Source: a virus
Strand: one strand, 5' to 3'
IMG/VR virus record: IMGVR_UViG_3300000256_000005
Span: 19,783 to 50,571 of that record
Length of the DNA: 30,789 nucleotides
Shown here: positions 1-30,789 of the stretch, piece by piece
Layout: each line of letters begins with the position of its first letter
Position numbering within the stretch: the stretch's first letter is position 1
Made by a program: the position numbers and the translations under genes
The notes under the pieces: model-generated
Databases searched by the model: none
The model's input: only the letters and a program-made list of their open reading frames with translations
What the model was told of the DNA's origin: nothing

Positions 1-66
1 TGGTTCTATAATGGATTTGCTGATAAGTGCTGGGCTGAATTGGAAACTAACATTAAAAGTTTATAA
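1..66 (+). CDS. C-terminal end of an unidentified protein (partial)
   Basis: The first 66 bases are open in frame 1 from the window edge to a TAA and encode 21 residues ending in ELETNIKSL, with normal protein-like composition (aromatic, charged and hydrophobic residues mixed). The start lies outside the window. It would converge on the minus-strand gene that ends 2 bp away. The fragment is too short to assign; it could be a chance open frame. Confidence 0.45.
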   Translation, partial: WFYNGFADKCWAELETNIKSL

Positions 67-68
67 TA

Positions 69-203
69 TTAATATGCAAATGGTGTTTGCCAACCTAGCA
101 TCATAATAAAATCTGTTGCAATAATTGCTGCGTTAACAAGGTAGTATAGCCCTAAGGAAATTAAAGCAAATGCCAGAGCTTTTTGGGGTAATTCGATGTT
201 CAT
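69..203 (-). CDS. small single-pass membrane protein, 44 aa
   Basis: A 44-residue frame starts MNIELPQKALAF and is largely one hydrophobic helix (about residues 8-28), followed by a second short hydrophobic patch and a polar tail. The ATG overlaps the TGA of the upstream gene by 4 bp (ATGA), the usual translational-coupling arrangement in this region. It is likely an inner-membrane peptide. No family recognised; function unknown. Confidence 0.55.
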   Translation of the reverse strand: MNIELPQKALAFALISLGLYYLVNAAIIATDFIMMLGWQTPFAY

Positions 204-451
204 AATTTTCTCATTTCAGCATATGTTGTCTTATCATGTATTAAAACTTCTGAATCAGTTTCGATCCAAAGTTTTGCGCCACAACTACGTGGCTTATCTG
301 GGCTGTAGACTACTTTGCTAGGCCCATGTATATCTATTTTACTTCCGTACCAAGTTTTGCCATCCATATCAATACGACACACTGGTAGTTTTCTACCGTG
401 CTTCTCATTCTGTTGAATGATATTACGATTGATGTGAATTATTTTTTTCAT
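200..451 (-). CDS. conserved-looking phage hypothetical protein, about 83 aa
   Basis: I prefer the ATG at 451 (MKKIIHINRN), with GGAAC about 7 nt upstream; an in-frame ATG at 469 would add six residues. The protein is small, polar and slightly basic, with two Cys and a central DMDGKTWYGSKIDIHGPSKV stretch that looks like a compact beta fold. It resembles small hypothetical proteins I recall from T4-like marine phages, unverified. It overlaps the end of the gene upstream by about 29 bp and the membrane peptide downstream by 4 bp, so it sits in one early operon. Confidence 0.7.
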   Translation of the reverse strand: MKKIIHINRNIIQQNEKHGRKLPVCRIDMDGKTWYGSKIDIHGPSKVVYSPDKPRSCGAKLWIETDSEVLIHDKTTYAEMRKL

Positions 452-653
452 AATTGTTCCACAATTCAAGTTCTTCAGCGGTCATATAATATTCAAGTAC
501 AGTTTGAATTGCTTTGAGCAACTCATAATCTGGTTCAAGCACTGTATCAGAACAGTCTACCCGATCAAACTTGTCATTTCTCAGATAAGCATCTTTCAAC
601 TCATCAACAATAACTTGGTCAACATCTTCAACTTGTAATGTAATTGTTTTCAT
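423..653 (-). CDS. small acidic protein, paralogue of the gene at 887-1135, 76 aa
   Basis: Starting at the ATG at 653 (MKTITLQVED), one base after the TAA of the upstream gene, this gives 76 residues. It is clearly related to the protein at 887-1135: both share KTITL-VED-D-V--DELKDAY, then FD-VDCS--VLEPDYELLKAI-TVL-YYM. A longer frame reaching back to 815 overlaps the whole neighbouring gene and lacks this homology, so it was not used. Acidic and probably helical in the C-terminal half. Function unknown; a tandem duplication with a different gene inserted between the copies. Confidence 0.8.
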   Translation of the reverse strand: MKTITLQVEDVDQVIVDELKDAYLRNDKFDRVDCSDTVLEPDYELLKAIQTVLEYYMTAEELELWNNYEKNNSHQS

Positions 654-654
654 T

Positions 655-894
655 TTACCATCCTGGCATTCTATATTTGCCATCCTTTTTGTAAACTTGA
701 AATCCATCCAAGCCATATGTTGGGCAGATAAACACTTTATCTGGTAATCCACTAGTATCTTTCTCACCTGCTTCTCCACAGATAAAGAATGCACCAGACT
801 TTTCAGACATTGCATGTTTCAGAATAGTCTCGTACTTCTCGACCTTCTTGCGAAGGAGCAGTACTTCTTCATAGTAATCCATCATATCAGGCAT
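655..894 (-). CDS. hypothetical protein, 79 aa, lying between two paralogues
   Basis: Residues 1-30 (MPDMMDYYEEVLLLRKKVEK) look like an amphipathic coiled coil. The C-terminal half, with CGEAGEKD and VFICPTYGLDGFQVYKKDGKY, looks like a small beta domain containing two Cys. The start overlaps the stop of the upstream paralogue by 8 bp and its TAA is one base from the next ATG. It separates the duplicated genes 423-653 and 887-1135, suggesting insertion after duplication or duplication of a two-gene unit. Function unknown. Confidence 0.7.
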   Translation of the reverse strand: MPDMMDYYEEVLLLRKKVEKYETILKHAMSEKSGAFFICGEAGEKDTSGLPDKVFICPTYGLDGFQVYKKDGKYRMPGW

Positions 895-1135
895 TTTCTT
901 TCACCATAGGATTTATTTCCACCCACTCTTCATAATCCTCCTGTGGCATATAATATGCAAGCACAGTTAGAATTGCCTTGAGTAACTCGTAGTCTGGCTC
1001 AAGAACGTCATTTGAACAATCAACCTTATCAAACCGATTATTCATATGATAAGCATCTTTCAGCTCATCAATGACAACTTCATCACAATCTTCAACTCTT
1101 AGTGTAATCGTTTTATATTTAAAAGTCCTTTTCAT
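887..1135 (-). CDS. small acidic protein, paralogue of the gene at 423-653, 82 aa
   Basis: The ATG at 1135 (MKRTFKYKTITLRVED) is preceded by GAGGCGAGG and puts the start in line with the paralogue; an upstream ATG at 1174 would add 13 Cys/Asp-rich residues not shared with it. The body matches the paralogue along nearly its full length (DELKDAY, KVDCSNDVLEPDYELLKAILTVL). Acidic, soluble. Function unknown. It heads the minus-strand operon running to about position 69. Confidence 0.78.
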   Translation of the reverse strand: MKRTFKYKTITLRVEDCDEVVIDELKDAYHMNNRFDKVDCSNDVLEPDYELLKAILTVLAYYMPQEDYEEWVEINPMVKENA

Positions 1136-1290
1136 CCTCGCCTCATCTTTGCATTCATTACTACACTCCAACAATTATTAATCCACTCTCTCATGGAAGT
1201 CTCCTTTCAATGTAAACATAAAGTCTAGTCCCATAGCTTTTCTTATGTAATAATGATAAATAACTGTAACAGAGTTAAAGGAGATTGTCA

Positions 1291-1965
1291 ATGGCTTACA
1301 CATATCTAATAGGATGGAGCAAACACGATAAGTTTTACTACGGTGCTCGTTGGGCAAAAGATTGCTCACCTGACGATTTATGGAATACATATTTCACTTC
1401 CTCTAAACATGTTAAAGCGTTTCGTAAAGAACACGGAGAACCTGATGTTATACAAGTTCGCAAAATGTTCAATGATGCTGATAAGTGTAAACTTCATGAG
1501 CATAAAGCCCTTGAGAAGTTGAATGTACTTAAAAGCGATAAATGGTTAAACAAGAACATCAACGGTATGTTTCTCCCCGGTGGTCCTATGAGTGAGGAAA
1601 CTAAACGAAAGAAGGTTGCAAGTTTTAAACGCACTATGCAAGGCAAAGGAACTCGCACGGGTATGAAGAATTCTCCAGAACACCGAGAGAAGAATCGACA
1701 AGCGATGCTTGGCAAGCCTAAGTCTGAAGAACACATTGCCAATATGCGTAATCGTCCACAGGATACTACTACACTTACTTGCCCACATTGCGACAAGACT
1801 GGCGACTATAAGAATATGAATCGTTGGCACATGGATCGCTGTAAGCATAATCCTAACCGCCTTACTGATAAAGACCCTAAACTTGTCACTTGCGCTAAAT
1901 GCGGACATACTGCTAAACAATCGGCTAACTTCTATAGAAACCATAACAAGCATTGTAAGACCTAA
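1291..1965 (+). CDS. GIY-YIG-like homing endonuclease with NUMOD3 repeats and two zinc fingers, 224 aa
   Basis: The start is the ATG at 1291, with a strong AAAGGAG at 1277-1283. Residues 3-20 (YTYLIGWS...FYYGAR) fit the paired GIY/YIG strands, and Glu70 (KLHEHKAL) is a candidate catalytic Glu. Residues about 100-155 hold two NUMOD3-type helices (SEETKRKK and SPEHREKNRQAMLGKPKSEEH), the DNA-binding repeats of phage homing enzymes. Two zinc fingers follow: C164-C167-H180-C184 and C201-C204-H218-C222. It is the only plus-strand gene among minus-strand genes and its end overlaps the next gene by 4 bp, typical of a free-standing Seg-like intruder that cuts and converts related phage genomes. The family assignment is by motif. 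Confidence 0.75.
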   Translation: MAYTYLIGWSKHDKFYYGARWAKDCSPDDLWNTYFTSSKHVKAFRKEHGEPDVIQVRKMFNDADKCKLHEHKALEKLNVLKSDKWLNKNINGMFLPGGPMSEETKRKKVASFKRTMQGKGTRTGMKNSPEHREKNRQAMLGKPKSEEHIANMRNRPQDTTTLTCPHCDKTGDYKNMNRWHMDRCKHNPNRLTDKDPKLVTCAKCGHTAKQSANFYRNHNKHCKT

Positions 1966-2387
1966 TCCCAGAGATTTTCGAAGTAGGTCCCAAACAGTCT
2001 AAAACCGTTGCTTATTCTTTCTTGTTCTGCTTTCATACCTTCCATATCCCAATCGTTATAACTGTAGTAGTATGACTGCCAATCGTCTTTGTTCTTTTGC
2101 TCAAAGGCGTGGATCATTTCGTCCATAATCCAATCCCAGCGTTCAAAGTGTTTAGGATCTACATCGCCGCCTTTTGCGTATTTGTTCTGCTGTGCTTTGG
2201 TAGCACGTAGTTCTTTTGGCACATCTTCCATATCAACCATCGGAGCACCGTGCTTAGTTTCTTTCAACTGCACCAGCATAGGATGTATGATTAATGCAAG
2301 TGTACGATCCATGTTCCAAGTGTCATGCGGTTCTATTTCAACATGTTTGGCACGGTTCTTTCTATATGGTCCTATTCTCACTCTCAT
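1962..2387 (-). CDS. conserved phage protein of unknown function, 141 aa
   Basis: Starts MRVRIGPYRKNRAKHVEIEP and contains Trp/acid-rich blocks (DTWNMDRTLALIIHPML, HFERWDWIMDEMIHAFEQK, ending FRLFGTYFENLWD). This pattern is familiar from hypothetical proteins of many T4-like marine phages (recalled, not searched). It is soluble, with a mixed charge and several conserved-looking Trp. It overlaps the plus-strand endonuclease gene by 4 bp, end to end. Function unknown. Confidence 0.85.
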   Translation of the reverse strand: MRVRIGPYRKNRAKHVEIEPHDTWNMDRTLALIIHPMLVQLKETKHGAPMVDMEDVPKELRATKAQQNKYAKGGDVDPKHFERWDWIMDEMIHAFEQKNKDDWQSYYYSYNDWDMEGMKAEQERISNGFRLFGTYFENLWD

Positions 2388-2397
2388 TTTTCATCTT

Positions 2398-2718
2398 TCA
2401 TTCTCGCCTCACGTTACCACCATTTGTTTTTCTAACCCATTCGATCTTTTGTTCTTTGGACCAATCTTTTAGGTAGTGATTTTCCTTATCAAACAGCTCA
2501 AGCATCTCTTGTTCATCAATAATAGCTGTGTCTACTATATACTCGCCCATATGTTCTTGAGAAAACTCATCACACTCTTCACAGGTAACAGTATCTTTTG
2601 CCCATTCAATTGGATCACATGGTTTATAAGGATTCAACTTTTGCAGATCATCTTTATGCATCACGTAACGCATCCGGTAAGATGAAACACATGTTACAAC
2701 AACGTAATTTTCAGTCAT
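2398..2718 (-). CDS. conserved phage hypothetical protein, 106 aa
   Basis: Starts MTENYVVVTCVSSYRMRYVM and contains CDPIEWAKDTVTCEECDEF and a KDWSKEQKIEWVRK segment; three Cys in the middle could form a metal or disulfide site. It ends 10 bp before the next start and its own start is 2 bp after the upstream stop, so it is co-transcribed. It resembles small hypothetical proteins of T4-like marine phages. Function unknown. Confidence 0.8.
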   Translation of the reverse strand: MTENYVVVTCVSSYRMRYVMHKDDLQKLNPYKPCDPIEWAKDTVTCEECDEFSQEHMGEYIVDTAIIDEQEMLELFDKENHYLKDWSKEQKIEWVRKTNGGNVRRE

Positions 2719-2720
2719 CT

Positions 2721-2951
2721 TTAAACCTCTGATGCTCGTTTAGCCGCATCACGTTCTATTTCCGAGATGGGGATTATTTCCTTTTCACCATCAGCATCTA
2801 TCTGAGTCCTAATAAACCCATCATCCTCTAAGGAGGAAAGTAAAGTAGTAAAAATTGTGCCGATCTGATTTTTACGTCCCCAGTTAGTGCCTGCATAATA
2901 TGCGGCGTAAAGTGATACTATGGCAATTGCAGTATGTAACCATACATTCAT
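2721..2951 (-). CDS. membrane-anchored hypothetical protein, 76 aa
   Basis: Residues 3-23 (VWLHTAIAIVSLYAAYYAGTNWG) form one transmembrane helix or uncleaved signal anchor. The rest is a short acidic cytoplasmic or periplasmic domain (LLSSLEDDGFIRTQID). Only 2 bp separate it from the next gene, consistent with one operon. Function unknown. Confidence 0.75.
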   Translation of the reverse strand: MNVWLHTAIAIVSLYAAYYAGTNWGRKNQIGTIFTTLLSSLEDDGFIRTQIDADGEKEIIPISEIERDAAKRASEV

Positions 2952-2964
2952 TTGGTGTCACTCA

Positions 2965-3444
2965 TTACCCTCTCCTCATCTTTGCAATTTCAATGGCATC
3001 ATCTTTACTGAAGACTGGAACCATGTTGCTCTTATGTAGTGTGGCAATGCCCAGCAGTTTACGCTCACCATTGTAGACTTGAGGTTCTCGCTTTGCCATA
3101 CTAGGATCATACGCTGGTAAATTGGTAGGCGCCGAGGGAATTGAACCCTCTCGAGAACGGTAATCTGCCGCTGAAAGAGGTATAAGCTCTCCCTGTGTAC
3201 CAACACCGACGCCCTTGATTTTTCTAGAGTTTAATTTGGCATCGGTACGAGGAGTCGAACCCCGTCCCTCAGTTTTGGAGACTGATGTGCTACCGTAACA
3301 CTTTACCGACTCAATCTTCTTAGCTTCTAATTGATCATGATGGACACCCATCTTACGCAGGTACTTTTCATGTTCCTGCTCAGCTTGAACTTGTCGCCTT
3401 GTTTTATTAGACTTGTTCTTGCGATTATAGACTGTTGTGGTCAT
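2965..3444 (-). CDS. phage protein reading frame with two tRNA genes embedded in it, 159 aa
   Basis: The frame is open from the ATG at 3444 (MTTTVYNRKNKSNKTRR; an in-frame ATG at 3471 adds nine residues) to 2965. Its first ~44 residues (basic, helical, ...EKYLRKMGVHHDQLEAKK) and last ~43 residues (VYNGERKLLGIATLHKSNMV...IEIAKMRRG) look like a genuine phage protein; the C-terminal G-IAT-HKSN-VPVF block recalls a conserved hypothetical of T4-like cyanophages. The middle ~64 codons, however, are the tRNA genes at 3237-3310 and 3123-3214 read through in frame. Either the tRNAs inserted into a tolerant linker without breaking the frame, or the gene was split and the open frame is chance. Whether full-length protein is made is unknown. 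Confidence 0.55.
   Translation of the reverse strand: MTTTVYNRKNKSNKTRRQVQAEQEHEKYLRKMGVHHDQLEAKKIESVKCYGSTSVSKTEGRGSTPRTDAKLNSRKIKGVGVGTQGELIPLSAADYRSREGSIPSAPTNLPAYDPSMAKREPQVYNGERKLLGIATLHKSNMVPVFSKDDAIEIAKMRRG
3123..3214 (-). tRNA. atypical class II tRNA, anticodon TAT by inspection
   Basis: The minus strand gives acceptor GGGCGTC/GGCGCCT, discriminator A and an encoded CCA; a perfect T arm (GAGGG-TTCAATT-CCCTC); anticodon stem GAGAG/CTCTT with loop CTTATAC, anticodon TAT; and a 24-nt variable region with a CGG/CCG stem. The long arm and A73 suit a Leu-type body, but TAT would read AUA (Ile); one base change would make TAA (Leu). The D arm is about 3 nt short and position 8 is not T. It may be degenerate, or a tRNA with unusual decoding. 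It lies inside the reading frame 2965-3444. Confidence 0.6.
3237..3310 (-). tRNA. tRNA-Trp (CCA anticodon)
   Basis: Acceptor GTCGGTA/TACCGAT (first pair G-T), D arm GTG...CAC, anticodon stem TCAGT/ACTGA with loop CTCCAAA (anticodon CCA), T arm CGGGG-TTCGACT-CCTCG, discriminator G as expected for Trp, and an encoded CCA. It folds well. It lies 22 bp upstream of the atypical class II tRNA, inside the same protein reading frame, and is presumably co-transcribed with it. Confidence 0.9.
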
Positions 3445-3479
3445 ATAAGGACCCATAAGATGCATTGTCATGATCTAAC

Positions 3480-3818
3480 TTACCCTTCGGCATACGCCCG
3501 TTCTTCTGCTTTTTCAAAAAATTCATAAACTTCTGCTGGAACTTCAACCCATTCGTTATTAACATCCTGGTATTCAATTGTTTCTAGATCTCTAGTTGTT
3601 TCTGAAATTTCTGACTCAGCATCAAAGTTAATAACATCTTCATCGTCCCAGTCCCAGCAATCAGCAGCATCGTTACATGCCTCCTGCCAAGTATCTGCTT
3701 GATATCTAGTATGCAGTGTTTCATACACATTTTCATCTTCATCCTCATAAAGACCAGCGGCCTCGTGTATAAAACGTATCATTACTTTACCATCAGCATT
3801 TTTAAGATCGTTAGTCAT
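3480..3818 (-). CDS. acidic hypothetical protein, 112 aa
   Basis: I take the ATG at 3818 (MTNDLKNADGKVMIRFIHEA), with AGGGAG upstream; a longer frame to 3869 would run into the promoter. Strongly acidic (YEDEDENVYE, CWDWDDEDVINFDAE) with a TWQEACNDAAD helix. Such acidic small proteins are common early phage genes and can act as DNA mimics, but nothing shows that here. First gene after the promoter at 3835-3865. Function unknown. Confidence 0.75.
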   Translation of the reverse strand: MTNDLKNADGKVMIRFIHEAAGLYEDEDENVYETLHTRYQADTWQEACNDAADCWDWDDEDVINFDAESEISETTRDLETIEYQDVNNEWVEVPAEVYEFFEKAEERAYAEG

Positions 3819-3834
3819 GTGAACCAATCTCCCT

Positions 3835-3865
3835 ATAATATTAACACATTGTGGTTGGATGTCAA
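3835..3865 (-). promoter_or_regulatory. sigma70-like early promoter for the gene ending at 3480
   Basis: A TTGACA -35 (3860-3865, within GGTTGACA) is followed by an AT-rich -10 region (AATATTATAG). The best hexamer TATTAT at 3835-3840 leaves a 19-bp spacer; AATATT leaves 17. It shares the GGTTGAC core of other early promoters in this window. The start codon at 3818 is about 17 bp downstream. Confidence 0.6.
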
Positions 3866-3918
3866 CCACTTTTTTGGTGAAGACGTAAACGCCTTCATAA
3901 TGTCATGAAGTTCATTAA

Positions 3919-4110
3919 TCAAGATTGTAGATACTCTTCAAACTCTTTAGCCATGGTAAGGATACTGTAAGTTTTTTCTTCGTATGACCCTATACCAGTA
4001 CCCTGATATATCTTAGCCGCTTGTTCTAAAGCAAACATACGCCGATCTATAGTTTCTAATCTTTGATTTTCTAGCTCATGAGCTAGCTTTTCAGTCAATG
4101 TCTTTGTCAC
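3919..4110 (-). CDS. small helical hypothetical protein, 63 aa
   Basis: Starts MTKTLTEKLAHELENQRLET; almost entirely predicted alpha-helical with heptad-like spacing (LTEKLAHELENQRLETIDRR), then a GTGIGSYEEK turn and a second helix. Preceded by a good promoter (4146-4174). Stands alone, with about 100 bp to the next gene. No family recognised. Confidence 0.65.
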   Translation of the reverse strand: MTKTLTEKLAHELENQRLETIDRRMFALEQAAKIYQGTGIGSYEEKTYSILTMAKEFEEYLQS

Positions 4111-4145
4111 CTAGTTGTTCCTTTTAGAAATCTAACTTAGTATAA

Positions 4146-4174
4146 ATTGTATATTAAACACTGATAAAAGTCAA
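4146..4174 (-). promoter_or_regulatory. sigma70-like early promoter
   Basis: TTGACT at 4169-4174 (within GGTTGACT), 17-bp spacer, TACAAT at 4146-4151. Positioned to transcribe the 63-aa gene at 3919-4110. Confidence 0.7.
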
Positions 4175-4227
4175 CCAGAAAAAAACTGAGATTTGCAAAC
4201 GTTCTGTTAACTATTTGGTGTTATTAT

Positions 4228-4374
4228 ATGACTATGGAAAAGATACGTAAAGAAGATGGTGTGCCTTATGCCCGTGTTTTAGAGTATGAGCGCACAATGA
4301 ATATAGTCCGTAAACCTGAAGTAGAGGATATTAAAATTGTTGGATATGCACAATTTAAACCCATCGTAGCGTAA
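4228..4374 (+). CDS. small plus-strand hypothetical protein, 48 aa
   Basis: ATG at 4228 opens MTMEKIRKEDGVPYARVLEY and ends at a TAA at 4374, overlapping the convergent gene 4355-4633 by 20 bp. Composition is protein-like (mixed charge, VEDIKIVGYAQFKPIV strand-like end). No clear ribosome-binding site is seen, so it is a moderate-confidence call. Function unknown. Confidence 0.45.
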   Translation: MTMEKIRKEDGVPYARVLEYERTMNIVRKPEVEDIKIVGYAQFKPIVA

Positions 4375-4633
4375 AGTATGCTAGATCAAACTCTGTGCCA
4401 ACACGAACTCGAACACCGTCGTATAGTATATCTTCGACGTCTACAATGTAGGGGCCATTAAGGTTCTCTATGCACCAGTTACGTACTTGTGTATAGTGAT
4501 CATGTGCTTGCTGATATTTTTTGTGTATTGCAGGCTGATTTCCCACTGCGCCTAGTGTACTAACGTTCCAATAATAACTTAGAACAGTTTGATCTAGCTT
4601 TAAACCCTGCGGATATGGAGCAAGTGCTATCAT
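4355..4633 (-). CDS. hypothetical protein, 92 aa
   Basis: Starts MIALAPYPQGLKLDQTVLSYY; soluble, with HKKYQQAHDHYTQVRNWCIENL forming a helix and an acidic beta-like end (VDVEDILYDGVRVRVGTEFDL). Spaced 12 bp from the membrane peptide upstream, so probably co-transcribed. No family recognised. Confidence 0.65.
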   Translation of the reverse strand: MIALAPYPQGLKLDQTVLSYYWNVSTLGAVGNQPAIHKKYQQAHDHYTQVRNWCIENLNGPYIVDVEDILYDGVRVRVGTEFDLAYFTLRWV

Positions 4634-4645
4634 ATGTCTACTTAG

Positions 4646-4831
4646 TTAACAACGTATGTCTATACCTTTTTTCTTAGTTTTAGGCTTAGGTTGTAAAGTT
4701 GGCGATGGCTCATTTAATACAGACCATAGTAGACTCCATGGTTTTGGTACTGGCAAACTAGTAACTATTGTCGCTAGAAGTGCTATTATAAAAACAAATA
4801 CTGATATAAGTGTGATAAAAAGAACTTCCAT
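4646..4831 (-). CDS. small membrane protein, 61 aa
   Basis: Residues 2-27 (EVLFITLISVFVFIIALLATIVT) form one long transmembrane helix, followed by a Pro/Lys-rich tail ending GIDIRC. No obvious ribosome-binding site at 4831. Likely an inner-membrane peptide; small phage membrane peptides can have lysis or superinfection roles, but no evidence points to either here. Confidence 0.6.
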   Translation of the reverse strand: MEVLFITLISVFVFIIALLATIVTSLPVPKPWSLLWSVLNEPSPTLQPKPKTKKKGIDIRC

Positions 4832-4854
4832 GCCATACTTATATAAAAGTGATT

Positions 4855-4916
4855 ACAGCGGCCCCCGCCTTCGCCCTGTATCCGACAGCCTGCAACTACT
4901 GCCCATGCCCGCGGTG
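4855..4916. other. GC-rich intergenic island
   Basis: About 60 bp rich in G and C (GCGGCCCCCGCC, CCCATGCCCGCGG) between two minus-strand genes in an otherwise AT-rich genome. On the minus strand it can encode only a 17-residue peptide (MGSSCRLSDTGRRRGPL). I see only short imperfect inverted repeats. It could be a structured leader or small RNA, or a short foreign insert. Confidence 0.4.
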
Positions 4917-5105
4917 TTACTTAGATGTATTTTTAGCCACTTCACGATCAATTTGTTTTTGCGTTTTTTTAGCAACTCTATATGCAATCCTAGCGGCATT
5001 CCTTAATGCACCGCGATATTCGGTTCCCTTGCGTGGTCCTGATTCATTTGGATCACTGTACCACCTGTCTTGGAAGTCTGAAATTTTATTAAAATTCTTA
5101 GCCAT
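4917..5105 (-). CDS. small basic hypothetical protein, 62 aa
   Basis: Starts MAKNFNKISDFQDRWYSDPN and continues into a basic helical region (YRGALRNAARIAYRVAKKTQKQIDREVAK) that could bind nucleic acid. The start overlaps the end of the 54-aa gene upstream by 8 bp; GGAGAGGG precedes the ATG. Function unknown. Confidence 0.65.
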   Translation of the reverse strand: MAKNFNKISDFQDRWYSDPNESGPRKGTEYRGALRNAARIAYRVAKKTQKQIDREVAKNTSK

Positions 5106-5262
5106 TATCCCTCTCCTTCACATGTTGATCTACAAACCACTCCGGAACGTCCGGGCAATATTCTTTTATTTCTTTCGCTGTATACGTATCCGGATGTCGA
5201 ATGCCATATTTTTTAAATTGCAAATACGCCCAGTCTGTAAATGCATCTTTTTGTTTAGCCAT
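5098..5262 (-). CDS. small hypothetical protein, 54 aa
   Basis: A 54-residue frame (MAKQKDAFTDWAYLQFKKYG...) with GAGGAAAGC before the ATG and a sigma70-type promoter (5285-5312) just upstream. Contains ATYTAKE-like helix starts and YCPDVPEWFVDQH. Overlaps the following gene by 8 bp. Aromatic-rich and soluble; no family recognised. Confidence 0.6.
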   Translation of the reverse strand: MAKQKDAFTDWAYLQFKKYGIRHPDTYTAKEIKEYCPDVPEWFVDQHVKERDNG

Positions 5263-5284
5263 GCTTTCCTCTTATTGTTATATT

Positions 5285-5312
5285 ATTATACAGTATCTGT
5301 TCTAGTTGTCAA
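5285..5312 (-). promoter_or_regulatory. sigma70-like early promoter
   Basis: Near-consensus TTGACA at 5307-5312, 16-bp spacer, TATAAT at 5285-5290. It begins directly after the stop of the Cys-rich gene (5313) and drives 5098-5262 and 4917-5105. Confidence 0.75.
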
Positions 5313-5480
5313 TTACTTTTTCTTTGGTGTGTTACATTTGCATTCTTGGCAACCACAGTAAGACCATTTATCTGTCATTCCAACTCCAACTTCACGTTTA
5401 CATGAATGTTCGTGACAATGACATCTGCATCCGCAGTTAAAACAGTAACAGACTTCCAAACTATCGCTGTAGAACGCCAT
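5313..5480 (-). CDS. Cys-rich metal-binding-like small protein, 55 aa
   Basis: The frame begins MAFYSDSLEVCYCFNCGC and ends CNTPKKK. It has 11 Cys and 3 His in 55 residues: seven Cys and three His between residues 11 and 27 (CYCFNCGCRCHCHEHSC) and four Cys between 42 and 49 (CGCQECKC). The CxC and CxxC spacing recalls metallothioneins or a compact zinc protein. It overlaps the upstream gene by 20 bp, so it is translated from the same message as 5461-5814. Its role (metal storage, redox, host-factor binding) is not shown. Confidence 0.7.
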   Translation of the reverse strand: MAFYSDSLEVCYCFNCGCRCHCHEHSCKREVGVGMTDKWSYCGCQECKCNTPKKK

Positions 5481-5814
5481 CCCAGTCCTTTGGTAACTTC
5501 TGAATTTTTAAGTCTTGTATTCGAGTATACATTTCTGTGTAAAAGCTAGTAAGTTCCCCACCCCAACGTGTCTGGCAATGTTCAATCATTTGTTCACAAA
5601 AATCCCAGTTCTGTTTACGATAGTTTGACATTAGTTTGTTGTGATGTTCAACCCATTTAGGTATTTCTTGCATTTCTCCAAGAGGTATATTTGATGCGTC
5701 TAGTACAGCAAACGCTGGTGTTACTTCTGTACCAAATCGAAACTGATCAAGCTCAAGGACAATGTACTTGTCGCCAATTTGGTCTGCTATTTGTTTTCCC
5801 ATAATTATTTGCAT
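5461..5814 (-). CDS. conserved-looking phage hypothetical protein, 117 aa
   Basis: Starts MQIIMGKQIADQIGDKYIVLELDQ; alternating beta and helix, with Trp-rich IPKWVEHHNKLM and WDFCEQMIEHCQTRWGGEL. Soluble. First gene after the promoter at 5821-5849 and overlapping the Cys-rich gene. No family recognised. Confidence 0.75.
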   Translation of the reverse strand: MQIIMGKQIADQIGDKYIVLELDQFRFGTEVTPAFAVLDASNIPLGEMQEIPKWVEHHNKLMSNYRKQNWDFCEQMIEHCQTRWGGELTSFYTEMYTRIQDLKIQKLPKDWDGVLQR

Positions 5815-5820
5815 TGTTCT

Positions 5821-5849
5821 ATTATATTACACTCCGTTATTATTGTCTA
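5821..5849 (-). promoter_or_regulatory. sigma70-like early promoter
   Basis: TAGACA at 5844-5849, 17-bp spacer, TATAAT at 5821-5826, for the minus-strand pair 5461-5814/5313-5480. It overlaps the plus-strand late motif at 5848-5855, making this a divergent early/late control region. Confidence 0.65.
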
Positions 5850-5855
5850 TAAATA
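5848..5855 (+). promoter_or_regulatory. T4-type late promoter TATAAATA
   Basis: Exact TATAAATA, five bases before the ATG at 5861. In T4 the late start site lies only a few bases past this motif, so the message would be almost leaderless. The same motif-to-ATG spacing recurs at 10593, 18441 and 22030. Confidence 0.7.
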
Positions 5856-5860
5856 TTTAC

Positions 5861-6214
5861 ATGGATTTAATATACTTCTTCCTTTTATTGATAAAACACG
5901 CCATTGTTGATGTTGGTATCCAAAGGCATCTAGGATGGATGGGCAAAGAACACTACTGGCGGAAACAACCACACTTACATTATGCTGGACATGGCATAGG
6001 AACAATGCTTGTGTTATTGCCAACTGGAATAGTGCCTGCTATAATAGCAGGAGTGCTTGATTGGTGGTGTCACTGGCAAATTGACTTTTCCAAGGCCAAG
6101 TTAAATAATGTCTTAAAAATTGACCATAGCTCTAACACTTATTGGTGGTTATTAACCATTGACCAACTGTTACATTACACTACGTATCTTGTTATAGTAG
6201 TGCTTTTTGTTTAA
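5861..6214 (+). CDS. multi-pass membrane protein, DUF3307-like, 117 aa
   Basis: Start at the ATG at 5861, set by the late promoter just upstream (a longer frame from 5762 lies over the divergent promoter). Three or four hydrophobic helices: about residues 1-18, 45-65 (HGIGTMLVLLPTGIVPAIIAG) and the C-terminal YTTYLVIVVLFV. The KHAIVDVGIQRHLGWMGKEHY...LHYAGHGIGT pattern recalls DUF3307-type phage membrane proteins. His-rich between helices. Located in the host inner membrane; function unknown. Confidence 0.7.
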   Translation: MDLIYFFLLLIKHAIVDVGIQRHLGWMGKEHYWRKQPHLHYAGHGIGTMLVLLPTGIVPAIIAGVLDWWCHWQIDFSKAKLNNVLKIDHSSNTYWWLLTIDQLLHYTTYLVIVVLFV

Positions 6215-6318
6215 ATATAATTAAGGGTTTGTTAACAGAGCACTAATTAATATCATATGATTAATTAAATAGTATATAGTAACTATTATCAGTATAATTC
6301 TGATGGAGGTATATATAC

Positions 6319-6834
6319 GTGAAACATGTACTAACTTTTTTATTAATTGCTTTCTGTCTTATTACGTATAATGTAGCTGTCTTTGCGGCAGATACTAACA
6401 CTGTGACAAGTAGCGGCACTGTCACGATTGATAAAACTCCACCAACTGCCAGTGCGCCAAGTATCGTTATTAATAACAATGACGTATGCAAAAGTGCATA
6501 CAGTGCTGGCGTTCAAACACAAATCTTAGGTATAGCTAGTGGTGTTACAGTTACAGATAAAAACTGCGAGCGGCTTAAACTCGCTAGAAGCCTTTATGGT
6601 ATGGGAATGAAAGTTGCGGCTGTTAGTACACTGTGTCAGGATGCTAGAGTGTTTGATGCAATGTTAATGGCTGGCACTCCCTGCCCATATAAAGGCAAGA
6701 TCGGTTCTAAAGCTCTTGAGGCATGGAACGAAAATCCAAATGATATACCATCAGGCTCACAACTATTAGAGTCTAAAAAAAAGAGCGTAACGGAGCAGAC
6801 GAACGACGACTGGATGAATCAAGAGACGGAATAA
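6319..6834 (+). CDS. secreted or virion-associated phage protein, 171 aa, with a -1 frameshift site near its end
   Basis: A GTG start at 6319 is supported by GGAGG at 6304-6308. Residues 1-24 are a signal peptide (cleavage near VFA/ADT). The mature part, DKTPPTASAPSIVINN then CERLKLARSLYGMGMKVAAVSTLCQDARVFDAML and AGTPCPYKGKIG, matches in style a protein common in T4-like phages (recalled). Four Cys suit an extracytoplasmic fold. In frame 0 it stops at 6834, but A_AAA_AAG at 6777-6783 would divert ribosomes into a 58-residue extension ending in a hydrophobic helix. First gene of the plus-strand block. Confidence 0.85.
   Translation: MKHVLTFLLIAFCLITYNVAVFAADTNTVTSSGTVTIDKTPPTASAPSIVINNNDVCKSAYSAGVQTQILGIASGVTVTDKNCERLKLARSLYGMGMKVAAVSTLCQDARVFDAMLMAGTPCPYKGKIGSKALEAWNENPNDIPSGSQLLESKKKSVTEQTNDDWMNQETE
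6777..6783 (+). other. candidate -1 ribosomal frameshift site, A_AAA_AAG
   Basis: In frame 0 the codons are TCT AAA AAA AAG, giving the classical slippery heptamer A AAA AAG known from dnaX and insertion sequences. A -1 slip continues at 6783 into a protein-like frame. A missing A in the run of eight would look the same. Confidence 0.55.
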
Positions 6835-6959
6835 AACAAGATGACTATGCTCATGAAGAACAAGACGATGACGAGGACGACATCTCAGGCTGGACTGTTT
6901 TGGGTGCGGCCGCTACTATTGGTGGTCTTTTTATCGGTATTCCCCCACTTATCCCTTAA
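6783..6959 (+). CDS. -1 frame extension of the 6319 gene, 58 residues
   Basis: After a -1 slip, translation runs ERNGADERRLDESRDGIKQ, an acidic stretch (HEEQDDDEDD), and then a hydrophobic helix GWTVLGAAATIGGLFIGIPP before TAA. The full product would be about 213 aa: signal peptide, periplasmic domain, C-terminal membrane anchor. It overlaps the first ~120 bases of the next gene, whose own frame encodes a signal peptide there, so both frames look coding. There is no separate start codon, so this is an extension, not a gene. Confidence 0.5.
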   Translation, partial: ERNGADERRLDESRDGIKQDDYAHEEQDDDEDDISGWTVLGAAATIGGLFIGIPPLIP

Positions 6960-8337
6960 CGCACAAGAAGCAGATCCAACAGAAGAAACAGAAACAACCA
7001 GCAATGTGCTATCCAATCCTGGTTTTGAATCCAATACAAATACTGGCAGTCCAACTAATTGGACAGTGGAGGACGGTCAAGTTTTTATATGTGATCGTTG
7101 CGGTCCATTTGGCGGTAATGCACTAACAACAGGCAACGAAGGAACGCATGGAGGTGGCACTGTTAGCCAAACTATAGATTTATTAGATCAAATGAGTCTA
7201 GATCAACTTAATCATGGAGTTGAAATTGACTACAGTAGTCAGGTACATAGTGATTTATCTAACGCAACCGTACCTTTATGTTCTGCTACCACTGGTGATT
7301 GTAAAGATAGTCTTAGCATAAACGTTACAATTAACGATTCAAATGGTAATCTATTACACCAATTTACTAACGAGTTTAATGATATAACTTTTACTGGATG
7401 GGACACCACCAGAACTACTTTTTCCTTTACAAATACTATACCAGAAAATACACACACAAGCGCATTATTAACACTAGAACTTTTTGGCAGTGACCTAGGA
7501 TTTTCAGGTAATTCTTTTGGAGGCCCAAGGTTTGATAATGTGCAACTTACACTGGAATTTGCTACAACAGCCGCTTTAGATGCTATTGCCGCGGCCGAGC
7601 TAGCCGCCCAACAGGCTGCTGATATAGCCACATCAGGTACATCTGATTCAATAAATACAACACCAGTGCAGGTAGAAGTAGTTGTTACTGATAACTCAGG
7701 TAGTGAACTAGTATCAGAAATAGTTGAAGTTGCCAGTGTATCAGCAGTAGTAGCACCTCCACAAGCACCAGCAGCACCAGTAGCGCCAGTAGTGGCTGCA
7801 CCAGCTGCAAGCTCACAAACACAAGAAGCTGTTGCAGATGTAGAAGCAGAAGTACAAGCAGAAGTAGCTGAAGCAACTACTGAACCAGAACCTCAAGAAA
7901 GTGCTAGCAATGAGAGTGAATCGGAATCTGAAAATACAGAAACAGCAGAAGTAGAAAAGGATGGTGGAAATGATAGGGATAGCAATAGTAAGAGCTCTGG
8001 AGATAAAAAGTCCAGTAAAAACAAAAAAAATAGCAAATCTAAAGGAAAGACTGCACTTAGTAAAGAAGAGCTTAAAAAAGAAATTAAACGTAAAATAGTA
8101 ACAAGAATTATTCAGAAACTAGGTAACGATGCTGCAAGCCAGGCTACTCAGTTAGCATTAATGAACATAATTGGCGCAGATATTACTAGTTTACAACCAA
8201 CCTTGATAGATGCCAGTACATGGTATACTAGCGATAGCATATATGCTAACCAACAACAAATAACAGATCCATTTGCAGGTGCTTATAATTCAGCACAGGA
8301 TAGTATCATGAATAACATGATTAACTCACAGTATTAG
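6841..8337 (+). CDS. secreted virion-type protein with N-terminal jelly-roll-like domain, 498 aa
   Basis: Residues about 23-42 (VRPLLLVVFLSVFPHLSLNA) form a signal peptide with cleavage near NA/QEA. Residues about 56-235 (NVLSNPGFESNTNTGSPTNW...GPRFDNVQLTLEF) look like a carbohydrate-binding, galactose-binding-like beta sandwich. A low-complexity Ala/Pro/Glu linker follows (about 237-360), then a Ser/Lys-rich basic stretch and a C-terminal domain ending AYNSAQDSIMNNMINSQY that recalls tail-associated proteins of marine T4-like phages. Probably a virion or surface-binding protein. The start is uncertain: ATGs at 6841, 6847, 6853 and 6868 all precede the signal peptide, and the region overlaps the -1 frame of the previous gene. 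Confidence 0.8.
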   Translation: MTMLMKNKTMTRTTSQAGLFWVRPLLLVVFLSVFPHLSLNAQEADPTEETETTSNVLSNPGFESNTNTGSPTNWTVEDGQVFICDRCGPFGGNALTTGNEGTHGGGTVSQTIDLLDQMSLDQLNHGVEIDYSSQVHSDLSNATVPLCSATTGDCKDSLSINVTINDSNGNLLHQFTNEFNDITFTGWDTTRTTFSFTNTIPENTHTSALLTLELFGSDLGFSGNSFGGPRFDNVQLTLEFATTAALDAIAAAELAAQQAADIATSGTSDSINTTPVQVEVVVTDNSGSELVSEIVEVASVSAVVAPPQAPAAPVAPVVAAPAASSQTQEAVADVEAEVQAEVAEATTEPEPQESASNESESESENTETAEVEKDGGNDRDSNSKSSGDKKSSKNKKNSKSKGKTALSKEELKKEIKRKIVTRIIQKLGNDAASQATQLALMNIIGADITSLQPTLIDASTWYTSDSIYANQQQITDPFAGAYNSAQDSIMNNMINSQY

Positions 8338-8345
8338 GAAATACA

Positions 8346-8951
8346 ATGGCTGAAGAAATTAAAACAGATGAAATTAAAACAGAAGTAGAGTTTGCCGGTG
8401 TTAAGTTTCGAGGTGGTAAAATATTTGTAATAATTACCGCACTTAGCACACTAGTAGGCGGTCTCTATGGAGGTTTCGAAGTGTATAAAGATTACATGGA
8501 TATGAAAAAGAAAATAGAGAGTTATACTGCGCCAGACTTGTCAGGATTTGATAAAAAACTTGCGGTGCTAAAAGAAGAAATGCTTAGCCTTAAGACCGAG
8601 GTACAAGCCAAAGAAGAACTAATTCAGGATGCTAGGGACTATACAAAAGAAATAAAAACAGATCTTAAAGATGAGCTCCACACAATGTCTAAGCAGGTAG
8701 ATGGCATAGAGAAACGTGGAAAGAATGCGTTCCGTATGGTAAGAGATAGCATAGAAACAAATGATACCAAAGTTCGTAAGTTAGTAACAGATAGTGGTGA
8801 CCGTTTTGATAAACGTAGAGAACAACTGCGGACTGATATGGATAATTTAGAAGACCGGTTAAAGAAAGCACAGAAAGAATTAGAGGATCGAGTAAGTAAG
8901 CAAATCACAAAAGCATTAAACAATCCTCTTAATGCAATGAGCGGAAAATAA
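8346..8951 (+). CDS. membrane-anchored coiled-coil protein, 201 aa
   Basis: Begins 8 bp after the previous stop. Residues 1-25 are charged (MAEEIKTDEIKTEVEFAG), about 27-46 are one transmembrane helix (IFVIITALSTLVGGLYGGF), and the remainder is almost entirely a charged coiled coil (KKLAVLKEEMLSLKTEV, RLKKAQKELEDRVSKQ). Topology N-in with a long extracytoplasmic or cytoplasmic rod. Last gene of the plus block; may partner with the preceding secreted proteins. Function unknown. Confidence 0.8.
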   Translation: MAEEIKTDEIKTEVEFAGVKFRGGKIFVIITALSTLVGGLYGGFEVYKDYMDMKKKIESYTAPDLSGFDKKLAVLKEEMLSLKTEVQAKEELIQDARDYTKEIKTDLKDELHTMSKQVDGIEKRGKNAFRMVRDSIETNDTKVRKLVTDSGDRFDKRREQLRTDMDNLEDRLKKAQKELEDRVSKQITKALNNPLNAMSGK

Positions 8952-8980
8952 TTATAAATCTAGCACCATTGTAATCTCTC

Positions 8981-9029
8981 GTAGCTCTGCTACTAGGCGC
9001 AAACGTTTAAGTTTTAAAACTTAAACGTT
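8981..9029. terminator. hairpin plus perfect 28-bp palindrome between convergent genes
   Basis: GTAGC-TCT-GCTAC at 8981-8993 is followed by a perfect 28-bp palindrome at 9002-9029, with arms AACGTTTAAGTTTT and AAAACTTAAACGTT. It lies between the plus-strand gene ending at 8951 and the minus-strand gene ending at 9048, so a bidirectional terminator is the simplest role; a protein-binding site is the alternative. Confidence 0.55.
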
Positions 9030-9047
9030 ATGCCCTACATTACAACT

Positions 9048-9107
9048 TTATTTCTTAGGAGCTTTTCCGTTTAAGTAGTCAGCTTCTTCATCAGTATAAG
9101 GCCACAT
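9048..9107 (-). CDS. tiny protein MWPYTDEEADYLNGKAPKK, 19 aa
   Basis: A 19-residue frame whose ATG overlaps the TAA of the upstream gene (TAATG) and which is preceded by AAGGAAAGG. Very short MWPYT-D/E-E-type proteins recur in marine T4-like phages (from memory), which is the main reason to call it. Amphipathic, acidic then basic. Function unknown. Confidence 0.55.
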   Translation of the reverse strand: MWPYTDEEADYLNGKAPKK

Positions 9108-9235
9108 TATCTTGTAACCTTTCCTTTAGAATGAATATCGTATTGAGCTAGATATGAATGCCTGTGAAGCTCTCTTTGCGCTCGGGCTCTTCCTGCCTCT
9201 TCGCACATTTCAATTATTTTTTGGAAAAAAGACAT
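9107..9235 (-). CDS. small basic helical protein, 42 aa
   Basis: MSFFQKIIEMCEEAGRARAQRELHRHSYLAQ... is a single amphipathic helix rich in Arg and His, reminiscent of DUF1127-like mini-proteins. GGGAG lies 8 bp before the ATG, and the start overlaps the previous stop (TAATG). Middle gene of a three-gene chain. Confidence 0.6.
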   Translation of the reverse strand: MSFFQKIIEMCEEAGRARAQRELHRHSYLAQYDIHSKGKVTR

Positions 9236-9393
9236 TATCTTTCTCCCTGATCGAGTTTAAATTGGCGGTAAAGTCTTTCACCTTCAATTTGCCCAAACTC
9301 AGTTACGTAATAGGTATGCAATCCTGTCGTATCGCCAGTGCCATTTAATTTCAGAGTTCGAGTGTCTACTAATGCTTTAAAGAAGTTTAACAT
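9235..9393 (-). CDS. small hypothetical protein, 52 aa
   Basis: MLNFFKALVDTRTLKLNGTG... is followed by a beta-like segment, HTYYVTEFGQIEGERLYRQFKL. AAGGAAC precedes the ATG. It opens the chain of three tiny genes joined by TAATG overlaps (9393 to 9048). Function unknown. Confidence 0.6.
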   Translation of the reverse strand: MLNFFKALVDTRTLKLNGTGDTTGLHTYYVTEFGQIEGERLYRQFKLDQGER

Positions 9394-9436
9394 TATGTTG
9401 TTCCTTGTATGTGTATATGTGTTATTGTATAATATT

Positions 9437-9466
9437 ATTATACACTGCTATTTACCGACCTAGCAA
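9437..9466 (-). promoter_or_regulatory. weak sigma70-like promoter within a palindromic AT stretch
   Basis: TATAAT at 9437-9442 lies in the near-palindrome TGTATAATATTATTATACA; an imperfect TTGCTA at 9461-9466 gives an 18-bp spacer. It would serve the three tiny genes downstream. Between it and the stop at 9520 a CGCATA...TATGCG inverted repeat could end the transcript of the next gene. Confidence 0.4.
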
Positions 9467-9519
9467 TCAAAAGTCGGGCGCATAGATTCTATGTCAGATA
9501 TGCGTTAACTGCATACGTA

Positions 9520-10593
9520 CTACATTTTTGCTTTATTTAAGGTAAGTTGTGCCCATTGTTCGCGGCCGGCACCTGCCTGTGTGGGAATAATACTAATACT
9601 TGGCGCATTAGACTGCCCACTGGTTCTAAATTGTATTAACGAATTAGCATCTTTTATCATTGCTGTTTTCATACTTGGTATGCTAATAAGGGACAATGCA
9701 TCGAAATCATCACGGTTTTTATACCATTCAAAGTTTTGCGTCATGTATGTTTGTTCAATCTTGGCAACGTCATCACTGTTTGCTATAACGTCTGCTACTG
9801 GGCCTGTATACTGCTCTAAGTCCATTCCCAGCAATTCGTTCATTAAATCTTTTCTTATTTGTCTGTTATTTTGATCACTAATAGGTAAGTCATTGTTTAA
9901 TGCTTTAATAAACGGTCCGAGTCCGATACTGCCGCCTTTGCTGTTAATATGATTGGCAATAGTGGGAATAACCTCTGCATACTTCTGAACAATCTGAGTT
10001 TTAGCTTTTTGTGATCCGCCACCATAGCCAATTCTACCACCTGCTGGACCCAATGCTGCTTTAAGTTCTACTTTACCAAGCCCGACAACTTCTAAGTCTC
10101 CTTCACCATCTGCTAGTTTAATTTGATTACTTAAACAAGCAAGAGCAAACTCACAAGGTCCTTTTTGCTTAACACCTACACCGTATCTAGATAATGCAAT
10201 AAAGGCGTTGAGTGCTACAGGATCTCCACCAAACACGTTGCCTAATGTGTTTAAAGGCTTTGATAATTGGCCGATATCTACTACACCGCCCTGCTCTAAT
10301 TTTCCTAGGAAGTTACTTAAATTTTTATAATCGCTATCTAAACCAGCAAGAATTTTTGTAATATCTTTTCTAACTTTATCTAGCTCTTTTTCACCTAGAT
10401 TTTCATCTGCGGTTGGAGTCATTAGAGCATTAGTAATATTACTGCCGATTGTGCCGCTGTTAAGTATCTTGTAGATCCTGTCCAACAACGCTGCATCTTG
10501 TTCGTTCTCTGCGCTTAGACCAGAAACTCTAGCAATAATATTTTGCTTTTCTGCCTCTAGGTCTTGATATTCGAATAAATCACGTAATAGCAT
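9520..10593 (-). CDS. phage protein with capsid-targeting-like N-terminus, 357 aa
   Basis: Start at 10593 (MLLRDLFEYQDLEAEKQ). The first residues resemble the T4 capsid-targeting sequence (MKTYQEFIAEA in internal protein III), hydrophobic/acidic and then Glu. The body is helical and Gly-rich in the middle (GKVELKAALGPAGGRIGYGGGSQ), with a single Cys pair (CEFALACL). An AATAAATA late-type motif lies five bases upstream and no Shine-Dalgarno is seen. I infer an internal virion protein; the family is unknown to me. Confidence 0.75.
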   Translation of the reverse strand: MLLRDLFEYQDLEAEKQNIIARVSGLSAENEQDAALLDRIYKILNSGTIGSNITNALMTPTADENLGEKELDKVRKDITKILAGLDSDYKNLSNFLGKLEQGGVVDIGQLSKPLNTLGNVFGGDPVALNAFIALSRYGVGVKQKGPCEFALACLSNQIKLADGEGDLEVVGLGKVELKAALGPAGGRIGYGGGSQKAKTQIVQKYAEVIPTIANHINSKGGSIGLGPFIKALNNDLPISDQNNRQIRKDLMNELLGMDLEQYTGPVADVIANSDDVAKIEQTYMTQNFEWYKNRDDFDALSLISIPSMKTAMIKDANSLIQFRTSGQSNAPSISIIPTQAGAGREQWAQLTLNKAKM

Positions 10594-10597
10594 ACAG

Positions 10598-11344
10598 TTA
10601 TTTATTTAAAATAAACCAGTTATGTAGTTCGTAATAATGCATGCCATCACGCTTGGTACACTTTACTGGGTCGCCTTTGATATCCAAAGCATACTGGATA
10701 AGATCTTGCCAAATCATCCTATACGGGCTATCGATGTCTGTTTCAATAAGATAAAGTCTATCGTCTTCGTCATGAAACCAGTTGCATGTAAATTCACTTT
10801 TTCTATACCCAGTATATCTATGACTCTTCTTAGTATGGCAACCAATATAGGTAAGAGTGCGATTTACATCTCTTTCGCTGGTTGTATCAATCCATGGATC
10901 ATTATTGTAGTTTTCTTTAAGTTCGTCTAAGAATTGATCTTCAATGAATAGTCTGGGGAGACTCATTATCATACCCGTTTCATCATCACCAAAATTATCG
11001 TTATTTCTTGTAAGCATTTTTAATAGTTCTCGTCTATACTGACTAAGATATTCTCCAGCTAGCTGAATCATTAAAAACTTTTTACTAAAGTAGTCTCTGA
11101 TCTGACCAGCTTTTTTTACATCTCGTTTACGTACCATAGGAGCAACTTGCTGAAACTCTGATCTGTCACCAGTGGTGGAACGGGCAGCTAATTTGGTTCG
11201 CCATTCTGGTCTGTCATACATGTGTACTGCACAAGCTATTGGATCTGCTTGTACTGAATGAAAGCGTTGTTTCTCTTTTTTATAGTTAACAATGCTTGCC
11301 ACTGCCTGTAATCTGCGTTCATGTAATACTTTATTAAATACCAT
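10598..11344 (-). CDS. hypothetical phage protein, 248 aa
   Basis: Starts [20 protein letters not shown], the ATG overlapping the TAA of guaC (TAATG), so it is coupled to it. Basic N-terminus, then FIEDQFLDELKENYNNDPW and a C-terminal Trp/His-rich region (YTGYRKSEFTCNWFHDEDDRLYLIETD). No motif recognised. Co-expression with GMP reductase may be only positional. Confidence 0.75.
   Translation of the reverse strand: MVFNKVLHERRLQAVASIVNYKKEKQRFHSVQADPIACAVHMYDRPEWRTKLAARSTTGDRSEFQQVAPMVRKRDVKKAGQIRDYFSKKFLMIQLAGEYLSQYRRELLKMLTRNNDNFGDDETGMIMSLPRLFIEDQFLDELKENYNNDPWIDTTSERDVNRTLTYIGCHTKKSHRYTGYRKSEFTCNWFHDEDDRLYLIETDIDSPYRMIWQDLIQYALDIKGDPVKCTKRDGMHYYELHNWFILNK
10599..10606 (-). promoter_or_regulatory. 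late-promoter-like AATAAATA
   Basis: One mismatch from TATAAATA, five bases before the ATG at 10593, same spacing as at 5861 and 22030. It overlaps the stop of the upstream gene. Confidence 0.5.
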
Positions 11345-12456
11345 TATTCATATACTCTATTATGTGTGTCAGCACAACGAATAAATGTTGTGCATTTTGA
11401 TAAATCTTTTAAGCGACGAGCACCAACGTAAGTGCAAGCACTACGTATACCACCAAGCAAGTCCATAATAGTTTCTTCCACTGGTCCGCGGTAAGGTATA
11501 AGAACTTCTCGCCCTTCACTGCTGCGATACTCCTTTAATCCACCGCTATGTTTGTCATTTGCGGCTTTTGAGCTCATTCCATAAAACTGTACAAAATGTT
11601 TTTCTTGAATAATAGGCTTATAGTAATCCTTTGTTGGTATGTCTCCACCAAAGCCATCATCATGCATATGCTGGACTTCGTTACTTTGGTAATATCGTGT
11701 AATAACATCACCGCCGCCTTCATCGTGTCCTGCTAACATTCCACCAAGCATTACAAAATCAGCGCCGCCGGCAAAAGCCTTTGCAACGTCTCCAGGACTA
11801 GTGCAGCCACCATCAGCAATAATATGTCCACCTAAGCCATGAGCAGCATCAGCGCATTCAATAACTGCCGAAAGTTGAGGATAACCAACACCTGTTTTAA
11901 TGCGAGTAGTGCAAACACTACCAGGGCCGATACCAACTTTAACAACATCTGCCCCTTTTAAAATTAACTCTTCTGTAACATCGCCTGTTACAACATTGCC
12001 AGCAATAATAGTTTTGTTAGGAAATTCGTCTCTAAAGTTTCCAACAAAATTTAAAAATCTTTCGCTATATCCATTAGCAACATCAATACATACGTACTTA
12101 ATGTGAGACCCAACGTTTACTGCACGAAATTTAGCTAAATCATTATCTGTGATTCCCATACTATATGCAGCATGCCAACTGGGTGCCTCATTAAAATGTT
12201 CAACTAGTGTAGCTATATTAAAGTGTTTAGTTAGAGCCGTTAGCATGCCATGTGTTGAAAGTACACCATTCATTTCACGAGTGCCAACACCGTCCATGTT
12301 AGCGGCAATGATTGGAATACCAGTGTATTCAGCACCGCTATTCCTAAAATGGTATGTTCTTAAAAGGTCTACGTTTTTTCTACTACCCAAAGTGCTTCTC
12401 TTTGGCCGTAATAGTACATTAGAATAATCTAATTTTAATTGATTTTCTATTCTCAT
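11344..12456 (-). CDS. guaC: GMP reductase, 370 aa
   Basis: Converts GMP to IMP and ammonia with NADPH, letting guanine nucleotides re-enter the purine pool; cytoplasmic (beta/alpha)8 barrel. The active-site loop [20 protein letters not shown] (about 176-194) has catalytic Cys182; [10 protein letters not shown] and [14 protein letters not shown] with [15 protein letters not shown] follow as in E. coli GuaC. The Thr-Arg after the Cys and [12 protein letters not shown] favour GuaC over IMP dehydrogenase, and no CBS domains are present. About 20 residues longer than typical. The promoter at 12466-12494 makes it an early gene, in keeping with nucleotide remodelling for phage DNA synthesis. Confidence 0.88.
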
Positions 12457-12465
12457 GGTATAACT

Positions 12466-12494
12466 ATTATAGAATAGTATAAAAGATAAGTCAA
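12466..12494 (-). promoter_or_regulatory. sigma70 early promoter for guaC
   Basis: TTGACT at 12489-12494, 17-bp spacer, consensus TATAAT at 12466-12471, start codon at 12456. The leader begins almost at the ATG. Confidence 0.75.
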
Positions 12495-12495
12495 C

Positions 12496-12801
12496 TTATT
12501 CTTGTTCTAATTTAACCTCTAGAGGAAAACCATTATGTCTTGCACTTACTAGAACTTCTACACCTTTTTGTTCTGCAAGTTCAAATGGAAGCACTGCAAC
12601 AATACCAGCACCTTGATCACTAATCTCTATACTTTTCTTTTGTGCTTTGCCTGGATCGTAATCAAAGACTCTAACTAAACTTTCACTCACAAATTCAAAT
12701 GTAGTTACCTCATCATTTACATAGATAACTTTATAATCCTTGGGCGGCTCAATATCTAGTATGGGACGAATTCTCTCTTTTGTGTCAGTTTGCTCAGACA
12801 T
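12496..12801 (-). CDS. clpS: ClpS-like adaptor of the ClpAP protease, 101 aa
   Basis: Host ClpS binds the ClpA N-domain, delivers N-degron substrates and blocks degradation of SsrA-tagged proteins. From PPKDYKVIYVNDE to the end the sequence aligns without gaps by eye to E. coli ClpS (VNDD-T-MEFV, A-ETK, HPL). Differences at pocket positions: the second Asp is Glu31, the gate Met is Phe35, and the His that contacts the N-terminal amine is Ser61. The AEQK region that faces ClpA looks kept. GGAG lies upstream of the ATG. Suggests a modified adaptor or ClpA-blocking protein. Confidence 0.82.
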   Translation of the reverse strand: MSEQTDTKERIRPILDIEPPKDYKVIYVNDEVTTFEFVSESLVRVFDYDPGKAQKKSIEISDQGAGIVAVLPFELAEQKGVEVLVSARHNGFPLEVKLEQE

Positions 12802-12825
12802 TATACTTCTCCGGTTGTTTAGTTA

Positions 12826-12849
12826 GTGGGGGAGATTACTCTCCCCCAC
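12826..12849. terminator. strong GC hairpin between hsp20 and clpS
   Basis: A perfect 10-bp stem GTGGGGGAGA/TCTCCCCCAC with loop TTAC lies between the hsp20 stop (12856) and the clpS start (12801). No T-run follows on the minus strand, so it may attenuate, mark an RNA processing point, or stabilise the hsp20 mRNA end. Confidence 0.55.
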
Positions 12850-12855
12850 AATTAT

Positions 12856-13302
12856 TTACACGAATGTAACAGGGATATTTCTGGGCTTTAATTCCTCTGG
12901 AACTTCACGTACCAGCTGAACGCTGAGAATACCATTTTCAACGTCTGCAGACTTTACATAAACATGCTCTGCTAGATTAAATGTGCGTGAAAAACGTCTG
13001 CCAGCGATGCCTTTATGTAGGTATTCAGGCTCAGTGTCTTTAACATCTTTGGCTAGTTTTTCAATGTTAGCCTCAATTGTAAGTACACCTTCGTGTGTAT
13101 TCACACAAAGGCCTTCTTTGGGAATACCTGCTACTGCTACTTCGATAGTAAAAGTATCATCGTCTTGTTTGATAACGTTGTATGGGGGATATCCCTGATC
13201 ACTAACAGTATGTTGTGCAAGCATACGATCCATTATACGATCGATGCCAATGAAATTACGTGATAGTGTGGGGATGTCAAGTGTAGTTAATGTTGTGTTC
13301 AT
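12856..13302 (-). CDS. hsp20: small heat-shock protein, Hsp20/alpha-crystallin family, 148 aa
   Basis: ATP-independent holdase chaperone that keeps unfolding proteins soluble. Residues about 35-140 are the alpha-crystallin domain (YPPYNVIKQDDDTFTIEVAVAGIPKEG, EGVLTIEANIEKL, GIAGRRFSRTFNLAEHVYVKSADVENGILSVQL), with the diagnostic A-x-x-x-N/D-G-x-L element as ADVENGILSV. The N-terminus (FIGIDRIMDRML) matches the IbpA-type start. An AAAAAGGAG ribosome site and a late-type motif GATAAATA (13372-13379) lie upstream. Hsp20 genes are common in marine T4-like phages and often linked to virion assembly. Confidence 0.92.
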   Translation of the reverse strand: MNTTLTTLDIPTLSRNFIGIDRIMDRMLAQHTVSDQGYPPYNVIKQDDDTFTIEVAVAGIPKEGLCVNTHEGVLTIEANIEKLAKDVKDTEPEYLHKGIAGRRFSRTFNLAEHVYVKSADVENGILSVQLVREVPEELKPRNIPVTFV

Positions 13303-13371
13303 TGCTATATCTCCTTTTTAAAAGCAAGATTACTATTTTATGAAAGCCCAGCTAACTGGCGCCTTCTACCC

Positions 13372-13379
13372 TATTTATC
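13372..13379 (-). promoter_or_regulatory. late-promoter-like GATAAATA for hsp20
   Basis: One mismatch from TATAAATA, about 70 bp upstream of the hsp20 ATG, within the 83-bp gap after the bS21 gene. Confidence 0.5.
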
Positions 13380-13385
13380 ACCTAA

Positions 13386-13610
13386 CTAAAAATTACTTTC
13401 AAGTTCACGTTGCTTTTTTAACCAACGCTTACGAGCCATATCTCTAGCTTTGCGACGGCGGGCACTGGGTTTAGTGTACCGCTCTTTATCTCTTAGTGTT
13501 TGTAGAAGACCATCTTCTTGCACCATTTTCTTAAGTCGGCGCCAGGCCTTGTTGATATTGTTATTGTGAACTTCTACAGTAAGTCCACGCTTAACTCTTT
13601 GTTTTGGCAT
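13386..13610 (-). CDS. rpsU: ribosomal protein bS21, phage-encoded, 74 aa
   Basis: bS21 sits on the 30S platform near the anti-Shine-Dalgarno and influences initiation. The sequence shows the family pattern VEVHNNNINKAWRRLKKMVQEDGLLQ, then basic RYTKPSARRRKARDMARKRW. Length is typical (about 70 aa). Phage S21 genes are known from marine phages, where they are thought to replace host S21 and bias ribosomes towards phage mRNA. GAGGAATAAATG couples it directly to the upstream stop. Part of the translation-related set in this window. Confidence 0.92.
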   Translation of the reverse strand: MPKQRVKRGLTVEVHNNNINKAWRRLKKMVQEDGLLQTLRDKERYTKPSARRRKARDMARKRWLKKQRELESNF

Positions 13611-13973
13611 TTATTCCTCTAGATCTTTCGTCCAACTTACTAAAAATCCAACTGGATCTTCAATTTGCTGTTTATTAATTAGTTCAAAGTCTATAATATT
13701 ATTATAGTAGTTTGTCTTAGGTTTGTCAATTAATAATCCTGTTACCAATTGGTTTACTTCTGTATTTAACAATATATAATCAACGTTGTTAGAAACATTA
13801 ATTAGCCAGTTTAAATCACTGTTTGGACCTGCTAGGTATATAGTAATATCTAAATTAACATCTTTTATGTAGTTGCATACTGCTTGATTATTGCTTTCAT
13901 ATCCAATACTTAATATACTAGGCTGATCCATTAAATAAAAGTCTGGTGGTGTAACTATTGTAAATTTAGTCAT
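13611..13973 (-). CDS. phage hypothetical protein, 120 aa
   Basis: Starts MTKFTIVTPPDFYLMDQPSI, with regularly alternating strands and helices (ILSIGYESNNQAVCNYIKDV, DITIYLAGPNSDLNWL, YILLNTEVNQLVTGLL) suggesting a small Rossmann-like alpha/beta fold. Resembles a hypothetical found next to structural genes of marine T4-like phages (recalled). It overlaps the -1 domain upstream by 8 bp and abuts the bS21 gene. Function unknown. Confidence 0.75.
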   Translation of the reverse strand: MTKFTIVTPPDFYLMDQPSILSIGYESNNQAVCNYIKDVNLDITIYLAGPNSDLNWLINVSNNVDYILLNTEVNQLVTGLLIDKPKTNYYNNIIDFELINKQQIEDPVGFLVSWTKDLEE

Positions 13974-14295
13974 CTAATAATCTTGCTATCTCTTCTCGTT
14001 CATCTTCTGTCAACTGTTCTATATTAATGCGTCCTGCATTTACATCACTTATAAGATGATCTAGGTATTCTTGGTTACCCAGGTAACTGCTTGTTCTAGT
14101 TTTAGGTATCTCAATCCACTTGTCACTGGTAAATCTAAACAACTTGTTTGGTAATACATCTACACGTATAAACAAATCACCTTTGTCAGGAGACGTTGGA
14201 AACCATGTGCCAAAGTTAACATTAGCACCCTCTGGTATATTGTATTCTTCTTCCAGGCTCCTACTAGGAATGTGTAGCGTAGAAGCCTGCGTTAC
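13966..14295 (-). CDS. C-terminal domain in the -1 frame of the DUF4407-like protein, 109 residues
   Basis: This frame runs into the stop of the long coiled-coil gene and has no start of its own before an ATG at 14175, in mid-domain. Reading from the slippery site gives VTQASTLHIPSRSLEEEYN, then NVNFGTWFPTSPDKGDLFIRVD, FRFTSDKWIEIPKTRTSSY and a helical end LTEDEREEIARLLDD. The W/F-P-T-S-P-KGDLF-RVD...KWIE block recalls C-terminal domains of the same type of protein in marine T4-like phages. Best read as a domain joined to 14292-16085 by -1 frameshifting (about 706 aa); starting at 14175 would discard half of the domain. Confidence 0.6.
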   Translation of the reverse strand, partial: VTQASTLHIPSRSLEEEYNIPEGANVNFGTWFPTSPDKGDLFIRVDVLPNKLFRFTSDKWIEIPKTRTSSYLGNQEYLDHLISDVNAGRINIEQLTEDEREEIARLLDD

Positions 14296-16085
14296 TTTTT
14301 TTCTAGATCTTCAGCTAAGTCTGTAATGCTGACTTCCGGATCTGCAACAGGTATATTACTTGGAGCGTCAGGCACTACTTCAGCAACTAACTCATCACCA
14401 AAGCTATCTTTTTCTACTAGTTGGTATTTTTCTGCCATCCGGCCAACAATCTCATCACGACGTTCAACTTCTGCTTGTAACTCTGCAATTTGAGCTAATA
14501 GCTGTTCTATCTTTGATGTATGTTCACCCATATGGGCGGCTAATGCATCAAGTTGATCTTTATAATCGTCACGTTCGCTTTCAGTTTGTACTACCTTGTC
14601 CACAAGTAACTCGGTTTCTTCCTTGGACTTAGCAAGTGCTGCTTCCATGTCGACCTGTTCTGCTAGCAATGCAGCATGTTCTTCCTGTAACTTTGCATAC
14701 ATCTCAGGGTTAACGTTTCCTAGATTACTATCTAATAGTTTTTCAATTTCGTCTAAGATTTCATTATGTTTTTTTAGTTCCATTTCGAGTTCCTCTACTC
14801 TTTCTTCTGCGGCTTTTAAACCCTTAGGTCTCATAGCTGCTTTATCTTTACGCCACCAACTAATTGCCATGGTGCCTGCTAATACAAGACATACTGCTAA
14901 CGGATCAAAAACTGCGACAATTATAATTATTACCCAACGTACAGCCGCTTCTAACAATGTTCTATCAGCTTCACCATAGATTAGCTCAGCAATATATTTG
15001 ACAGGGCCTACTTCTGCTTCAAACTGTCTATATTTCTTTTCAAATACAAACCTATCTTCGCGTAATTTATCAATAATAGGTATTTCATTTTCTATGTTTG
15101 TTTCTAATTCTGATATACGGCTATCTACGTTTTTATTAGCACTACCAGCCTCTACTGTGTATTTTGCAATGTTTGCATTTGCACTCTCAATAGTTGGGGC
15201 AATACTCTCACGTATCTTTGCAATGCGAGCTTCAACAGCCTTAATTTGGTTACCTAATTTATTATTAATTTTTCTTATTTCTCGCTGAACCCTACTAGCA
15301 ACACCTATTTCATTTTTCTTTGCTTGCGCTATTTGGGCCTGTATTGTATCACGCTCAGGCTTTTGGGTTCTACGCAATTCTGCACCCTTAGCAACCAAGT
15401 CAGTATCACTAAATGTGCCAATTTTAACACCACCTGATGTGTAGGCTTCTACATCTTTGTCTAGTTGTGCTAATTTATCATTTGCTATCTTAATATCAGC
15501 TGCACTGCGTTTTTGAGCATCTTTTAAACGTTTATTTTGTTGTTCAACCTCAACTTGAGCTTGTGCTCTTAATCCAGGTATTTTAGCATTTTCTGCATCA
15601 ATTTCAGGTTTTAATCTCGAATTAGCATTCCTGATACGTTTTTGTTCACGGCTAATAAGCGCATCTATACGTCCACTGGTTTCACCCTTATTAAGGCGTT
15701 CTATTTCATTTTTCCAACGACTTACTTTTGCATCACTTCTAGCTATTTTATCGTCAACAACTGTGGCTTGAGCTAGTTGTTCTTGCCCTACTGAACTTTG
15801 TTCAATATGACTTTTGCTTAGAAATCCAAAGATACCCATGCTTGTTATAAACATGAGTGCAAAGACTGCTAATACCAGATAGCTACGAAGGAGTTTTGGT
15901 GCTCTTTGCCAATATATTTTAAGCCATATTGTAGAAACAAGTTTGCCAATTTCTAGCACGGCACCCATTAGAACAATAGGCACAAAGGCCGCCGCAAAGA
16001 TTGCGGTTAATCCAACAATACTATAATATGCGGCTATTGCTGATATACACAATGCTACGAAGAGTGTTAAAATGCCTAAGAACAT
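14292..16085 (-). CDS. DUF4407-like membrane protein with long coiled coils, 597 aa (706 aa if frameshifted)
   Basis: Two transmembrane helices at about 4-42 and a third at about 69-89 (LVLAVFALMFITSMGIFGFL), a long charged coiled coil (about 95-360), a fourth membrane segment WVIIIIVAVFDPLAVCLVLAGTMAISWW (about 388-415), and a second coiled coil (about 425-560). The FDPLA in the last membrane helix is typical of DUF4407 proteins. Found as a large protein of unknown role in marine T4-like phages. It ends at A_AAA_AAG TAA, and the -1 frame continues for 109 residues. Promoter at 16092-16121. Confidence 0.85.
   Translation of the reverse strand: MFLGILTLFVALCISAIAAYYSIVGLTAIFAAAFVPIVLMGAVLEIGKLVSTIWLKIYWQRAPKLLRSYLVLAVFALMFITSMGIFGFLSKSHIEQSSVGQEQLAQATVVDDKIARSDAKVSRWKNEIERLNKGETSGRIDALISREQKRIRNANSRLKPEIDAENAKIPGLRAQAQVEVEQQNKRLKDAQKRSAADIKIANDKLAQLDKDVEAYTSGGVKIGTFSDTDLVAKGAELRRTQKPERDTIQAQIAQAKKNEIGVASRVQREIRKINNKLGNQIKAVEARIAKIRESIAPTIESANANIAKYTVEAGSANKNVDSRISELETNIENEIPIIDKLREDRFVFEKKYRQFEAEVGPVKYIAELIYGEADRTLLEAAVRWVIIIIVAVFDPLAVCLVLAGTMAISWWRKDKAAMRPKGLKAAEERVEELEMELKKHNEILDEIEKLLDSNLGNVNPEMYAKLQEEHAALLAEQVDMEAALAKSKEETELLVDKVVQTESERDDYKDQLDALAAHMGEHTSKIEQLLAQIAELQAEVERRDEIVGRMAEKYQLVEKDSFGDELVAEVVPDAPSNIPVADPEVSITDLAEDLEKK
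14295..14301 (-). other. candidate -1 frameshift site A_AAA_AAG immediately before a stop codon
   Basis: The codons are GAA AAA AAG TAA. A -1 slip on A AAA AAG (14301 to 14295) gives AAA then GTA ACG, opening the 109-residue domain. The following stop codon would slow the ribosome and favour slippage. Confidence 0.65.
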
Positions 16086-16091
16086 TGTTTT

Positions 16092-16121
16092 ATTATACTA
16101 CCTTCCAGCAGCGAGTGTCGA
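16092..16121 (-). promoter_or_regulatory. sigma70-like promoter for the coiled-coil membrane protein gene
   Basis: TCGACA at 16116-16121, 18-bp spacer, TATAAT at 16092-16097, start codon at 16085. The spacer is longer than at the other early promoters. Confidence 0.5.
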
Positions 16122-16129
16122 TATATTAT

Positions 16130-16459
16130 CTATGAGACGTACTTCTTTACTGTGACAGTACTAACGGCTGAGCCGCCTCGTTTACCGAATGCACCAAGAG
16201 TAGCACCGCTTGCTAGTTTAATTATTAATGTATCACTGGAACCAATAGCCAAGCTATTAGCATCTGTTGCGGCTTCGTTAATCTCAATCTTAACATCGTG
16301 ACTAGTTGTAATTAAACAAGTCATTGTTTTGTTACTCTCACTGCCAATAGAACGTGGATCTGTAATAACAGTGCTAATATTACTGGCATCAGGAGCAGAA
16401 ATAGTTTGACTACCTAAGTAGTCTTTAATTGGGCCGCCAAATTCTCCAAAATCAGCCAT
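16130..16459 (-). CDS. small Gly/Ser/Thr-rich beta protein, paralogue of 16459-16776, 109 aa
   Basis: Starts MADFGEFGGPIKDYLGSQTI. Shares with its upstream twin the start MA-FG/YGE-GGPIKD-LG-Q, the motif DANSLAI-SSDT and the closing TLGA-G...STVTVKK. Mostly beta with Thr/Ser/Ile alternation, like phage decoration or fibre-type proteins. The ATG overlaps the TAA of the upstream copy (TAATG). Likely a structural protein; exact role unknown. Confidence 0.8.
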   Translation of the reverse strand: MADFGEFGGPIKDYLGSQTISAPDASNISTVITDPRSIGSESNKTMTCLITTSHDVKIEINEAATDANSLAIGSSDTLIIKLASGATLGAFGKRGGSAVSTVTVKKYVS

Positions 16460-16776
16460 TAGCAGACTACTTTGTTAACTGTAACGGTAGGTGTACTAGC
16501 AGTTCCGCGAGCACCTAAAGTTCCGCCACTTGCTATTCTTGCAATCACCGTGTCACTGCTTGTAATAGCGAGACTGTTTGCATCTGCTACGCCATTTATT
16601 TCTAGTGTTGCATTGCCACTAGATGTAATAATCATTGTTACTAATCTACTACTGCCTGAACCTGTCTGGTCTGGATGAGTAATAGTTGTTGCAACATTGG
16701 TATTACTGACGCAAGTAATACTCTGCTTTCCTAACGTGTCTTTGATAGGGCCGCCGTATTCTCCATATTGTGCCAT
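16459..16776 (-). CDS. small Gly/Ser/Thr-rich beta protein, paralogue of 16130-16459, 105 aa
   Basis: Starts MAQYGEYGGPIKDTLGKQSI; beta-rich with ADANSLAITSSDTVIARIASGGTLGARG. It has a strong AAAGGAG site and an upstream CATAAATA late-type motif, so it is probably late and structural. The tandem pair arose by duplication. Confidence 0.8.
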   Translation of the reverse strand: MAQYGEYGGPIKDTLGKQSITCVSNTNVATTITHPDQTGSGSSRLVTMIITSSGNATLEINGVADANSLAITSSDTVIARIASGGTLGARGTASTPTVTVNKVVC

Positions 16777-16794
16777 TGATGATCTCCTTTAGTG

Positions 16795-16802
16795 TATTTA
16801 TG
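16795..16802 (-). promoter_or_regulatory. late-promoter-like CATAAATA
   Basis: One mismatch from TATAAATA, 18 bp upstream of the ATG at 16776, followed by AAAGGAG. Overlaps the stop of the deaminase gene. Confidence 0.6.
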
Positions 16803-17250
16803 CATTTATAACAGCATACTCATCAGGAATATCAGTGGTATATATAACACGTTTGAACTCAAATTCTACAATTGCTCTCATACACCCTGTACAGGGTTTA
16901 GCCATGCCGTTAATCCATTGTTTAGAATTTTCTGTTGGACGTTTAACACGGTAAATGTATAGAGTAGATTTTCTTAAATCCTCAGGATCTATATGGTTTA
17001 AGCTATTCTTAATAGCATTTATTTCAGCATGAAGAAATATAGCCTCACTGTTCTTAGCATACGTTTTCTGGAACGGGTGAGTTTTTATTTTGTTAGTACC
17101 TACACTAATAATCTTATTTTTAATGCCTATAATAGCCGCAAGTTTTGCGCGACGGTAATCATCGTTATCGATAGCTTGGCGCCTAGCAAAATCCATAATA
17201 CGATAATCACGCCGCCCCAAACCGGACGGCGTGATCGGGTTAACATCCAT
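16798..17250 (-). CDS. cytidine/dCMP deaminase-family protein, 150 aa
   Basis: Zinc-dependent deaminase fold: H74-A-E76 (HAEINAIKN) and P119-C-x-x-C123 (KPCTGCMRAI) supply the Zn ligands and proton shuttle. dCMP deaminases make dUMP for thymidylate synthesis and are standard in T4-like phages, which fits, but substrate cannot be read from the sequence; a tRNA- or nucleoside-specific relative is possible. The N-terminus (ITPSGLGRRDYRIMDFARRQAI) is shared with phage versions I recall. Its ATG overlaps the stop of the upstream gene. Confidence 0.82.
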   Translation of the reverse strand: MDVNPITPSGLGRRDYRIMDFARRQAIDNDDYRRAKLAAIIGIKNKIISVGTNKIKTHPFQKTYAKNSEAIFLHAEINAIKNSLNHIDPEDLRKSTLYIYRVKRPTENSKQWINGMAKPCTGCMRAIVEFEFKRVIYTTDIPDEYAVINA

Positions 17251-17435
17251 TATCTTTTTCCACGCTTGAGCTTGTTAGTTTTAGCATTGTAAAGGTTTCC
17301 TTTGTCATCTTTCTTGTAAAGGTTACCATCAATAGTTTCAAAACCAACTGACTGAACGTCTGGGTTAATTTGACGATTTAAGAATGTTGGGATAGCCAGC
17401 ATTTCGTCTTGAATAGCTTTTTCTGCCTTAGTCAT
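17250..17435 (-). CDS. small hypothetical protein, 61 aa
   Basis: Starts MTKAEKAIQDEMLAIPTFLN; ends in a Lys/Asn repeat-like region (YKKDDKGNLYNAKTNKLKRGKR). Overlaps its neighbours by 1-8 bp. Basic C-terminus may bind nucleic acid. Function unknown. Confidence 0.65.
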   Translation of the reverse strand: MTKAEKAIQDEMLAIPTFLNRQINPDVQSVGFETIDGNLYKKDDKGNLYNAKTNKLKRGKR

Positions 17436-17688
17436 TTTGAGTCACCTTTGCAATGTCTTTAAATTCAACGACAAACTCTGCGTTTGATTTGTAATCGCGA
17501 ACTTCAACCAACTTGCTTGCTGAATCACGTGCTAGCAATAAGCCAGTACCTGAATAATCCCCAACTCTTACAACGGGCACATCAGCAAGGCTGTGCATGC
17601 CGCCTGGGCGACCCCACTCATCAAGAGGAATATTAACAGTAAATTCACAATCGTAAGATTTACCAATTTCAATGTTTTCGATATTCAT
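17428..17688 (-). CDS. small beta-rich hypothetical protein, 86 aa
   Basis: ATG at 17688 (MNIENIEIGKSYDCEFTVNI) with TGGAGAAG upstream. Contains a pattern of strands (VVRVGDYSGTGLLLARDSASKLVEVRDY) suggesting a small barrel, perhaps SH3/OB-like. Opens the three-gene operon running to the deaminase. Function unknown. Confidence 0.7.
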   Translation of the reverse strand: MNIENIEIGKSYDCEFTVNIPLDEWGRPGGMHSLADVPVVRVGDYSGTGLLLARDSASKLVEVRDYKSNAEFVVEFKDIAKVTQND

Positions 17689-17724
17689 CACACTTCTCCA
17701 GTCTTAAGTTGTTTAACTATATTA

Positions 17725-17752
17725 ATAGTAACACAGACATCTAGAACGTCAA
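17725..17752 (-). promoter_or_regulatory. sigma70-like early promoter
   Basis: TTGACG at 17747-17752 (within GGTTGACG), 16-bp spacer, TACTAT at 17725-17730, followed by TATAGTTAAACAAC, a leader sequence shared with the promoter at 19998. Confidence 0.65.
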
Positions 17753-17817
17753 CCATTTTTCTTAATTAATCATTCATGTCGGTAGTCTATAGACCAGCAA
17801 GTTATGCTAAATGATAG

Positions 17818-18441
17818 TTAGTTTGGAACTACGTTTTTACCGGGCGTACCTATTAACACCTTAAAGGTTGGAACTCCATTTAGGTCTCGTAAGTACCCGT
17901 AATCTAATAATTGTGGATAACGTGTAAGCGTCATTTGTGCATCTTCGGGCCATTGGTCTTTTGGTACCTGTTTAATAGGAGTAATTTCGTATTTGCCTAG
18001 GACTTTATCTGCTTCTTGTGGCGTACTTACATAATTTTGAAGTACTTCCCATGGTACTGTTTTCATCATTTTACCCAATGATGCTTTTGATTTTTCACCG
18101 TAACTACGGTATATTTCGTTTTTAAATATCTCATTAACAAAAGCGTTAGCGTCTGCACTACCATCACTACCCATAGCAACGCTTTTTCGTCCACCTTTAT
18201 CTTTATAGAGAATAACTGCTACAGGTTTTCCTGCTCGCATTGCAATCTTCCAAAAAGGTATTTTGGTAACCATATCATCAGGATTAGCAAAGCCGCTTCC
18301 TTTAATGCCGCCAATACTAGCGTAACTTTTTTGAAGCAAATGCCATACAATGTCTTTGTATTTTTCTTTATTAGCCTGAGCAGTGTCGTCAAAGCCAATA
18401 ATGTTTACAAACGTTTCTGTTATAAATTCTTTAAAGCGCAT
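17818..18441 (-). CDS. phage protein with capsid-targeting-like N-terminus, 207 aa
   Basis: Start at the ATG at 18441 (MRFKEFITETFVNIIGFDDT), chosen because of the AATAAATA motif four bases upstream; a longer frame to 18489 runs into the neighbouring gene. MRFKEFITE closely follows the T4 capsid-targeting sequence MKTYQEFIAE, with a possible gp21-type cleavage after ITE. The rest includes SIGGIKGSGFANPDDMVTKIPFWK and LYKDKGGRKSVAMGSDGS, seen in my memory in marine phage hypotheticals with a GNAT-like core; activity is not certain. Inferred to be packaged in the capsid. Confidence 0.75.
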   Translation of the reverse strand: MRFKEFITETFVNIIGFDDTAQANKEKYKDIVWHLLQKSYASIGGIKGSGFANPDDMVTKIPFWKIAMRAGKPVAVILYKDKGGRKSVAMGSDGSADANAFVNEIFKNEIYRSYGEKSKASLGKMMKTVPWEVLQNYVSTPQEADKVLGKYEITPIKQVPKDQWPEDAQMTLTRYPQLLDYGYLRDLNGVPTFKVLIGTPGKNVVPN

Positions 18442-18445
18442 AAAG

Positions 18446-18453
18446 TATTTATT
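18446..18453 (-). promoter_or_regulatory. late-promoter-like AATAAATA
   Basis: Four bases before the ATG at 18441; same arrangement as at 10593 and 22030. No Shine-Dalgarno present. Confidence 0.5.
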
Positions 18454-18457
18454 TAAA

Positions 18458-19018
18458 TTAAGCGCCGTATCCGCAAGGGTTGTTAACAACGAATTTACTA
18501 ATTATTTCTTTACCTGATTTTAAGTCGTCAAATATGTGACTTCCGTTAGGTAAAGCATTTACTTCGTAATGAGGTGTTAATTCTGTTATAGTTTCGTTTG
18601 CATCACAAATCTCATCACCCATTTCTACAATAATACATCCACATCCCCCAGTTAAAAAAGAGGGCCACGCATCTACTATATCTTCTCGTAGAGTATAGGT
18701 ACTACCAACGAAATCATTGTGTGTGCCTAGGTAGTCCTTAAGTGACACGCTAGGAGTAATAGCAGGGTTAATTGCTACAAATGGTATGCCTAAGTTAGTG
18801 CCAACATGTGATGCAGTGTGTCCACCTAGGCTAGTACCAACAATTAGGTCTATGTCATTACCTAGTGCAAAATCTTTGATCTCAGCATATACCTTTTTAA
18901 ATCCACTAGAATAATCTACGTCTTTACCAACGACTGTGCCTAGTTCTTCTAGCATTTTAATCTTTGGGCTAGTAGTATCGTAGTTACTACCAAACCCATG
19001 TACATACAAAATATTCAT
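18458..19018 (-). CDS. alpha/beta-hydrolase, YqiA-type esterase, 186 aa
   Basis: Starts MNILYVHGFGSNYDTTSPKI, the usual first strand and oxyanion-hole region. The nucleophile elbow is GTSLGG with Ser63, NPAITPS follows, an acidic residue lies in the MGDEICD loop (about 134), and His161 (GSHIFDD) is the likely catalytic His. Short and lid-less, as in the UPF0227/YqiA esterases. Substrate unknown; could act on host acyl esters or be a general metabolic gene. It overlaps the extended reading frame of the next gene only upstream of its preferred start. Confidence 0.8.
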   Translation of the reverse strand: MNILYVHGFGSNYDTTSPKIKMLEELGTVVGKDVDYSSGFKKVYAEIKDFALGNDIDLIVGTSLGGHTASHVGTNLGIPFVAINPAITPSVSLKDYLGTHNDFVGSTYTLREDIVDAWPSFLTGGCGCIIVEMGDEICDANETITELTPHYEVNALPNGSHIFDDLKSGKEIISKFVVNNPCGYGA

Positions 19019-19034
19019 TTTACAGGTATCTTTC

Positions 19035-19373
19035 TTACTGTCCCTTCCTATGTGCGTCTAGCATGTCTTGAACATACCACACGGCATCATTATTTCTTGC
19101 TCCACCCACATGCCAATCATATGGCCCAAACGGAGTATCCTGCATCTTCCAATCGTAGATGCTAGCGACTATGTATTCTTCGTCATAATCATCATCATCG
19201 TCCCTAACAAGAAATTCGATATTCCATTCTGCGGTTGTTTTGTCTCCACCCTTATAAGTTGGAGGGCCAAAAACTGCCTCTAATTCATCGTAGGTTGTTT
19301 TAACTTTACCTACTAGGCTCGTGCCAGCAACGCTAACATGATCACCTACTTCCATATTAATTACTTCTCCCAT
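19035..19373 (-). CDS. phage hypothetical protein, 112 aa
   Basis: Start at 19373 (MGEVINMEVGDHVSV) or 19355 (MEVGDHVSVAG); both have a GGAG nearby. Contains TYDELEAVFGPPTYKGGDKTTAEWNIEF and ASIYDWKMQDTPFGPYDWHVGG, a pattern I recall as a common hypothetical of marine T4-like phages. An acidic run (DDDDDYDEEY) lies between. Overlaps the previous stop by 13 bp. Function unknown. Confidence 0.75.
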   Translation of the reverse strand: MGEVINMEVGDHVSVAGTSLVGKVKTTYDELEAVFGPPTYKGGDKTTAEWNIEFLVRDDDDDYDEEYIVASIYDWKMQDTPFGPYDWHVGGARNNDAVWYVQDMLDAHRKGQ

Positions 19374-19576
19374 GTTACACTTTCTCCTGGCTTAATGGTT
19401 TCATAATCGTTTTTTACGATTACATTTTTGGATATGTTAGTCCAGACGATATTTACACCCATTCCAGAATAATTGGCTGCATATTCTTTACTCAGGATAC
19501 CTTCATCAACAAGAGTACCCATTGACGGTGAGCCACAAAACAACCGACCAGCGGCCGAAACTGTTACTGTACGCAT
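19361..19576 (-). CDS. small hypothetical protein, 71 aa
   Basis: Starts MRTVTVSAAGRLFCGSPSMG; beta-rich, ending KNDYETIKPGESVTWEK. The ATG overlaps the TAA of the gene upstream (TAATG). Three-gene operon with 19576-19965 and 19035-19373. Function unknown. Confidence 0.7.
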   Translation of the reverse strand: MRTVTVSAAGRLFCGSPSMGTLVDEGILSKEYAANYSGMGVNIVWTNISKNVIVKNDYETIKPGESVTWEK

Positions 19577-19965
19577 TATGCATCCTCCTCAAACTCAACG
19601 ATCTCCATGAGCTCCTTGACGAGCTCCCGTCCGTAGTCAGTGAACAGGATTCCCTGTTTGTACACCCAGCCCTCAACAGACTGACTGTGGTAAAACGTCT
19701 CGGTAGACGTCATCCACCGGAGAGCATTGATGCGGTTGCCAGCACCAGCTTCGATAACTTTGCTGATCTGATTTTTAAACTCTTTTTCACACTCTTTTTC
19801 GCGAGCTATCTCCGCTTCCTGGGCGGCTTCCATATCTAGAATAGTTGTATCCCAGATTTTCTGCTTCTCTGCAGGCGTAGCTGTATAAAAGTTGTGACCG
19901 CGAGGACGAAACCCATACGCATCTTTATGAAGATCTGAAAAAATAGTTTCATCGTATGTAAACAT
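19576..19965 (-). CDS. conserved phage hypothetical protein, 129 aa
   Basis: Starts MFTYDETIFSDLHKDAYGFRPRG; the DLHKDA-GFRP start is familiar from many marine phage hypotheticals. A coiled-coil segment follows (LDMEAAQEAEIAREKECEKEFKNQISKVIEAG), then RWMTSTETFYHSQSVEGWVYKQG. Base composition is locally richer in GC than its neighbours. First gene after the promoter at 19998-20025. Function unknown. Confidence 0.8.
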   Translation of the reverse strand: MFTYDETIFSDLHKDAYGFRPRGHNFYTATPAEKQKIWDTTILDMEAAQEAEIAREKECEKEFKNQISKVIEAGAGNRINALRWMTSTETFYHSQSVEGWVYKQGILFTDYGRELVKELMEIVEFEEDA

Positions 19966-19997
19966 TGTTTGGTCTCTTGTGTTGTTTAACTATACAT

Positions 19998-20025
19998 ATA
20001 ATAGCACGATCTTACCAATAGTCAA
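19998..20025 (-). promoter_or_regulatory. sigma70-like early promoter
   Basis: TTGACT at 20020-20025 (within GGTTGACT), 16-bp spacer, TATTAT at 19998-20003, then TATAGTTAAACAAC in the leader. Confidence 0.7.
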
Positions 20026-20036
20026 CCATTCCCTAC

Positions 20037-20059
20037 AAAAAAAGCCCACAAAAGTGAGC
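20037..20059 (-). terminator. Rho-independent terminator of the lipoprotein operon
   Basis: On the minus strand GCTCAC-TTTT-GTGGGC followed by seven T. It lies downstream of 20088-20189 and upstream of the next early promoter, so it separates two transcription units. Confidence 0.75.
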
Positions 20060-20087
20060 ATTTTCTGTAATGTATATATAGTAATTA

Positions 20088-20189
20088 CTATTTTTTACCC
20101 GCTCCACAGCACCTTTTATGCTTTGACCCTTTACCGCGGCCGTCAGTAGGTATAGCTACCTGGTTAACCTTGAACTTGCCAAGATCCAT
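20088..20189 (-). CDS. tiny Cys/Lys-rich protein, 33 aa
   Basis: MDLGKFKVNQVAIPTDGRGK... ends in GSKHKRCCGAGKK, which recalls a SEC-C-like metal-binding tail. The ATG lies inside the end of the lipoprotein gene with no clear ribosome site, so expression is uncertain. The frame is open further upstream but that part is a shadow of the lipoprotein. Confidence 0.35.
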   Translation of the reverse strand: MDLGKFKVNQVAIPTDGRGKGSKHKRCCGAGKK

Positions 20190-20649
20190 CTGGTTGTCTA
20201 CATGCTTTACCAAATGCTGTTTCCTGTTTACCGCCAATTGTAATAGTTTGCTGATATTCCCGGCAATATTGTCCAGATGCACGTTGGTAAGTCCTCATAG
20301 GCATAACTGTTCCTGAGTTTCCTGAGTTAGGATTTGACCAACTAGCTACTTGATTATCACGCATATTTTCCAAGCTACGCTGACTAGTTTTCTGCATTTT
20401 AATCTTGTCCAACTCATCTAAGCTGGCGCCAATGCTGTTACCCATAAATGCACCTAGTACTGCACCAATACCAACAGCAGCAAGTTTTCCACTGCCGCCA
20501 CCAACTTGTGAACCAGCAAGTCCGCCCATTGCACCGCCTAGTACAGTTCCCATAGTAGCTTTAGGAGCATTATTTCCCATGGTCTGGCATGCACCTAAAC
20601 TTACTGCAACTGCTGATACCAGTAGAATATTCTTTATTTTAATGTTCAT
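20164..20649 (-). CDS. outer-membrane lipoprotein, 17-kDa surface antigen type, 161 aa
   Basis: Signal peptide with lipobox LGAC (Cys21 lipidated). Residues about 33-75 are a glycine-zipper double helix (MGTVLGGAMGGLAGSQVGGG, GIGAVLGAFMGNSIGASLDE). The C-terminal domain (RTYQRASGQYCREYQQTITIGGKQETAFGKACRQPDGSW) matches the 17-kDa common antigen of Rickettsia and other alphaproteobacteria. Two Cys there could pair. Probably acquired from the host lineage; may sit in the host envelope after expression (exclusion, receptor masking, lysis). Both an early and a late promoter motif lie upstream. Confidence 0.85.
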   Translation of the reverse strand: MNIKIKNILLVSAVAVSLGACQTMGNNAPKATMGTVLGGAMGGLAGSQVGGGSGKLAAVGIGAVLGAFMGNSIGASLDELDKIKMQKTSQRSLENMRDNQVASWSNPNSGNSGTVMPMRTYQRASGQYCREYQQTITIGGKQETAFGKACRQPDGSWQVQG

Positions 20650-20674
20650 AGCTGTTTCCTTAAACTTATAACTA

Positions 20675-20682
20675 TATTTATA
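20675..20682 (-). promoter_or_regulatory. T4-type late promoter TATAAATA for the lipoprotein gene
   Basis: Exact TATAAATA, about 26 bp upstream of the ATG at 20649, overlapping the -10 of the early promoter by three bases. AAGGAAAC serves as ribosome site. Confidence 0.7.
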
Positions 20683-20708
20683 ATATACTATTGTGTATAA
20701 TTAGTCAA
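20680..20708 (-). promoter_or_regulatory. sigma70-like early promoter for the lipoprotein gene
   Basis: TTGACT at 20703-20708 (within GGTTGACT), 17-bp spacer, TATTAT at 20680-20685. The plus-strand Smr gene starts 18 bp away, so this is a compact divergent control region. Confidence 0.7.
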
Positions 20709-20725
20709 CCAAAATAAGTAAGTAT

Positions 20726-20953
20726 ATGGCATTGGACTTACACGGAACAACTATACACAATGGATGGAAAACATTCGTGCAAGAGGCAGACGATGCTTAT
20801 TACCGTAGGGTAAAAGCATTTAAAGTAATCACTGGCAAAGGCGAAATGCTACGTGAGTTTCCAGCATGGGCTAGTAGTCATCCTCGAGTTCGCGAAGCCA
20901 AATTAAATATTGATGGCGGTAGTTATAAAGTTGTTTTGCATAAACATGCCTGA
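20726..20953 (+). CDS. stand-alone Smr-domain protein, 75 aa
   Basis: Smr domains are found in MutS2 and in SmrB, which cleaves mRNA between collided ribosomes so that tmRNA can rescue them. The catalytic-type motif D4-L-H-G7 and the ITGKGEMLREFPAW loop (35-48) are present, followed by HPRVREAKLNIDGGSYKVVLHKH, which aligns by eye with the SmrB C-terminus (HP-V...). Unlike SmrB (about 183 aa) it has no N-terminal extension, so ribosome binding would need another partner. Divergent from the lipoprotein gene. An endonuclease role is inferred. Confidence 0.85.
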   Translation: MALDLHGTTIHNGWKTFVQEADDAYYRRVKAFKVITGKGEMLREFPAWASSHPRVREAKLNIDGGSYKVVLHKHA

Positions 20954-20988
20954 TACCACATTCTAAGATGGTTTATATTTCGTATACT

Positions 20989-21678
20989 TTAATTTTTAAC
21001 ATATCCGCTAGCGTATTTTAATAATTGCTGTAGCGGCTTTGCATTGGGTGGGAAGATTTGTCTGTGTTTATCATAGGCAGGTAATTCCTCCCTATATTTT
21101 TCTGGATTACGTAGAGCATCCTCAGGATTACTACTAGCCAGTATCTCCTGTGCTAAATCGTGTCCGTGCGCCATTAGCTCATGTGGGTCACGAAAGTAAG
21201 TACGGATCATGTCACGTTCTTTGCCAGATTTTTCTGCTTTGCGTACACCCTGCATATATCCACTGGGTAAATTTTTATATTTGTCAGCACCCATACGATC
21301 TCGCTGGGCTAGGTGTATTGTTTCGTGTGCCAGGGTTTTTAGTACACTATCTTTAAATGACTTTGGTCCCCAATAACCAATGGTACTGTCAGGATCAATG
21401 ATAACGTCAATGCTACCATCTCCCTGTACCACTGCACTCTGTATGTACCAGTCTACTGCTTTACGGCCAGTGTCTCCTACATGCCAGTCTAAATCTAACT
21501 CTTCAGAATCACTGTAACTCTGCAATATGTCTACTAATTCTTCTACGTCGTCTTTATCATTATTTTTTTTTAGAAACTCTGCATACTCAGCATTAGCATC
21601 GTCCAATATATCGCCTATGTGTGCAAGGTAGTCCTGATCAGGCTGTAAACGTGCTTCTGTAAGTTCATATAGTAGCAT
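20989..21678 (-). CDS. HExxH metallopeptidase-like protein with capsid-targeting-like N-terminus, 229 aa
   Basis: H118-E-T-I-H122 (LKTLAHETIHLAQRDRMG) is a zincin motif; Glu167 in FRDPHELMAHGHD could supply the third ligand. The N-terminus MLLYELTEARL resembles the T4 capsid-targeting sequence, with a possible cleavage after LTE. The start overlaps the previous gene by 14 bp. I infer a protease that is packaged and injected, or acts on the prohead; substrates are unknown. Confidence 0.75.
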   Translation of the reverse strand: MLLYELTEARLQPDQDYLAHIGDILDDANAEYAEFLKKNNDKDDVEELVDILQSYSDSEELDLDWHVGDTGRKAVDWYIQSAVVQGDGSIDVIIDPDSTIGYWGPKSFKDSVLKTLAHETIHLAQRDRMGADKYKNLPSGYMQGVRKAEKSGKERDMIRTYFRDPHELMAHGHDLAQEILASSNPEDALRNPEKYREELPAYDKHRQIFPPNAKPLQQLLKYASGYVKN

Positions 21679-22030
21679 CTACAACCCAAACCTTTGCTTC
21701 ACCATATGTACTAATAAGTCCTATTAACCTAGTGTTTCCAGCAATTAACTCTAGCGAACCGTCTGGTTGTTTAACAACTATAGGCATTTCAATTGTACCT
21801 GAGTCCATGGCTTTTTTAAGTCTTGCAACCTTATCCGGCTCTAGGTCATCCAATGTTTCACTGCCATCAGCACCAGTATTACCAATTTTTCTAATACTGT
21901 TTTTGTTAACTGTGAATACTTTGCCTGTTTTAGCAAGTTTCACCCAGCCTTCTTGACCTAGTTTTTCTAGATATGGATAGCGGTTAGCCTCTTCCCATTC
22001 TACATCAAATTGTGGTTTAACGTACTTCAT
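21665..22030 (-). CDS. ParB/Srx-fold nuclease-like protein, 121 aa
   Basis: The ParB N-terminal signature appears as EMPIVVKQPDGSLELIAGNTRLIGL, with G98-N-T-R101 as the nucleotide-binding motif. Truncated relative to chromosomal ParB: no HTH domain, as in many phage ParB-like proteins. Starts MKYVKPQFDVEWEEANRYPY, five bases after an AATAAATA motif. Could be a CTPase, nuclease or phosphotransferase-like protein. Translationally coupled to the metallopeptidase downstream. Confidence 0.75.
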   Translation of the reverse strand: MKYVKPQFDVEWEEANRYPYLEKLGQEGWVKLAKTGKVFTVNKNSIRKIGNTGADGSETLDDLEPDKVARLKKAMDSGTIEMPIVVKQPDGSLELIAGNTRLIGLISTYGEAKVWVVDATI

Positions 22031-22035
22031 ACTAG

Positions 22036-22043
22036 TATTTATT
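22036..22043 (-). promoter_or_regulatory. late-promoter-like AATAAATA
   Basis: Five bases before the ATG at 22030, overlapping the end of the methyltransferase gene. Spacing matches 10599-10606. Confidence 0.5.
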
Positions 22044-22698
22044 GCACACCTTGTTGATCATATAACTCAAATATATTATCTTCTTTGCTAGTATGTCGAA
22101 AGTATTTAATTTCTCCTTGATCGCATGCAGCTTGTAACATTTTAGATTTTTTCCATGAACAAACCCAAAATACCCTGCCTCCAGGTAACAATCCTGGCAT
22201 TAAACAATTCGTTATCCATCTTATGTATTCGTTTGCATTCCAGTCAATATCAAAATTAGTTCTCTGCATGGCTATTAAGTCATACTTTCTTTTACTGGGA
22301 AAATAAAAATTTGTACTGGATATTTCCCATCTATAGGTATCAACCTGCTTGTGCAAGTTATATGACTGCTTAACATCATCAAAGAAGTTTATAACATCAG
22401 GAGGTTGATAATTGTTTTTAACAGGAAGTTCAGTTACATCAACCTTATGACCCAGTGATGAACATATCCAGGCAAACAACCCAATACCTGCACCAACATC
22501 TAATATGCGTATTCTATCTCGTTGTACTAGATCTAATATCTCAACAGCGTTCCATTTGTTTTCCCAATGCGTATCAAACTCGTCAAAATACTTCCTAGCA
22601 TTTTTTTTTCTTGTTAGCTGATAGTAATCTACTATAGTTTGAAAATTATTCAAAGGAAAAGCACTCTTTAATATCTTAGAAATTTTAATATTTGCCAT
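22039..22698 (-). CDS. class I SAM-dependent methyltransferase, 219 aa
   Basis: Motif I is I65-L-D-V-G-A-G-I-G73 (ILDVGAGIGLFAWI), followed by an acidic strand end (KVDVTELP, about 86-92). YDLIAMQRTNF and LLPGGRVFWVCSW fit motifs IV and the post-IV strand. Substrate unknown; sugar or small-molecule O-methyltransferase types look similar. Only 2 bp follow the oxygenase gene, so the pair probably acts together. Confidence 0.78.
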   Translation of the reverse strand: MANIKISKILKSAFPLNNFQTIVDYYQLTRKKNARKYFDEFDTHWENKWNAVEILDLVQRDRIRILDVGAGIGLFAWICSSLGHKVDVTELPVKNNYQPPDVINFFDDVKQSYNLHKQVDTYRWEISSTNFYFPSKRKYDLIAMQRTNFDIDWNANEYIRWITNCLMPGLLPGGRVFWVCSWKKSKMLQAACDQGEIKYFRHTSKEDNIFELYDQQGVQ

Positions 22699-22700
22699 AT

Positions 22701-23471
22701 TTAAGTTCCCTGGTTAGCAATACTTATTGGTATTATACCATCAGGGTCTTTAGGATAGAACCAACCAGCCAAACTATAGCGTGGGTGCGGAGCAATATAA
22801 CTTACTGGACTAATAAAATGCTTGTTTTGTCTGTTCCCAGTTGTATCGCTAACATCCATAAGAACTAAACGATTACCAAATGGTTCAATGCTATGCTTAA
22901 TAGTCTGCTCATCTTTATTCATTAAGCATAATTGCCCGCCCCAGTGAGATTTCCAGTCTGGGTTAAAGTAAAATATGTAGGCACACCAACGTCTGGGATC
23001 ATGGTGTGGATTTAACCATGATTCGTGATCGTATGCACTGTAACTTGGTTGGTCAGTATACATGTTTGGAAATTCAGTAACATGTTCAGCAATATCTAAA
23101 AATGTAGTATCTGGTTTTCCTAAACTATAATCTCCGCATACTACACGACTAAATTCAATAGTCTTAGGGTAATCATTTTCTATAAAATCTTCTTCTTTAA
23201 GCAACCATTTAGCTTTGTGCCAATAACCAAAAGTCTGTAAAGAAACATTTTTGTGGTAACTTTTGTAACCTGCTAAGTCTATAGTGTTAGCTTTTTCTTG
23301 TGATACTTTTTGATGTTTATGCCCAGCACACATCCAGTATCCCATGTTCATGGTTGGTAAACATTTGTAAAGATCAGAAATCCAGGGTTCCTGTATAATA
23401 TTATCAATTACACAAAAACGCTGGATTTTAAAATCAGCTTTGGCTTTATCTAAGCCATCCGTATTAAACAT
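22701..23471 (-). CDS. 2-oxoglutarate/Fe(II)-dependent oxygenase, 256 aa
   Basis: The metal site is H156-H-D158 (NPHHDPRRWCAYIFYFN) with distal His218 (NKHFISPV); Arg231 (PHPRYSLAGWF) is placed to bind 2-oxoglutarate. The core double-stranded helix elements (PDWKSHWGGQLCLMN, PFGNRLVLMDVSD) match the prolyl-hydroxylase-like group common in marine T4-like phages. Roles proposed for such phage enzymes include protein, sugar or nucleic-acid hydroxylation; none is shown here. Next to a methyltransferase. Confidence 0.85.
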   Translation of the reverse strand: MFNTDGLDKAKADFKIQRFCVIDNIIQEPWISDLYKCLPTMNMGYWMCAGHKHQKVSQEKANTIDLAGYKSYHKNVSLQTFGYWHKAKWLLKEEDFIENDYPKTIEFSRVVCGDYSLGKPDTTFLDIAEHVTEFPNMYTDQPSYSAYDHESWLNPHHDPRRWCAYIFYFNPDWKSHWGGQLCLMNKDEQTIKHSIEPFGNRLVLMDVSDTTGNRQNKHFISPVSYIAPHPRYSLAGWFYPKDPDGIIPISIANQGT

Positions 23472-23472
23472 T

Positions 23473-24210
23473 TTACTCCTGTCTATAGAAGATATGATCG
23501 TCTATACGGCTTATTAGTTGCATCTGTTTACGCCAGCTTGGCTTAACATAATCAGCATGGTAATGATTTGCACCTTCTACAATCCCATTCCATTTGTCGT
23601 ATGCTAAGATCTCGTAAGCTATAGCACTAGCAACTTTCCACTTAATATTATTATCAGTGTTTATTAATTCATCCTTCTTACCATCACAATACCAACTAAA
23701 CTGACATCTGTTTCTCACAGGATTATATACTCTATCTTTATCAGCCAAGGTAGGATCTTTCTTAGTCTTCCAAGATTCCCTTACTGGCCCTTCATATATA
23801 ACACTGCACGGGTCGCCTGGCCAGCGATTATCCTGTACACGATTCATAACAACCCTACCAACTGCAATCATGCCGTTGTAGCTCTGATTATTTGCTTCCC
23901 TGTATATATTTAAAGCCATGCAGTATTGTTGTTCTTTGTCTACTTCTACTTCTGACTTCGCAGGAAGGTATATTACACGGGTTTGAGTTACTTTTTTAAT
24001 TGTAGGTACTTCCTTAATTTTAATAACTTCTTTAGTTACAATTTTAGGAACTTCTACTCGTTCTACCTTAACGATCTCAACTGGGACCATCTTTTCTACT
24101 TCAACTACTTGCGTAATAGTTCGTGGCATTCCTAGGTAGTAGTAACTTACTACACCTATCATAAATCCGATTATTGTTGCTAGTATAAGATTTTTTAAGT
24201 TCCAGAGCAT
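23473..24210 (-). CDS. SleB-type cell wall hydrolase (endolysin) with N-terminal membrane anchor, 245 aa
   Basis: Residues about 7-27 are a transmembrane or signal-arrest-release helix. A V/E/K-rich stalk follows (about 33-75, PVEIVKVERVEVPKIVTKEV). The catalytic domain (97-243) is Hydrolase_2/SleB-like: YREANNQSYNGMIAVGRVVMNRV with Glu105, CQFSWYC (169-175), ANHYHADYVKPSW (214-226). Probable peptidoglycan lytic enzyme. The anchor suggests export by Sec and release for lysis. Promoter at 24243-24270. Confidence 0.85.
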   Translation of the reverse strand: MLWNLKNLILATIIGFMIGVVSYYYLGMPRTITQVVEVEKMVPVEIVKVERVEVPKIVTKEVIKIKEVPTIKKVTQTRVIYLPAKSEVEVDKEQQYCMALNIYREANNQSYNGMIAVGRVVMNRVQDNRWPGDPCSVIYEGPVRESWKTKKDPTLADKDRVYNPVRNRCQFSWYCDGKKDELINTDNNIKWKVASAIAYEILAYDKWNGIVEGANHYHADYVKPSWRKQMQLISRIDDHIFYRQE

Positions 24211-24242
24211 GGTATTTTCCTATTAGTTTCCATATAGTAACT

Positions 24243-24270
24243 ATAATAACACGATTTGCTAGTCTGTCAA
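24243..24270 (-). promoter_or_regulatory. sigma70-like early promoter
   Basis: TTGACA at 24265-24270 (within GGTTGACA), 16-bp spacer, TATTAT at 24243-24248, followed by TATAGTTACTATATGG, whose TATAGTAACTAT complement also occurs near 6280. Confidence 0.7.
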
Positions 24271-24273
24271 CCA

Positions 24274-24717
24274 TTATAGGGTAACTATTCCTTCTTCAAC
24301 TAGCCTTTCTCTGTTAATCATGTGCTGGGCCACAACATCATCCTTGGATCCACCAAAGTATGGAACTGCATGTCCTTCTTGTATTAAAACCTGGGTAGCT
24401 CCGCACTCTCTGTCATTAACTGCATCGTAAACTTTAAAATCACCAAGTATACGCCCAAACTTACCCTTCATATCTTCACCGTCTTTATTGATCTGAGTTT
24501 GAAGAACAGATGTTTTTCCTAGCAAAGATTTAAGTCTTTCTTTAGCAGCTAGCCCAAACTTCTTTTCCACTTTGTCTCTGGTTCTTGATTCTGGGGTGTC
24601 AATACCCATCATGCGAACACGTTCATCCATCATCCAAACACCAAATCCTAGATCGATGTCGACATCAACTGTATCGCCGTCTACTACTCTTCTTACATTA
24701 ACTCGATATTCATACAT
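24274..24717 (-). CDS. thermonuclease (SNase) family nuclease, 147 aa
   Basis: Start at the ATG at 24717 (MYEYRVNVRRVVDGDTVDVD) with GAGAGGAAAA upstream; an ATG at 24756 would add 13 residues. Active-site residues line up with S. aureus nuclease: Asp14-16 region (VDGDTV), Arg35 (ERVRMMGID), Asp40, Glu43 (TPES), Arg89 (GRILGD). Ca-dependent DNA/RNA hydrolysis is expected. No clear signal peptide, so probably cytoplasmic, perhaps helping host DNA degradation. A late promoter lies upstream. Confidence 0.85.
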   Translation of the reverse strand: MYEYRVNVRRVVDGDTVDVDIDLGFGVWMMDERVRMMGIDTPESRTRDKVEKKFGLAAKERLKSLLGKTSVLQTQINKDGEDMKGKFGRILGDFKVYDAVNDRECGATQVLIQEGHAVPYFGGSKDDVVAQHMINRERLVEEGIVTL

Positions 24718-24743
24718 ATAATTTTCCTCTCCATGCTTGAAAG

Positions 24744-24751
24744 TATTTATA
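24744..24751 (-). promoter_or_regulatory. T4-type late promoter TATAAATA for the nuclease gene
   Basis: Exact TATAAATA, about 27 bp upstream of the ATG at 24717. Confidence 0.7.
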
Positions 24752-24775
24752 TGCATATATAATTAAGTCATAGAC

Positions 24776-24810
24776 ACTTTTAGCAGCCTAAGATCTAGAC
24801 TGCTAAGAGT
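24776..24810. other. imperfect 11-bp hairpin in the 270-bp gap before the TctC cassette
   Basis: ACTTTTAGCAG and CTGCTAAGAGT flank a 13-nt loop (one G-T pair). The gap 24757-24935 otherwise holds only AT-rich sequence, a second late-type motif and peptides of about 20 residues with no support. Confidence 0.4.
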
Positions 24811-24907
24811 ATTATAATAATTTTTTTGAAATACATAAACGCCAATGGGTTTGAAGGCATATTATTGGTATGGGATGGAGAAAAAATGTGAATATTTTTC
24901 ATATCTA

Positions 24908-24915
24908 TATTTATA
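24908..24915 (-). promoter_or_regulatory. second TATAAATA in the gap upstream of the nuclease gene
   Basis: Exact late motif, but about 190 bp from the next minus-strand start and with a closer copy at 24744. May be functional, redundant or chance in an AT-rich stretch. Confidence 0.35.
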
Positions 24916-24935
24916 AATTATAAAACACACAATAG

Positions 24936-24965
24936 AAAAAGAGCCACATAAAAATGTGGCTCTTT
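24936..24965 (-). terminator. Rho-independent terminator after tctC
   Basis: Perfect 12-bp stem AAAGAGCCACAT/ATGTGGCTCTTT with a 4-nt loop, followed on the minus strand by a T-run. It isolates the cassette from the nuclease gene. Confidence 0.85.
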
Positions 24966-24989
24966 AATCACATATAGTTGCGTGAAGTG

Positions 24990-25871
24990 TTATTTTGTTT
25001 TATTTTTCTCAAACATCTTGATATCTCCAACTGCCTTGTTGGCAATCTTTAACGCATCACTGAAGCTAACATCGATAACTTCCAACGCCTTTGCTTTGAA
25101 ATTGTTACTGAAGTGTTTTTGACTTCTGGCTTTCTTAAACCATTTACGCATATTCTGTAGGTCAGCATCACTCTTTGGATTAGTTACAATAAACCACACA
25201 TCATAGAATGTTTTAATAGCGAAATTTGGAGCAACTTCTGCCATAGTTTTTGTTCCTGGAAACGACTCCAAGCTGGCAGTATCACCGGTATTGATAACAC
25301 ATGTCACTTTGTCAAGATTAACAGCCGCCCATTTACTGTAATGGATGATATAATCAATATCATTACCTAACAATGTTTTGGCTACTCCTTTTGAATTACC
25401 AACATTGATCACGGTCCGTTTAGCAGTTGTTTTGAACTCATTCATTAGTGCGTTAGCGAATGATTCCCACATATTTGGAACGGCAATTGATCTGTCTTTG
25501 TTACCGTACATCAGATCATCAAGACCTAGACCTGCCTTGTCACTTCTGTAGCAAATGGATGTGCTAGATTTAGCAACAGCATCAACTAGATTGGCTTTGG
25601 TAATTTCAACACCACACCCTGGAATACTATGATAAGCATTGTTAACCCAATACATGTCATTAGTAGGACCACTCTCATGTCTTGCTTTTCCTTTTCGGCA
25701 ATCACCCAAAAATTGAATGTTGTTTGTATACCCGTGTTGTTTAAGTGTTGGTTGGACGGCGGCGAATGTGTAGTTTCCTGCCCCACCTGGTCTTGATCCA
25801 ACCACCAATTCTGCTGCGTAAGCAGATGTAGTCGCGGTGATCAATGCCAGTGCTAGTATAATCTTTTTCAT
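24990..25871 (-). CDS. tctC: TctC-like periplasmic solute-binding protein, 293 aa
   Basis: Signal peptide MKKIILALALITATTSAYAA then LVVGSRPGGAGNYTFAAVQP, the ligand-loop start of the Bug/TctC family. The middle keeps the TctC layout: two alpha/beta lobes with VPNMWESFANALMNEFK and INVGNSKGVAKTLLGNDIDY. In the host it would bind a carboxylate in the periplasm for a tripartite tricarboxylate transporter. Own promoter with an inverted repeat (25912-25944) and own terminator. Ligand not deducible. Confidence 0.82.
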   Translation of the reverse strand: MKKIILALALITATTSAYAAELVVGSRPGGAGNYTFAAVQPTLKQHGYTNNIQFLGDCRKGKARHESGPTNDMYWVNNAYHSIPGCGVEITKANLVDAVAKSSTSICYRSDKAGLGLDDLMYGNKDRSIAVPNMWESFANALMNEFKTTAKRTVINVGNSKGVAKTLLGNDIDYIIHYSKWAAVNLDKVTCVINTGDTASLESFPGTKTMAEVAPNFAIKTFYDVWFIVTNPKSDADLQNMRKWFKKARSQKHFSNNFKAKALEVIDVSFSDALKIANKAVGDIKMFEKNKTK

Positions 25872-25911
25872 AATTGTTAATCTCCTATTTGTATATGAAA
25901 TTTATAGATGT

Positions 25912-25944
25912 TACCATTATATAACAATGGTATCATTATGTCAA
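25912..25944 (-). promoter_or_regulatory. consensus promoter with overlapping operator-like inverted repeat, for tctC
   Basis: TTGACA at 25939-25944, 17-bp spacer, TATAAT at 25916-25921. An exact inverted repeat TACCATT-N7-AATGGTA (25912-25932) covers the -10 and part of the spacer, as a repressor site would. The gap 25872-26075 holds nothing else clear except a GATAAATA at 26066-26073. Confidence 0.7.
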
Positions 25945-26075
25945 TATTTTTTGCTAATGTTTTGAACATATACAGGTCGGCGTTAAGATCATACAACTCT
26001 AAAAAGGGTCAAGCCCTGCGTCGATTTGGTATACCTGGCATCACTGGACTGTGACGCTGCAAAAGTATTTATCAT

Positions 26076-27437
26076 TTAGAGGTAAATCTGTAAGAAATGT
26101 GTCAACACTTCTTGGAAATGAATTGACAACATAAATCCAAATATCAATGGGATACAGTCAAGTTTGCGTATAAACCACGCTACAGGTAACAGAAATCCAC
26201 TGAGTAAGAGATAATACCATAACTGGTATTCTTCCATGCCCATGTTGATGATAGTTGCTCCTAACATCACAAGAGCAACCCAGAATATTTTGTTATTGTG
26301 TTTATAGACGAAATCATTGATTAATGTTGCCAACGGCCATGCTGAAACTAATCCAATGACATTGGCGATTATGAATGACATAACTAACGCATACGTGATA
26401 TTAATGTTATTGAACCATTCCAATCCAAACTGCGCCCCGCTATTCACAGCCATATCATACACCAATATCTCACTGGCACTGATGGGAATTCCAAATGCGA
26501 GTAATGGAATCAAAAAACTCAACGATGCTGAGTTGTTTGCTGCTTCTGCTGCGGATAAACAAGAAGCATCGCCCTTCTTATATACCTTCCGTTTGATCCA
26601 TTTTTCATATGAATACGCCAGTTGTGAACTGATAGTAAACGTGAGACTTGGGATAAATCCTGCGAAGAAACCAATACAGCTTCCCCTGATAGCAGAAATC
26701 CATTTGAATTCAGTGATGCTGAATTTGCCACTGTCTTGTTTTGCTACGATCATTTCGCCATCGTCGTTGAATTTATTACCGAACAATGTTGGCAACGCAT
26801 ACAGAAAAATGAATGCTACTGTGGTTGGAATGCCAGCCATAAAATATACATTCGTGACATCAAACATTTCAGTAAACCATGTAGTATTGTGTATTTGGGT
26901 GATACCAGCAGTACCAAGTAGATATCCTGTACCCATAAGACAACAGTTCACGATGAATTTATTGCTTGATGTTATAACTGATATTACAATACACCCTCCA
27001 AGTAACAGAAGTTGTAGTGTCAGTGCGTAAAACACATGTAGATATGAAATGTATGTGATGGTAGTGATGATGGCGATCACAGCCACAACGCTTCCTACTG
27101 CGCTGGATATAGCAGATGTTCTAAGTGCTTCGGTAAGTCTGCCTTGAATGTTCATAGCGTATCCCTCTTTGACTGCGGGGATGCTACTTGCTTCGCCAGG
27201 AATACCAACAGTGGATGCTATAACAGAACCCATGTATTGACTTGTGATCAGAATTCCGATGTAAAACGCTATCAAGCTGTAAACATCTATTGATGATAGC
27301 AACGGATAAAACATCAGAATGGATATTGATATATTGACACTTGGATTCAATCCAGCTAAAATACCAGCCAGTGATCCACATAAAACAAAAATCAATACAG
27401 ATATCATATTGACATCCATTGCCATTGTTTCAAGCAT
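26076..27437 (-). CDS. tctA: TctA family membrane transporter subunit, 453 aa
   Basis: Large transmembrane component of tripartite tricarboxylate transporters. About 11-12 hydrophobic helices. The first conserved loop is GIPGEASSIPAVKEGYAMNIQGR (about 78-100); the second is AAEAANNSASLSFLIPLLAFGIP (about 297-319), with the AANN typical of TctA. RBS AGGAG precedes the ATG and the stop of the PP-loop gene is adjacent (TAAATG). No TctB gene is present in the window, so the transporter would need a host TctB or is divergent. Confidence 0.85.
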   Translation of the reverse strand: MLETMAMDVNMISVLIFVLCGSLAGILAGLNPSVNISISILMFYPLLSSIDVYSLIAFYIGILITSQYMGSVIASTVGIPGEASSIPAVKEGYAMNIQGRLTEALRTSAISSAVGSVVAVIAIITTITYISYLHVFYALTLQLLLLGGCIVISVITSSNKFIVNCCLMGTGYLLGTAGITQIHNTTWFTEMFDVTNVYFMAGIPTTVAFIFLYALPTLFGNKFNDDGEMIVAKQDSGKFSITEFKWISAIRGSCIGFFAGFIPSLTFTISSQLAYSYEKWIKRKVYKKGDASCLSAAEAANNSASLSFLIPLLAFGIPISASEILVYDMAVNSGAQFGLEWFNNINITYALVMSFIIANVIGLVSAWPLATLINDFVYKHNNKIFWVALVMLGATIINMGMEEYQLWYYLLLSGFLLPVAWFIRKLDCIPLIFGFMLSIHFQEVLTHFLQIYL

Positions 27438-28589
27438 TTATTCTCCTAACACGTAATCCTGTGACCATATATCTACAAACCCAGATGTGATAAAGTCTGA
27501 CTCATCCTTCTTGTAGCAATCATCAATGATTTCTTCAACGTGATTTATACCTGCTTTCCAAGCATCCTGATGTTTCTTTTCTGCGTGAAGAAAAAACCCA
27601 TCATCTTTATCCCACGCATTGACAAGCTTTGCTTTGCCAAGGGTGAAATATGGACGATCATCGCCGACGTTTTGATTAACATAGCGTCCATAAAGTAATG
27701 GGTCAATGTAGTTATGGTAGAATTCTCTGTTGAAATACTTCTTTTCACGACTGAATAATTGCTTCATTAAGGTAGCTTTCTCTGGGGTATCTTCCAGAGC
27801 ATCGAAGAAATTCTTGATCGTGTATGCCTGCTTACATATCAGCTTTGGCATATCGCCACTCCAATAGAAATAATCATTATCGTACCAACTGCCTTCCTTT
27901 GCTACATCATTAGAGTTGAAGAACCCAGGGCAACTGTCAAGAAAGCTTATTTTCCATTTGTGATCTTCGTAAAATATACGAGGTTTGTCAACACCACGAA
28001 CAATACATGTTCTGCCCATCTCCATTTGTGCTTGGTACTGAAAATCGGTCTGGTGGAAATTCCACATGAATGTTTGAGGACTTAAACTGAAGTTGCTCGT
28101 AGAGTACACCCATTCCTCATCGATGAATTTGTCATAGTGCTTACTATCATCAAGGAAGAAATAGTTCAAATCGATGTTTCTATCATGTTCAAGCTGCCTG
28201 ATGTATGGCAGGGCGACATTATGTGCTTCTTTGTTTTGTGTCAATTCTCCCCAGTTGTCGAATTGAAAACTACCATATGTTCCAACGCCTTCAATGGGAA
28301 TATCGTTATCGACAAATGTTCTCAACATAGTAGTGCTATCGATCCCGCCACTATACATCAATATTACTCTGTCGTATTGATTGCGTATCTGGATAGCTCG
28401 TTGAAGATAAATTTCATATAAGTCTTCGGCTGGTTCTTCAAGCCACTGATGTGCTGAGAACTGCTGGTCTTGGAAAATCCACTTCGGTAACTCACCGCCA
28501 GAGCACGCCTTCAACGCTGAGACTTTGTTATAGAACTTTAATCCATTAACAGAGTAATGCCCCAGTTCTTTCTGTCCTGTTATCAACAT
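27438..28589 (-). CDS. PP-loop ATP pyrophosphatase, asparagine-synthetase-like, copy 2, 383 aa
   Basis: The PP-loop S80-G-G-I-D-S-T86 (VILMYSGGIDSTTML) marks an adenine nucleotide alpha-hydrolase that adenylates a substrate. The size and layout fit the synthetase half of AsnB, but there is no N-terminal Cys glutaminase domain, so ammonia or another nucleophile would be used. It matches copy 1 along its length: N-terminal LGHY/GYY, W-FQD-QF, EDLYE-Y-QRA; later IRGVDKPR, SGD-PK-ICKQ, NAW-KDD-FF-HA. Conserved throughout, so both copies look functional. Substrate unknown. Confidence 0.8.
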   Translation of the reverse strand: MLITGQKELGHYSVNGLKFYNKVSALKACSGGELPKWIFQDQQFSAHQWLEEPAEDLYEIYLQRAIQIRNQYDRVILMYSGGIDSTTMLRTFVDNDIPIEGVGTYGSFQFDNWGELTQNKEAHNVALPYIRQLEHDRNIDLNYFFLDDSKHYDKFIDEEWVYSTSNFSLSPQTFMWNFHQTDFQYQAQMEMGRTCIVRGVDKPRIFYEDHKWKISFLDSCPGFFNSNDVAKEGSWYDNDYFYWSGDMPKLICKQAYTIKNFFDALEDTPEKATLMKQLFSREKKYFNREFYHNYIDPLLYGRYVNQNVGDDRPYFTLGKAKLVNAWDKDDGFFLHAEKKHQDAWKAGINHVEEIIDDCYKKDESDFITSGFVDIWSQDYVLGE

Positions 28590-28590
28590 A

Positions 28591-29751
28591 TTATGATCCT
28601 AGATTGTAATCTCTCGACCATATTCCACGCAATCCAGTTTTGATGAATGATTGAAGTGTAGGCTCTGCGGAATTGAAGAAAGATGTGTCGATTGTATTTA
28701 TAGCATGGTCAATACCAGCGTTCCAAACATCTCTCGCTGACTTCGAAGCATGTTCAAAGAACACATCGTCTTTATGCCACGCATTTACGAGTGGTGTTTT
28801 GCCTAACGAGAAATAGTTTCGATCATCGCCTGGTTTATTTGTCAGATATCGTTCATAAATTATCGGATCAATCCATTTGAAATATTCAGAACTGACGAAT
28901 TTATCACTCTCCCTAGAGAATAATGTGTTCACGATATCTGGACGATTGATCTTTTGAAAATATTGTTTGATCATGTGTCCTTGCTTACAAATAACTTTTG
29001 GATTATCGCCACTCCAGTAAAAATACTCATAGTACAACGAGTTCGGATCATCTGTTGAACACTCAGAACCAAATAGGCCGTTCGCGTTGCTATCCAAGAA
29101 ACTTACTTTCCATGTTCCGTCCTCGCATAACACTCTTGGCTTGTCAACACCACGAATAACAGCAGTGGTGCCAGCCATCAGGTGTTGTTGGAAATACGGA
29201 TCTTGTCTGTGCTTAGTCCATATGAATGTCTCCGGACTGACAGATGCTGAATTGGTATTAAGAATCCATGACTCATCCTTAAACGATTGCTCAAACAGAT
29301 ACCAATCATCCAGTAAATGGTACGGCAATTTAATGCCTCTAGTTTTTTCTAGATGGTGAATATATGGCTGTGCTACTCTGAATATTTCTTGATTGCGATT
29401 GTAAGATTCGTATGATTTAATATCGAAAGCACCATAACTGACGATTCCATCGAGCGGGATGTTGTTATCGATGAATGAATGTAAAACGCAAGTGCTATCG
29501 ATCCCACCCGAATAGTATAGAATAAGTCTATCGTACTTCAGGCGCAAGGACATAGCACGTTGACGATATAGCTCATACAAATCTTCTTTTGGTTCATTTT
29601 CCCAGTTGATTGAAGCAAATTGTTTATCTTGGAAAACCCATTTGATTTGAGATATATCATTACATGACTGTAGTGCTTGAATTTTGTTTTCAAAACGCAA
29701 CCCTGGCTTATCAGTGATTTCGTAATATCCAAGATCGTTGGCTATGCTCAT
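28591..29751 (-). CDS. PP-loop ATP pyrophosphatase, asparagine-synthetase-like, copy 1, 386 aa
   Basis: PP-loop S81-G-G-I-D-S-T87 (LILYYSGGIDSTCVL) followed by a helix and YGAFDIKSYESYN. Same organisation as copy 2, one base apart; the pair arose by tandem duplication and has diverged considerably. Absence of a glutaminase domain distinguishes them from AsnB. QueC- or TilS-like roles are possible by fold, but length and the C-terminal domain favour an asparagine-synthetase-like amidation or ligation. First gene of the cassette, under the promoter at 29770-29798. Confidence 0.8.
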   Translation of the reverse strand: MSIANDLGYYEITDKPGLRFENKIQALQSCNDISQIKWVFQDKQFASINWENEPKEDLYELYRQRAMSLRLKYDRLILYYSGGIDSTCVLHSFIDNNIPLDGIVSYGAFDIKSYESYNRNQEIFRVAQPYIHHLEKTRGIKLPYHLLDDWYLFEQSFKDESWILNTNSASVSPETFIWTKHRQDPYFQQHLMAGTTAVIRGVDKPRVLCEDGTWKVSFLDSNANGLFGSECSTDDPNSLYYEYFYWSGDNPKVICKQGHMIKQYFQKINRPDIVNTLFSRESDKFVSSEYFKWIDPIIYERYLTNKPGDDRNYFSLGKTPLVNAWHKDDVFFEHASKSARDVWNAGIDHAINTIDTSFFNSAEPTLQSFIKTGLRGIWSRDYNLGS

Positions 29752-29769
29752 TGTTTATCCTTGATCTAT

Positions 29770-29798
29770 ATTATATAATAAAATGTGAGTGAAGTCAA
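29770..29798 (-). promoter_or_regulatory. sigma70-like promoter of the PP-loop/TctA operon
   Basis: TTGACT at 29793-29798, 17-bp spacer, consensus TATAAT at 29770-29775; AAGGAT precedes the ATG at 29751. It begins 7 bp past the tRNA-Gly 3' end. Confidence 0.75.
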
Positions 29799-29804
29799 TA
29801 AAAA

Positions 29805-29879
29805 TGGAGCGGGTACCGGAACTCGAATCCGGTTATCTGACTTGGCAAGCCAGTACATTACCAGTTATGCTTTACCCGC
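29805..29879 (-). tRNA. tRNA-Gly (GCC anticodon)
   Basis: Acceptor GCGGGTA/TACCCGC, discriminator T, encoded CCA; D stem GCAT/ATGT; anticodon stem CTGGC/GTCAG with loop TTGCCAA (GCC); T arm CCGGA-TTCGAGT-TCCGG. It folds well. Its 5' part overlaps the end of the protein gene 29858-30097 by 22 bp, and the TctA/PP-loop cassette starts just downstream. Confidence 0.93.
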
Positions 29880-30097
29880 GCATTAACACGAATGAAAGGG
29901 CTTCTTGTTTCATTTTTATTAGGGTTAGCAATAGTAATCATTACCCGTTTACTTTTACAATATGCATCATACTGATTAATAGCCCTGCGTAACAGTTGAT
30001 TTTCTATATAATCTCGACACATGGCTTTACATGTTGATTTTGCAACATTTCTACGTTGGCCCTTACTCGTATATGTTGTAGAACTTTTTCTTCCCAT
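29858..30097 (-). CDS. basic hypothetical protein overlapping tRNA-Gly, 79 aa
   Basis: Starts MGRKSSTTYTSKGQRRNVAK; basic, then VMITIANPNKNETRSPFIRVNAR, a motif I recall from marine phage hypotheticals. The last six codons (GTAAAGCATAAC...) are tRNA-Gly sequence read in frame, so the original C-terminus was probably replaced when the tRNA arrived. Nucleic-acid binding plausible from charge. Function unknown. Confidence 0.65.
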   Translation of the reverse strand: MGRKSSTTYTSKGQRRNVAKSTCKAMCRDYIENQLLRRAINQYDAYCKSKRVMITIANPNKNETRSPFIRVNARVKHNW

Positions 30098-30098
30098 A

Positions 30099-30422
30099 TT
30101 ATAAATCCTCTAAATCATGTATTGACTCTTTTGCTTCTTCAACATCTCTTAAACTGTCAATGTATTCTTTTAACAATTCAGCTGTAGTTTTTTGTTTTTG
30201 ACAATAGCTTTGACCCTTAATTACATTTGTTGTTTTACATTCTTTATCTTTTATCACTGATACTATTTCGTCTGTACTAGTTTTTTTGTCATTCAGCATC
30301 CTAGCACCATCATACACAGTTTTTCCTGTACTTAATAGTTGTATAGGAAATGGCAATCCAGCACATGCTGTTACCATTATAGTTACAACTGACACTAAAA
30401 TTATACTTAACCACTTTACCAT
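30099..30422 (-). CDS. small lipoprotein, 107 aa
   Basis: Signal peptide MVKWLSIILVSVVTIMVTAC with lipobox VTAC (Cys20). Then a STGKTVYDGARMLNDKKTSTDEIVSVIKDKEC and QSYCQKQ pattern, two Cys likely paired, and an acidic helical tail. It resembles a small lipoprotein found in many T4-like marine phages (recalled). Could be an outer-membrane spanin-type component, but no inner-membrane partner is identified. Two bases separate it from the next gene. Confidence 0.75.
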   Translation of the reverse strand: MVKWLSIILVSVVTIMVTACAGLPFPIQLLSTGKTVYDGARMLNDKKTSTDEIVSVIKDKECKTTNVIKGQSYCQKQKTTAELLKEYIDSLRDVEEAKESIHDLEDL

Positions 30423-30443
30423 CTAATACTTATTAAAGTTAAA

Positions 30444-30708
30444 GTGCAACTTTTCTGTTGCTAGGGAAGTTGCCACCCCCGAGAAATTAAGCTGCGAGAG
30501 CGTAATCCTCATATGCTACATTATCGTTAGCATTTATAGTTTTTGTTCGCGTTAACCGAGCTTACATCCGGACAACTCCACATTCCTACTACTTGCCAGT
30601 CGATCCTGTTCATCCCCATCATAAGCACACTCCGTAAAATGTGTTTATGGTGGAGATGCCGGGAATCGCACCCCGGGTCCTGTGCAACTTTTGTTATGCT
30701 TCAACGTT
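30444..30708 (-). ncRNA. ssrA: circularly permuted two-piece tmRNA (alphaproteobacterial type)
   Basis: Transcribed from about 30708 downward: first the acceptor piece, with a T arm (CCGGG...CCCGG) and 3' end CATCTCC-A-CCA at 30648; then a 30-nt intervening segment; then the coding piece starting at 30617 with GGGGATG, which pairs with CATCTCC (one G-T), followed by GGATCGAC, close to the tmRNA D-loop signature GGATTCGAC. The tag frame at 30531-30487 reads ANDNVAYEDYALAA-stop, and a hairpin (GCAACTT/AAGTTGC) closes the 3' end. In Caulobacter-type tmRNA the two pieces are cut apart and pair. It rescues stalled ribosomes and tags the nascent chain for ClpXP/ClpAP. The T loop counts as 8 nt, one more than usual. 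Outer ends are approximate. Confidence 0.9.
30487..30531 (-). other. tmRNA proteolysis-tag reading frame
   Basis: GCT AAC GAT AAT ... GCA GCT TAA encodes ANDNVAYEDYALAA: the AND start and ALAA end typical of SsrA tags (E. coli ANDENYALAA). Ends in a single TAA. The resume codon is taken as GCT at 30531. Confidence 0.88.
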
Positions 30709-30714
30709 ACGTAC

Positions 30715-30722
30715 TATTTATA
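30715..30722 (-). promoter_or_regulatory. T4-type late promoter TATAAATA in front of the tmRNA
   Basis: Exact TATAAATA, placed so that transcription would begin about where the acceptor piece starts (about 30708). Suggests phage late transcription of the tmRNA. Beyond it (30723-30789) only an ATTCAC...GTGAAT inverted repeat is seen. Confidence 0.7.
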
Positions 30723-30789
30723 TTATATTTCTCCTGCAACCCATTTATTCACTGCAAGATTTACGGTGAATACTGTGGCTATTCACTGC

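Follow-up and report, generated by a model that had tools for sequence, protein, structure and literature searches.

Does the phage DNA at the end of this virus record encode a functional tmRNA, and when during infection would such an RNA be transcribed? The window analyzed here, a stretch of 30,789 nucleotides, is the terminal part of a virus record of 50,571 bases. A preliminary description had recognized in it a permuted two-piece tmRNA under a T4-type late promoter, and had concluded that expression was late and that the phage supplied its own ribosome rescue. The tmRNA itself was confirmed. A complete permuted two-piece gene was identified on the minus strand (30710..30487, with the 3' pseudoknot reaching approximately 30443) by ARAGORN and by two Rfam models, whose curated cut-offs (47 bits for RF04321 and 50 bits for RF01849) were taken as the criterion of membership for permuted tmRNAs and were both exceeded. 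RF04321 (tmRNA_permuted) matched at 30710..30487 (minus strand) with 119.1 bits, and the covariance search with RF01849 (alpha_tmRNA) that had been proposed as a check gave a match at 30761..30443 (minus strand) with 100.8 bits. ARAGORN called a permuted tmRNA at 30396..30744 on the minus strand, with the tag ANDNVAYEDYALAA followed by a stop. The features of the locus are as follows:

29805..29879, minus strand: tRNA-Gly(GCC), about 0.6 kb 3' of the tmRNA (ARAGORN and Rfam)
30099..30422, minus strand: small lipoprotein-like ORF immediately 3' of the tmRNA (contiguous phage context in three assemblies)
30443..30617, minus strand: coding piece, with the GGGGATG 5' strand of the acceptor stem, the D-loop-like GGATCGAC, the tag frame and the 3' pseudoknot (RF04321 and RF01849)
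30446..30480 (ends approximate), minus strand: 3' H-type pseudoknot, with stem 1 GGG/CCC, stem 2 GCAACTT/AAGTTGC and the conserved GCAACAGAA in between
30487..30531, minus strand: tag reading frame GCT...GCT TAA, encoding ANDNVAYEDYALAA and the stop (ARAGORN and sequence)
30618..30647, minus strand: intervening segment of 30 nt between CCA and GGGGATG, whose predicted removal would leave two pieces
30648..30710, minus strand: acceptor piece, with the 5' strand of P2, the T arm, the acceptor-stem 3' strand CATCTCC and ACCA (RF04321 start at 30710, CCA end at 30648)
30659..30676, minus strand: T arm CCGGG-GTGCGATT-CCCGG, with a loop of 8 nt (one additional G)
30715..30722, minus strand: TATAAATA octamer, T4-type late promoter box by exact match, predicted start at about 30709

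The acceptor piece lies 5' of the coding piece; its encoded CCA ends at 30648, and the coding piece begins at 30617 with GGGGATGAACAGGATCGAC. The acceptor stem, in which GGGGATG pairs with CATCTCC, has 7 bp and includes G3.U70, the pair read by AlaRS. The tag region consists of an alanine resume codon GCT, an open frame ending in ALAA and the stop codon TAA. The stem pairing, the encoded CCA, the D-loop-like sequence and the tag had all been pointed out before and are all present; the strand, which had been left out, is the minus strand. The intervening segment is highly variable in both length and sequence among relatives. In two-strand co-folding, which was not counted as evidence, the acceptor stem and the T stem reappeared but P2 could not be predicted dependably. 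Judged from its sequence, the gene is complete and probably functional, and corresponds to an alphaproteobacterial-type two-piece ssrA encoded by a phage.

Relatives were collected with two IMG/VR pattern scans and ARAGORN, which gave at least 108 distinct permuted tmRNAs, nearly all from viral contigs and a few from phage records. Among the matches listed, the acceptor stem was fully paired in all parsed relatives and G3.U70 was kept, with four pair types (A-U, G-C, C-G, and U-A) at position 5 of the stem. Stem 2 of the pseudoknot was compensated, with 59 distinct helices in 85 relatives among the matches listed and a mean pairing score of 7.1 in these relatives versus 4.7 after shuffling. 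Some viral permuted tmRNAs have unusually long tags of 21-24 aa according to ARAGORN (L036, L113, L074, and L040), and other tags called by the same program begin with Gly or Asp, not Ala (e.g., GEGNFALAA and DNHIDYRMAA).

The T arm of the window copy is peculiar. The usual 5-bp T stem is intact, but the loop (GTGCGATT) has 8 nt, a length found solely in this copy, every other parsed viral tmRNA among the matches listed having 7 nt. A 7-nt T-loop is usual for permuted tmRNAs without being strictly defining, and both covariance models treat the additional base as an insertion. One might suppose that this base impairs charging or the binding of SmpB/EF-Tu, the RNA of such a decaying or altered copy being either inactive or a competitor of the host tmRNA; indeed, the tmRNA of phage DS6A, which has only the tRNA-like domain, is reported to inhibit tmRNA upon expression in E. 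coli (PMC11915505). However, the tag frame, the acceptor stem, the CCA and the pseudoknot are all intact, and the sequence, 8-nt loop included, is identical in three assemblies, and we consider decay of this copy very improbable. The 8-nt loop provides a natural test of the change that the tRNA-like domain tolerates.

A different objection concerns the origin of the gene, which sits at the contig end; since tmRNA genes often serve as integration sites (PMC9004378), it might be a fragment of a host ssrA, acquired through an integrating element or created by misassembly. Neither of the two outcomes that the preliminary description named as speaking against it was observed: the alpha_tmRNA covariance match exists, and a host ssrA with host flanks is not what we found. 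The gene is complete, and L006 and L007, IMG/VR contigs belonging to two further metagenome assemblies, share the exact DNA of the window over the common stretch and extend beyond its end, where a tRNA-Arg(TCT) and then phage genes follow. These two contigs led us to reject a misassembly. The position of the tmRNA between nrdAB and a nuclease/endolysin block is kept in related phages, and two pattern scans of genome contigs gave no match, the acceptor-plus-coding pattern being found in no bacterial genome. A host fragment is hardly credible in the face of these results. The sequence GCAGTGAATA is present twice in 30740-30789, once at the very end of the contig and once about 35 nt inward, and this repeat, together with the tRNA-Arg segment beyond, may account for the assembly stopping there.

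Cultured close relatives were found neither by megablast nor by tblastn with three proteins, only short tmRNA patches being matched. Related contigs have in common a gene block composed of nrdA-nrdB (named by strong match to the annotated genes of Mosig and Melnitz), the tmRNA, a nuclease, a cell-wall hydrolase, a 597-aa protein, Hsp20, ClpS, and an IMPDH/GMP-reductase gene. One relative with the same block, G006 (306 kb), encodes homologues of the gp23-type capsid protein and of the gp55-type late sigma factor; neither gp55 nor gp23 homologues were detected in the window's own 50-kb record, which is a fragment. Kinship with these relatives, G006 included, places the window phage among the large T4-like phages. 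No SmpB was detected in 20 phage records, including the complete Melnitz genome, and the window's own 50-kb fragment is likewise without it, so the phage tmRNA presumably uses host SmpB, and the statement that the phage supplies its own ribosome rescue was therefore too strong.

Several other genes deserve mention. The ClpS adaptor encoded at 12496-12801 (minus strand; Pfam 2.8e-19) is conserved along with Hsp20 and the tmRNA in G006, G007, and G010. It has kept the ND motif and has Ser in place of the substrate-binding His of ClpS structures; because of this replacement, it may act as a modulator of ClpA instead of handing over N-degron substrates, and a link with tmRNA-tagged proteins is possible. 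A TctA-like tricarboxylate transporter subunit (24990-27437, minus strand; Pfam 3.7e-59) adjoins a possible TctC-like protein that has no Pfam match; these are apparently phage-carried transport genes, and the TctA-like region had no match in the contig of the closest relative among the matches listed. A tandem pair of paralogous ORFs with about 45% identity (27438-29751, minus strand) looks ATP-pyrophosphatase-like by eye (SGGIDS motif); the two gave no Pfam or PHROG match and are absent from the relatives compared. Finally, phage Fe-S cluster assembly proteins, an A-type carrier and a NifU/IscU-like protein, are encoded at L003:3902-4252 (minus strand) and L003:10612-11016 (plus strand).

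We then turn to transcription. The exact TATAAATA reported at the expected start of the gene is indeed there (30722..30715). Following the T4 rule, which places the late box at -13 to -6 relative to the start, transcription is predicted to begin at about 30709, one base away from where the RF04321 match starts (30710). Significance by count alone was rejected, the octamer being present 9 times in the 50,571-base AT-rich record versus about 7 expected by chance. It is meaningful by its position, because the same placing recurs in other viruses: when we scanned the DNA preceding the acceptor piece in 69 independent viral tmRNAs (<80% identity) drawn from the matches listed, a sample biased by search patterns that fix CTCCACCA or a GCGA T-loop, 26 of them had the octamer between positions -71 and -78, counted from the CCA end. 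It was present anywhere in the scanned zone (NATAAATA) in 28 of these 69 tmRNAs among the matches listed, the shuffle mean being 1.2. The heptamer ATAAATA was also tested in the interval from 8 to 60 nt before each gene. In the window phage, taken together with the upstream part of G001, NATAAATA precedes 7 of 88 genes (0.7 expected), and the excess is larger in G006 (36 vs. 1.95 expected), G010 (20 vs. 1.16), and Melnitz (19 vs. 1.13). By this enrichment, NATAAATA is the mark of predicted late-type start sites across these phages. The locus has TATAAATA at the predicted start site, as expected of a T4-type late promoter, for which no -35 is required, and the core of the octamer is a genome-wide upstream motif of the phage. 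The late promoter proposed in the preliminary description is supported as one element of the control region, by this enrichment and by the gp55 and gp23 homologues of the relatives, but its restriction of expression to the late phase proved too narrow.

The additional element is a sigma70-type promoter, called when at least 5 of 6 positions matched TTGACA and a spacer of 16-18 nt preceded a -10. Such a TTGACA-N16-18-(-10) arrangement overlaps the octamer in 24 of the 28 octamer-bearing independent viral tmRNAs among the matches listed. In 14 of these 24, the octamer doubles as the -10; in the other 10, the -10 is offset from it by 3-11 nt, as in L018 (TTGACA-17-TATAATGGATG-TATAAATA), and this offset shows that octamer and -10 are separate elements. 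Neither the octamer nor the sigma70 pair was present in the scanned region of 30 of the 69 viral tmRNAs among the matches listed. As a control, we considered the 25 TATAAATA sites of Melnitz: apart from the one at the tmRNA, two have a clear, correctly spaced -35 by eye, and a lenient test admitted a third, whose -10 is poor. The two clear cases, at 12156 and 48685 (L151), are TTGACT-N17 promoters that overlap TATAAATA in the early/late layout seen at the tmRNA; the genes behind them are one located 3' of the helicase gene and the ssDNA-binding protein gene. In the window, a second dual-looking promoter (20675-20682, minus strand; TTGACT-N17-TATTATAAATA) precedes a lipoprotein-like gene and is conserved in the window phage and G007. 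Since most octamer-bearing tmRNAs also have an overlapping TTGACA-N17-(-10), transcription in both the early and the late phase is probable for the tmRNA gene of this phage family. We found no report of a conserved early/late promoter pair at a phage tmRNA in the open-access literature.

In the window phage, no proximal -35 was found for the octamer. Its closest relative among the matches listed, L023, has TAGACAAACCTAGTTAAATATAG-TATAAATA directly at the tmRNA, and the promoter of L023 is matched in L006 by TAGACAAACCTGGTTAATTTCTAA-TATAAT, located about 270 nt further upstream, before tRNA-Arg and past the same upstream gene end. The early-type promoter of the window phage would be this TAGACA-N18-TATAAT, about 270 nt upstream, before the tRNA-Arg seen only in the companion contigs. 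These two phages are most simply explained by insertion of a tRNA-Arg segment that moved the early element away from the late box.

A functional tmRNA whose transcription from TATAAATA is virtually confined to the late phase, as the preliminary description proposed, would agree with the exact octamer in the right place, with its core being a genome-wide upstream motif and with the missing proximal -35 of the window phage. We regard this as unlikely, however, given that, among the matches listed, the sigma70 promoter has been kept by 24 of the 28 independent viral tmRNAs with the octamer and that the window phage itself has TAGACA-N18-TATAAT upstream of the adjoining tRNA-Arg. Even less probable is the converse, that the functional tmRNA is read by the sigma70 holoenzyme only and that the octamer is merely a -10 element (TATAAA). 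The coincidence of both elements in 14 of 24 cases would be explained in this way, and the authors of Melnitz assigned an early promoter alone, but the offset in the other 10 cases, the genome-wide enrichment of NATAAATA and the retention of the octamer without a -35 in the window copy all argue against it.

We therefore favor, with a probability of roughly 0.7, a functional phage two-piece tmRNA that would be processed by the host, use host SmpB and be read both early and late. Gene anatomy, compensatory changes and promoter elements are directly visible; from them we infer the timing of transcription, processing, charging, use of host SmpB and benefit to the phage. Host tRNA-processing enzymes would cut a single transcript starting at about 30709-30710, the resulting pieces would pair, and host AlaRS would attach alanine to the acceptor stem with its G3.U70. 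The charged tmRNA would then be brought by host SmpB to stalled ribosomes, where the added tag ANDNVAYEDYALAA would mark the peptide for host proteases. Early transcription would depend on host RNA polymerase with sigma70 and late transcription on the T4-type TATAAATA box, these two phases maintaining the rescue capacity through infection. In the window phage, where insertion of the tRNA-Arg segment would have split the proximal early element from the late box, a tRNA-Arg/tmRNA transcript would be made early from TAGACA-N18-TATAAT about 270 nt upstream, and the proximal octamer would serve late. We see an even chance that T4-like phages repeatedly built a sigma70 and a gp55-type promoter before a captured two-piece tmRNA so that phage-made rescue runs throughout infection, the window lineage having split the two halves by tRNA insertion and adopted a non-canonical 8-nt T-loop.

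The role of tmRNA in lytic phages has been seen in one published view as early recycling of host proteins, and in the preliminary description as late rescue. The overlap of early and late elements, being conserved, suggests a need for the RNA from the beginning of infection to its end. The Melnitz ssDNA-binding protein gene appears to be controlled in the same way.

Two-piece tmRNAs of marine phages, the type to which the window gene belongs, were already published, with 53 in one survey, 50 of them marine or aquatic (PMC9004378), and a 2025 database contains 79 unique phage tmRNAs (PMC11915505). The ssrA of Methylophilales phage Melnitz (MZ577097) and of Pelagibacter phage Mosig (MT647606) are likewise permuted two-piece tmRNAs of the alphaproteobacterial type in T4-like marine phages (PMC9004378). 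Melnitz, at whose tmRNA only an early promoter was described (PMC9004378), has TTGACA-N17-TATAAATA before the gene, whereas the window copy has no proximal -35. Both ssrA carry a glutamine riboswitch (reported in PMC9004378 and seen here for Melnitz), whereas no riboswitch match was obtained at the window tmRNA; they are followed by a gp33-type gene, and the window copy differs from them in its 8-nt T-loop and in the tRNA-Arg upstream. The Rfam models RF01849 and RF04321 (PMC11915505) both cover the window tmRNA end to end. Compared with the bacterial consensus, it has a shorter 3' region after the tag and the additional T-loop base. The two-piece ssrA of Caulobacter was reportedly described by Keiler in 2000. 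That gene has the same order of acceptor piece, intervening segment and coding piece, with a tag of the AND...AA type, but differs in being a host chromosomal gene with SmpB in the same genome. The tmRNA genes of Bxz1-type mycobacteriophages are taken to be one-piece. They are also phage-encoded (PMC4131195), whereas the window form is permuted and made of two pieces.
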